From Amblyornis subalaris (Eukaryota; Chordata; Aves; Passeriformes; Ptilonorhynchidae), in contig JACAXG010000269.1 in the NCBI GenBank assembly GCA_018881555.1, positions 225,509 to 289,508 on the forward strand: a stretch of 64,000 bases of DNA. Direction: 5' to 3'. Shown piece by piece: positions 1 to 64,000 of this stretch (position 1 is its first letter; every line of letters starts with the position of its first letter). The notes beneath the pieces were generated by a model. The model had not been told where the DNA came from. It saw nothing but the letters and a program-made list of their open reading frames with translations, and did no database searches. Position numbers and translations under genes: made by a program.

Positions 1-5466
<5,466 letters not shown>

Positions 5467-5479
5467 CTAATCTCAGAGG

Positions 5480-8400
5480 AGGGCCAGGGGCCTATATCCC
5501 TGCAAGGACGGTGCGCCTCGTTCAAGTAATCCAATAGTGAAAAGATGCCAAAGAGAAGGAGGCCACGCACGTAGGCGGCTCCAATTCCCTAAAATTGTTC
5601 AAGCGCCCCCCAAAAAACCAGCACGTGACACCATCGATTTCGGACACGATGGGCAAAAGTCAGAAACAGATGGTAGGCGTGGACGTGATGTAGAAGAAAG
5701 CTTATGGCAACATTCCTGCACGGCTACCCAAAAGTTGTGTGCGGCTACACTGAGGGCAGCAGTGCCTTGCTGTAACTGTACCCTGGAATTTATGGTGTGC
5801 GCAATGTCCTTGCCAACTAAATAGAATTTGTTGGCTGTGATGTAGTCCTAGAAACTTCGTCGGCTGGGCTTGACCCTTCCCAGCAACTCCTCTGCATCTG
5901 ACTCAGCGTTACTACCAGTACTGGGACTCTTTATGCCTTCTTCAGATCTGTGTGGCTCCTGAGTACGCCAGAAAACACTAATCAGTCTTCTTTCGTGTAT
6001 CTTATCTTCACCTAAGAAAAATTTAAATGTAAACATCACATTGTGCTTTAGAGCTGTCAATGTTTTGGGGGAAGGCATCTTGCAAAGAATTTAAATTTAA
6101 CTGCTGAAATACAGTTTCAGAAATTTTCTTCTCTCCAGTAACTGCCTTACTGGCAGAGGTGAAGAGAGAGAATAATATCTTATCCATAACCCTGGTTAAA
6201 AGGTTCGTTCTGTAATTTTAACTCCTTTTTTTTTTTTTTTTTGGTGATAAAAGGTTTCATTTTTTTAATGGAATCAAAAAGACAGTTAAAATTGATCTCC
6301 AGAGGTTATGTAGTCCAGTCTTCTGCTCAAAGTATAGCTAATGCTAAAGCTAGAGCCTGATGCTCGGGATTTGGACCGGGTCCAAATATGGGGTCTGAAA
6401 ATATTCACGGATGGAAATTCTGCAGCCTCCTTGGACAGCCCCCCACTGTGCTTAGCTGAAATCACAGAGATTTTTTTCCTCATGGTTGAAATTGAAATGT
6501 CCTTTGATATCACATGTGACTGTTTTATCTTGTCCCTTGCCCTGATTTTTTGTACTTCTGAGGAGAGTCTAGTTCCCTTTAACCTCCAAACAGACAGCTG
6601 AAGGTAGCAATAGATGTCCCCACTTAGCCTTCACTTCTGAGAATAATCCCAGATCCCTGACCCTTCTCCTATGCCATGTGTTCCAGCCCCCTTCTTTTCC
6701 TTTCTTTATCTGCTGTGTCCATCGGATATGTCTTGGGTTTTACAGGGAATGTGGGGGACAGGCGTTACGTAGCATGAAGGGATACTGATGCTTTTAAAGT
6801 AATAAAGATTAGTAACAGTGCCAGATATCCTTAAGAACTGATCCTTAACAAGACCTGTGAGAGATTTAATTCTTGGCTGCAAGCAGAGCAAAATTCTACA
6901 CCTTTCTTTAAAATACAGCAATATTAAAAATGTTAGCAGCTTCACTGAAATTCCCTTTTTGTCAAGCATAAAGACATTTCTTTATGTAGCAAGTGTACAT
7001 AAGTGTACAATTGCAAGTGTAGCAATTCCTTGCTCTTATGAGGATACTTTTAATATTCTGGTGTGCCTAAGGGTTAAAAATGAAATAAGGTAATCATCAC
7101 CAAAGGTTGCAGAAAGCAGCGTGACTCTCATTTTGCTTATGGTTATGCTGGGACGTGGAAAATGTATAGGATCTGCTAAATTCTAAATGAGCAGTCCTAA
7201 AACTGAAGATTTGCAGACTTGGATCGTGGTTTGCAGGAGTTTTGGGTTTTGTTTTCTCTCCCATGCTCTCTCTCCTTGCACTTAATAAAGTCCCTCTAAA
7301 AATTGAGGTTTTTTTCATCATATCTGTAAGAGTGAAGGACTAAGGAGGAGAGCAAATAAAACACAAAAGTATTATAGAAAACAGAATTTAATAGAAATGT
7401 TAGCACCAACTAAATTCTTGCTGAGTTTTTGTAATAACTCAGTGTTTGCTTTTTTGTTCTTTTATTCAAAACTAAACTATAGAATGTGGCATTAATACCT
7501 CCCCCAGCTGATCTGTGCTAGACAAATGTTTTCAGTGTACTACAAGGTGCTGTGTAAATTCTTTATAGCAGTAAGGTGCATAACTGTTTTGTTTAAGATG
7601 CTTATATTACAGAGCAAGAGAAAAACGAGTTGTTAGAAGAAACAAATTGGAAAGTCAAATAAAAACAAAGGTAGGGTACTTTGTTCTGTAGAAAACTTTG
7701 CCAAAGATAACAACAGTCTTCAAGCACAATAAGGAGAACATGCAATATTGAGTAGTGCTCTGTCTTGTTCCCAGAAAAAATGGAAAATAAGAATGAGGAA
7801 GGAATATTGTAACGTGAAAGAGCTAGAGAGGAAGGTTAAAGGAGAATCGCATGACCTGGGCAAGGAGCTTCTGCAGGAGAGGAAGAAAACCAGAAAAACA
7901 CAGCAGAACTATCCAATGGAGGACCTTTCCACCTTGTGAGTTTTGGAAGTAATGGTGTCCTAGACACCAGAACCAAAGCACATCAGTAGTAGTCCATTTG
8001 TCCAGGCTACTTAGCCCCTGTAGGTTACTGTGAAACACCAGAGCTGACATCTAAAGTCACAGGCTACAGGACACACCTGGGCTGGGAGAGGAATTGGACC
8101 CTCAGACCACCTGCAGAATGGCAGGCTGCCTATCCTGCCTGCTGAGGGCCATGCTCTGAAACAAACTAAGTGAAAACAGCATGTTACAGGGTTATCTCCT
8201 TTTCATTGTCCTCCATTCTTCATTTTCACTTTTTGTACCTTAATTTTTTCTCTACATTTATGTTCCAATGAATGGAAACTAGTATCTTTTCTTTCCCACT
8301 TTGATGTTTTAAGCTGTTTAATCTGATTTTAGGATCAAACTGACCTAGTGACTAGATATGCTCTCTTACTTCTTTATCCATCGTCAACACTGTATGTCTT

Positions 8401-8486
8401 TTCACCCTGAGCTGTGGTCCACTCCTATCATCCATCCAGAGTTATAGGCCAGCTTCTGGCTTTAGCACAGGTGCCTACATCACGGA
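5480..8486. other. Intergenic region between REEP5 and DCP2, left part
   Basis: I find no gene with recognisable coding sequence here. The frames longer than 60 codons have no family resemblance and no consistent splice context. A T17 homopolymer sits at 6226-6242. Confidence 0.6.
6226..6242. repeat. T17 homopolymer run
   Basis: An uninterrupted run of 17 T. It could be the tail of an old minus-strand retrocopy, but I recognise no adjacent repeat family, so it is recorded only as a simple repeat. Confidence 0.9.
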
Positions 8487-8970
8487 CTTACAGAATGGTT
8501 TGGGTTGGAAGGGACACTAAAGATCACATCATTCCAACCACTCTCCCAAGGGTGAGGACAACTAGACCAGGTTGTTCAGAGCCCCATCCAACCTGGCCTT
8601 GAACACTTCCAGGGATGGGGCAGCCACAGCCTCTCTGAGCAACCTCTGCCAGGGCCTCATCATCCTCACAGTAAAGAGCTTTTTCATAATATCCAATTTA
8701 AACCTACTCTCTTTCTTTAAAACCGTTCTCCCTTGTCCTGTCATTCGCAAAAAGTCTTTTGCCTCTGCAAAAAGTCTTTCCCCATCTTTCTCGTAGGCTT
8801 CCTTTAGGTGCTGGAAGGAGCTATAAGGTCTCTCTGGAACCTTCTTTTCTTTCAGCCTTTCTTCCTAGGAAAGGTGCTCCAGTCCTGATTATCCTTGTGG
8901 TCCTCTGGACTTGCTCCAGCAGGTCCATGTCCTTCTGATATTGGTGGCCCCAGAGCTGGACTTCCTCCAA
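8487..8970 (-). mobile_element. CR1 LINE fragment (minus orientation, 5'-truncated)
   Basis: The segment starts with the reverse complement of the CR1 3' end (AGAATGGTTTGGGTTGGAAG, then GACACTAAAGATCA). It continues through the usual CR1 blocks: GGTTGTTCAGAGCCCCATCC, CTTCCAGGGATGGGGCAGCC, TTCTCCCTTGTCCTGTC and GGCCCCAGAGCTGGAC. It is truncated around 8970 and carries many substitutions, so it is an old, inactive copy. Confidence 0.85.
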
Positions 8971-11704
8971 CAATCTGCTTGACTTGGAGTTAGAGTGGAT
9001 GATCACACCCAAGGGATATGTGTGTTATCTGAACCAGCTCGTTAAGCCTGTTTGAGCTCAGTGTTGCCTAAACAAACTGTGCTGTCTTGACCTATAGCGT
9101 GTGCTGTCATGTATGTAAAACAATGTACATGTTATTGCCATTAAATCAATGATTACCTGCAAAGTCTTAGATCATAAATTATTTGACCAACGCACTGTAA
9201 TGTTAGGAAAAGGCCAATACAGATGTTTCTGAACAGGCTCACCACAGCTCTCTATACATAAAGTAACAATGTCATGATTGACTTACCTTTGTCCATGTGT
9301 TTCCTGTCTCCTCTGCAGGGTTCAGAGAACCTGTCCAGGATTTAGGTACCATACATCATCCAAATCTGCTAACGAATGCATCTTATTAACTATTATAATG
9401 CCTTGTGCATTACTACAAGTGCAGCCCTTTCTATGGTGCTTCTCACTTAGCAAAAACCCTGCCAGAGTACTTTCAGATCTTTGTGGTTCTCTTACCGTTA
9501 CAATCAGGGAACTGAGATGAACATGGATTTAAGCCTAAATTTTCATTAACTTTTGTGTGGGCTATTTGCTATACCTAAAGCTTGCTTCAAAATATTTTAA
9601 CTGTTTATGTTGCTCAGCATGGGTTATAAAGTATCAGTTATGTTGTATCTCCACCATCTTCCTGATGGTCTGTGCCAGCTCTTCACTCACCTCTTTTACC
9701 ATTAACACATGGAGCAAAGCAGGGGAGTAGTGCTTGCACAGTCTCCGTGTATGCAAATTTGACACAAAATACCAACTTGTAGCAACTGAGGGTCCTGAAC
9801 TCATATTGCTTACAGAAATCAGTGTTTTCCTGTCCACTTCCCTGCTACCTCCATTAGTTATCCTTTGTTGAAGATTTTAGTTTAGAATCTGTTTATTGAA
9901 GGGTTGAGTGGAATTAATGCCTTTTTCTGATGACTTAGGGAAGCTGAAGTCTGCAATCTCTTGACTGCAGACTCTCCAGGATCTGCTTCAGTCTTTAATT
10001 CACATCAGCTGCAAATAAATGTTTATTGAGTTCTGGATTTGGCTGGTTCTCAGCATCAGAGTGTCCTCCTATCCAATGCAATTCTGTCCTCCACTTTGGT
10101 GAGCTTCTCCAAGCAAAACCTTCTCCACCCTCAGCTGTTGCTTTTCCTGTGCAATTTAGCTCCTCTTCCAAGATTCCTCTCTGAATGTGCAAATGGCTGA
10201 TGCCTTTTTTATTTTCTGCCACATTCTCTCCTTGTCCAGTGCAAATAAATAACAGCATTATTTTCCAAATATCTTATTGCTGCCTTTCTGGCTGCCAAGG
10301 CTGACTGATAAGCAGTGATTAAAAACCAGTTTGACTACATCACTGGGTGATTCCACACATTGCTTGGAGCTGTGAGGTGTTGTGGGTACTGGGTGAGCTT
10401 CTCAATGTTATAGCTGGCCTTCCTGCTCTCCTAATTGCCCTTGGAGCTCCACAAGAGCTATTGCCAACTTTGCCACCAATGCATGGAAGTTCCCTGGAGG
10501 ATTTATCTTTGGGGAAATATAACCTGAATGTGTCAGCTTTAACTCGCCTTGCTTTGTGTGAGATAATGGGTGAAAGGAGGGCATGTTAGTTTACAAAAAA
10601 ATTTAGGAAATGTACAACAAGGTTTTATGTGACAAAAAAAAAAAAAAAAACAACCCCACAATGACACAGAGCTCTAAATCCTACTTACGAACTCAATTTT
10701 CTCATTTTTTCTTACATTCATGTTCTGGCTAACCCAGTCTTCCAGCAACGTCCCCAAAATGGAACAAGCAGAAATGTTAAAATCTGTCTCTTCTCTCTCT
10801 CATGTCCTGGGGGCTTGGGAGTACTCTCTGCAAACTCTCATTATGTTCTTCAGTTGGTAAATTTCTCTTATGCTACGGAGCTGTATTATCCAAGAGTGAT
10901 TTGTAACTTAGGTAACATTTGACACATTTACTTCTTCATCAGGTTGGGTATTTTTCAGAAACCATGAAGGGGCTAAAAGTACCACAGATGACATGAAACG
11001 TCAAAGTGCATTTTCTAAACCACTTTTTTTTCTCTTTATTAATTGTAGGAGCTTCTGGTACCACATCCACATGGGAGACGGGGATGGGGGTGAGGGAACT
11101 TTGTGAATGTAGCAGAGCAGGGTAAAACAGTAGCAACAAGAGTATCCTGATACCTGAAAGAATCCAGATCATACAGAACCCGCTATGTCGACTCTTTCTG
11201 GTAAAAACTGAATTTTCTGGATCCCCAAGCAATGGGATTGATCATTTTGCACTCAGACCCTTCCAGCTGTCCCTCTGTCTAGTACTATATCAATAGTACT
11301 GTTAGTGGACTTTCCTTCAGCTGACAAACTACTTCTGTAAGTCAGTGTTAAAGTGATCCACCCATCACCTCAAACACCACAGCAATAAAGATAGTGGAGC
11401 AAAAGTCACTGTCAAATACCACTTTGAGGAGTTTGCTTAAGAGGGAGGCACCAAGATATATAAACATGCTGCTTTTACTGAGATTGGGCTCCAAAGTCTT
11501 CTTACAATATTGCTCCTTCTATACCTGGTTGAATGCCCTTCCCTTATACTTCTGGAGCTATCATGGAGTCTCTTGTTCTTTGTTATAACTTGGAAAGGAG
11601 GCAAAGGATACATTTCTCACTTTCTGTGCCTAACAGTTAATAAATGAGTTGTGAATGTACATACTTTTTGTGTATTCAGGGTAACGCTGGACTGGTGTTT
11701 CTGT
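8971..11704. other. Intergenic region between REEP5 and DCP2, right part
   Basis: I see no gene. An A17 run lies at 10634-10650. Open frames here are short and unrelated to any family I know. The region ends where the LTR begins. Confidence 0.6.
10634..10650. repeat. A17 homopolymer run
   Basis: An uninterrupted run of 17 A in the intergenic region. No flanking target-site duplication was identified by eye. Confidence 0.85.
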
Positions 11705-12125
11705 GTGATGGTTCTGGCTGGGGTAGAGTTAATTTTCTTTAGTTAGTGTGGGGCCATGTTTTGGATTTGTGCTGAAAAAAGTGTTCATTATATTTCATAC
11801 CATATAGCATCATATTCAGCATATAAAGCTGTGGGGAGAAAAAGGAAAAGGGGGGACATTCAGAGTGATGGCATTTGTCTTCCCAAGTCACTGCTACACA
11901 TGAGGGGGGAGATGGCTGAAAACCTGCCTGGTCACGGGAAGCAGCGAATTAATTCCTTGTTTTGCTTTCTTGTGTGTGCAGCTTTTGCTTTCCCTGTGGT
12001 TTAATAGGCAACAGTAACAACTTAGCAGACAGTTTAGTCTTTATCTCAACCCGCGTGTTTTCTCACTTCCCGTGTTCTCTCCCCGATCCCGCTGAGGGAA
12101 AGGGCAGCCAGAGGGAGCTCAGGCA
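11705..12125 (+). mobile_element. Solitary endogenous-retrovirus LTR, diverged
   Basis: The left edge reads TGATGGTTCTGGCTGGGG, then TAGAGTTAATTTTCTTTAG and TTTTGGATTTGTGCTGAAAA. The right half has AATTCCTTGTTTTGCTTTC and TTTATCTCAACCCGCGTGTT. I recognise this order of blocks from LTRs common in songbird and other neoavian genomes. No retroviral internal coding sequence flanks it, so it is most simply a solo LTR. It seems to carry an extra AACAACTTAGCAGACAG-like insertion near 12015-12035. The right edge is uncertain by tens of bases. Confidence 0.7.
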
Positions 12126-12297
12126 CTTTGGCGAGGAAGGGGAGGGGAAGAACAGGAGGAGAAATGCATTAAATACTTGCTGCTAATTGAAATCAGAGGC
12201 TGCGAAGCCAGCAGCAGCTGCCGCGGAGAGAGCAGCGATACCCTCTGCCGGCAGGGAGACTCCTCCGGGAATGCCACACGCAGCCGGTCTTGTTTCG

Positions 12298-12842
12298 CAG
12301 AATCACAGAGTTGTTAGGGTTGGAAGGGACCTTTGGAAATCACCCAGTCCGACCCCCCTGCCAAGGCAGGGTCACCTGGACCAGGCGACACAGGAACGTG
12401 TTCGGGTGGCGTTTGAATGTCTCCAAAGGGGAAGACTCCACGCCCTCCTTGGGCAGCTGTTCCAGTGCTCTACCACTCTCCATGGAAAGATCTTCCTCGT
12501 GTTGAGGTGGAACTTCTTGTGTTTTCTTATGGCCATGGCTCCTCATCCTGTCACTGGGCATTACCGAAAAGGGTCTGGCGCCATCCTCTTGGCACTCACC
12601 TTGGAGTTGTGCGCGTTGGTGAGACCCCCCTCTCAGTCTCCTCTTCTCCAGACTCAACCGCCCCAGCTCCCACCTCTCCTCGTAAAAGAGAGATGCTCCA
12701 GACCCTCATCATCTCTGTGGCCTCTGCCGGACTCTCCTCAGTAGCTCCTTGCCTCTGTCCCGAGAAGCCCAGAGCTGGACACAGCACTCCAGCTGTGCCT
12801 CGCTAGGGCCGGGCAGATGGTCAGGATCCCCTCCTTCGACCT
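12298..12842 (-). mobile_element. CR1 LINE fragment abutting the DCP2 promoter (minus orientation)
   Basis: It starts with CAGAATCACAGAGTTGTTAG and GGTTGGAAGGGACC, the reverse complement of the CR1 3' end. It continues through GTTCCAGTGCTCTACCACTC, AGAGCTGGACACAGCACTCC and a GATCCCCTCCTTCGACC block, where it is 5'-truncated. The copy runs directly into the DCP2 CpG island and leaves only about 300 bp between the repeat and the DCP2 ATG. Confidence 0.88.
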
Positions 12843-12954
12843 CAGCCGTCCCATGTCCCGCCGCGTCGCGCCGTCCCGTGTTCCGTCCCGTGTCCCGCCA
12901 CCCCGGCGCGCGGCGTTCTCGTAGCGCGCGCGGCAACCCCGCCCCGCGCCGCCC

Positions 12955-13044
12955 ATTGGCCTCCCGCGATCACCTGAGCGCCCCGGTCCCGCCCGCGGCC
13001 CCGCCCCATTGGCCGCCGCGCCGCCGGCCGCGCGCGCCCATTGG
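12955..13044 (-). promoter_or_regulatory. DCP2: Three CCAAT (NF-Y) boxes in the DCP2 promoter
   Basis: ATTGG (CCAAT on the minus strand) occurs at 12955-12959, 13008-13012 and 13040-13044. Each sits in the same CCCATTGGCC context, the extended NF-Y consensus. Spacings are 53 and 32 bp; the second is about three helical turns, common for paired NF-Y sites. All lie 100-195 bp before the DCP2 ATG. Confidence 0.75.
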
Positions 13045-13146
13045 CCCCGGCAGCCGCCACTCCGCCGCCTCCCCGCAGCGCGGGCCCGCCTCCGCCGCTT
13101 CCCTGCGCCCCGGCCTCCGCCGCGTCGGGATGAGCCGCGCTTCCCC

Positions 13147-13199
13147 ATGGAGACCAAACGGGCCGAGATCCCCAGCAGCGTCCTGGACGACCTATGCAG
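13147..13199 (+). CDS. DCP2: DCP2 coding exon 1
   Basis: 53 nt coding for [17 protein letters not shown] plus two bases of a serine codon. It ends at a GTGCGG donor. The Kozak context is mixed: C at -3 and G at +4. Confidence 0.96.
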
Positions 13200-16100
13200 G
13201 TGCGGGCGTGGGGCGGGGGCGGCCCTGGCGCTGCGGTGCCGCTGCTGCCGGAGGGCGGGGAGGGTGCCTGCCCCCGCGCGGTCCCCCGGTGGGGCGCGGG
13301 GCCCGGGATGCTCGTGGACCCTGAGGGGGTGCGGGGTCACCCGGACTGAGAGGCGCCTTCGGCCGTCCCGCGACGGCCGGGAAGCGGAAGGAAGGGGCTC
13401 GCCCCGTTCCCCCTGTGCCCGAAGCTCCGCCCTCCCCGTGGAATCCGTCCTGGAAGGGCGGGAAGGCTGCCCGCGGCACTCTCTGGACCTGGTGAGGGGC
13501 TGCGCCGGCGGCAGGCCGGGAGCCGGGTGCGGGGGAAGTGGCAGAACGTTGTTTGTGAGGGTTTCTTGCGGGGTTTGGGCCGAAAAAGGTAAAAGTGCGT
13601 CGGCGGTGTTTGCGCAGGTGAAAGAAGAGCTGGGAGCGTGGGGCTGGCGTGACGCGGAGCCGAGCACTGGTGTGGGACCTGCTGCTCAGAGGTCTGGTTT
13701 CATTTGGAAGGGGTGGCAGGGAGTCCGCTCTGCTGATCTACCTCTGCTGGAAGGGAATGTGCCAGCGGACAGAAAGGGAAGAGCCATAGGGACACCCTTC
13801 GGTCAGAAGCTGCCCTCTCCCGCTTATCGGTTCTTTCAAAGTGAGATAGTTGGGTTTTCTCGTTCCAAGGGCTTTGCGTTTGAAGTTTCATAAATCATGG
13901 GTTCTGTTTTCTTGAAAATGGGGAAATTGCGTTTTCCCCTGATGGTTTCAACCTCTGATCATTTGTGGCGCAGCCTTTCAAAGTTTGTAATTTGTCTGTC
14001 ATCCTCAGAATGTGATGACACAAACTGCATGTGATATTCGGCATGAAATAATCCTTCTGTTTTACCACCTCCAAGGGACTCTTTATGAAGTATTTATGTA
14101 CAAGAGGGAAAGGTTACTAAAGACGAAGGATAGCCCACTTACTGTAATTACTATTTTCAAATGAGTGAAAATGTTTAGAAGTGAGAATACCACAGGAAGG
14201 TAGCTCTGCTCTCCCTGCTCAGTATAGTTTTGCACTTGTCTAATGCAAGACTCAGAGTCTGTGATATGCGTGTAAATTTTCGGTTCCCTAAATCTGACCT
14301 CTGAAACATGTTTGTGTTTCTGTTATTTCTTCTTTCTGCTCCCTGCAGAGAGAGGAACTTGCCTTTCAGATCCCTGCTCATATGTGAAGTAGGGTTTAAG
14401 ACTTTTTCGGAAAATCCAGAAGGGAATTGCAAGATTTACAGAACTGATACAGCCTGTTAGTGTCACTTCTGTAGGGTGACTGATAGGAGGGCACATGTGT
14501 ATTTGAACCTTATGTTGTAGTAGGGTCAGTCCCACTTCAGTACTGTCATCTTCTAGCTTTGAAATGATGTTTTGTATTACAACTCCATTAATGTTATAAA
14601 AATATCTGTCATTTCCCACAATTTTCATTCTATGTATAGTAGTGGGAGTTTTGATAGAAAGTACCGAGCAGTTTTTCCTACTCAGTTATTGGGTATTGTT
14701 AAATAAGAAGTCACAGGTATCCATGTAATTTTTTTGTCATGCTGTCTTGTGCTAGAGTTGTTATTTACAGAATAAAGAAGAGGAGGTGCAAAGATTTAAT
14801 GTAGGTTTTGCAGCTTCTTGATACTCCCTTTGTCTTATAAACAAATGCTGTTACCCTATCATTTGACTTCAGGACTGTGGTTGGTTCACCTTGCTGAGTA
14901 GCCAGATACTCACCCAGCCACTCACTGCCCCTCTTCAGAAAACATTTGAACGACTTCCTCTATGTCCCTGTTTTTCCCTGGGAAACTTCTTGTCAACTTC
15001 AGCCCTTCATTCTCTACTCCTCTACCTCCTCCCCCGTAAGCAGCTCAGGGGGATGAGGAATGGGGATTGTGATCAGTCCATAACACTCTCTCTCTGCTGC
15101 TCCTTCCTTCTTGTGCTTTGACCCTGCTCCACTGTGGGATCAGTCCCTTGGGCTGAAGCTCCTTCAGGAAATGTCCATCTGCTCCAGCACAGGACCCTCC
15201 AGAGGGTGTCAGGTGGACATCTCCTCTGCCTTCTTCTCTGACTTTGGTGTTTGCACTGCTGTTTCATGCTCTTTTTTTTCACTTGCTCTGCCTGGCTGGC
15301 ATTTTTGTTGTTTCTTAAATATGCTTCCCTAGAGGCACCACCGTCTCAGCTGTGCCCTGCAGTGTGTCCAGCTTTAGCCCCTCACTGCCAGCACCTGGGC
15401 ACCTGCACCTAGTACAGCCTAGAGATGCCTGTTGTTAGCGCTTTAGTCACTCCAGGTAACTTAGAAGTTAACTTTTTGTTTAATAAGTAGCACTCTAATT
15501 GGCTTTGCTCTTGTTCCTCTAAGCCTAATGTTTGGCATATTTTTATTTTTCTCTGATACTTCTACATATTGTGCTGGGGCAAGAAAATACCAGCTAGATA
15601 TAAAATGGACTTTTAAGGTTTTACCTTTTAGCTGCAGCAGCTTTGTCAATAATGGATCTTTTCGAAAGAAGTTGGGAGTGGTATTGCCAGTTGAAAATGG
15701 GAAGTGGGAAAATGCTGAAGTGAAGAAGATTATTTATGTAAGGGAGAATCACAGAGTCATAGAATGGTGTGGGTTGAAGGGACTGTAAAGATCATCTCAT
15801 CTCAAACCCACTGCCAGGGTTTGAGAGGAACCTTCTAGAGGGTTTGAGGAACCTTCTAGACCAGGTTCCTCAGAGCCCTCTCCAAGCTGGCCCTGACTAC
15901 TTCCAGGGATGGGGCATACCCAGCTTCTCTGGGCAATGTGTTCCAGTGCTTTACCACCGTCACAGCCAAGAATTTTTTCCTGGTATCTAAACCTGCCCTT
16001 TTTTGCTTTAAAAGCATTCCCCCTTGTCCTGTCACTACATGCCCTTGTAAAAAGCCCCTCTCCAGCTCTCTCTTAGCGCCCGTTTAGGTACCGGAAAGCC

Positions 16101-19100
16101 TCAGTGAGGACTTGCTTCAGCAGGTCACCATCCTTCTTATACTGGGAGTCCGATAGCTGGACACAGCACTCCGGGTGAGTTCTCACCAGAGCAGAATAGA
16201 GGGTGAGAATCACCTCCCTCAACCTGCTGCCCACACTGTGTTCCATCAAAAGAATGGGCTGGGAGCTCACAGTGCTGGCTCATGTCAAGATTCTCATCCG
16301 GCAACACCCCAACTCTTCCTCCCCAGAGCCGCTCTCCATCCATTTTCTGCCCAGCCGTTATGTTTATGTTGTGCTTGACCTTGCACTTAGCCTTGTTGAA
16401 ATTCACAAGGTTCGCACAGACCCCCTCTCAGGACTGCCAAGGTCTTTAAGGGTATCTGGTCAAGGACCTTTTTCAGTGTTAAAATTGGATAAGAAGATGT
16501 GAAGTCCATGAACAAAGCATACAAAGGCACAAACCCTACAGAGGAATGATAAGGAAGGCAGTGGTGAAAACCAAACCTGGCCTCTGACTGCTGAGGGCAT
16601 ATAGGAATATTCATTCCAGCAAGTTTATCTAAGTAGGGACCTGCTCCTGGGAAACAGGGAAAAAGTGGGGAAATGAAAAAAAAAAATATATAGACACAAA
16701 CCTAAGAAAACAGAAGTGGAGACAATGACAAGAAACAAACCTATTAATTGCACTAATTGACCAGCTGATAAGAAACCACAGGCATCACTCTCAGGAATAT
16801 CAGCCTGGCCTTTGCATCTCATAGGGCTATAAACCTGGAGGAATCCCATATACCTGGTTGGGAGGAGTGCTCCAGGGAAAGGGGAGCAGGGAGGGCCAAA
16901 GTGGGGGTACACAGAAAGGGGTATAAAAGGGTCAGGTTGTAAAACTGGGTGAGTTAATACACTTCTGTGGCTCAGCCTTCTGCCCGAATGTCACAGTCCA
17001 TCCTGTCTCTACATCTTCTTAGTAAATGTTTGTTTTCTGTCTACCTCCTGTACATGTGTGGTGCAAGAATGAAGTGCCAGCTACTGATGACAGCTGTGTG
17101 TGAGAGTGGGTGAGGTGTCAGCTACTGGAGTGAATGGGGATGTCTCAGTGCCAGCTGCTGATGAGGGTGGGGGTCTCAGCTTTTGGCGTCTGGGGTGGCA
17201 ATGAGGAGTGTCCTGGAAGCCAGCTTCTGTGGAGGAAATTGTGTGAGTGAAGGGAGTGAGGGGCAGAGCACTGGCAACTGCAGCAGGACTGTGGGTCACA
17301 GCCCATGTGCTGGGTTGGCGGAGGGACAAATGTCTTCTCTTCCCCAGACCTGCTGTGCTCACTAGCAGACTGCAGGCTGGACCATCTGGTGGGGCAGGGA
17401 CCTGTATGATGGGTGTGAGGGTCTGGGATCTGGGCAGGGGTATTGGGTGGAAAGAGAGACCTGTAGTGGTACCTGGGGAACCTGTGAATGTGCATGCACC
17501 TGTAAACTTGGAGAGTGTCAAGTGCATGCCTGCACAAGTGACCTTCTGCCTCTGTCCTTGGCCAGAGTGCCTCAGAGAGGCAACCAATTCTGACATCCTG
17601 CAACAATTCATACTTTTCAGATTTTAAGTAAAGATGTGACATTTCTGGTTTGAGCAATGATATTATGTGCTTTTGGAATTTAGCTGGTGGCACTCAGGAG
17701 TTGAATCTTTGTCAGTGGGGTGTATGACCTTAGATTTCTAAGAAGAAAGTTCTGCTTTTGATAGAAATAAATAAATAAATAAAGCTGCTTCTGCTTAAGT
17801 AAAATAAGATATCACACAGTGGTCCTTAATTATGTGTCTGTGACTCTATGTTTGTGTGGCAGTATCTGGGCTAAAGCATAAAGTAGACTTGAAAAATAAC
17901 CCAATTGTCCATATTCTGTTTCAGACTGAGAAAATTAGTAGTATCATATTGAATTTTAAAATCTACATAAATTATTATTTTATTGTGGTTTTAAGTGCAA
18001 ATATGTAACCATGTTTAACTTGTGTCCTGAAAAAAAAATGCACTGAAACCTCTTATCAGGGTTTGCAGATGTTCTTTACTGGACCTGTAAAAATGCTTTC
18101 ATTTTTGTAATACAGCCACTTATGTAGGTTGTCCTCACCCTCCCTGTTTTCACAACAGTTAATTTACTTAGTATATTTTAGTTGAAGTTTCTGAAATAAT
18201 ATCATGATCCATTTTCGTTCTTGACTTTAAAACCTGTATTTTACTTTGTGAAAACCTCTTACTGTCACTGCAGAACATGAGGAGGATCTGATGGTCTGTT
18301 GGTATGTGCTAATGGATCAAGAATTGCACTGTTGCAATGTTTTTATTGTTAGCTTTATTTAAATCAATAGATTTGGCTAATCTTACTCTTGTTCTTTCCT
18401 GGCAGCCGATTTATTTTGCACATTCCAAGTGAAGAGAGAGACAATGCAATCAGAGTGTGTTTTCAGATTGAACTTGCCCATTGGTTTTATTTGGATTTCT
18501 ACATGCAAAACTCACCAGGATTACCTCAGTGTGGGATAAGAGACTTTGCTAAAGCTGATATCCTTTTTATTGCTGTGATTGTTTTCTGTCTCAGTGGTAA
18601 AGTGCAAACTGACTATTGTTAACAATATTTCATAATCTGATAATGTCAGTTCATGTGTTAATGATTAAAAGTTAGTATTGCTAGGATTGTGATTTTACTT
18701 AGTTCACTGCTTCGATAATTTTGTGGCACCCACAAAAGAGATGCTTCTCGACTGCTAAAGAGCTATGGAAAACTGTCACTTTCTGATCTTTGAGGATTTT
18801 TCTTCATGGTTGTACTTCGCATACTAGATAGGTTTCAAGGATGAGCTGTTGGAGCTCTTCGAACTGCACTACACAGTTTAATTAATTTTCAAGTAAATAG
18901 TGACATAAATGTTAAAGTATTTGAGGGTGATATATGTTCCCCCATGGGCAGCAGTGTGTATTTGTTGGAAGTGTCTGTTTATAGGAGAGAGGATGCATTT
19001 TTACTGAATTCATATGGTTGGCTCCTGCTTTTTTCGTTGCATGCAAAGGCTGCTGGAATGTATACTATCTAATCCTTGCAATGTGTACTATCTAGTCCTT

Positions 19101-22100
19101 GCTGTAGAAAAGCTTGTGGCTTTCATCCAGCAAGTGTTTTAGTTTTAACCTTTTTCCATAGGTTCTTGATGTGAGATTGAAATTTTGCTTCTAACTTTGA
19201 GGATAATATTATCTATGGTTTTGCTACCCAAAATACTTACCTGTTAGTTTGATAATATAGATTTACTTCGATACACTACAGCTTTTATTCTAACAGTAAA
19301 CTGTAAAAATATGGTTGATATTATGCTGTTATTTTTTATTTATTTTATGTATGATTTTAATTATAAATGTATTTTCAGACCAACAAAATTCTGCTAGTAA
19401 TTGTAGGCAGTGCAGAAAAAACACAGTGTAATAGATGTTTTATGTTCATTACATCTGTACCTCTCTAGTTCATATTTGCCAGAAATACTAGTTCTGCTGC
19501 AGTGTCATATTTTTAAATGCTCTGCTATGAAGTATTTTTTATTGGTGGAATAATATGTATAATATATAGTATTTAATACTTTTATTAAGGACTTGCAGAT
19601 TTTCTCTCATAATTTTAGAGTTACAGAGGTTGTTTATGTTTTCTCTGCATGGTGAGTTTTGGTAAAGTGTATTAGAATTTAGATTTCTGTAACTTTATGC
19701 CATTAAAGAATTTTTTTTGCATAGTAAATATTGAAGATAGTGTTCTGTGCCATAATCTTAACAAATGTTTGTGGGAAAAATTTATCTCCACTTATTTCGA
19801 GCACAAGGAACTGAGGTTTTGTCTGTCTTACTCACTTCAAAGAAAATGTGTTTATGAATAATACATATTCAAAATAACCTTTATGTGGATAACAGTTTTT
19901 TTCCAGAATTAGGGAGGACTTTCCTTCAAACAAGCAGCCTTGTGTCATCTTTTTTCTTGTCTTTTTTTTTTTTTTTCCATTTATTTAAGTTGGCTTGTAG
20001 TGGAATTGCCAAATTGCTCGGATGTGCTCTGACCTTTAGTGTTTGATAGTGGATTATTAATAATATTTTTTTGCTTCCAAGAGAATATGTCTTGAAAGCA
20101 CTTAGGGGAGGGAGTATGCTTAGTCTAAATGTTGAGTGGTTATCTTTTGTATTCTGTATGTCATTTGGAGCTGGTTGCTTAAGTTTATCTTCCTTAACAT
20201 GCTGCTGTACTCTTCAATCACTGCCCTTTTTTACTGCCTCAAGGTGAAGATGTACAAAAGGTTTTAGATGAGTGGAAAGAATACAAAATGGGAGTGCCGA
20301 CCTATGGTGCAATTATTCTTGATGAGACACTTGAAAATGTAAGTATAGAAATAGCTGTGAAGGACTGGCTAGAGGGAAGGGTGGCAGAAGTAATTCTTTG
20401 TTGTTTACATTTTTCTTCTGGAGAAATTTACATTCACTGTCAGCTTCACAGGGATCTTGCAGTTACTCGATATTGTTGACTGTGTACAGAAGTATGTGAG
20501 ACAGTAAACACACTCCTGCTTGGTTGCCTTGTCAGTTTCCTTCTCAGGGTTTTTTTTTATTCTGAGTTACACAATTCCATAAGCAATTTTGCAGTTCTTG
20601 CTAGAACTCAGCAAAGCTAATGGGTTCCTTCCTTCAGGCTAAAGTATCCTTTTGGAGAACGAGGGGGTGGTGGAGGGAAGACATTTAATAAAATTGGTTG
20701 GAACCACCTGTGTGTTTGACAGTTACATTTCCTTGTATTTTGTAGGTTCTTTTGGTTCAGGGCTATTTAGCAAAGTCTGGCTGGGGATTTCCAAAAGGGA
20801 AAGTAAATAAAGAAGAGGCACCTCATGACTGTGCTGCTAGAGAGGTAAGTTATATCTAATTCCTTTAAATTTAAGCTAAAGAAGTGAAGTATTGCTGAGA
20901 TCAGCACATATGTGTTAGATGAAAAGGCATTTTACTTAAGTATCTATTTTTTGAAATCAGGTGGATAAATAGTCTGTTCTTGCAGTCATCTTCTGCTGTT
21001 GCTTCTGGTGCCTTTCTGAGTTCCAGAATAGTAACCAAGGTTGAGGTTTCGATCAAAAAAAAATTCAGTGGTTTATATTTCAAGTTGTTTTGCACTAATG
21101 TGCTTAAATGAAGTGAGTACTATTCTAAGATTCTCTGCCAAACTGTGAATTTACTTTTAATTATTATTTGTGGTCCTTGGAAAATATTATGTACTTATTT
21201 TGTACATGTATTATGTATTATGCATTGTATTATGGCTTTTGGCATATTAATTTCAAGGGTCACCGTAACTGTAAAAAGGTGGAAGAATGGGAATTCAGCC
21301 TGTGTACACTGGTCTGTGTAGAGAGGCTAAGGAGCTGAGCTGGAGGTTGTAGAATTTTATGTAAAAATTGTGAAGAACTTTACTTTTCTATTTTTCAGTT
21401 ATGCAGGAACAAGAATCAATGTATGTGGCAAGTAAAATGTGAAAAATAAAATAATCTGTGGTATTTATTGCTCCTGGAGACCTAGATATGTAGTGAAGCT
21501 GCATATTAAAAATGGCCTGTAAAAGAATATTACTGGTACAAACTCAGTGTTCATTCTACATAATACATCCAGAGTTTTTGAGAGAGAAAATTAAGGTGAG
21601 GGAAAGTAGTATAACGCATTTAGTTTTTTTCAGTTGGACTGAATCAGTATATAAGAAATCATGGGGGTTTTTTGTTTTTATTTTAAATATACCTGTCGAA
21701 GACTAGACATAACTGCTTCAGGAAGGAATGACAGAAAGTATCTCTTCCTCATCAGGTTATGCTGGCAAAAGCATTAAAGTGGGCACAGTTATACTGGGGA
21801 AAAAAATCTTTTGATGGTGTTCTTAATTTGAAGAATTGATTTATTTCATGAGTGAATGGCACTGTTGCTATGATCTTTTTCCCGTCAAGTTTGATTGTCA
21901 TTGTGGATAGACTGACAAATTCCTGAGGGCTTACATGTGGCCAGGAATTGGGATGTCTGTAATATCTGAAATAAATCTCTTAACTGCTCTCACTGGAGTC
22001 AGCACAGATCTGGAACCATAAGCTGCATCTTTGTCAAATCTAAGTGAAGAGGTCTTCACTTGGCAGTGCCTACACAGTTCAGTAGTATTCCAGAAGTTGA

Positions 22101-25100
22101 TGAGGACTAATCCCATCCATATTAGCAAATTGCTACATGAAGGTGTAAGAGAGTTGTTTCAACTTGCATTACAGGTCTGCTGTCTCAGAGAAATATAAAG
22201 CACCTAGGTACTTTTTCTATTATTGAGCACATATTTATGTGTAAAGGCTTGTTTTTCCCAGCAGCTTTCATGGATATATCTGTAAAATAGTCATTCCTTT
22301 GCTTCTGATAATAAGCTGTGAAAGGATAGCTCTGAATACACAGACACTAATTTAATCTATATACTTCTCAGGTGTTTGAAGAAACTGGGTTTGACATAAA
22401 AGATTATATCTGCAAAGAGGACTACATTGAGCTGCGAATTAATGATCAATTAGCACGGCTGTACATCATTCCAGGAGTTCCCAAGAACACAAAATTCAAC
22501 CCCAAAACTAGAAGGGAAATTCGGGTATGTGTTACCTTGTTTGAATCTATAGGAACCTTGTGGAGCTTGATTTTTAAAGCCAAAAGTATGTAAATTAATT
22601 AATTAAACCACTAAGCTCAATGAATACCTCAAATACTAGGTATCGGTGGTGTCTCTGCACTGTAGGGTTTTGTGTCAGCTTCTTGCAGCTCACTGCAAGT
22701 CTGATATTTGACCACGTGTCTGACATCTCCATTGATCACAAATACACATTAGAGCAGGCTGCCAAAATATAATTCTCCCCTTCTTTTTTCGTAGCTGGTG
22801 TATGTGTTAATAATTTCATGTTAATTTTAGTTACAGATGCATATATAACTATGTATTCTCAAATTGTAATTATTAGTTGGGGATATGCAAAAGCCTACAT
22901 ACCAGAAGGAGAAACTAAGGATTGTTTTCTCTTTCATGGCTAATACCATCCAGATTTAAAGAACAGTGTATTTTAAGGAGAAGGTTGGGAAGGGGACAGA
23001 AAATGGGAACTATTTTAGGTGTATTGTGTACCATTAGACTTTTCAAAGGTGTTGTGAAAGGGAAAGTCAGAGGCTCAGGCAGCAACTTGTTGGAAACTTT
23101 GTTCCTGATATCTATAAACTCTGAAGTTTTGATATGTTTTCTCGTGTGGCAATTCAGTTTAAAACAGCTCTATATTTCCATGCAGATGGTGTCACTGAAC
23201 AGGGCATCTGGCTTTCTGAATAGGGAAAGGTACTTGTAGTTGACTGGGCAGGACTCAATTTCTTGCAGTAAGAGACCTGTTTTTCAAAATATAGATAAAA
23301 TTTGAGGGTTTTTTTTAATGTACAGTAAATATATCCCTTTGTAGAACAGTGACCATATGCATGGAAATGTTGAAGAGTTCTTGCCATGACAGAGTTTTCA
23401 AGCATTGCCTTCATCTGATCTAATACAACCAGGCATGCCGGTTTTGTATTCCCTGTAGAACTATATTGAAAACTGTTCCATTTGTAACTTATTTTCATAA
23501 TTTGCATATTTTCTGGACCTGGGGCTTTTGGAGTAGATTCTGTGATAGAAAATCTCGTGGATTCTTCTACAGCATCAGTAGTCAGAATTCCTGACTTTGT
23601 TCCCCATTCTTCAGAGTATACAGTTTTGAGTTAAAACTATAAACTGTAACACAAATCCTATCCTTTACACGTTTTTTTTTCTTTTATAAAAAAACCTGAA
23701 ACTTACTCTCAAACTAAATACCCTTCCTTCCTGATAATTTTTGAACGAGTATTGGTGGTCCAGTATTGATGGCATTTTAAGTAAAAAGTTATTGAGAGTT
23801 GTTTAAAGCCTCTACATTTATGTATGGCATTCTGTGTGCAGTGGTTTGGTTGGTTTGTTTATGGAAGTCTTATTCAGAATTTAGTTGCTGATTAATACCT
23901 TTCATATTTTAGGTGCGATATCATGCAATGAGTATGTGCTGTACCATCTGCTACTGTAGTGGCAGTCAGAAGAATGACCCCATTGTTAATTAACCTTTTG
24001 TGAAAAACGCTGTTGTGGCCCGTTAATTTAAGTCTACCATGGTAATTTTTTATTAAGGAAAATAATTGTGGCTGATACACATTTGTAACATTCTGCTAAA
24101 GCTACAATACTTTGATTTTATTTCTTGTTTTTCTAGAATATTGAGTGGTTTTCCATCGACAAATTACCATGCCACAGAAATGACATGACCCCAAAATCCA
24201 AGCTGGGTTTGGCTCCTAACAAATTTTTTATGGCAATTCCCTTCATCAGGTATGTTTGAGATGAGGTAAATGCTAGGCCATGGTCTTTCAGACAACTTTA
24301 AATTCTTTAGATTTGTTTTAGTAAGTAGATCTTGTTGTACTTGCTCACAGGCCATTGAGGGAATGGATTTCCCGAAGGAATGGTGATTCCTCAGATAGTG
24401 AGAATGGTTTTTCATCTGCAGGGAGCACACCCTCTAAACCCAACCTGGAAAAAGCTAGGTAAGAACCAGGTCAGTTTAACACCTCTATATTCTTTCTTAT
24501 AAAACATTGGTCAAAGCTGCTTGTCCTTTCTCTTTTTCCAAGTATTTGTGTTCCAGTAATAGAGTGGGTTAATGAGAAAAATAAAAGCCTAATCTCATAG
24601 GATTGTAAATAGAATAAGAACTTAATTAATGTCATGATACACAGGTGTCAGAACTGAGATAATTTCTTGAGTCTTGTTTATGGGAATCAAAAAAACTAGA
24701 AGGTAAAACAAGTAGATAACTTTGAGTGCTTCAAGGTCACTGCTGTTGGCACTCCTGCAGAGGAAAAGCAGGACTGTAAAGTACTCTCAGAAGTAGCCAG
24801 CCAGATAAAACCTGTGGGGATCAGGGGTAGGTTGTAGGGGAACAAGTAGGGGAACAAGTGCTGCTGGCTTTAGATTCAGCTGAGTGAAAAGTGGTAGAGC
24901 AAGCTTTAAAACCTGTAGTCCCTATGAGAGGACTCCAGTAATTTGAGTCAGGGCAACACTGAGAACAACAGGACAAATGCTAATGAGTGGGCCTGGCCTT
25001 TTGTCTATGGAGAACACAAATGGCAGTGAGCATTATTAGCGTTTCCATGCTAGGTTACTTAACTCTGTCATCCAGATTGTTCTCAAAAAGCAGAAAATAC

Positions 25101-28100
25101 TTTCGTATTTGTCTTCTGCTGTCAGTAGACTTGAAGTTGTGTTGTAAACTGTCTTTGTTTTCCTGTACTAGATCCAAACTTCGCTGTAGTCAACAGGTGT
25201 TTACAGATGGCTTTTCAGGAGAGCAGAATGCGAAGCCAAAACAGCCACAGAAGCCATATAATCATCCTGAGGTGTCTGAAGTTTTGAAAGTAAAGGTAGG
25301 TTGTTTCTTAGGCAAACATATGCATCTGGACTATTTAAAAGAGGTGTCTTTGTTCATAAGGGTTTCCTCTCTAGGACAAAAACAGTGAATTTCATCACCA
25401 TATAATGCAAAAATAAAAACATGGAGTGGGGAAGTACTCTTGGGAATCCTCTGATTTATCTTACACCAGAGGTGGTGGTATCAGGTAGTAATTAGGTTGT
25501 TTCATGTATAGATAGTAATTAGTACTTGCCATTTTGGTGTTATCTCTAATATATATGCATCAATGCATGGGAACTCACTGAACACAATTTACTGTGTAAT
25601 AATTCTGTAATAGTGCAAGAGAGATTGAGTAACAGCTGATGACCCTGTAACTTGAGTGTATGTTGAGTTAATTTCAGTGTGCTTCAGTTTGTCTACAAAA
25701 GAAACTGTTTACATGTTTTGAAGTTACTTGGAGGGAAGTTTTAGCTAGGAAGTAGGAAGTGTCAATGCAGTGATGTTCAATTCTGCCATTTAAACTCTTC
25801 CATCTACTTATTTTGGACTTAATAGCAAAGTCAGAGCCTGAAGAACAATGGCAGAAAGCAAAATCAAGATACTTCCAGCCAAAAGAAGCGAACAAATGGA
25901 GTGCACAGTCAACCAGTTAAGCAAAACCATACCTTGGTAAGAAACATGCAGTGGTTGTGTTATTAATAGGTTCCAGTAATGCTTAACAAATGTCCAGGCC
26001 AATGTCCTGCTGAAGGAAAGTAGAGTGCGTATCTGTCAAAAGTATATTTGATCAGGGTATTTGATAGGTATTTGTAGATATGTTATTTCTTACGTTGTAT
26101 GCATATACATCTGTAGACAAGCATACTAAATTTCAAGGTTTGCATTGTAGAAGTAAATAATTTTAGCTGTTGAAAATTTGTCAGTTGTTTCAGTACACAA
26201 TCCTGCAGTTTTTCAGGCTCCCGTCATGTAAAACCCTCCTGTAGTGTGTAATAACTCAGTGTAGTACAGGTCATTTATTCATGTATGATGTCTTCCTGTA
26301 AGCATGGGATTTTGCTAGGCAACACCTAGAAAGTGGTAATGCAAATGTATATTATTTCCCTTCTCTCCAATAAAAATGTTGAGACACAGACATGGCTTGG
26401 TTGTCGGAATCTCTCATAATTTTTTAATCACACAGTAGAGCTGTATACAGCAGTTTGTAAATTCCAGTATCATACTCTTTGCTTGTTACTTTCCCTTTCA
26501 GTAACTAGTTGTATTTGTCAAGTTCTTCTGGATGGGAGGAGACTCACTGAGCTGTACTCCCTTTAATTAGAATGTGCTTTTGATTCCCTGTTTTTTATGG
26601 CTCTTCAGTATACTTTGTTGGCTCTTGTGCAACAGCAAGCACCCAGTTCTCTGTACAGCTCAGCTGGCTTGTCCAGGCTTTAGTTGTTCTTGTTTACAGG
26701 TTGTAAACGACATTCTTCCCATTCTGGCTTGTGGTTATTGGCTTCTTTCTGTTATTCATATAAACAAACAGAAACCGTAAACTCTTGTCCTGCAAAATCC
26801 TCACTGTAGCAAGAAATTATTAGTTATGTTTGAGTCTGAGCGTAGAAGAATGAAAAGTCAAGGAATTGACTACCCAGAAATTTGAATGGGTAGAAAAAGA
26901 CTGTAATGGTAATCTGTAGGATCTTCATGGAAACAAGTGGAACTGTTAATACTCCACAGTTACTTTGCAGGCTCTTCATAGACTTTTCTAAATATTTCTC
27001 TATTTCTGTTTCACTTGTGTTTTCATGATTGTCAGTCTTTTGAAGTTTAAATATTTTGTGTCCCAGTGATAATTTTCTGATACAGTTTGAAGGACAGAAA
27101 ACTCTTAATTTCCAGAGAGTCCAAAGGGTCATATTTTTTTTTGTATTGATTTACTTAGAGCAGCACACCTGGGGCTAAAACATCTCTTTCCTGGAGAGTT
27201 CTAAGTTTGTGTCTCTAAAGCGTGTTAATGTAATTGGCAGTAGCAGCATGTTTGCAAATACATTCCCCTTGCTTTTTTTTGGGACAAGCTGATTGAAGAG
27301 TGGGCTTATGCATGCACAACTTTGACTCCACACCATCGTATGCAAGAGCCATCTATCTTAAAACAGTTAGAAAGTACTCAAATTTTTCCCTTAAAAGCCT
27401 GCATTTTAAAAACATTTTGTTGATTCTTAAAATGTTGCATGCTTCTGAAAGACTTGTGGATTTGAAGCATGCTTGCTAGATGAAGTAACATGACAGAATT
27501 AATGCTGAGTTACAAGTAAAATAATTCACACATGAGGAGGTGTGTCAAAGCAAATATAACCAGTATGCCTTTTAGATTATGCTTAAACTATACTGCTGAA
27601 AAATAGAATGCCATTTCTTTATCATAAAATGTGTAATTTATGGTCATTCTGTTCACCAGAAATGTGAAAAAAAGCTTAATCCAAGAAGACTTCAAGATAA
27701 CTTTGAAACAGGCAAGTGCAGTCAGAATTTTCATCCACTGTCCTGTGTTACAGGCTGAAGGCACCTGAATAATGATGGTTGAGGGCTTTTCCTTGTATGC
27801 CAACCTGCCAATGTTATAAAGCCATGTTTTTCTAAGGTAGTCTGAGGTTTTGTTTGTTTTTTTAATGAAAAATATACTGTTTCATGTTGATTTTGCAATT
27901 CTTCTCCTTAATTATAAAGACTGTCTGATGTACCAGGTGGCTGAGTAAAAATTAGTTAAAGGCTGATTTAGGAAAGTAGTATCTGAGTCAACACTGGGTG
28001 CTGGTAATTGAGTGTTGATTCAAGGCTTTCTGCCCTCCTAGTATAAGCTGCACATGGTTCTTTACTTATTGCTCAGAAAATAGTGCCATATTTTTTTTCC

Positions 28101-28543
28101 TTATTAAGAAATGGCTTGTGAAGCAGTATTAATGTGGCTAAAACTGGCTATTGAAAGTGTTTCCAGATTACAGTGACTCTTTAAGATTTATTCTGTGCTC
28201 TAGATGACTTGTAAATATGGCTGTTTGAGTTACCTTCTTCTGTTTATGACCAAACACGCAGGTTTTGTTATAAGTATTAATTGAATGTACATTTGAGGTA
28301 TGGCTTTGTGTTGTTATTGATACTTTAGTTGGGAACTGTCCATTTAAAATTTGTTTCATGCTTTTTTCTCTTTAAGCAGAAGCAGCATATGAGATGTGTT
28401 GCTCCAGTGAAGACCCACTGCCAGAACATGTAGAGGGACATTCTATGGCATGCAATGGCCATTACAAATTTGCATTTTCATCAAGAGCTTTCTTGAGTTT
28501 CAAGTTTGACCATGATGCCATAATGAAAAGTTTTGACCTCTGA
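13147..28543 (+). CDS. DCP2: DCP2, mRNA-decapping enzyme 2 (complete, 11 coding exons)
   Basis: DCP2 is the Nudix hydrolase that cleaves the 5' cap of mRNA to release m7GDP, with DCP1 and EDC factors in P-bodies and cytoplasm. Coding exons: 13147-13199, 18406-18557, 20211-20338, 20746-20844, 22372-22524, 24137-24249, 24351-24458, 25172-25295, 25826-25936, 27660-27711, 28380-28543. They join in frame to 418 residues plus stop (human has 420). Residues 1 to about 94 form the helical DCP1-binding domain and about 95-245 the Nudix domain. The Nudix box is intact at G129, E135, R143, E144, E147, E148 and G150; E147 and E148 are the known metal-binding catalytic pair. The tail after about 250 is polar and variable, and ends in a conserved block ([17 protein letters not shown]). 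The ATG at 13147 gives METKRAEIP, the family N-terminus. Intron 2 is AT-AC (U12 type) and intron 10 is GC-AG. Confidence 0.97.
15747..16465 (-). mobile_element. CR1 LINE fragment in DCP2 intron 1 (minus orientation)
   Basis: It begins with AGAATCACAGAGTCATAGAA, the reverse complement of the CR1 tail. It continues through ACTTCCAGGGATGGGGCA, CCCCCTTGTCCTGTCACTAC, GGCTCATGTCAAGATTCTCA and ACCTTGCACTTAGCCTTG into CR1 open-reading-frame sequence. It is the longest CR1 copy in the window. A local 23/21-bp tandem duplication (15818-15861) lies inside it. Confidence 0.88.
15818..15861. repeat. Tandem duplication inside a CR1 copy
   Basis: GGTTTGAGAGGAACC plus TTCTAGAG is followed at once by GGTTTGAGGAACC plus TTCTAGAC. 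Two adjacent near-identical units of 23 and 21 bp. The CR1 family normally has one such block, so this is a local duplication after insertion. Confidence 0.8.
16490..17065 (+). mobile_element. LTR-like element in DCP2 intron 1
   Basis: The segment has the layout of a retroviral LTR: a purine-rich left part, a TATA box (GGTATAAAAGG at about 16920), then a C/T-rich stretch, and a TAGTAAATG block followed by TGT-rich sequence (17020-17060). I do not recognise the family, no coding internal region follows, and both edges are approximate. It could instead be unique sequence with a chance TATA motif. Confidence 0.4.
17074..17200 (+). repeat. Degenerate short tandem repeat
   Basis: The motif GTGCCAGCTACTGATGA recurs with changes at 17074, 17115 and 17148, and faintly near 17174 and 17216. 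Spacing is 41 then 33 bp, with G-rich filler. It directly follows the LTR-like element and may be the start of its internal region or a decayed minisatellite. Confidence 0.5.
17765..17783. repeat. AAAT microsatellite
   Basis: Nearly five perfect copies of a 4-bp AAAT unit in DCP2 intron 1. Confidence 0.9.
18406..18557 (+). CDS. DCP2: DCP2 coding exon 2
   Basis: 152 nt after a CTGGCAG acceptor, coding residues 18-68 plus one base (from [14 protein letters not shown] to GIRDFAKA). It ends in GCT G, followed directly by ATATCCTTTTT, a U12-type donor, not by GT. It covers most of the regulatory domain that binds DCP1. Confidence 0.96.
18558..20210 (+). other. DCP2: DCP2 intron 2: U12-type AT-AC intron
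   Basis: The 5' end reads ATATCCTTTTT, an exact match to the AT-AC minor-spliceosome donor. Near the 3' end TTCCTTAAC (20190-20198) matches the U12 branch site, and the intron ends in GTAC at 20207-20210, with the branch A about 13 nt before the acceptor. Only this splice gives [15 protein letters not shown], agreeing with the DCP2 family. Length 1653 bp. Removing it needs U11/U12 and U4atac/U6atac snRNPs. Confidence 0.95.
19057..19102. repeat. Tandem duplication of a 23-bp unit
   Basis: AATGTATACTATCTAATCC plus TTGC is followed directly by AATGTGTACTATCTAGTCC plus TTGC: two adjacent 23-bp units with two mismatches, inside the U12-type intron. Confidence 0.85.
20211..20338 (+). CDS. DCP2: DCP2 coding exon 3
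   Basis: 128 nt coding residues 69-111, from [11 protein letters not shown] through [16 protein letters not shown]. It starts after a U12-type AC acceptor and ends at GTAAGT. It holds the hinge between the regulatory and Nudix domains and the first strand of the Nudix fold. Its first 33 nt (CACTGCCCTTTTTTACTG then CCTCAAG) also resemble an ordinary 3' splice site. Confidence 0.95.
20746..20844 (+). CDS. DCP2: DCP2 coding exon 4 (Nudix box, first part)
   Basis: 99 nt after TTTTGTAG, ending at GTAAGT; residues 112-144. It includes [18 protein letters not shown] and AARE, so it supplies G129, E135, R143 and E144 of the Nudix signature. Confidence 0.97.
20845..22371 (+). other. DCP2: DCP2 intron 4 (1.5 kb)
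   Basis: GTAAGT to TTCTCAG. AT-rich; I see no repeat family or gene in it. Intron 3 (20339-20745) is 407 bp, GTAAGT to TTGTAG, and is likewise empty. Confidence 0.9.
22372..22524 (+). CDS. DCP2: DCP2 coding exon 5 (Nudix box, second part)
   Basis: 153 nt, residues 145-195, after CTTCTCAG and before GTATGT. It begins [12 protein letters not shown], giving catalytic E147 and E148 and G150 of the Nudix motif. It continues with [18 protein letters not shown] and [10 protein letters not shown] of the Nudix fold. Confidence 0.97.
22525..24136 (+). other. DCP2: DCP2 intron 5 (1.6 kb)
   Basis: GTATGT to TTTTCTAG. I recognise no repeat or gene in it. Confidence 0.9.
24137..24249 (+). CDS. DCP2: DCP2 coding exon 6 (Box B region)
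   Basis: 113 nt, residues 196-232, between TTTCTAG and GTATGT. It encodes [16 protein letters not shown] and [15 protein letters not shown], the C-terminal strands of the Nudix domain and the start of the Box B helix, which binds RNA. It is followed by a very short 101-bp intron (24250-24350). Confidence 0.96.
24351..24458 (+). CDS. DCP2: DCP2 coding exon 7
   Basis: 108 nt, residues 233-268, CTCACAG to GTAAGA. It encodes [20 protein letters not shown], the end of Box B and an acidic serine-rich linker into the disordered tail. Confidence 0.95.
24459..25171 (+). other. DCP2: DCP2 intron 7 (0.7 kb)
   Basis: GTAAGA to TGTACTAG. No repeat or gene recognised. Confidence 0.88.
25172..25295 (+). 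CDS. DCP2: DCP2 coding exon 8
   Basis: 124 nt, residues 269-310, from TGTACTAG to GTAGGT. It encodes a lysine/glutamine/proline-rich part of the tail ([20 protein letters not shown]). It is clearly more diverged from mammals than the Nudix exons, as expected for the disordered region. Confidence 0.92.
25296..25825 (+). other. DCP2: DCP2 intron 8 (0.5 kb)
   Basis: GTAGGT to TTAATAG. No repeat or gene recognised. Confidence 0.88.
25826..25936 (+). CDS. DCP2: DCP2 coding exon 9
   Basis: 111 nt, residues 311-347, from TTAATAG to GTAAGA. It encodes [20 protein letters not shown] and [14 protein letters not shown], a basic, polar tail segment that aligns with the KRTNG block of mammalian DCP2. 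Confidence 0.93.
25937..27659 (+). other. DCP2: DCP2 intron 9 (1.7 kb)
   Basis: GTAAGA to TTCACCAG. AT-rich; nothing recognisable in it. Confidence 0.9.
27660..27711 (+). CDS. DCP2: DCP2 coding exon 10
   Basis: 52 nt, residues 348-364 plus one base: [17 protein letters not shown]. It is followed by GCAAGT, so the donor is GC and not GT; the exon end CAG matches the strong consensus that usually accompanies GC donors. Confidence 0.93.
27712..28379 (+). other. DCP2: DCP2 intron 10: GC-AG intron
   Basis: Exon ...ACAG, then GCAAGT at the 5' end and TTTAAGCAG at the 3' end, 668 bp. The nearest GT (GTGCAG, 4 nt downstream) would shift the frame and hit a stop within a few codons of exon 11. The GC donor restores the conserved frame [15 protein letters not shown]. 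Retained, the intron adds 15 codons and then TGA at 27756-27758. Confidence 0.9.
28380..28543 (+). CDS. DCP2: DCP2 coding exon 11 (C-terminus)
   Basis: 164 nt, ending in TGA at 28541-28543. It encodes a short acidic segment, then a conserved block ([20 protein letters not shown]) that closes the protein. In animals the C-terminal region of DCP2 is reported to contact the scaffold EDC4; I infer the same role here. Confidence 0.95.
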
Positions 28544-29395
28544 CAGCAAACTTACTGGGAATAAGAATCAGACTTGCCTGTTGCAATTGAGGGGGTTTAT
28601 TATCCAGCCTTACTCTTTCTCAGGAGTTTTTTATTTTGTTTTGTTTGTTTGTTTTTAAATGCAATGCAGGGACTGACTGCTGGTTTGGAAGGGTTTGTTC
28701 TCTTTGCAGTATGGGAGTGGCATAGTCAAGTGTTGCACTTTAAATGCAGTATAGCCTTTGTCCACAAAAGTACCTTTCCAATGTTCAGTTCACTTGTTCC
28801 TAGCTGTGCGTTAGAGGGCATTCTTTTTACTTGTGTTTTATTTTTTGTGGTTTCTAAATTTTTTTTTATTTTGACTTGCTGTGTGTTTTGTAGAGTGTCA
28901 TTGATTTTTTTTTTTAACTGTTGGAGTATACCAGCTTGCTAATCTTTTAACTGTTCTGATGTAAATTATTGGACTTGTTAGTCATTATTTTGTAGTACAT
29001 TGCAATATTATGCAGTGGCAATGAAACTAATTCTCAGAGGACACCTCTGTCCTAGTGATTTTGAAACCAAGTTGCACATTTCAAACCTAGCCTCAGCCTT
29101 TCTCTGTACTGATTGTTTGCCCCTAATACCTTCCCTCCTTCACACTGATAGTTTTTGTTGGCTGGCAATCACTAGTACTTGACTCAAATCTATAGCATGT
29201 TGACTTTTTGTACCTATTCTTCCTTGGTCTTCGATAATGACACTCAAACTGGGTAGAACTCAGCCCTTCCAAGTGTCTAACTTAACTCTTGTGCACTGCC
29301 CCCAACTGCATAAGAAGTTACAAAGCAGCTGCTTTTGGAAAAAGAAAAGCTTAAACTTGTCTGTGAGAGGTTGCTTGTGTAGAATTTATACTGAA

Positions 29396-29403
29396 TGTAA
29401 ATA
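29396..29403 (+). promoter_or_regulatory. Pumilio-response-like element, copy 1
   Basis: TGTAAATA, an exact match to the PUM consensus UGUANAUA, in the DCP2 3' UTR on the sense strand. Confidence 0.4.
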
Positions 29404-31253
29404 AGCCTCTGTAGATCTCGCTGAGGAGGAAGGCAGGTGCATGGATAATAGAGGCATTGTGTGACACTGAACAGCTTAATCAGGCTTCCAGTAACTATTC
29501 CAAGGGTGTTCAGTATTGTATTCTGTGCTGTTGTCCTCAGATCTCTTGTGTAGTGTATCTGCTCTGTATATATCCAGTAGTATTGAATTGCACTTGCGGT
29601 TAGCATTTAAATGATCTAGCCTCAGTCATTTTCAGCTACAGTGCTTTCTTAGGAAAAACATGGAAGATGGGATGGAGTTGGAGGGGAGGAACAAAAAAAC
29701 AGTAAGAGTGGAGGTGATGAACTTGTTACATCATCTTCAAAGTAGTGGGTTTTGAGCACGCGCTTTGCAGTGGAAAGAAATGCACTGAAATAATTTGTCA
29801 CAGCAGCTTGTGATAGCAAGCATGTCCCAGATTTAAAAATGGACTTTTCTCTAGAATAGAGGTAATTGATAACTTCATAGGTCGAATGAACTACACCCTT
29901 GTAGTGTATGTACATGCACTGAGTTTTTATGCAACTCATACGTCATCCAAAACCAAAATCCTGGTCTTCCTTCAACCACCCTACTTCATCTACCCTACCT
30001 GATCTGTTACCTAGTCTTTTCCTCAGAAATAGCTTTAGAACTTTCTCCTGGTTTATTCACCTGCCTGGCACCAGGTGATTTGGAACGCTAATGCTGTAAT
30101 AATTTTGGCCATGAGAGTGCTCAACTTCTGTATCAGTCAACAGGAGAAACAGATTACAGCATTTCCTCCTTCTGGAGGAGAGGGGTTCTGAGGGCCTTGT
30201 TTTTCAAGACCAAATTGTGAAATAGCTCAATCTAGCTTTGACTCATTTTTGTTTGGTTTTTTTTTTCCTTAAACGTATCCAAAGGCCATACAATGACAAA
30301 GAAGAGTAATTGAGAAGGTAGGATAATGCTGGAGGAGGTTACATTATTCAGCTTCAGGTGAAAAATAATCTTTAGTTACTTCTTTAGTGCTTTTTTAGTT
30401 GATTTCCCAGCAAAAGTGCCTTTACTCATGGTGAGGCAGAAGTTTGTATCATATCCTGAGGCTGCTACTGCCTGTGGAGTTAACAGGACTCTCCTAAGGC
30501 ATAATTAAATAACAGGCTGTGGAAATCTTTTTATAAATAAGTTGACTTTTCAGATAAATTAGTTATAGATCATTTAGTGCTCTGTGAAATAATGGGGATG
30601 TTGATGAAACAGTGAACTTGGAGCATCTGTCATCTGTTTGGGAAGTCCTGTCCCAGGCAAGAGGAAGTCTTTAGAATAATGGAAGCATGTCCCATGAATG
30701 GGAGATGCTGGCTGCCCTCTGTTTACTGTGTCATTTTTTTCTTCTTAGTGAAAGGTTGGTTCAGTATAAGAGACATTGGTTGCTTCATTAAGCAACCCAA
30801 AGTGGAGCTTATACATGTCATGATTTTAGTAAACCTAGCCTTAATGTGAGTTGCAAATAAATGTGATAAATATGCAATAACTTACTTCTTTGTATAAGGG
30901 TACCGTTTCTTATAGTAGCATTGCTTCCTGCTTTCTTAGTAAGGTTTCTAAAACTATGTAGGTGTGCTGGCATGTGATCCACTTCTTGGGTTCCATCATG
31001 CCCTGCACGGTGAACATTTTGTTTACTATTGCTTATGTTCTTATTTCACCATCCTTTTGTAATTATATTTCTAAGTTCAGAAGTACTGTTTACATTATCT
31101 TCCATGAAACAGTGAAGAAATAGTGAGATACAGACTTCAGTTCTGTGAGTTTTTAGTTTATGGAGCTAGACACAGAGAAACAAGAACTGTTTGCATGTCA
31201 GACTCGATAGCTGGTGTCAAGATACTTGAAAAATAAACACTGTCAATGTGAGA

Positions 31254-31302
31254 ATGTTAGGGGTTTATTTTTTGAGAATGCTGCCATGTTAGGGGTTTAT
31301 TT
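31254..31302. repeat. Direct repeat, 17 bp exact
   Basis: ATGTTAGGGGTTTATTT occurs at 31254-31270 and again at 31286-31302, 32 bp apart, within the probable DCP2 3' UTR. Confidence 0.85.
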
Positions 31303-32277
31303 AGATTAGGAATGGTCAGTCAGTGTTCTTGGGATGAAAAAACTTGTGGAGTAAACAAACATTTAGCAAAAAAACCTAGAGATGTGTGGTGCTAGGAATC
31401 GAGTACTGGTGTGCAGTTTCTAGTACTACATAAACTCCCTGCTTTAGCATGAGGTTTTTAGCATCTCTCCTTCTCAGAACGCTCTTTGCTTTGACCTTGG
31501 ACTGAAGAGTGGCCTGCCCAGCTGAGTGACTGAAATGCTACTGACTTCAGCTCCTTGATGTGCTTCCATCATCCACCTTATGAAAGTGACTGTGTCTTGC
31601 ATAGTTTGAAGTCTGGCAACAGTGGTTCTGGGAAGGAGAAGGGGAGATAGCTTTATTTATTGCACAATCAAAGTAATTTTTTTAATACAATGTAAATTCT
31701 TTAGACCAAACATGCATAAATAGTTTCTAATTAAATTTTGGGCCTAATCACTGTTCCAGGCTTCTGTGCTGTGCTCCAACCTTCCTGAATTAATTTGGTG
31801 ATTTGAGAACAATACTTAAGTGTTTTTCCTTCACCTACCTGTGGCTGTTATAGATGTAACAGTTCCTTTTAAAAACAAGGCAGGTTTCGGGTCTGGCTAC
31901 TTCTAACATACTTGCTCTCAGATTGTAATTTCAGATAAAAACTTACTTCTTCCAACCTTTACTTAATGTAGTGATTTGCTTTTGCACTCATGCCATTATG
32001 GTGTGAGTAGCAAAGAGTCTACATTAAGATTGCAAGCTCCAATATCCTGTGGTGCAAGACAGCACTGCTGCTCCAGGGGTAACTGACTGCCCAGTTGTGG
32101 GGTCAGTGGGCTGCTTAATCCTCAGATACCTGGGGTTTTTTACAAATTCTGAGCAACAGGTTTCTCTTCCAGAGGTAAAGCCAGGTGCCTTCATGTTTTA
32201 AGTTAGGAGATTATACTCTAAATGTGTTAGAAAGCTCATAGTTATTGAGAATTAGAATAGTCTCTCGTGTTAATTTC

Positions 32278-32285
32278 TGTAAATA
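32278..32285 (+). promoter_or_regulatory. Pumilio-response-like element, copy 2
   Basis: A second TGTAAATA in the DCP2 3' UTR. It overlaps an AATAAA hexamer (32282-32287). Confidence 0.4.
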
Positions 32286-34001
32286 AACCAATTTTAAGTC
32301 TTGCACTGTAAATGTTAAATAATCTGGTGCTTATACACAACTTCATAATTTCAAATTGTTTTTGTTATTACAGTATTTCAGCTTTTGAAACAACCAAAAT
32401 TATTTAAGATATGGTAAATTTCTACAAACTAACTGAAGGTGCTTTTACAGTAAATTAGACTTTAGAAACTCTTCCATAATAGGTTTTTGTTCTTATGCAT
32501 TTATAGCAATAGTGTAGTTCAAGAATGAAAGTAGGCTAAACGCTAGTATTTGCACTGTTGTTAATCCCGTACGTAAGCACTGATAGATGCAGTAGGATTT
32601 GTGCTGTGTGTGCATTTCACTTTTTCACGTAGGTTGTGGACTTAAAAGGAAGTCAATATAAACAACAATTCCATTGGCCATATCCAAGATTGCACGAGAA
32701 GAAGTATTCTGTATTAGTAGCAGTACAATAAAATGAAATGCTCGGGGTTTAACTTGTCTTTTCATTGAAAATGTTAGGTTCAGTGAGACTTAACTTTTTG
32801 TACTGATTCAGCTTTACGGAAACCCTTATCTTGAAACTGTTCTCAGCTCTGGATGCTTTCAGAAGTGTCTTCAAGTCCTCCTTCAATTCTTCCAGAAAAA
32901 AAGGCGCTTCCTTTTAAGTAATTATTAACATTTCACATAGTACAGTGTGTTTAAATTTGAAAAGGTCTCTATGGAGTTTACTGAAAACACAGTATTTTGT
33001 CATTTTTAAGCATTCACATTGTTGATCAGAAGAACTAGCTTCTTGTTTCCAGTATGGGTTACAGTTCAGTGCCTTTAAGAAAATGATTACAGCTCATGGA
33101 GCATTAATCATTTTAAAATAAGGCATTCATAGCTTTTTTAAGAACACACATCCTTCAAACACAGTTCTCTATGACACATTTCCAACTGTGAAAAAAACTT
33201 AGCAAAATTTTTTAAGCATGTTTGATCAAAATTACTAAACTGTGGAGATTAAATTTGTATCTTACTGGTTGGGTACATAATTTTGTTATGCAGAAAAAGT
33301 ATGGAAAACTGCATGATTAAGAGCTCTCAGCAAATACTTCTCATGCCAATACTTGCAGCAGAACTTTACTGTGTCTGCATGGCACTGCGCTATGTGGAAG
33401 TTGTACTTCATCCCTGAGCAGCAGTTTAGCTGGGTTTGCAAGGCACTTTTAACATTAAAAAGCAAAACAGACCCCACGAAGAAGGGGTGGGGTTGATTCA
33501 GGCATAATAATGCTCGATTGGTGTCCGTGTTCCATGACCCAAACTTGGGTATTGCTTCCAAAAGAGGACACTTTTCAGGGCAGCACTGCATGCCTCACAA
33601 AAAACGGGGAGCCTGGGCTTTGTTTTATGGCTCATGCATGAAGGGTTATGTCTTCCTCCTGTTTGTTTAAAGCTCAAGAACTCGATCTGTTTTCCTCTGT
33701 GTGTAAGTGGCACATCGGTGCTAATTAAGTAGAAAGTACGTACAGCTAATGGGGTTTAAATCATTACAGATTTTATCCAACTTCCATTATGTTCTTTTGA
33801 AGAAAGTTTGCATTAGTCAACTCTTCAATTGTATTAAATAAAATCTGTAACTACTTCTAACATCTGCTGTACTGATGATTGTGATTTTGTTTGTTATGAA
33901 TTTGAATCAGAAACTGAAGCACACCATTTAAGAGACTATGACTAAGTTGACATTTTCTTCTATATTGTTATTTTTTCTCTGTAAAATTAAATTACTTTAT
34001 A

Positions 34002-34007
34002 AATAAA
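34002..34007 (+). terminator. DCP2: Candidate main poly(A) signal of DCP2
   Basis: AATAAA, followed after 30-70 nt by GT-rich sequence (GGTCATTGTGAAGTGTGAAG), the usual cleavage and downstream elements. Alternative signals are at 32727 and 33837. Confidence 0.5.
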
Positions 34008-34025
34008 CTTATTGAAGTACTGGAG

Positions 34026-34659
34026 TATGAATATAAGGATTGCTGGTCATTGTGAAGTGTGAAGCCTGTGCTGCTGCTACAGGTTATTCTTCCACTGCAG
34101 AATGTTTAAGTGTTGCCTTAAGCCAATCAGCAGCAGTGATTACATGTAGTGCAGGAAAAGAAGTATTGTTTTTTAAAGTCAGTTATAAAGGTGGATGAAG
34201 AGCCCATTCTACACACTGGAAAGAGAAAAAAAAGTTGTTAGACATACTGGAGAAAGGAAGTATGTGAACTTCAATCAGTGCTTTTAGAATATTTATGTAA
34301 TACTGAGTATTTTGTTTTCTTTTTTGTTCTGATCCATATAACTTGTTATTAAAAGAACTGGATGTGTGGAAACAGTTTCACATGTGCCCTTCCATTTCTA
34401 TGAAGTGTTCATTGAACCTGGAGAAGGTTTGTGGGAAGTAGTGATGTTCTTGAGCTCAGCTAAATGCTGTGGCCAGATCTGAGTTCTTGCCAACTTTTCA
34501 TGGCTCTATTATGGGAACTTTCCTGATAATGTCATACCCTCACCCTCGGTAACGTATCTTGGAGATGAGATATCTTTGTGTAAAGATACCTTGACCCAGT
34601 CCCATTCAACAGTAAGGTGACAAGTTGTGGTAAAACAACTCCCAAGGCAAAGAAACAGC
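34026..34659. other. Short gap between DCP2 and MCC 3' ends
   Basis: Between the inferred DCP2 end and the inferred MCC end only about 0.6 kb is left. I see no gene in it. Either 3' UTR could extend into it, so the two transcripts may overlap. Confidence 0.4.
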
Positions 34660-34667
34660 ATTAGAAA

Positions 34668-34673
34668 TTTATT
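34668..34673 (-). terminator. MCC: Candidate poly(A) signal of MCC
   Basis: TTTATT on the plus strand, so AATAAA on the minus strand, followed on that strand by T/G-rich sequence (TGTTTCTTTGCCTTGGGAG). Other candidates lie at 35554-35559 and 37891-37896; the last would give a 3' UTR of only about 160 nt. Confidence 0.4.
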
Positions 34674-35694
34674 CAGAATATAAGAACATTTGTAAAATAA
34701 GTATTATAAATGCCTCTGTATAAATAAATGCAGTTTTTACAATTCTATATCAAATGAACACAAAATAGCTATTTTACAGTCACTAGGAAACTAAAAAGTA
34801 GCAACACATTTAAAGCTAATTCAGTAAGGTGAAAAGTTTCTAAAGTTACAATGCACGGTGCAGTATTAAAGGAAGAGAAAATCTTAATAGAACCAGTAGA
34901 ACAATACTGACATCAATGCAAACTTAGTCACATGTGCTTTGCAATAGCTAACAGTACATTCAAGCTGGTGAAGATTTACACATCATAGAATTAGAAAAAA
35001 AGTAATTTTTTTTTTCTGAGCACTCTGTGAAATACAAAGTTTCATGCACTCTGCTGACTTAGAAAATCAAAAAACGCCCAATCATTAATTTATGAACGGA
35101 CTTAGGTTTTGTTGGCAAGAACCACCTCTTTTTCTTGCGTTGCAAATGTGTTATTTCTGCCACAAGTGTTAAGATCTTGAGTTAAGTTGCTGTAACTCAC
35201 AGCACACTGCATGCTCAACTATATCTGGTGTGCTGGTATTTCAGAGTTGCATGAAAGGAGTTTTTTTGGCATTTTTTCTGAGGGTTCGTGCTATTTTAAT
35301 GGGTACACTGAAGCTGCAGCTAATTATTCATATTGAACACTTTTCACAATACCGTTAAACCTTTTACCACTTCCCCACTGATCTTTTCCAGTTTGCCAAC
35401 AACAGATGCAGTCGCTGCTTGCTGAGGCAAATGACTGGTGGTCTGGCAAACTATGGCTACTTCTGAGACTGTGTGGTACCAGTGTTGCTTTTGCATCTAC
35501 AAGGCCCATGGGAAAAAAAATGGGAGTGGTGTACATTTACTGATGATGTGCAATTTATTCTAAAGCACTTTCAGAGTACAGTTGGCAGGGAAGATACGCA
35601 GTCAATATAGTAAAATCAGCAAATCATTAGGCCTGGAAAAGGCACAGAGGCTCCAGGGTTTTTTATGCTTCTATATAAGAGTATCTGAATTTTT

Positions 35695-35905
35695 TTTGGA
35701 AAAAACTCTTCCCTGCAAGGGTGGTGAGGCACTAGCACAGGCTGGCCAGAGAAGCTATGGCTGCCCCATCCTGGAAGTGTTCAAGGCCAGGTTGGATGGA
35801 GCTCTGAGCAACCTGGTCTAGTGGAAGGTGTCCCTGCCCAAGGCAGGGAGTTGTAACAAGAAGATTTTTAAGGTCCCTTCCAAACCATTCTGTGATTCTA
35901 CTACT
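35695..35905 (+). mobile_element. CR1 LINE 3' fragment (plus orientation)
   Basis: GGTGGTGAGGCACTAGCACA, then GAAGTGTTCAAGGCCAGG, AGCAACCTGGTCTAGTGGAA and CAAACCATTCTGTGATTCTA are the last about 200 bp of CR1 in order. It is antisense to MCC and lies in its probable 3' UTR. Confidence 0.9.
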
Positions 35906-38051
35906 CTAAATAGGAAAAAAAATGAGCCTAAGAGGCAAACCACAGTAGTGGTTTTTAGTCCTCTTCAGTGACAGATATTTCACATGGACATTTTGAGATG
36001 ACCTCAAGTCACATGGGTGTTTCAGATGCCCGAAGACACATTTCTGCACACAGTGGATAACTCTTTTTGGTGTTTCTTCAGATACAAGTGTGTGCTCAGC
36101 TACCACTGAAGCTTATGGCAAACCCCCACCTTCCTGTGGGTGAGAAAACTGGGCCAAAAAAGGGAAACACCATAGAGAGCTGCTAAGCAGAACCATAAAG
36201 ACAGAAAAAATCAATGGGCCTCCTCCCTCAACAGACTGATTTGCAAAAATTTCTATTCACATTATAAATTAAGAAGTGCAAATATTTTGAGAAAGAGGAC
36301 TGATCAAAACCACAGCATCACTACGCAAAAATTTTGAAATCAGCATTGTTTTAACTTGCTGTTGCAATCAATCACATTTGATGCTGGCTTTGTGGATGAT
36401 GTATCAGACTCTAGAGAAAAAGGAATGACTACTCTAAGGAAAGAAGACAACAGCAGCTACAGTAGTAAGAGATGGAACACCAATTGCTACAGTTCCAGAT
36501 GTAACCAAGACTTGACAACAATGCCACATTCTGAACACAAGTTCCCACAAATACTTTGCCTGACCTAACCCAACAGTAGGCAAAAACAGTTAAATCCTCT
36601 AAAAATACCTCCTTAGTACTAGTAATGGGAGGAATGAATGAGAGAAGTTACCATTATTCTACATACACTAGTAAAACCTTGAGGTGCAATTTAACATGTA
36701 AAGCAAAAAGGATAAACATCTCCTGAAATCAGATTCACTGGAAATCAGCCTGGAAAATACAAAGCAGAGGCGTAACACAGCAGCAGGCTAACACAATGAA
36801 AGGACTCTAGCTTGGCTTGTTAAAACACACATGAAGCTGTTTTACGTACTCTGTCAAAAATAAGCAAATTCTGAATATAACAGGTGCTATGGCAGACTCT
36901 GTATCTTGACCTCTACAGAAGCCAACCTGATCCCCATGATTTGCTTAGTATTCATTAAACCAACAAGCCAAAATTTGCACTTCAGTCAATTCGATAATAC
37001 AGTAATACGTGATTTAAACAAGAGAATGTTAGCAGTAACAAAAACTAACCTAAGAAGCTGTAAGACTTCACCATTCACATTCTGTTTGTAGCTGGATATC
37101 CATACATCTACACATTTATAGTTTTGTGCCTATGTATTCTATATTAAACAGGTACATTCTTTACAAGTACCTTTTTTTGGTCAAAGAAAGTATAAAAAGA
37201 AGACATTCTACCTCTTGATCACAATAAGCTGTAATAAGCACAATACACGTGACAAAAATGGCCCAGCTTCTTAAAGAAAACCTTGGATATAGTGTATATA
37301 GCAAGAAAAACCAACTTTTTTTACAAAGTAGTCGCAAACACCATGCAATATGAATAACAAGAGGTCTTCTGTAATTTTGTAGCCACTCTTGTCACAGACC
37401 ATTTATGTGGCATGGTGAAACTCACAGCCTTTGGCCCTCTTACACACTTTAAGAAATACATTTCAGAGATGCAACTACACTTTCTTGGGTTTTTTCCCAA
37501 ATCAACAGGAATTTTCCTGCCCGATCTGCACTGTGAGCAGCAGTACTGCAAGCAGGGTGCAAAAAAAAGCCAGCCAGGCTGTGAACTCCCCACTCTGCAG
37601 CTGCCTGTTTGGTGGTGTAACCACAGCAGCGATTCTTGAGGGTACAGTATGGAATTGTGTGCAGAGGGAGCTCCGGGACTGGGAAAACGCTCGCACAATC
37701 TCCTTATGAAATGAAAACCTCTTAACATGAATTATCTTGCTCTGTGACACTGTCACCCATGGGACATTTATAAAATGGGAGAGAAGCTGTATGAATATAG
37801 ACGTAACAACACAGACAATGTACATAATTATAGCATGATAATTCAGGCACTGCCATTTTACATTACGAAACAGTTCTTAAGGTTAACACGTTTATTATCC
37901 CCATGACACCTCCTCTGGGATCCCAGAGAAGGTGCTTTTAAGTTCTGTCAGCATTGACAGTCAGAGCTTTTAGCATTTGAAGCTACCTAAAAGTCAGCCT
38001 CCAAAAGAAAGTAAGTTGTAATGGCACTAAGCATCCTTGACAGAGATGCAC

Positions 38052-38232
38052 TTAAAGTGAAGTTTCATTGGTGTGTGGTCTGGAGTTCTCTTCTTCCAGT
38101 AAAGCTATTCTTTGTTTGAGCATTCTTACTTGTGTTTCATGTCTCTCCACCATGGCCATCATCTGTGATTCCAGCTTCTTCAGCTTATTTTGATGCTTTT
38201 TCTTTGCTTTTTCATAAGCTGCTACCAAGTTG
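38052..38232 (-). CDS. MCC: MCC last coding exon
   Basis: 181 nt after TTTTTAACAG, ending in TAA at 38052-38054. It encodes the last 59 residues: a charged coiled coil (KKKHQNKLKKLESQMMAMVE; RMLKQRIALLEEENSR) and the PDZ-binding tail ETSL. In human MCC the serine at -1 of this tail is a reported phosphorylation site, and it is present here. Confidence 0.96.
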
Positions 38233-41200
38233 CTGTTAAAAACACAAGGCAACACAAGGTAATTCAGAAAGGCTGGTTCATGGCAAGTGCTGCAAAAAAT
38301 CCACCCCAAAGCCCCACCTTCAGAGAACTCCAAAGTTTGGGTACTGGTCATCTTCCTAAAATTTACCAATGCTTTAAAATGAATTAGATCCAAACCTTTT
38401 TGATCCAAACCCAGATCAATGCTAACATCTGTGTGTTTCCCAGGGAAAGTATACACCTTTACTAGCAAACTGGTAAAGAAAACATTTTTAAACATGTTTC
38501 AAAGAGCCAGATCAGGTTGCTGACAATGACCTCACAGAGGACTGTTTGTCAGTCAGGATACCACAACTTTAAACATGATTTATAGAAATATTGCATGGCC
38601 AGAATCTGTTTAAAACATCCAGGACTGATGGATTTTGCATTTTCCATTTAAAAAATAACATTTAGAGGATGGGATCTGTGCTGATTTGTTAGCTGCTGAG
38701 TAGCTTCTGTGCCTCCACCCTGACTGAGAAGGAAAGCTTGAGGTGGGGTGCTGCTTTTCACCACAAAGGATTTCAAATATAATTTAAGGAAAACTAAACA
38801 GCAGGAAGGGCAGCTGCAGTCCACCATATTCTTAGGCCATCCAAACACAGTGCAAGTAAAATGCCCTGAGTGAACAGTAGAATTTAGGTGTGATTATCCA
38901 AGACAGTTTATTAATGATGAGGGTGGAGCCAAAGAAAAGGGAGCAGTTTAAAACAAAGTAACAAATTTATAAATACTTTTTGTTCCTGCTTTTATTATTG
39001 TGCAATTACTACCAGTCATTCAATTAAGATAACCTATTTGCCCCTCTTTTTGTTGTTAACTATGTAGCTGTCAGTGGCCTACAAGGGAGGTTTATACCTC
39101 CCCCACCTCTAACTATAACCTTAAAGAGTCAACATGTGTGAATGTGAAGATCCACAAACTTCTCATTAAGGTAAGGGGAATATTACAGTCCTTTGCCAGA
39201 AAACAGCAAAAAAAAAATAAAATCAATGGTGTATCCATCTGCTGGTAGATCCTTTACCTGTTTGCCCTTTTAAGGTCATTAACAAATTCTGCAGACTGCT
39301 GATGTCTGATTTCACTGCTCTTTGTGAGTCTCTCCAAAGCGCTCACTAACTCCTGCACTCTTGCTTTCAGTTTCTTCTCCCTAGATCAGGTGAAAAGGAG
39401 GTAGAAAACTATTTTCAGAACAGAAATAACACTTCACTTGCAACTGCATGAACAGTTGTCCTGTGCTGGGCTGATGCTGAAAATGTTTTCCTTATTACTA
39501 CTGGGATAATACAGGAGGCAGTTCTTACATTAAACTTTTCCAAACATTGATACTTATAACATTCACCATTTTAGAATACAGGATCAGAGATACAGCAGAC
39601 AAAAGAGCAAACAAACTTCTTTGGTAGATCATGGTCTTGTATGCATTGTATCACACTAAGAAATAAGCACAAAGATACATAAAATGGAAATATAGTTACC
39701 AATACTTACCAACTATGAACCAAAGGCTAATGACATGAAGTGTGCCAAAATTAAAGTAAGGTACCTAATAATATGTTCACATTACAAGTATCTCTATGAG
39801 GGAAAGAAATAGTGAAGAAGATTGAAATTCTGGCGAGCAGCAAGCATTACAGCTTGGGGATTAAGCTGGGTTTAAAAAGCATCACCCATGTAATCATGTG
39901 GCAGGAGGGAGGTGCCTCTTCCTGGGGAGCTCCCTGCTGCAGAGCTGGTGGCTGATGTCTGCCCAGCACACTCCTACACAGACATGGGATGTTGCAGGAG
40001 CCTTTCTCTGTCACCCAAACTCTCAACACGGATAGCTCACAGAGAAAAAAATGTTAGATTTGGAAGGGGGGAAAAAGAATGAAAAAAAAAAGGTGTTTTA
40101 AGAAAGAAGTGGAGCTGTGCTCAACTGGGACACAGATTTTGCAGTATCAAATCTTACACTTGGGAACTTAGCGTGTTTGTATGGAGACATTTGTCTGTGC
40201 TTTGCTACCTAGAACGACTTTGCAGTGATCCACCTCTCCCTCCTGTTGTTGTTGCAGTGCTGCTCCGAGAGTACACCTGGTTTCACCTCAGTAACAACAC
40301 GACTGCCAGCTCCCACACAGGCCCACCGGGAATGAACACCGTGAAGTTTGTGAAAGCTTTCTCAGCTCTGCAGAGACCATAGGGATGCTCCTGGAATCCC
40401 AGCTCAGCAGCCTGCAGTTCCCAGGCAGGCCTGGATGCGGCAGCCTTTTATCGCCAGAGAGAGGGACAGCGCCCGGCTCCGGCAGCAACAGAAGGGCTTT
40501 CACAGAGTCAGCCGGGGAAAATATTCCAAGTTAGCAGTCTATCCCAACACACTCAGGCGCTGGTTTACCGGCCAAATTAAAAAGGACATAAGAGGGCCCT
40601 TGTTGATGAGGAATCATCAGTATTCTTTGTACGTCCTTTCACAGAAGAACACGCGCTCTGCTTTCAAGTAACACAATCGTTTTCCGTCACAGTTAAAAGT
40701 TCACTGCCATCCACCCCAAATGTAAATTTTCATTTTTATATCCTATCTCAGCAGTCAGAAAAAGACTCAGCACACTCTACAGTCAAAATCTGTGTTCTGC
40801 AAAGAAAACAGGAAGAAAAAAACCCAGAACATCAGACAAGATCAGACTTGGCAGAGCTGACCCAACATGTTTGCAGCATGGCACTACTGATAGGCAGAAG
40901 AGAGCAGTGTAAATTTGGTGCTTGCCTGCTCCAAAGGTTGCCACAGCCAGAGGCTCTGGGGAAGGCTCAGTAGCACCATTCCCAGCATGAGGACCTGGTG
41001 TGAACAGCAAGTCCAATGCAATAAACATGCACAGTGTTTGGGTGGGTAGAGAAATTTAAAAAGACACATGAGGTTGATTTTACATCATGTGCAAGAGAAG
41101 GTATAGCTGTGAAAACTCTGCACACAGTCCCATGGGAAAGAGCCCTGTAGAGCCACAGTTCACTGCAGCTAAAGTCCCTCACACACCTGTTGTAACAAAA

Positions 41201-44200
41201 GCTGCGTGGAAAAGAAACACAGTGGAAAGACTTTGTGGAACTTGTCATGCATGCTAAAGTTTGGTTGCTGTGGTAACCGTTACCTGATAAAACAATTATA
41301 TCACCTTTTGTCTGTTTTTCACTCACACCTTTTAACTGGTTCTATTCAGCCTGAACTCCGCTAAACATCAGCCTTGTATTTCTTTACATTTGGTCTACAA
41401 CATCCTTGTCTTGTTGCTTGTCAAAAACACAGAGACAGCAGAGTGGTAAGGACTAAAACAACTTTCAGATACCAGTTCTGAACCATCCAGCCAAACAGGT
41501 AACAGTGGGTAATACTTCAAATCTATAGATGACTCAAATTTACATTGGCACCAGTGAAGTACATGTATTGCTTTTGGCTTTTCTTGATGTCTTGAGGTCA
41601 GTGAAAACAGCACTAGATAGTCCCTACTCAACCTTAATCTCACAGAAAGCAACTGGTAGTTTCAACATGTGCTAAGATGTCCCAAAACTCTGAAAAAAAC
41701 AACCCACAGTGATCTACTTTTACACCTTCTGTTGCTAATTTTAAAAATGCCTATCTAAATATCCTTCCTTCAAGAGACATTTCACGGAACAAGTAACACC
41801 TGAGTAGACAGACACAGCAGCAACAGTAAAAGCAGAGCAAATACCTTGGTTTAGTCTGGGAAATTAAGATGGACATACACTTGATTAGTGAATATTACAC
41901 ACTAAAAACATGTTGGGTTTTCCCTAGAGTGCTGCATCTTCTGGTTTAGTAGCAGATGAGAGTCCTCAGAGCTGTGCCTTCCTGGCTGGTAAAAAGCCCC
42001 ATGCCTCACAATGCTATCTCTTCCTGCTTCCCTCTGTTTCTATCACTAATTACCTCAGTTTGGTCAGAAAGAATTGTCCTTGTTTCTCTTCAAAGCTGAT
42101 TGCTTAGCTACGCAGTGAACAGGAGTGATATTGAATCATGAGGTGCTGTCTTTAGGGGATTTCCAGCACCACATCACTTTCCTGATTGCTATTATAAACC
42201 AGCAGGATATGAAAAATAAGCCACTACAGACTTGACACCGCTGAATATTTTCAATATTGCATATGAAGCTTGTCTACACAATGAGAACATGTCAAAGCTG
42301 CAAACCAGGGATGGAACTGCATTTGATGTGACAGACATATGAACATCCTATTGACAGGGATCACCATATGGCTGTGGCACAGCCTGCTGCTGCCAGACAG
42401 TCTTTCAGAGTCTGAAGTCCAAACTTCCATGGAAGCTTACACACCAAACTCACACCACTATTGTGCCCTAGGGTTGTAATATGGACCTGTATGTATCCCA
42501 AGAAAGCACTTATATGTGTATTTTGATGGGAAGAGGGAAGAGGAATAAAGTATTTTTCAGAGAACACAATTTCTGGAAGCCCCTGACTCACAGGTCTACT
42601 GGACTGCAGAAGTCAGCACAGCTTTTGCTCCCAACAGTTCCTCCTCCAAGTGGCTACTGCAAGCTGGAACTGCAGAAAACACAGCCACAACACTTGGTGT
42701 GCACAGAGAAAATGAGCAAGCATTCCCAGAAGAGGGAACAAGCCTATGATCTGAGGGCATGGCTCACTTCCAGCACAAGGGCTCTCTGCTGCTGAGAAGT
42801 CAGCTGGGGAAATCCCTGACTGCTCCCTTTCCAGGGAAAAGCTTAGAATATGTGTATTCAAAGGCCTATAGCCTACAACCTACAACATCCGCTAAAAACA
42901 CTATTTTCAGTGAAATGTCTAATATGCTGGTAATAAAGGCTTTTGTTTAGCATTTTCACAATCAAAACACTCAGTGGGCAGTTGCATAGTGGTTTTCAAG
43001 GGCTTTTTGTTTCAGGATGGCTGAATAGGAAGGGGCTAACTGGTGTTCTCTGGTTTCAATGCTGCGAGTGCAGAGAGTGGGGAGTTCTGCCAGAGCCATA
43101 AAGGAAACTGTGTTTCTGTCAATTTGGCCTTCACACAGTGACACCATGTTTGGCACATAGTAATGTAAGCAAGGTCATGAGCACCTTATATTTTGCCTCC
43201 CGTCTGGGCTTTTCCAGACATGTTCAGGTTTCATGTGCTAGAAGTCTTCCCAGATTTTCCTGCTCTTGCTGATTTCATTGAAAATTCCCTAGTGCTGCAA
43301 ACAGGAAGCTGCTCTCCTCTGGCATGCAGAAAGTTGATTTTTCTGCCCCTGGCTTGGAGTGTACCCAGCTAACTCCCCCTTCTTGTGAAAGCACCAGCTA
43401 CCACCCCTCTGCCCTGGGGTCAAGAGCACCATAGCTCTTGCCAAATATCAAGCAAAAGAGGAACAATGAGCTCTCTCCAAATCACGAGGTGAGAAACTTT
43501 CCCACAGCCAGGCAGAGGAGTCTTGCCATCCCTAGGGGACTGATCAGGGAGAACTGCCTGCTACAGGTGGAGATCCCTTCAAATCCTGGCTCCCCCGACG
43601 AGTGGGACCACCAGCTTCAGCTCAGCACCTGCCTCTGAGCTCTGCAGACACAAAGCCCTGACAGCAGCACCAGCAGCAGTTGGGCAGCCAGCCCGGGGGC
43701 ACAGAGGCCTGAGGATTCCGGGGCAGAGCTATCTATGCAGGTGGGACAGCCCCAGGCAATTGGGGATTGGGGAGGAGAGGGAGAAAAAGCACCTCCTGCA
43801 CAGTCCATCGATATCTGCATGGCCCCTGCTCTGCAGGGACGGCACACATCCTCCATTCCACACTCCACCCCTACTCTGTTCCCTCATATCCTCCTGATGT
43901 TGTGAGCCTGGCACGATCCCTTACTCCCCTCTCTGACTTTTCCAGTTGAACAGGGTGACACATGATTGTTTTTCCTAGGCATTTGACTCCTCTCCTCTCA
44001 GGAGATAACAGCTGGACATTTAAAAGGAATGCAGATAAATTCTCTTTCCATCAGCAGTTTAAACTAACTTCTGACGTCAGGCTGGCATGCAGAATTCCCG
44101 AGCTGATTCGAATGCATTCTTGCCTCACTGGTTTGGGTTGGCCTGCTAAGGAAAACAACTAGTATATAAGAAATGCTTCAAAGAGGCAACAAAGCAACAC

Positions 44201-47200
44201 TACACAAATGCCAAGGAAGTCTTGAAGTCATCCGCTCCAAATGCCATGACTTCCTGGCTCACCTCCTGAAGATTCACTGGGCTTGAGCACACCTGTGCTG
44301 CCTGCTACCTGTGCACAGGTAGCCTTTCCTGATTGCAGAGGAGACAGAGGGTGCTTTAAAACCCACTTTGCTGGTGTAAAATTCTGTACTGCTGTTTTTT
44401 GCTGATTGTCAAGATGCTTTGAGCAGATCCCGAAAAGCAGACCATACCACAGGCATGTGTTACACCACCTGCAGTGGGGAGACAGGCCAGGTGTGGTCCT
44501 GGAAGCAACAGACTGGCAGCAGAAAGGGAGAACAGCCCTGGAGGGAGGCAGCAGCACGCCTGCCACACTCACTGCTCAAACCTCCCACCCAGCTTTGCCA
44601 GCCCAGCCTGGAAGCTCTCCAGATCTGGAGCTATTTGGAGCTCCCAATGACAATTATATCCAAGTGCAGAGCAGCTCAGCAGTTCAGATAACCACACAGT
44701 GGTAAGAAGAACTACTTACTCCATGTCAAAATAGAGAAAAAGAAAAATTATGGTTGTCTGTGAGGCATGTAAAAATAGCTACTCGAGGTGCTTCTGAGGA
44801 ATCTGCCCCTGATATGCCCATATGGATCACTTCTCTTCTTGTGAGATGGTTTCTCTCAGTGGGACTCTCCAGAGGGATTTCCAGAGACAGGCCATGCCTC
44901 CTGAACCCTCCAGGCAGCCAAGCGGAAACCACAGCAGGATATTGCACAGTCACAAAAAAAAGATGTATCTGAAATTTGCAATGACTGCAATCCATACTAG
45001 TGTCTGGCTTTCAAATGCCTCAGAGTTGCTTATCTCCTCATTTAATTGATGTGATAATTAGAGAACAGAGATAAGCAAACACTGACAGAAAGCAGCTGAG
45101 GATGCAACCTGAGCTCCAGAAGACCAACCCCTGTCTCTCTCCCCCCACTTTTAGCCACTGCATGTTCATCCCGTACTTTGGTCAAAGAAAAGGGGGATTT
45201 TATGAGTCAGTAAAAGTCTTAAGAGAAATTTTAAATCTGACTGATTACAGTATGATGTGTTTTAAGCATTTCTATTTCCATTTTCAAGACAGCCTTACTG
45301 ATGGTCAGGATAGGCCTGAATTTCAGTGATGCTTTTACTGGATCCTGCTATCATGGAACTAAGGTTGGCCCTGGAAAACATGTCAAGCTAAGATGCCATC
45401 ACATGATGTTTATGGAAGTTTAAAATAAAGTAAGGTGGCTTGATTTCTCTCCCACTGACATTGTGTCAGGAAACAGTCACTGCCATGCCCTGGCACAGCT
45501 TTCTATTGAAATGTTTGCTCTCTGAAAAGAAGTTTGGCACAAAACATGATTGCAGTCTTCAGACAGGGATAAGGACCTAAGACTGCAACAAACATTACTA
45601 TATCCAATAACACATGAAAGTTATTGCAATAGGTTAAGTTTTTTATGTCCTACTAGAAATACCTGCAGCTTCCACTTCCAGAGAGGCAGGACCACTGCTC
45701 TGTGCGGAATGTACTTTCTGCTAACAGAAAAAGAGCTGTTTGCCAGTCCTACTGATTACTACTCATTTCCGCTCTCCACAGTGACTTAACATTTAGCAGC
45801 ATCACTCACTACGTTATCTCTCAGTTTAGAAGTCATCAGGCATGGTAAATATAAAGCTCCTTTGTTGTGCTGCCAGATGGAAAGTCACCCTTTTGTAAGG
45901 GAGATAGTGAAACACGTCTAGACTGACACGATACATGTAACCCTGCACAGCCGTCAAGGATCATAATTTTGTGCCAAATGATGAGGTCTGAACAGTCAGT
46001 CTAGTTACAAAGTGTTTTGCCTGCCATGGCTCTTACCTAGTATTGCTGGATCCTTCCTGGCCAAGTATTTTAATGATTTATAAATGATTCTCTAAATATA
46101 TGAATAAAATACAGCTCTACACAGATGGAAAAGCTATCAGCAATTGGAAATACAAGGAGAGACCACAAGAGGACCTCAACAATCAAGGTATTTGTAGCAA
46201 GGCCTGGGGAGAGGGAGAAGTTTCAGTCTTGCCAGCTTGGCCATTTTTCACAGAATGAAAGAACTTAGCAGAAGAAAAGGTCAGTTTTATCACCATTATC
46301 ATCACTCTTCCAAAGTAGGATGGAATTCTTACTGCCTCCTTCCTGCCACCTGTAATGCATTTAGCTGCATTAATGCATAACCTGGTATGGGCCTACTAAG
46401 TTACAAACTCATACAGGTCATGTACATTGCTCCCTGCCCTGCCCCAGCAGAGCAGAACAAACCAGCAAGGGAGATACTGTTTTAAGGTCTTCCCTCAGAG
46501 GCTGTGTCACATGTCTTATTTTGGGGCATTCAACCAAATCTTCTCTCATAAAACTGGCCTCTGGCACAATCATCAAGGCATCAGCATCAGGCCATGAGGC
46601 TGCTGGGAATGCATTTCTGCCCTCATAACAATAAGGTATTTCCTGCCAACAAGCTTGTTTATGGATGTGTCAAACTCAAGAAAGAAAAGGCTTCATGTCC
46701 ATTAAAGCACTTCAAGATCCCATCCAGAAAAGAGAGAAGGGGAAATAAAACTGTTAAGAACTCTGGCAGAAAGTGTTCATGTTTGGCTGAAACAGGATGT
46801 GTCTCTAAATTAGTGAGCTTAGCCTGCAATACCAGAAATTTGTTTACCTAGATGTAACTTTTACAGCATAGGACTTGCAGATAATTTACATTTCTACTAG
46901 TTAGCATAGTGACCATGGAAAAGAAAAGTGACTTCATTGAAAATTTGGTAAGAGGGGTTTTAATGCTGAGCACTACTACAGGAAATCCTGAGTCATTCTA
47001 GAACAAATATGCTATGAAAATACAGATGAAGAACTGCTTCTGCCTTGAATTCCTGTTGACGGGCACTACCAATAAAAACTTAGTAACTTCATAACATGCT
47101 GCTGGATTCCAGATTTACAAAAAAATCCACATCTGCAGGGGGAAGCCAGCCTGCCTCTGTGGATGAGACTGTTCCGCTGCATGGCCATTTGCAGACTGTG

Positions 47201-50200
47201 AACAAACAAATGCTTCCAAACTACACCAAAACCCAGGCTGTAACTATGTCCTGCTGTTTTATTTGGGTTTCACTCTGTTTCAATTAACTGAGAAGAACCT
47301 GACAATTTAACAGCAACAGAAGGACAGAATGTGAAAGCAGTAGAAGGGGGGGCAGCCAGAGCTTTAGCCTCTGCAATGACAGGATGAGGAGGAGACAGGA
47401 AGCAGGGCTGCTGATTGATATCACATGCTCTCACAAACAGACTCAAAGGCAAATAGATTTTGCCCCTATCCTTGCAGCTGCTGTTCCCTGCACCAGTGTC
47501 TACTGCCTGGAGAAACAACAGATAGGTCCAGTTGCTGGATGTGTGCATGAATTGTTACCAGCCCTGAAACGCTCCTGAACACTGACATTTAAATACTGCC
47601 TCTAGACCACAGAGCATGATATGCACTTGTTCCATATCTCCCTGCCAAGCCTAAGCGAACACAGCTAATGGGACAAATTTTTTTCATTTTGTATTCTACT
47701 CCTACTTCTTTGGCAGGTGAGAAGGACGTACTTGCAGAGGAAAATGCACTTTGATAATTTTTAGAACTCTTTTGTAGAGCTGTGATGGTATAAATTTCAT
47801 TGTGATATTTGAGGGACCATTTATCCAGAGCAGCAGTTAGGAACTGCTGGTATTTTTTAGCATAGCTGTGGCTAAACAAGGTTGCAGTAAGCTTTCTCTA
47901 CCTGCTAGACAGACCTTCAACTGACTTGCAGAGAGAAGACTTTAGGGTAAGGAGGACTAAGCATTCAGCTTGATTTGGCTGGCACACTGATTAGGGAGAA
48001 AAATACCCTGCCCACACAGCTTGCAGGAATGGTGCTTGAGCCCCACTGGCAGCAGCAATCACATTTAGTACAGTCGTATTTCCATTACACAGACAGCCTT
48101 TACAATTTATGTACAGTTTAATCCGATTATTTTTCTTCCCCATTTCTGCCTGACAAACTGTACTTGCGAGGCCCTTGGCTGAAAATCCATGCTAATCAAC
48201 TTAAGGCCTAGTAGATAAAGCAAAGTTGTTTTCTCTGTGTTGTCAGCAAACCACATTTCATGACTACACTCAAACCTCTGCTAACTAAGGTCATTGACAT
48301 CTTCTTGAAATCCAGGAGCAAGTAACAAGAGCAGGAAAAAGCAGCAGCTTGAGTGAAGGCAGAAAATGCTGGTGGAGCAGCTCACACCAGGGCTGCAGTG
48401 TGGGGGATACGGGGGAGGCCAATGGCTCTCTGCAATGTTTATGTAAATTACTTTGTTGATGGGTTTTATCCACCCACACACAAATGACAGTTTTGATTAT
48501 TTTAACCACGGAATTTTGTTTCCTGCATCATGCAAACTAAGTACTCAGCAACTGCCAGACTACTTAGCAAATGGTACCGAGATGTATTGATTCTGCAGTG
48601 GTAATGATCTTACATTTTTACATAATGCCTTTCAGGCTTAAGTGTCCCTAGGCACACTACACATTGCACCTATGAAAAAGCACCTCAGGAATGAAACACC
48701 ACAGCTGCCTGAAAGGACATTCCACCATCAAAGAGGGTTCAAACACCAGTAAAGCACAACACACTCCTCCCAGTCAAAATTCTTAGTAGGATTTTGCACA
48801 GGCTCTAAATATAAGAACCAGATTAGGTATTAGACAGCCATTTCTTGGAAAAAGTGGAACTAGTACTGAAACCATTATTGAAACTGTGAATTTCTTTGTC
48901 ATGAAGTTTACCACATAGCTGGTGCAGCAAAAACTGCTGCACAAACAAATATCTAGCTAATGTATAACTGTACTGAAAGCTTAGGCTTAAAACCTGGCTG
49001 TTGATAAAAGCAGTTTGTCAAGACATCAATTTTCTCTCCCATTGGAAAGCTAATGCTTCACACAATGTCATTTGTAATTGAACTGTGGCTCCACTTACAT
49101 ACTCAGGAGGCAAATGGAGCATGTGAGTCATCAAAATGCCTGCATTTCCCACTCCCATAACTCCTACCCAAGTTCTAACCTGCGGCCAACCTTCTTCACC
49201 AAAGATCACACTTCAAATCCTGTCTTCACTAAAGGTTTTCCACATGCATACAAGAAAGTCATGTCACTGTTTTATGCCTCCTACTTTTGCCTGAATACGG
49301 TCATTACTGCCATTTTGACAGTTTATTTCTAAAATTCAATTGAATTTTAGAGAACCTCAAGGAGAATGGACCTGAGCACCATGTGAAGACTTTCACCAGC
49401 TAAAGAACAGCAGCAGAAGAAAGGGGAACTTGTTTCCTTCTCATGGGACAAATCTGTGATCACTGTTAAAATCACTCGAGGGTGAGAGTGAAGGCTCAGA
49501 ACTAAACCTTGCCCTAGACCTACAGGACCAGTCCTGTCCCTGGTGAGGGGAGCTGCGCTTACCTCCTGAGTGCATTGGTCAGCTCAGCAGTCAGTTCACT
49601 CTCGTCGTATGGTCTCAGCTCAGCGAGTGTGAGTGGTGTTGCGGTGCCATCACTGCTTTCCTGAGAGGGGAGGAAGAGCCATCTCATTAGAAGTTACTTT
49701 ACCATCTTAATGGGAAAATTCTGATAACCTCTTAGTTCGCAGCTGCTTCTAAAATGAAGGTGAAATGAACAACACAATGTTACAGCAACATGGCAGTGTA
49801 TCAATATACCAAGGAATGGACTAAACAGATTAATACTTCACAAACCCCTCTAAATGTTTTCTAAACCACCACAGCTCACGGAACTGCAGAATTCTGCTAC
49901 AGTGTGCAAAACTTGCTGGTACCTTCCTTATATTTATTTCGACAACACAATTGAAACAAAGAAGCACCGGCATGAAAAAATTCAGATGATGTATTGCCAG
50001 AAACAAATAAGAAAGACATAGCTCTGGATTTTGTTTTTAAACACATCACTGAAGTTTTCTGGGGACACAGCACTAAAAAAAGAGGACCTAAAGTTTTCCT
50101 AGGTATTTATTTCTTAATGCAAATTATTACCGCAAATGCAGAAATCTGTTTATTTTGCATTATACCAAGGGGAGAAAAGTCTTCATTCTCAAATTATTAC

Positions 50201-53200
50201 AATCTGACTTGGAGAAAGAGACTGTCCTTACAATGCTCTAATTGCTTCATAGAAATGAGTGATAATTTTTTCATATTTTGTACTTCGGGGAGGATGGCAT
50301 TTTGCATTTCCAGAGTTTCCAGTGAGTGGCAACAGGCAAAACATGTTCAACCACAGCAACTTGTATGTTTGGCAAGACTGGCCTTGCGGTACTCCTCAAA
50401 AAACCCTTATTTTAGCCCAGGCTCAACAGCAGTTCTGCAAATTCCTCTTAAGCCACAGAGTGGAAGAAACCACGTAACAACTGGAGAAGAGAGAAAAGAT
50501 CTACGTATAGATGAAAGAGGAGAATAATTAACATGCTAAAGACATGTTAGTCTTTAGACATCACAGGGATGTGAGGGGGTTAATTAATCATGTTTATGAC
50601 TTTGGAAACGAAGCTTGACTCCTGACCTTGCCCAATTTGTCTTTGCTCCCGCTGCTGGTTGAGCTGAGAGACCTCATTCTCTGCTCTTTTTGTTCTTCCA
50701 CTTCAGACTTCAAGTGCTCAATATGGACAAGGTACGCCTGCTCCTGGGCCTCCCGACTGCTCAGCTTCAATTCCAATGCCTTCTTCTCCTTCTCCAGCAG
50801 GTAAAGCTGTGCCTTGAGCTCTGCCATCTCCTCCTGTTGAAGAAACACTATCAGCATGTGGACTTCATGTGACTAAGTACCCAAAGGAAGATGAGCTTAA
50901 ACCAGATTTCCATCCACTCCTATAACCTATGTGTTCTTTTCATGGAGAACACTATCAGCACCCAAATTACTTCTCATAATCACACTGCATATTTGTCAAA
51001 AGACCTGTACATCTTCAGTCTGAGTATGATAAGCTGTGTCACCCCTTTGTTGTCTTCAGAAATAAGCTCAGAAGCAACAGAGCAGCTAATGTGGTGCTGA
51101 TGTTAGACTATCAGGGATCTGAGAGAGCTGCCACAGCTGCTGCAATTTCTTTGGTTCTACTTCACCCTTCACAGACCATTGTCTTAAAAGCAGAAGTGTA
51201 TGACTTTCTTGTCAAACAGCTCCCTAAATGCCAGATTTCAGTTTCTTACTGATATATAAGAATTTATGCCATTACAGTTGGAAGGGGTTTGAGGGACTAG
51301 GACAGCACACACAGGTCACATATACCTGCCTTGTAACACCAGCCTCTGTGGTAGAATGAGTTAGTCAAAAAGGGCAACTGAACACGGCACCATCAGACGT
51401 CCATTTCTAATTTTCCTGCTATACATGGCTAGAATCCCACAGAATACATAACTTGAGCGTGACAGCAAAATGCACTCACTTATATTCTTCCCTAAATATG
51501 ATCCATGGAAGATGGATACTGATACTTGATAGAAAGAAGCTAAATTCTGAGAGCTCCTTCCTGTCTGCAATTGTGCTGCTGCTCTGATGCTTCTGACAGA
51601 GCTGTCACCGACTGTAACATAATGTCTGCTATATGGGGACAGACCTCTGTTTTAACATTTGTCTGACAGTGGCTGGCCAGAAGTTTAAGAGCAGGGCATG
51701 AGTGGAATGACCTTTCTTTCAGCACGTGCTCCCAGCCTCCCATGAAAAGCAAATGATGGATTATTCCTGAACCAGAAGGCTCTTTGTGATTAATAACACC
51801 CCAAAAAGTTTCTTCTACAACATGCATAGTTATTTTCTACACCCAGAAAAATCCAGTATCCACAAAACTTCTAAAGAGATAGTACTAAGACATCATTTAC
51901 ATTATGTGCTAAAAACCACCATTAAACAAACAAAAGACTGCCAAAGCAAAAAAAAAACCCAGCCTAGAATCACGTTCTCACTGTTTAGCTTGCCTTGCCC
52001 TAGGTCACCTCATGGGTGAATACTGAGTTCGTGAAGACTTTTTCTGTATCACAGTTCTGCTCCAGACTTGTTCACTGTGTAAACACCTCTGAAAGACAGA
52101 AGTGTCTTGTTGTGTGGCCAGCCTAGGAACAAGTCACTATTTATTTTTATTAAACAAAAAAAATATTCTAATCACAAAATATCAGATGAATCTTGCCTTA
52201 TCATTCCAAAATAATGCTCTTTGTATTACAGCCATTATTAACAAAGATTATACAAACACAAATCTTGACAAATATTTAGACTAACTTTTTATGTAGAAGG
52301 GAATTTATGTTTCTACCAAAAATCTGCTGTCTGGATTGAGTGTAAGCAGTGCACACAGGTGTATCACAGTAATCATTGGCTTATTCAGAATAACCAACCA
52401 TGCAAAAATAAAATCCATATTTAAAAACCCTGAAGGGCTTGGAAAGGTTTGTACGAGCTTTAAAGTCATAGATTTATGTATCTGCTTGTTTGTGAACTGA
52501 AGGTTAGAAGCACAATCAGTTCTATTCAATGTGTTCACACAAATTTAGTTGTTAGGCAAAACGACCATTAATTTCCTTTGTCAACAGTAAAAAATGTAAA
52601 TACTACTGATAAATAATTATGGGTAAATTTCATTATAGAATTGAATGCATAGACTTCAGTATATCAGAGTGTATGCATTTAACTTCTTAAGCCTCTACTT
52701 CTAAAGCCATTAATCTACTTAGCCTGCTTAGTGAAGGCTGAGAAGTAATTTGAACAGAGTATTTTGGAACTTATATGAATAAAAGATACTTTTGAGAGAG
52801 GGCTGTCTACATGGGACGGTCACGACAAGATCTTTCCTGGCTGGAAGTTGAAGTTAGGCAAATTCAGCCCAGAAATAAGGGACATTTATTTCCTAAAATA
52901 AAAAGTTGAATTTAACCACAACAACAATAAATCTGTGGAACTGGTTTTTCTCATCATGCAAAAATTTTAACTTATTTTATTTTCATAAGTTTATTTTAAC
53001 TCATCTTAATTTTAACATATCCAAGCTCAAAATAAGTTTGAAGATCAACGGTTAACTCCTTTGTTTATGAAGACAGTAAGCTTAGATCATCATATATGAA
53101 TTCAGCAGTTTGCCTCCTGTCCCAGAAGACATATCACGCACCTCCCATATGTTAGTTTTCTCATGTCAAAACAATGTGACTTGGAACTAAGAAGCCAAGA

Positions 53201-56200
53201 CAAAGCAGGGAAAAAGTTAAAAAGCTGTCAGCCAGTGTCTTACAGAGACTCGCAAGGAAGGAACAGGAAGAAATGGAAAGGTTGAAGCTGGTTAAAAATT
53301 AAAATTTCAGCTGAGGATTGTGGTATGGACACATGCAATGTGTGAGCCAGAGTGGCAGCAGTCACGTCTCATGTGGCAGCATTTAAGTAGTTCAGGTTTA
53401 CTAAGAGAGTTGGGCTTTACATATGCAGCAATTTTTTCTATAAAAATATGTTTCCTAAAGATATAATCTAAATTTAATTTAAATTACAATGTCACCTTTG
53501 GATATTTACTATTTCCCTTTTCTTCCAACTACAGGTTGCTGTGAAGCATTTTGCAGTTTAACACATCTGAATCTTCAGAGTAAGTGCGTGAGTGGCTTTT
53601 ATAAAATGAAACCCTGAAGGAGAAGGTAGCAAGTGGTCACTCTTCTAGACGACTGCAGAAGACTTAGACACTCCATGCAAATTCACAAGCTTCAAGCATC
53701 AAATTCAGCAATTATTTTGGGACCAATTAACTGAATATTGTGGGATATTTTGTACTTGCAGTCATATTGTAATTCTGAATGTGGGGAACAACTTGAACAA
53801 AAATTAAAAACTCCGGATTCAATATAATCAGAAACACCAGGGAATTTTTAAAATCAAAATTTGTATTGGATGTGCTCATGTCAGAAGAAAAAACAAGCAA
53901 GGACTCTAATGTGACAAAAAGTTCTGAAAGTCACGAGAAGTCATGACTCCAAAAAGACCACTACCCAAGGTGAGATATACCAGCCTTCAGAACTAAAACA
54001 AACATCAGAGCAGAAAAATGTCATGGTCTGGTTAACTCTATCTTACTCTATAAATCTAAGAGACCATGAAGTGCTGTAACAAAGGTGGGCAATGGAATTC
54101 TTAACATTTTCCACAAAGAGTCTGCAGTCTCAAAGCATATTATGAGCAACTATCAACACCTGTACACAAAAGAGGAAAAATAATCGGTGTAGAAAGCTGA
54201 GATTTCTTATCTAGATTAAGTCCTTTGAAATGCAGAAAGGCTGTAAACCAAGAATTATTTACACCCATCAGAAGTAATCTCCTTGCTAACTGGGGCATGA
54301 CAACAACTGACCTCAAAGCAAGATCACTGAATGATGACAAACCACGGATGGGAATGTATTTGGAAACATGGTTAATTATTGCTTGAAGCAAAGAATTGAA
54401 TTTTACAGAAGTACTGGCAGACCACTACGTCTTACACTCTGTATCAGTAAAAAAATAATAATAAACAGAGCAACAGAGAAACCACCCTCAAACCATCTTT
54501 GTAATTAATAGTGAAGAACTAGCGGTGTAAATGCATTTTCAGAATGATGTGGTGATCAGTTTTTCCTAGGAATCCTAAATGGAAGGTGCCAAAAGATGTG
54601 TCAGAGATTCCAATACAGACCCAAGTTTTGGGAAGACAGCAGCAAGATTGTAAGACCCAGCAAAGCGGGAAATCGTTGAGTAGCTTTGTCCTGCTAAATC
54701 ACCCTTGCTAAGAATGTGGAAGGGAGGGAACAAATTAAAAACGCTAAACAATGAAGTCTTCTGCAGTCCATCTGCTTCAAGTTAAATAAAATACTGTAAG
54801 GAAATTTAAATTCTCCCTTTGTCTCAGAAGGAGGCAGATACATAGACTAATCTGTATAAGGTACATGTTTCAAATAACAGATACAAAAATTATACTCAGA
54901 AAGCCAATATGAGTCCTGGCCTTAGGTTCAACTATGTTCTAGCTTGCCAAACATATGAGGAGTGTAACGCAGACCTGAGCAACAACCATGGACACTGATA
55001 AGGTAACACATTTGACAAACTTGAGTTTTCACAGTGTGTCTTTCATAAACCTAAGGTTTTCCTGCAGTTGTGAATTCCAGCAAAGTACAAGAAATTATAA
55101 TGAATAACACTACCGTCAGTTTCTCTGTACTGGAAAGGGCTGCAGGTAACTTCAGCCACCTGTGTAAAATGTGTATTTATTCTGTGTGCACTGCACACAA
55201 CCCAACAAAGTAGTAAATTTTCTTCTTCTAGGGGCAATTCCTGCAGCGAAAACCCAATGTGTTAGGTCCAGCCAAAAGTTGCAAATGGATGCTGTATGTC
55301 AAAAACAAGTTAGGTGATTGTTGTGTGAACAAAAGAATCACCAGCACTCAAAAGTGTAACAGAAATTATTATATGCAACAGCTGATGTTCCTGTCACACA
55401 GCGAAGGCAAGGGCACTGCTCACAAAGGATAGTTCTGCAGTTTGCCCTTACCGATCAATTTAAAAATAGAAGTAAGAATGGTGCACAAGAGACTTCAGTG
55501 AAGATCTGGATGCAAAAGAGGAGAAGGAAGTGTAATATCTGAAATACAAATCTAATTATCTACAAATGTCTTCCAGCATATCTTGCATGCTTTAGTTGTG
55601 GGGAATTATTGCTGTTGGCCACAACGTATTTAAATAACTAACATAACTTTAAATCTTCTGACTGGTAGCAAGCAATCTTTCCTGAACTGCAAATAATGAA
55701 TGCATTATTGTATTTGTTGTCATGGAAAAGCAGCATCACTAAGAACACAATTATCATCACCAGGCTACCAGTTAGCCAGAAGCAGCACATCTGAAAAAAA
55801 AATCTATAGCTTTAGAAGCTTATCAAGCTATTAGGATTTGCTGTCCCACTTGACACCATCACCTGACATGTCTGCAATTAGTTGACTAAATTAGTACTTG
55901 CTAAAATGCAGAAATTAAACTTACTTAAACTGAACCAAAACCAGACAAATTCTGAATGCAGACATACATTTGCAATTGCCTTTAATATGTTCCTATGTTT
56001 TAGTTCACCTCCCAAAATCAATACAGAAGACAGACTTCAAATAATATGAACTCTACACCTGGTCAGTAAAGATCAGTTTTTCTAGATCACATCTTTAGAG
56101 CTGGGTGTACAAATCAGAGTTTCCTCCAAACCCCTCGGTTAATACAAGTCATTACACGCACCACTCCTTGCTCAGACTCTGGACTGAGCTACAGATTGCA

Positions 56201-59200
56201 ACACAGTGCCTAGAACAGCTCAGGACTGCCAGAGAGCATTAGGGATGACATCTTCTGATAGACCATTCCTCCTCCCACTGCAATATTAAAAGGAGGTGAA
56301 TTTGTTCTGCTTCAGTTCACAAATATTCATGATGCACATTTGCAAGTAATGAACTGTCTCTTGGGAAGTGCTGAATCATGGTTTTTGGTCATCCTCAAGC
56401 AACTCAGCTGCCATATCTCTTAGAAAGAGCATCTGGTTTGTCAAGGAAAGCATTCCAAGTATAGAGACAGATGAAGTCCTTGCCTAATTCAAAACACACA
56501 TAGCTCATCACTGTTAATGCACTGCCTTCTGTCACTTTCTGACTACTGGATTTTCAGTCCTGATCACGTGTTTCAAAGAAGTTACTCTTTATTACCCAGT
56601 GACCACTATCGAATCCTCCCACGAGTGTGACTGAGCATTTTTTGTAGCACAGGGGCACTGCCAACCCAGCAGTTCCCTCTCGGTTATGAATAAAATACCT
56701 TCATTGCCATGAGCTCCTGCATCAACACTGCATTTTCCAGGTCCAGCCTCTGGCTGTCTCCACGTGGCTTAACGTCATAACTAAGGGGATCAATGTGGAT
56801 ACTTTCCAGCTCCAGCATTGTCAGTTTCACTGCTGCCCTGTCATTTTTCAGCTGCTGGATGTAATCCTTCAGCCGCTGCTCATCCTCCTTCGTGAATTCT
56901 GTGTCGCAACTGCTTGCAGTTGAGCTGGTAGTACTAGAAAGAGAAACAATGGTATTAAACAGAAAACAACATTTGGAACAAAATCTCAATTTTTACACCA
57001 AATGCGCTCCCAATACTTCATCAACGCATCTGAGTCTTACTTAAAAGTTCACGGAAAGGACACAGACGTAGCATGGACTGGACATCGCAATGTGAGGTGT
57101 GACAAATTCAGAAAAGAAATTAAATCCCTAAGCCGCATGAGAAAATTGAAACATGTGACAACGTCTCTGCAAAGCCAGATATTAAGTGATGTGTAACTGA
57201 ATTACTTTTTCTGAAATGGTGTCTTCTGAAAAAAGCCTTTTTCTTAATTAAAAAGGAAAAAAAAAAGCTACTTAAGACTTCTTAGCAACAACCTAGCACA
57301 GCAAGCTGCTCAGACACTGAGTCTTCATCTTCTTTGAGAAAAAGCATCTGCTAAGAAAAAAAGAATCAACCCAGACTTGATTTATCTCTGCTGATGACCC
57401 TACCAGTCATCACCTCAGATATTTTAATGGATACTTTTCAGAATCAACCTGAGCAAAATTCCACTGGCAGATGCCAGGAGATAGCATCTTTGAGTTCATG
57501 TTAAGGTGTACTCCTCAGCATACTGACATTCCTTCCGGGCTGGAGGGGTTTAACATAGGTTAGCAGGAATTCTAATAAAACGCCGTTATAGAAGACCTGG
57601 TGGTGGATCTTCTATCTACAGACAGAAGAACCAATGAGGGCCCATTACTCTGCCCCACAAGTGTTTACACAGAGACTGCAGAAAGGGGTAATAATGTCCT
57701 TAGAGGGATGGTGGCTGAGTGCTGCCTACACACCTACATGCATGCCAATGCTGCAGGGGGCCCAGACTGATATAGCTGTAGCATTCCAAAGCTGAATATA
57801 GTTGCAATAACACTAAAAGGAAAATAAAATGCCACGTTGTTTCTATAGCCTCACTCAAAGCTGCCTGCTGTCTCCTGAGGTCTCCTAATCAGCTGCCGGG
57901 TGAGGGATAAGTCATCCATTAACTGTGCCTGTCTGGAATGCTAGATGATCTCAGTTATCAGCAGGGGAATAAATCACTTTCTGTATCAAATTGCACTGCT
58001 GTTCAACATTTTTGTACTAAGAAAAAAAGTCCCACCCGCTAGATGCTGTGAGAGCCAGGATGATGTCCTAAAATATGCATGTGCAAAAGGGGAAGCTTAT
58101 CAAAATAGGCTCAATTTTTCTCTTTCCTTTGGTTCTACTTCAGCTACGCTGATTTTAAAGTGCTTCAAATAATTGCCCATCTTCCCACAAATTCCAAGCA
58201 CAGTCGTGGAGAAGACACAGAATTGGCAAGTCTACAAAGATTTCTCCAAATCCTTCCCTCTCATGAAATAGCGCATTACAGCTCTTTACTACAGTTCTGT
58301 GTCAATTTCACATTATTCCCTCCTTTTCTGAGGGATACAAGGTGCCTACCATAGCTGACACAACTGTAAATTGGTCTTTGCTTTTCTTTTCATCCATTTC
58401 CATCTGCAGTGAAGCTCAAGAGCATTCAGTACCTATATACATAGAAACTGTCTCAGGTTGAACCAAATTTTTGTTCATACCCTTTCTTTATTAGAAAATC
58501 TTGAAACACTTCATAAATCTTGCTTTACTGAGCCTAAAGATATCTCGCTGAAGTAGATATTTATATAAAAATAAAGAGGATAGGCAATGTGAAAAATACT
58601 TAATTCTGTACAGAAGTCATGCTGTGAGTTTCCTCAGCACCCAAAGACAGCAATTGCAGAGTTTTTCTGGATTAAATGTAAAACAGCTGTTGTTGGGGGA
58701 AGGATAGCTTTTAAAGTCTACACAGGCTTCAAATCTTGGGGCACAAAGACCTCATCTCAGTTTTTGCTTGCAAAGGAAGGAAAACCCACCCCTCCTGCTG
58801 TGAATGAAACCTGAGCAAAAAAATGCTGAAAGCCCATTGTTATGTTGAGCTGGACCTCATACTCAGTGCATACTCACAGATTTTGGCCCTTAAAAGATCC
58901 ACAGCTATGCACATATATTTTAGGGGAGTGCTGTCCAAACTCAGGAAGGCAGTCTGGGCTGTTGCCAGTGATACTCAGGCTGATTTTACTTCAGTCCTGG
59001 CTGCCTGCCTGCCTGTCTGCAGCTGAGTTGGCTCCTCTGGTGAATTGCTAGCAAGCTGCTCTTCTTCTTTTAGGTTTGGTTTGGTTTTTCAGGGGAGCTT
59101 AGCAAGGAACTTGTGTCTCAGCCAGCACACAAAAGGACAAGAACCTTCACTCTTCCTCTGCATTTAGCAGCAAGTCCCCACCCAGAAGACTGGAAGCAGC

Positions 59201-62200
59201 TGGGGTACAAGAGACAGAAACAACACTGCAGTACTTCTGATTTCCCACAGCAGCTCTGCCAGGGTGTGTTCCCCCAAGAGCCCCACTATAAAGCTCTCCA
59301 CAGCCACGATGCTGGTCCACTGCTGCTCTCCTGGAGAGATGACAGCACTTCATCCTGAGTTTTTCATATTGCCCCCCCTTCTGAACAGTCAGGACAAAGC
59401 AAAACATTTACAGTATAATTTATCCATCAAAAAACCATAGGATACTATTGCAGAAGATGTGCAGTTTCTCATTTCTCAGCTGTTTAGGTAAGGACAGAGA
59501 AAGGATCACGATTTCATCACAGCTGGAGGGAATACAACATCAATCTGCTCATTCTCACTGATGTATCAGAACAAGCAAAGAGAAATGTTCTTCACACTTG
59601 CTTAATCTCTCGAGTCTTTTACAATGATGTCATCCCTGGGTGATGTCAAATTAATTTTCATGTACAATTTGTGGAAAATATGTGGGCCAGTACCGCATAA
59701 TGAGCAATCTTATTTGCTGGCATGGGTGTGTGAGTATAAAACGCAGCGGATGGGTATAAAGGAGGCTTTCAACAGTGCTTCTCTGTGAGTAATTTCTGTA
59801 CGCTACAAAAATTTGTCCATAAAACCCTGCATGAGCATCATTTGATCTGTTAAAAATCAAGTCAATAAATAAATAAATCTGCAATTCAGCAATGGTGTGG
59901 GTAATAGAGTTGGCAGAACTAAGATTAACACTGTCGGAACTGAATTCACAAACTTGCTTGAATATCTGCACACAACCTAATTCTTTAAAGAATGCACTTG
60001 ATCCACAGTATACATGGGGCAAACACCTTCTTTCCAGCTGAACACCGTGGCTTGAGAACTGAAACATCACAATGCCAAAAGGTAGTAATTTCCTGAGAAA
60101 CTGAAAAATACCCCAACCAGGCAAAGGACAAACAACATCTAAAATTAGAACCTTTGGTAAACTATCATGCTTCCTTCTGAGGCTGCTTCAGTCCAGCAAT
60201 GAAGTGTTACACAGATAGCACTGAGATATCTTTTTGGATATTTCTAAATAACTCATTTACATGCCTCAGCCGAGGTAATCTTGTCTGTCACCAACTTATC
60301 TGAACCTGAGAGGGTTCTGATGAGAGATTTATTCCTACAGTTGACTGAGTTCAGATACTTTGTGACACTGTATAATCCTGAAAAGAATTGTCTTTGCGTT
60401 TAAGGGACCAGATCTCTCCCCCTCATGAACTCAGATGTAAGGTTGGGCTTACTAACACAGCAGGGAATAAAATACACCATTTTCAGTCAGTGTTACAACT
60501 GGGCTTCCTCTCTTTTGTTTCCTTCCAAAGGTGCAATCAGTCAAACCTTGTTGGCAGTGTATGTTCTATACTTAGGTTCTGTCGCTTTAAAATAATTATG
60601 ACTTCCAACTACATTGCAAACCGATTTCTATTTTCAAAAACTGAATTGGCACCATTATTGTGGTGCTGCTGCCAGTCAAATAAATTTAGATGCTCTTTCA
60701 TTGCATTTAATTTATTTTCATTTCAGTTGCTCCCTTTTACAGTCTTTAACCACTTGTCACTAGTGGCTCACCAAGCATTTATTCTCAGTAATGTGTTCAG
60801 TGATTTGACACTCAGAATCTCATTTGAAATTTCAAAGCCCAAGATGGGTCAACAATTCCACTGTAAATCCATATTCCACAGGATTTCAAACAACAGGGAG
60901 AATCACTCATTTGTCACAAGTCTCAGCAAAGGATAGTTTTCATCATCCCACCACCTCTTTATTCATTTGGTTTCAAAGGGAAAAGGTAGCAATACATCTC
61001 TGCAACTAGAAGTCTGCAACACTGAAACAGCTATGCCAAAAAAATCAGTTTTGCAGATTCAAAGTATGTATGAATCACGTATTGTAAAAATATTTTCACA
61101 GTGGTCCCCAAGTGGTGAGTGGCTCTCAAAGCACTCACTGGAGGCTGTGTGAGGAAATGACCTTAAATTGTACCAGGGAGGTTCAGATTAGATACTAGAA
61201 AAAAAAATTCACTGACAGAGCAGTCAAGAATAAGCTGTCCAGGGTGTCAGTGGAGTCAGCCACCATCTCTGGCAGTGTTCAAGAGGTGTCTGGATGTGGC
61301 ACCTGGGGATGTGGTTTAGGGGTGGTTATGATGGTGGTGGGGTGATGGTTGGACTGGATGACCTTGAAGGTCTCTTCCAAACTTGATGGTTCTGTGGTTC
61401 TGTGATATAAATACAGAAAAGTGTGTGCCTTTTGAACCAACACAGGTTTTCCATCAGTGGGCTGGCACAATGTTGTGTGTCTGTAAGCTGAAGAGGGGAT
61501 GCCTCTCTTTTGAGACAGGGTTCACAGGAAAAAAAAATCTGAAAACACCTGCAACCATGTATCACTTGAACACAACACAAGGAAAGAAGAGAAGATTTGT
61601 ATTTTCTGGAGAAGCTAAAGTTTCAAAAATATTTTCACTGATATGTTGCTTAGGCAAAGATAAATTACTTTGGGCATGGGAGGAGGGGAGAGGGACAACA
61701 ATATAAGTGAAAACCAGATCAGGGTGCCCATATCACAAATTCCTGACTTGCTGTGTGCTCTCTGGATGAGTGACAGAAACTTTTTATCTCCTATGTTCCA
61801 CATATACCAAACCAGATAATAAGAGTTACCTTATTCAGCACAATATGTTGCCGCACAACAGGAAAAAAAAATCATATGATGGTAATGGCTTAAGCTAAAA
61901 CATCTCTTTCACACAGGAACATTTACATTTGCATTTTTACATTCATGACATCGTTTATCCTAATGAAATTTTAAATCCTACGGCACTTTGAACATACTCT
62001 GCTGAAATTTTATGTACTCAGTCAACACCTTACATGTACACATACACACAGTTCCAGCTGACCACCAAATGTTCATGGTAAACAATGAACACAAACCAAA
62101 CACAAACTCTTATCCTCTCTCTCTTATCCTCCCAAAAATTCTGTTAAAGAAAGCAAGGGCCATAAAGACTATATTCCTACCAAACACTTTCAGTGAAAGG

Positions 62201-64000
62201 TTAAGAAAGCAAACACTAGAACAGGAACAACCCCTTTCCCCCACGATTCTCCCCTGTCAATACTGGAAACTATTGGAATTGTTTTCACGGAAAAAATATT
62301 ATTATGCCTTGACTACACACCATGTATCTCACAAGGAAGAAAAACACTGAGGTAGTTTTGAAAATGACCCTTTCAAACAATAGAATGGGAAAAAAGCTCA
62401 GCCTAGGTAGAGGTGTCACTACATGTAGACATCCACAACATGTTCACATCCAGGTGTAGATATGACATAAGACACTGCAAGTCAAGTGCTTGAAACAGCT
62501 TTGTGCAACTTCTTTCCAGGGCTGGTAAATGCTTTCGGTACAAAGTGTGATCAGTGTGCTACTAGCACAGATGCTGCCACAAAAATTTCTATATAAGGAC
62601 ACAGAGCTTTCTTGGACTCAGACTGCACCAGAAAACTTCTTTTAATAAAACATTAAAATTCACCTCACATTAGGACCCTGTTCCCTCAGATTACCTTTCT
62701 GCTCACTTTTTAGCTTTCCATGCCAGTCATATGGCAGGAAATAAGATCCTTTGGAGGAGGCATCAGCAAGAAGAGGAAATGATACAGTACTAAAATAAAC
62801 TTCTGAAGTGTCAAAAAAATGACAGCTTTTGAATAAAGAACTGGCTCAAAAAATGAATTAAAATGAAGTTTTAGAGCAAATCTGAGAAACCAAAATAACT
62901 CTTAAAAAGAAAAATGTTCATCTATATTTATCCAGGACACTTGCCAAATTTGTACCCATACACAAGCATACATATTTGCTGCAGAGTACAATTACACCAC
63001 AGGCAGGCAAAAACTCCAAATGAAGCTGCTGGCAGATATATTTGAACTGGAACACTTCTGCCATAACAGCTCATCTAAGCTTCGTTATTTTATAGGTCTT
63101 CAGAAAAACTGCAATATCCAGTCTCTCCTGGAAGAACCCACTCTATTCTACTCCACATGTGAAAAGAACAGGATGGGAAGCAGAATTTGGAGGGGAGCAA
63201 CGGGTAAGGAGAAGGGTGAGGAAATGGCTTCAAACAGAATGGCTAGATTTGCAACATTTAGAAAACAATTTCTGAGCACTCCAAAATGCCAGTGGAAGCC
63301 TATTTCAGATTCTCTGGTTCTCTGCACGTCCATGCTGTCTGCATACAACAGATACGAGTAAGAAGTACATGATTTGAGTTCCAATAAAACACCAAGAAAG
63401 TCACTGTAGTAAAACAAGCGTAATGGTTTTGCCCTTTACGAGGAAAATCAAAGTTCTGAGTCACCCATTTGCAGCAAATTTATACAAAACCCTTCTTGGC
63501 TGAATTTGCTCAGAGTCCAAAGACAATTAGACCACTGAGGCATGGTGACTTGTAAATCAAAGCACAGAAGCCAGAGGACTGAGGTGAGGGGAGGTAGTTC
63601 AACAAATACAATACCACATAACTTTTGGTCTGAAATCAAAGATTAGGGGATTAGGAGAGCACAAGAGTTGCAGTTACCTGGTGTGGCTGTTAGATGAGAG
63701 GCTTTCCCAGGGCTGCACACTGCAGCCTGTGACTGCATAGGCTCCGCCACAGCTCCCATCCAGTTTCATCAGCAAGGCTTTTGCTGCGTTCTCAGCTGTC
63801 TTCCTGCAGTCGTGAGCCCTCTTAAGCATCTGGGTGATGTTTTCATCACCTGTCTGGTCCCCTAGTTTTCAAGCAAACAGTGTTTCAGATGGAAATTAAG
63901 GCAAGAGTAGAGATCCTTCTACTCCCTTTCAGTTTATGCCAAGACAATGACAATAAATTACCAACCTGTGACGTAAAACCAACTTCACTTCTCTGTGAGC
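38052..64000 (-). CDS. MCC: MCC, 'mutated in colorectal cancers' protein (C-terminal part; continues past right edge)
   Basis: MCC is a coiled-coil scaffold linked to cell migration, polarity, Wnt/beta-catenin and NF-kB signalling. Six minus-strand exons, 63678-63861, 56699-56933, 50627-50833, 49563-49660, 39258-39380 and 38052-38232, join without phase conflict into its last 341 residues (about 829 in the short human isoform). Recognisable parts, in order: DGSCGGAYAVTGCSVQPWES; KEDEQRLKDYIQQLKNDRAA in the MCC-type PDZ-binding-partner domain; a long heptad-rich coiled coil (EEMAELKAQLYLLEKEKKAL; LKARVQELVSALERLTKSSE; AAYEKAKKKHQNKLKKLESQ); and the tail HTNETSL. The last four residues, ETSL, are a class I PDZ ligand. 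The upstream exons lie to the right of the window. It is tail-to-tail with DCP2. Confidence 0.96.
38233..39257 (-). other. MCC: MCC intron between the last two exons (1.0 kb)
   Basis: GTAAAG to TTTAACAG on the minus strand. I see no gene or repeat family in it. Confidence 0.9.
39258..39380 (-). CDS. MCC: MCC penultimate exon
   Basis: 123 nt between CCTGATCTAG and GTAAAG. It encodes EKKLKARVQELVSALERLTK then SSEIRHQQSAEFVNDLKRAN, a coiled-coil segment almost identical to mammalian MCC. Confidence 0.96.
39381..49562 (-). other. MCC: MCC intron of 10.2 kb
   Basis: GTAAGC donor to TGATCTAG acceptor on the minus strand. I find no further gene. A GC-richer patch lies at 40380-40520 and a perfect TGACGTCA at 44072-44079. 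Open frames of 90-115 codons near 44228-44705 have no family resemblance. Confidence 0.8.
49563..49660 (-). CDS. MCC: MCC exon (98 nt)
   Basis: After CCTCTCAG and before GTAAGC. It encodes ESSDGTATPLTLAELRPYDE then SELTAELTNALR; the last codon pair AGG-AGG spans the junction with the next exon. It is a non-coiled linker between coiled coils. Confidence 0.95.
49661..50626 (-). other. MCC: MCC intron (1.0 kb)
   Basis: Donor GTCAGG (weak), acceptor CCTCTCAG. A 177-codon plus-strand open frame at 49994-50527 has no recognisable family and I do not call it. Confidence 0.88.
50627..50833 (-). CDS. MCC: MCC exon (207 nt, coiled coil)
   Basis: 69 codons, phase 0 at both ends, after TCTTCAACAG. It encodes EEMAELKAQLYLLEKEKKAL, then AYLVHIEHLKSEVEEQKEQR and a serine-rich stretch SLSSTSSGSKDK. 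The donor is GTCAGG after AAG, weaker than the usual GTRAGT. Confidence 0.96.
50834..56698 (-). other. MCC: MCC intron of 5.9 kb
   Basis: GTATTT donor, TTCAACAG acceptor on the minus strand. AT-rich. I recognise no repeat family, RNA gene or coding exon in it. Confidence 0.88.
56699..56933 (-). CDS. MCC: MCC exon (235 nt, PDZ-partner domain)
   Basis: After CTCTTTCTAG and before GTATTT. It completes a serine codon and gives 78 codons: TTSSTASSCDTEFTKEDEQR, then NDRAAVKLTMLELESIHIDP and DLENAVLMQELMAMK. This region corresponds to the MCC-binding/PDZ-partner domain shared by MCC and USHBP1. Confidence 0.96.
59864..59879. repeat. Short AATA microsatellite
   Basis: Four copies of a 4-bp AAAT-type unit inside an MCC intron. 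Confidence 0.8.
61160..61405 (+). mobile_element. CR1 LINE 3' fragment (plus orientation)
   Basis: ACCAGGGAGGTTCAGATTAG, then GGCAGTGTTCAAGAGGTG, GGTTGGACTGGATGACCTTG and TGGTTCTGTGGTTCTGTGAT follow the CR1 3' end. It is antisense to MCC and differs in subfamily from the 35.7 kb copy. Confidence 0.88.
63678..63861 (-). CDS. MCC: MCC exon (184 nt, first in the window)
   Basis: After GAAAACTAG and before GTAACT. It enters with two bases of a codon and gives 60 codons: DQTGDENITQMLKRAHDCRK, then TAENAAKALLMKLDGSCGGA and AVTGCSVQPWESLSSNSHT. The first dozen residues differ from the mammalian sequence that I recall; the rest matches closely. Confidence 0.94.
63862..64000 (-). other. MCC: MCC intron (partial, right edge)
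   Basis: 139 bp ending in the TTTGCTTGAAAACTAG acceptor on the minus strand. The next upstream MCC exon is outside the window. Confidence 0.85.

What the first reader, a model, noticed from the sequence alone, without database searches (positions are those of the whole stretch)
18558..20210. DCP2 intron 2 is a U12-type AT-AC intron
Seen: donor ATATCCTTTTT directly after codon phase 1, branch site TTCCTTAAC at 20190-20198, terminal AC at 20209-20210 with branch-to-acceptor distance of about 13 nt. This is a near-perfect minor-spliceosome intron, and only this splice yields the conserved [15 protein letters not shown]. Known: AT-AC U12 introns are rare in vertebrate genomes. Inferred: output of the main decapping enzyme depends on the minor spliceosome, linking U11/U12 activity to mRNA decay. 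I cannot say whether this intron is already listed in U12 intron catalogues.
Basis: partly seen in the sequence, partly recalled or inferred. Interest (0 to 1): 0.8.

Follow-up and report, generated by a model that had tools for sequence, protein, structure and literature searches.

The report
U12-type AT-AC intron in DCP2
The gene for the main mRNA-decapping enzyme of this bird contains one of the rare introns removed by the minor spliceosome; it seems shared with mammals and fish, and it seems to have misled automatic gene-finders into writing wrong decapping-enzyme sequences in public databases.

Summary
Confirmed. Window 18558-20210 is intron 2 of an avian DCP2 gene. It starts ATATCCTTTTT, ends TTCCTTAAC-ATGCTGCTGTAC, and splits codon 69 after its first base. 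Donor and branch site match the U12 consensus without mismatch; the other nine DCP2 introns mapped do not. Of 104,400 donor/acceptor pairs tried, only this one restores the conserved peptide. No RNA was available. Protein databases give an indirect test: of 81 records that run past the exact end of exon 2 without the normal junction, 80 continue D-I (79 D-I-L), as G|ATATCCT reads. They include 12 of 13 such named fish records, 8 mammals, a turtle and many birds. Five records also read through the branch site. The intron is therefore probably at least as old as bony vertebrates. Exon 3 also holds a strong in-frame GT-AG-type acceptor 33 nt inside; 11 of 236 records fit its use. The intron is a further member of a known class, very likely catalogued already. 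The five papers found that name DCP2 beside a minor-intron term do not link them. Control of mRNA decay through U11/U12 remains untested.

The parts
18406..18557 (+). DCP2 exon 2 (codes for most of the box A regulatory domain; ends after base 1 of codon 69)
   Evidence: Pfam DCP2 box A PF05026 residues 12-93 of the model
18558..20210 (+). DCP2 intron 2, U12-type, AT-AC subtype, 1653 nt, phase 1
18558..18568 (+). U12-type 5' splice site ATATCCTTTTT (0 of 9 mismatches to RTATCCTTT; C at +5, not the G of U2-type AT-AC introns of sodium channel genes)
   Evidence: +5G rule from passages of PMC2831892
20190..20198 (+). U12-type branch site TTCCTTAAC (0 of 9 mismatches to TTCCTTRAY), second A 13 nt from the intron end
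20209..20210 (+). 3' splice site AC
20211..20338 (+). DCP2 exon 3 ([14 protein letters not shown]...)
18620..18622 (+). first in-frame stop if intron 2 is retained: an 89-residue product without the Nudix domain
20242..20243 (+). AG of a strong U2-type (GT-AG type) alternative acceptor inside exon 3, 33 nt downstream and in frame; rank 23 of 1166 AGs in 13000-30000 by a simple score with recalled frequencies
   Evidence: 11 of 236 fetched protein records have a junction peptide that fits it
18597..18602 (+). GT donor (GTG|GTAAAG) 39 nt past exon 2, in frame; scores below all nine other DCP2 donors (4.6 against 6.0 to 11.6); with acceptor 20244 gives an open frame ([20 protein letters not shown])
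   Evidence: the same junction peptide is in the model of Calyptomena viridis, P0037
19379..19427 (+). possible 49-nt cassette exon inside intron 2, open in frame when joined to 20244 ([22 protein letters not shown]); counterpart in Manacus candei isoform X4 (P0110), tblastn E 8e-6. Its splice sites are poor here (acceptor 3.2, rank 250 of 1166; donor 0.9)

Best explanation
18558-20210 is a genuine minor-spliceosome intron (U12-type, AT-AC subtype) of DCP2. U11 would pair with the donor and U12 with TTCCTTAAC, leaving a branch-site A bulged; excision then joins codon 69 (G|TC, Val) inside the box A regulatory domain. If excision fails, the message either hits a stop after 21 further codons (89-residue product, no Nudix domain) or is rescued by GT-AG cryptic sites. 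The intron was probably present in the common ancestor of ray-finned fish and tetrapods. Shown here: the splice signals, their conservation pattern (indirectly, through translated gene models), the unique protein-restoring junction, the retention stop. Inferred: actual splicing by the minor spliceosome, the snRNA pairing, and any effect on DCP2 level.
For: Perfect donor and branch site at the right spacing, with AC end; joint chance about 1e-8. None of the other 9 mapped DCP2 introns resembles it: donor mismatches 3-7 of 9, best branch-site mismatches 2-3 of 9. The joined protein is DCP2: best database hit 95% identical over 100%, PF05026 and PF00293, solved DCP2/NUDT20 and SPAC19A8.12 chains. 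107 of the 236 proteins fetched have the same junction peptide. Of 81 records with the exact end CGIRDFAKA and no normal junction, 80 continue D-I and 79 of those D-I-L. That is what G|AT ATC CTT reads. Of 13 such records with a fish name, 12 continue D-I (11 D-I-L, Caranx D-I-F; the exception is Mola mola); in these 12 residue 4 onward is mixed, so likeness stops where the U12 donor ends. Five records (kagu, fruit bat, two deer, a characin fish) read SLTxxxLF.HCP, which fits TCC TTA ACN nine bases before the CTC at the acceptor: the branch site, at one spacing.
Against: No transcript was examined. Conservation is read from translated gene models and peptides are degenerate, so DIL is compatible with but does not prove ATATCCT. 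Records are not independent species: 4 of the 12 fish are Oryzias, and some are unnamed. The queries themselves contained DILF, which favours such records. Mola mola (P0128) continues CLMH instead, and two Nothoprocta records (P0075, P0107) jump from FAK to VLDEW.
Confidence: 0.97

Rival explanations
1. The intron is AT-AC but spliced by the major (U2) spliceosome, like the AT-AC introns of sodium channel genes.
For: U2-type AT-AC introns exist (passages of PMC2831892; 85 major AT-AC or related introns mentioned in PMC8280824).
Against: Those of the sodium channel genes have G at +5; here +5 is C and the donor is ATATCC, with a perfect U12 branch site. It scores -7.7 as a U2 donor against +6.0 to +11.6 for the other nine DCP2 donors (frequencies recalled).
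Confidence: 0.01
2. The real intron is the GT-AG alternative 18597-20243 and the AT-AC reading is a coincidence.
For: It is in frame and open, its acceptor ranks 23 of 1166 AGs, its donor 85 of 1161 GTs, and the Calyptomena viridis model P0037 has this junction peptide.
Against: It replaces the conserved [11 protein letters not shown] by [13 protein letters not shown] and lowers the box A score from 108.4 to 87.2 bits, though the domain is still recognised. The donor scores below all nine other DCP2 donors. 80 of the 120 proteins listed have the normal junction.
Confidence: 0.01
3. AT-AC and GT-AG routes are both used: the minor spliceosome makes the normal enzyme, and the exon-3 acceptor serves isoforms that bypass exon 2 or arise when minor splicing fails.
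For: 11 of 236 records fit acceptor 20244; two named isoforms, Alca torda 2-T2 (P0101) and Manacus candei X4 (P0110), reach it from something other than exon 2. The Manacus segment matches the inside of intron 2 (19370-19429, E 8e-6); the Alca segment may too (18751-18774, 6 of 8, E 1.0, weak). In human cells CENATAC loss raises retention or cryptic major splice sites for AT-type minor introns (passage of PMC8280824), and loss of minor snRNAs causes exon skipping (passage of PMC8034651).
Against: Most of the 11 look like automatic models that may have been forced to GT-AG. The join 13199/20244 that skips exon 2 soon stops. In 6 of 9 fish records that show the stretch, the residue before Gly is H or N, not Q, so the AG would not form.
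Confidence: 0.3

Closest known systems
U12-type AT-AC introns (as catalogued in U12DB, IAOD and MIDB; P120 is the usual test case)
   Same: ATATCCTT donor, TTCCTTAAC branch site 13 nt from AC, phase other than 0, RNA-metabolism gene, probable deep conservation
   Different: Nothing structural; only the host gene. The five papers that hold DCP2 together with a minor-intron term were checked by passages and do not link the two. The catalogues themselves could not be opened.
A-type minor introns that need CENATAC (PMC8280824, passages read)
   Same: AT-AC termini, so predicted to belong: 92% of such introns responded to CENATAC depletion
U2-type AT-AC introns (sodium channel type)
   Same: AT-AC termini
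   Different: +5 C instead of G, U12 branch site present
Minor-intron genes with cryptic major splice sites nearby (PMC8034651, PMC8280824, passages read)
   Same: A GT-AG type acceptor lies 33 nt into the next exon
   Different: Here the alternative acceptor keeps the reading frame and is encoded by the CPFLLPQG stretch (Q in 135 of 147 records that show it)

Membership tests
U12-type intron | 5' splice site RTATCCTTT (consensus recalled) | tested here: met
   0 of 9 mismatches
U12-type intron | branch site TTCCTTRAY close to the 3' end (consensus recalled) | tested here: met
   0 of 9 mismatches, A 13 nt from the end
U12-type intron | not recognisable as a U2-type intron | tested here: met
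   U2 donor score -7.7; 3' end TCCTTAACATGCTGCTGTAC has no AG
U12-type intron, AT-AC subtype | AT...AC termini at the exact exon borders | tested here: met
   only 1 of 104,400 splice pairs restores the conserved peptide
[quoted passage not shown]
   phase 1; bias described in PMC7367187 (passages)
U12-type intron | evolutionary conservation of the class at the same position | tested here: inconclusive
   strong but indirect: 80 of 81 read-through records start D-I; branch site read through in 5 records; no orthologous DNA could be fetched
U12-type intron | splicing depends on U11, U12, U4atac, U6atac | not testable with these tools
   needs RNA from minor-spliceosome-deficient cells
U2-type AT-AC intron | G at +5 | tested here: not met
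   +5 is C (rule)
DCP2 (host gene) | box A plus Nudix domain, collinear with known DCP2 | tested here: met

The most novel reading that the evidence does not exclude
DCP2 carries a spliceosome switch at its box A/Nudix border. The AT-AC intron makes the normal enzyme through the minor spliceosome, while a GT-AG acceptor 33 nt into exon 3, encoded by the CPFLLPQG stretch of birds and mammals, lets the major spliceosome make in-frame or box-A-less DCP2, in some cases from cassette exons inside the intron, when minor splicing is slow. Retained intron 2 gives a stop after 89 codons. Minor-spliceosome activity would thus set decapping capacity, and because decapping serves nonsense-mediated decay, DCP2 would help clear its own and other retained-intron messages.
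Probability: 0.12. Interest if true: 0.65.

Novelty: new member of a known kind. Interest (0 to 1): 0.36.

Why it matters
DCP2 is the main mRNA-decapping enzyme (general knowledge). If it depends on an AT-AC minor intron, defects of the minor spliceosome (disorders of RNU4ATAC, RNU12, ZRSR2 or CENATAC, partly recalled) could slow mRNA decay generally as well as change individual transcripts, and this can be tested in existing RNA-seq data. In practice, 36 of the 120 best DCP2 proteins listed contain residues translated from this intron. Alignments, structure predictions and evolutionary-rate studies that use those records are corrupted at the regulatory-domain border.

Tried and rejected
U2-type AT-AC intron: rejected, +5 is C and a perfect U12 branch site is present. 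GT-AG intron 18597-20243 as the real one: rejected as the main form because it destroys a peptide shared by 80 of the 120 DCP2 proteins listed. A second U12 intron in the window: a perfect donor GTATCCTTTTG at 20644 lies inside intron 3, but the only perfect branch motif on the + strand is the one at 20190; rejected. Rfam over the window at gathering thresholds: 0 hits. A search of viral contigs for the exon 2-5 peptide, in the hope of stray animal DNA, found no relative. Locating the extra segments of P0101 and P0110 by tblastn: the listing was cut and gave no answer; repeated it placed P0110 at 19370-19429 and gave only a weak place (E 1.0) for P0101.

Literature: seven searches pairing DCP2 or decapping with minor-intron terms. 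The five papers that hold DCP2 with such a term were checked by passages (PMC11765398, PMC6401655, PMC8421315, PMC3038855, PMC4926174); in none are the two linked. For PMC6401655 the passages searched were U12, minor spliceosome and 'DCP2 gene' only. The papers were otherwise seen only as listings. Also seen as passages: PMC7367187, PMC10639083, PMC8280824, PMC3584512, PMC9501576, PMC8034651, PMC2831892. U12DB, IAOD and MIDB tables and supplements could not be read.

Rows and counts: the pattern missed two normal junctions (P0058, P0118); the recount gives 80 normal, 36 intron-reading and 4 other of 120. One search sorted 236 proteins into 107 normal, 80 reading D-I, 3 other, and 46 without the vertebrate exon-2 end. 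Of those 46, 44 are short divergent sequences and two are P0101 and P0110. The fish and mammal groups were picked by hand from the D-I records, so their D and I counts are set by that choice; the honest figures are 12 of 13 fish and 8 of 8 mammals among named records that run past the exact exon-2 end.
Full report
What is there. The window holds a DCP2 gene on the + strand. Eleven exons were placed: exon 1 13147-13199, exon 2 18406-18557, exon 3 20211-20338, exons 4 to 9 up to 25936, exon 10 27660-27711, and exon 11 from about 28380 (acceptor ambiguous among AAGCAG repeats) to a stop at 28541-28543. The joined 418-residue product matches avian DCP2 at 95% identity over its whole length. It carries the box A domain (residues 12-93) and the Nudix domain (98-210), and aligns with solved chains named DCP2 (NUDT20) and SPAC19A8.12.

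Intron 2. It runs 18558-20210, 1653 nt, and splits codon 69 after its first base. It begins ATATCCTTTTT and ends TTCCTTAACATGCTGCTGTAC. Donor and branch site each show no mismatch over nine positions to the U12 consensus (consensus recalled; class features described in PMC3584512, passages). The other nine introns of the gene show 3 to 7 donor mismatches and 2 to 3 branch-site mismatches, and all nine end in AG. The chance of both signals at these borders is about 1e-8 under a first-order model of the intron. Of 104,400 donor/acceptor pairs, one restores [18 protein letters not shown]. U2-type AT-AC introns of sodium channel genes have G at +5 (passage of PMC2831892); here it is C.

A test in other species without their DNA. 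No vertebrate genome could be searched. But many public DCP2 proteins are gene models that run past exon 2. Three protein searches gave 236 proteins in all: 120 of 1352 hits listed, all 73 hits, 120 of 409 hits listed, with overlaps. 107 have the normal junction. Of 81 with the exact end CGIRDFAKA and no normal junction, 80 continue with D-I, 79 of them D-I-L. G|ATATCCT reads Asp-Ile-Leu. The named species include Acipenser, Arapaima, Ameiurus, Astyanax, Oryzias and Periophthalmus among fish, dingo, ground squirrel, fruit bat, goat and deer among mammals, the turtle Caretta, and tinamou, megapode, turkey and many other birds (names). Of 13 such records with fish names, 12 continue D-I; in these 12 the third residue is L 11 times and F once, while position 4 is L 4, T 4 and S, K, R, H once each. 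Likeness thus ends where a U12 donor ends. In mammals and birds it runs on (DILFIT), as expected for closer relatives.

Branch site and acceptor. Five records (kagu P0051, fruit bat P0079, two deer P0194 and P0195, cavefish P0198) read through the 3' end of the intron as SLTxxxLF.HCP. SLT fits TCC TTA ACN, the branch site, with 11 nt between AAC and the exon, against 12 in this window. 22 records have Leu just before F.HCP, as expected for C|TC at a C end. In 20 of these the residue before can have a codon ending in A, as an AC end needs; in two (P0020, P0021) it is Phe, which cannot, and these probably come from very short invented introns.

Limits of that test. Peptides are degenerate and records are not independent species. 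The queries contained DILF and so favoured read-through records, although one search listed every hit down to E 1e-3. Mola mola P0128 (CLMH) and two Nothoprocta records do not fit. Taken together I judge conservation to the base of bony vertebrates likely, not proved. Two short proteins of unnamed origin, P0177 (FAIQ-DIL) and P0178 (FMEI-SIL, which would fit A|GT ATC CTT), hint at the same intron, perhaps with GT ends, outside vertebrates. This is a lead only.

Database damage. In one search, whose query was the normal protein, 36 of 120 listed sequences carry intron-derived residues at this junction, 80 are normal and 4 are other. By my reading of the names, 27 of the 36 are titled DCP2 hydrolase, partial.

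A second acceptor. Exon 3 contains CCCTTTTTTACTGCCTCAAG|GTGA at 20243/20244, which ranks 23 of 1166 AGs in 13000-30000 by a simple score with recalled frequencies. It lies 33 nt inside exon 3, in frame. 11 of 236 records have a junction peptide that fits it. The model of Calyptomena viridis has exactly the peptide that this window would give with donor 18597. Manacus candei isoform X4 and Alca torda isoform 2-T2 reach it from elsewhere. The Manacus segment matches 19370-19429 of this window (tblastn E 8e-6, 15 of 20 identical), inside intron 2; the Alca segment has only a weak place at 18751-18774 (E 1.0). The glutamine that forms the AG is present in 135 of 147 records that show the stretch, and in 3 of 9 fish. 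Whether any of this occurs in RNA is unknown.

Mechanism and consequence. Inferred from established minor-spliceosome biology: U11 and U12 recognise donor and branch site and the intron is removed slowly; AT-type introns also need CENATAC, with 92% of them affected on its depletion (passage of PMC8280824). Retention here gives a stop at 18620-18622 after 89 residues, without the Nudix domain. Nonsense-mediated decay of such messages is plausible, but aberrant minor-intron messages were reported to escape it and bind polysomes (abstract passage of PMC8034651).

Known or new. About 700 human introns are minor, 24% of them AT-AC, and 94% of human minor introns are stated to be kept in chicken (passage of PMC10639083). 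Whole-genome catalogues therefore very probably list this intron already; they could not be opened. Five papers hold DCP2 with a minor-intron term; their passages do not link the two. The library lacks most subscription journals. Verdict: a real, textbook-grade member of a known class, in an interesting gene, with a useful warning about DCP2 records.

Noticed in passing
27712-28379: DCP2 intron 10 appears to be GC-AG (CAG|GCAAGT) with a tandem AAGCAGAAGCAG acceptor, so this one gene would use AT-AC, GC-AG and GT-AG introns.
   Followed up: partly
P0177 and P0178 (proteins, origin unnamed): Dcp2-like fragments that run from the end of the box A exon into FAIQ-DIL and FMEI-SIL, compatible with ATATCCT and GTATCCT donors at the same codon position, perhaps outside vertebrates.
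   Followed up: no
public DCP2 records P0005, P0010, P0011, P0014-P0017, P0020-P0023 and others: Many bird DCP2 gene models contain peptides translated from intron 2 or from what look like very short invented introns; these records should be corrected.
   Followed up: partly
5035-5328, strand -: Open stretch with MTAAMRQRFDRFLHEKNCMTAVLERIESKTGVSRTYIAT looks like the first exon of REEP5 (recalled likeness). REEP5 stands next to DCP2 in a human 5q gene list in PMC3038855 (passage).
   Followed up: no
20644-20654: A perfect GT-form U12 donor word (GTATCCTTTTG) inside DCP2 intron 3 with no perfect branch motif downstream on the + strand of the window.
   Followed up: partly
12280-12800 and 15740-16480: Stretches that look like avian CR1 repeats (recalled likeness: GGTTGGAAGGGACC, TTCCAGTGCT), in line with a bird genome.
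   Followed up: no
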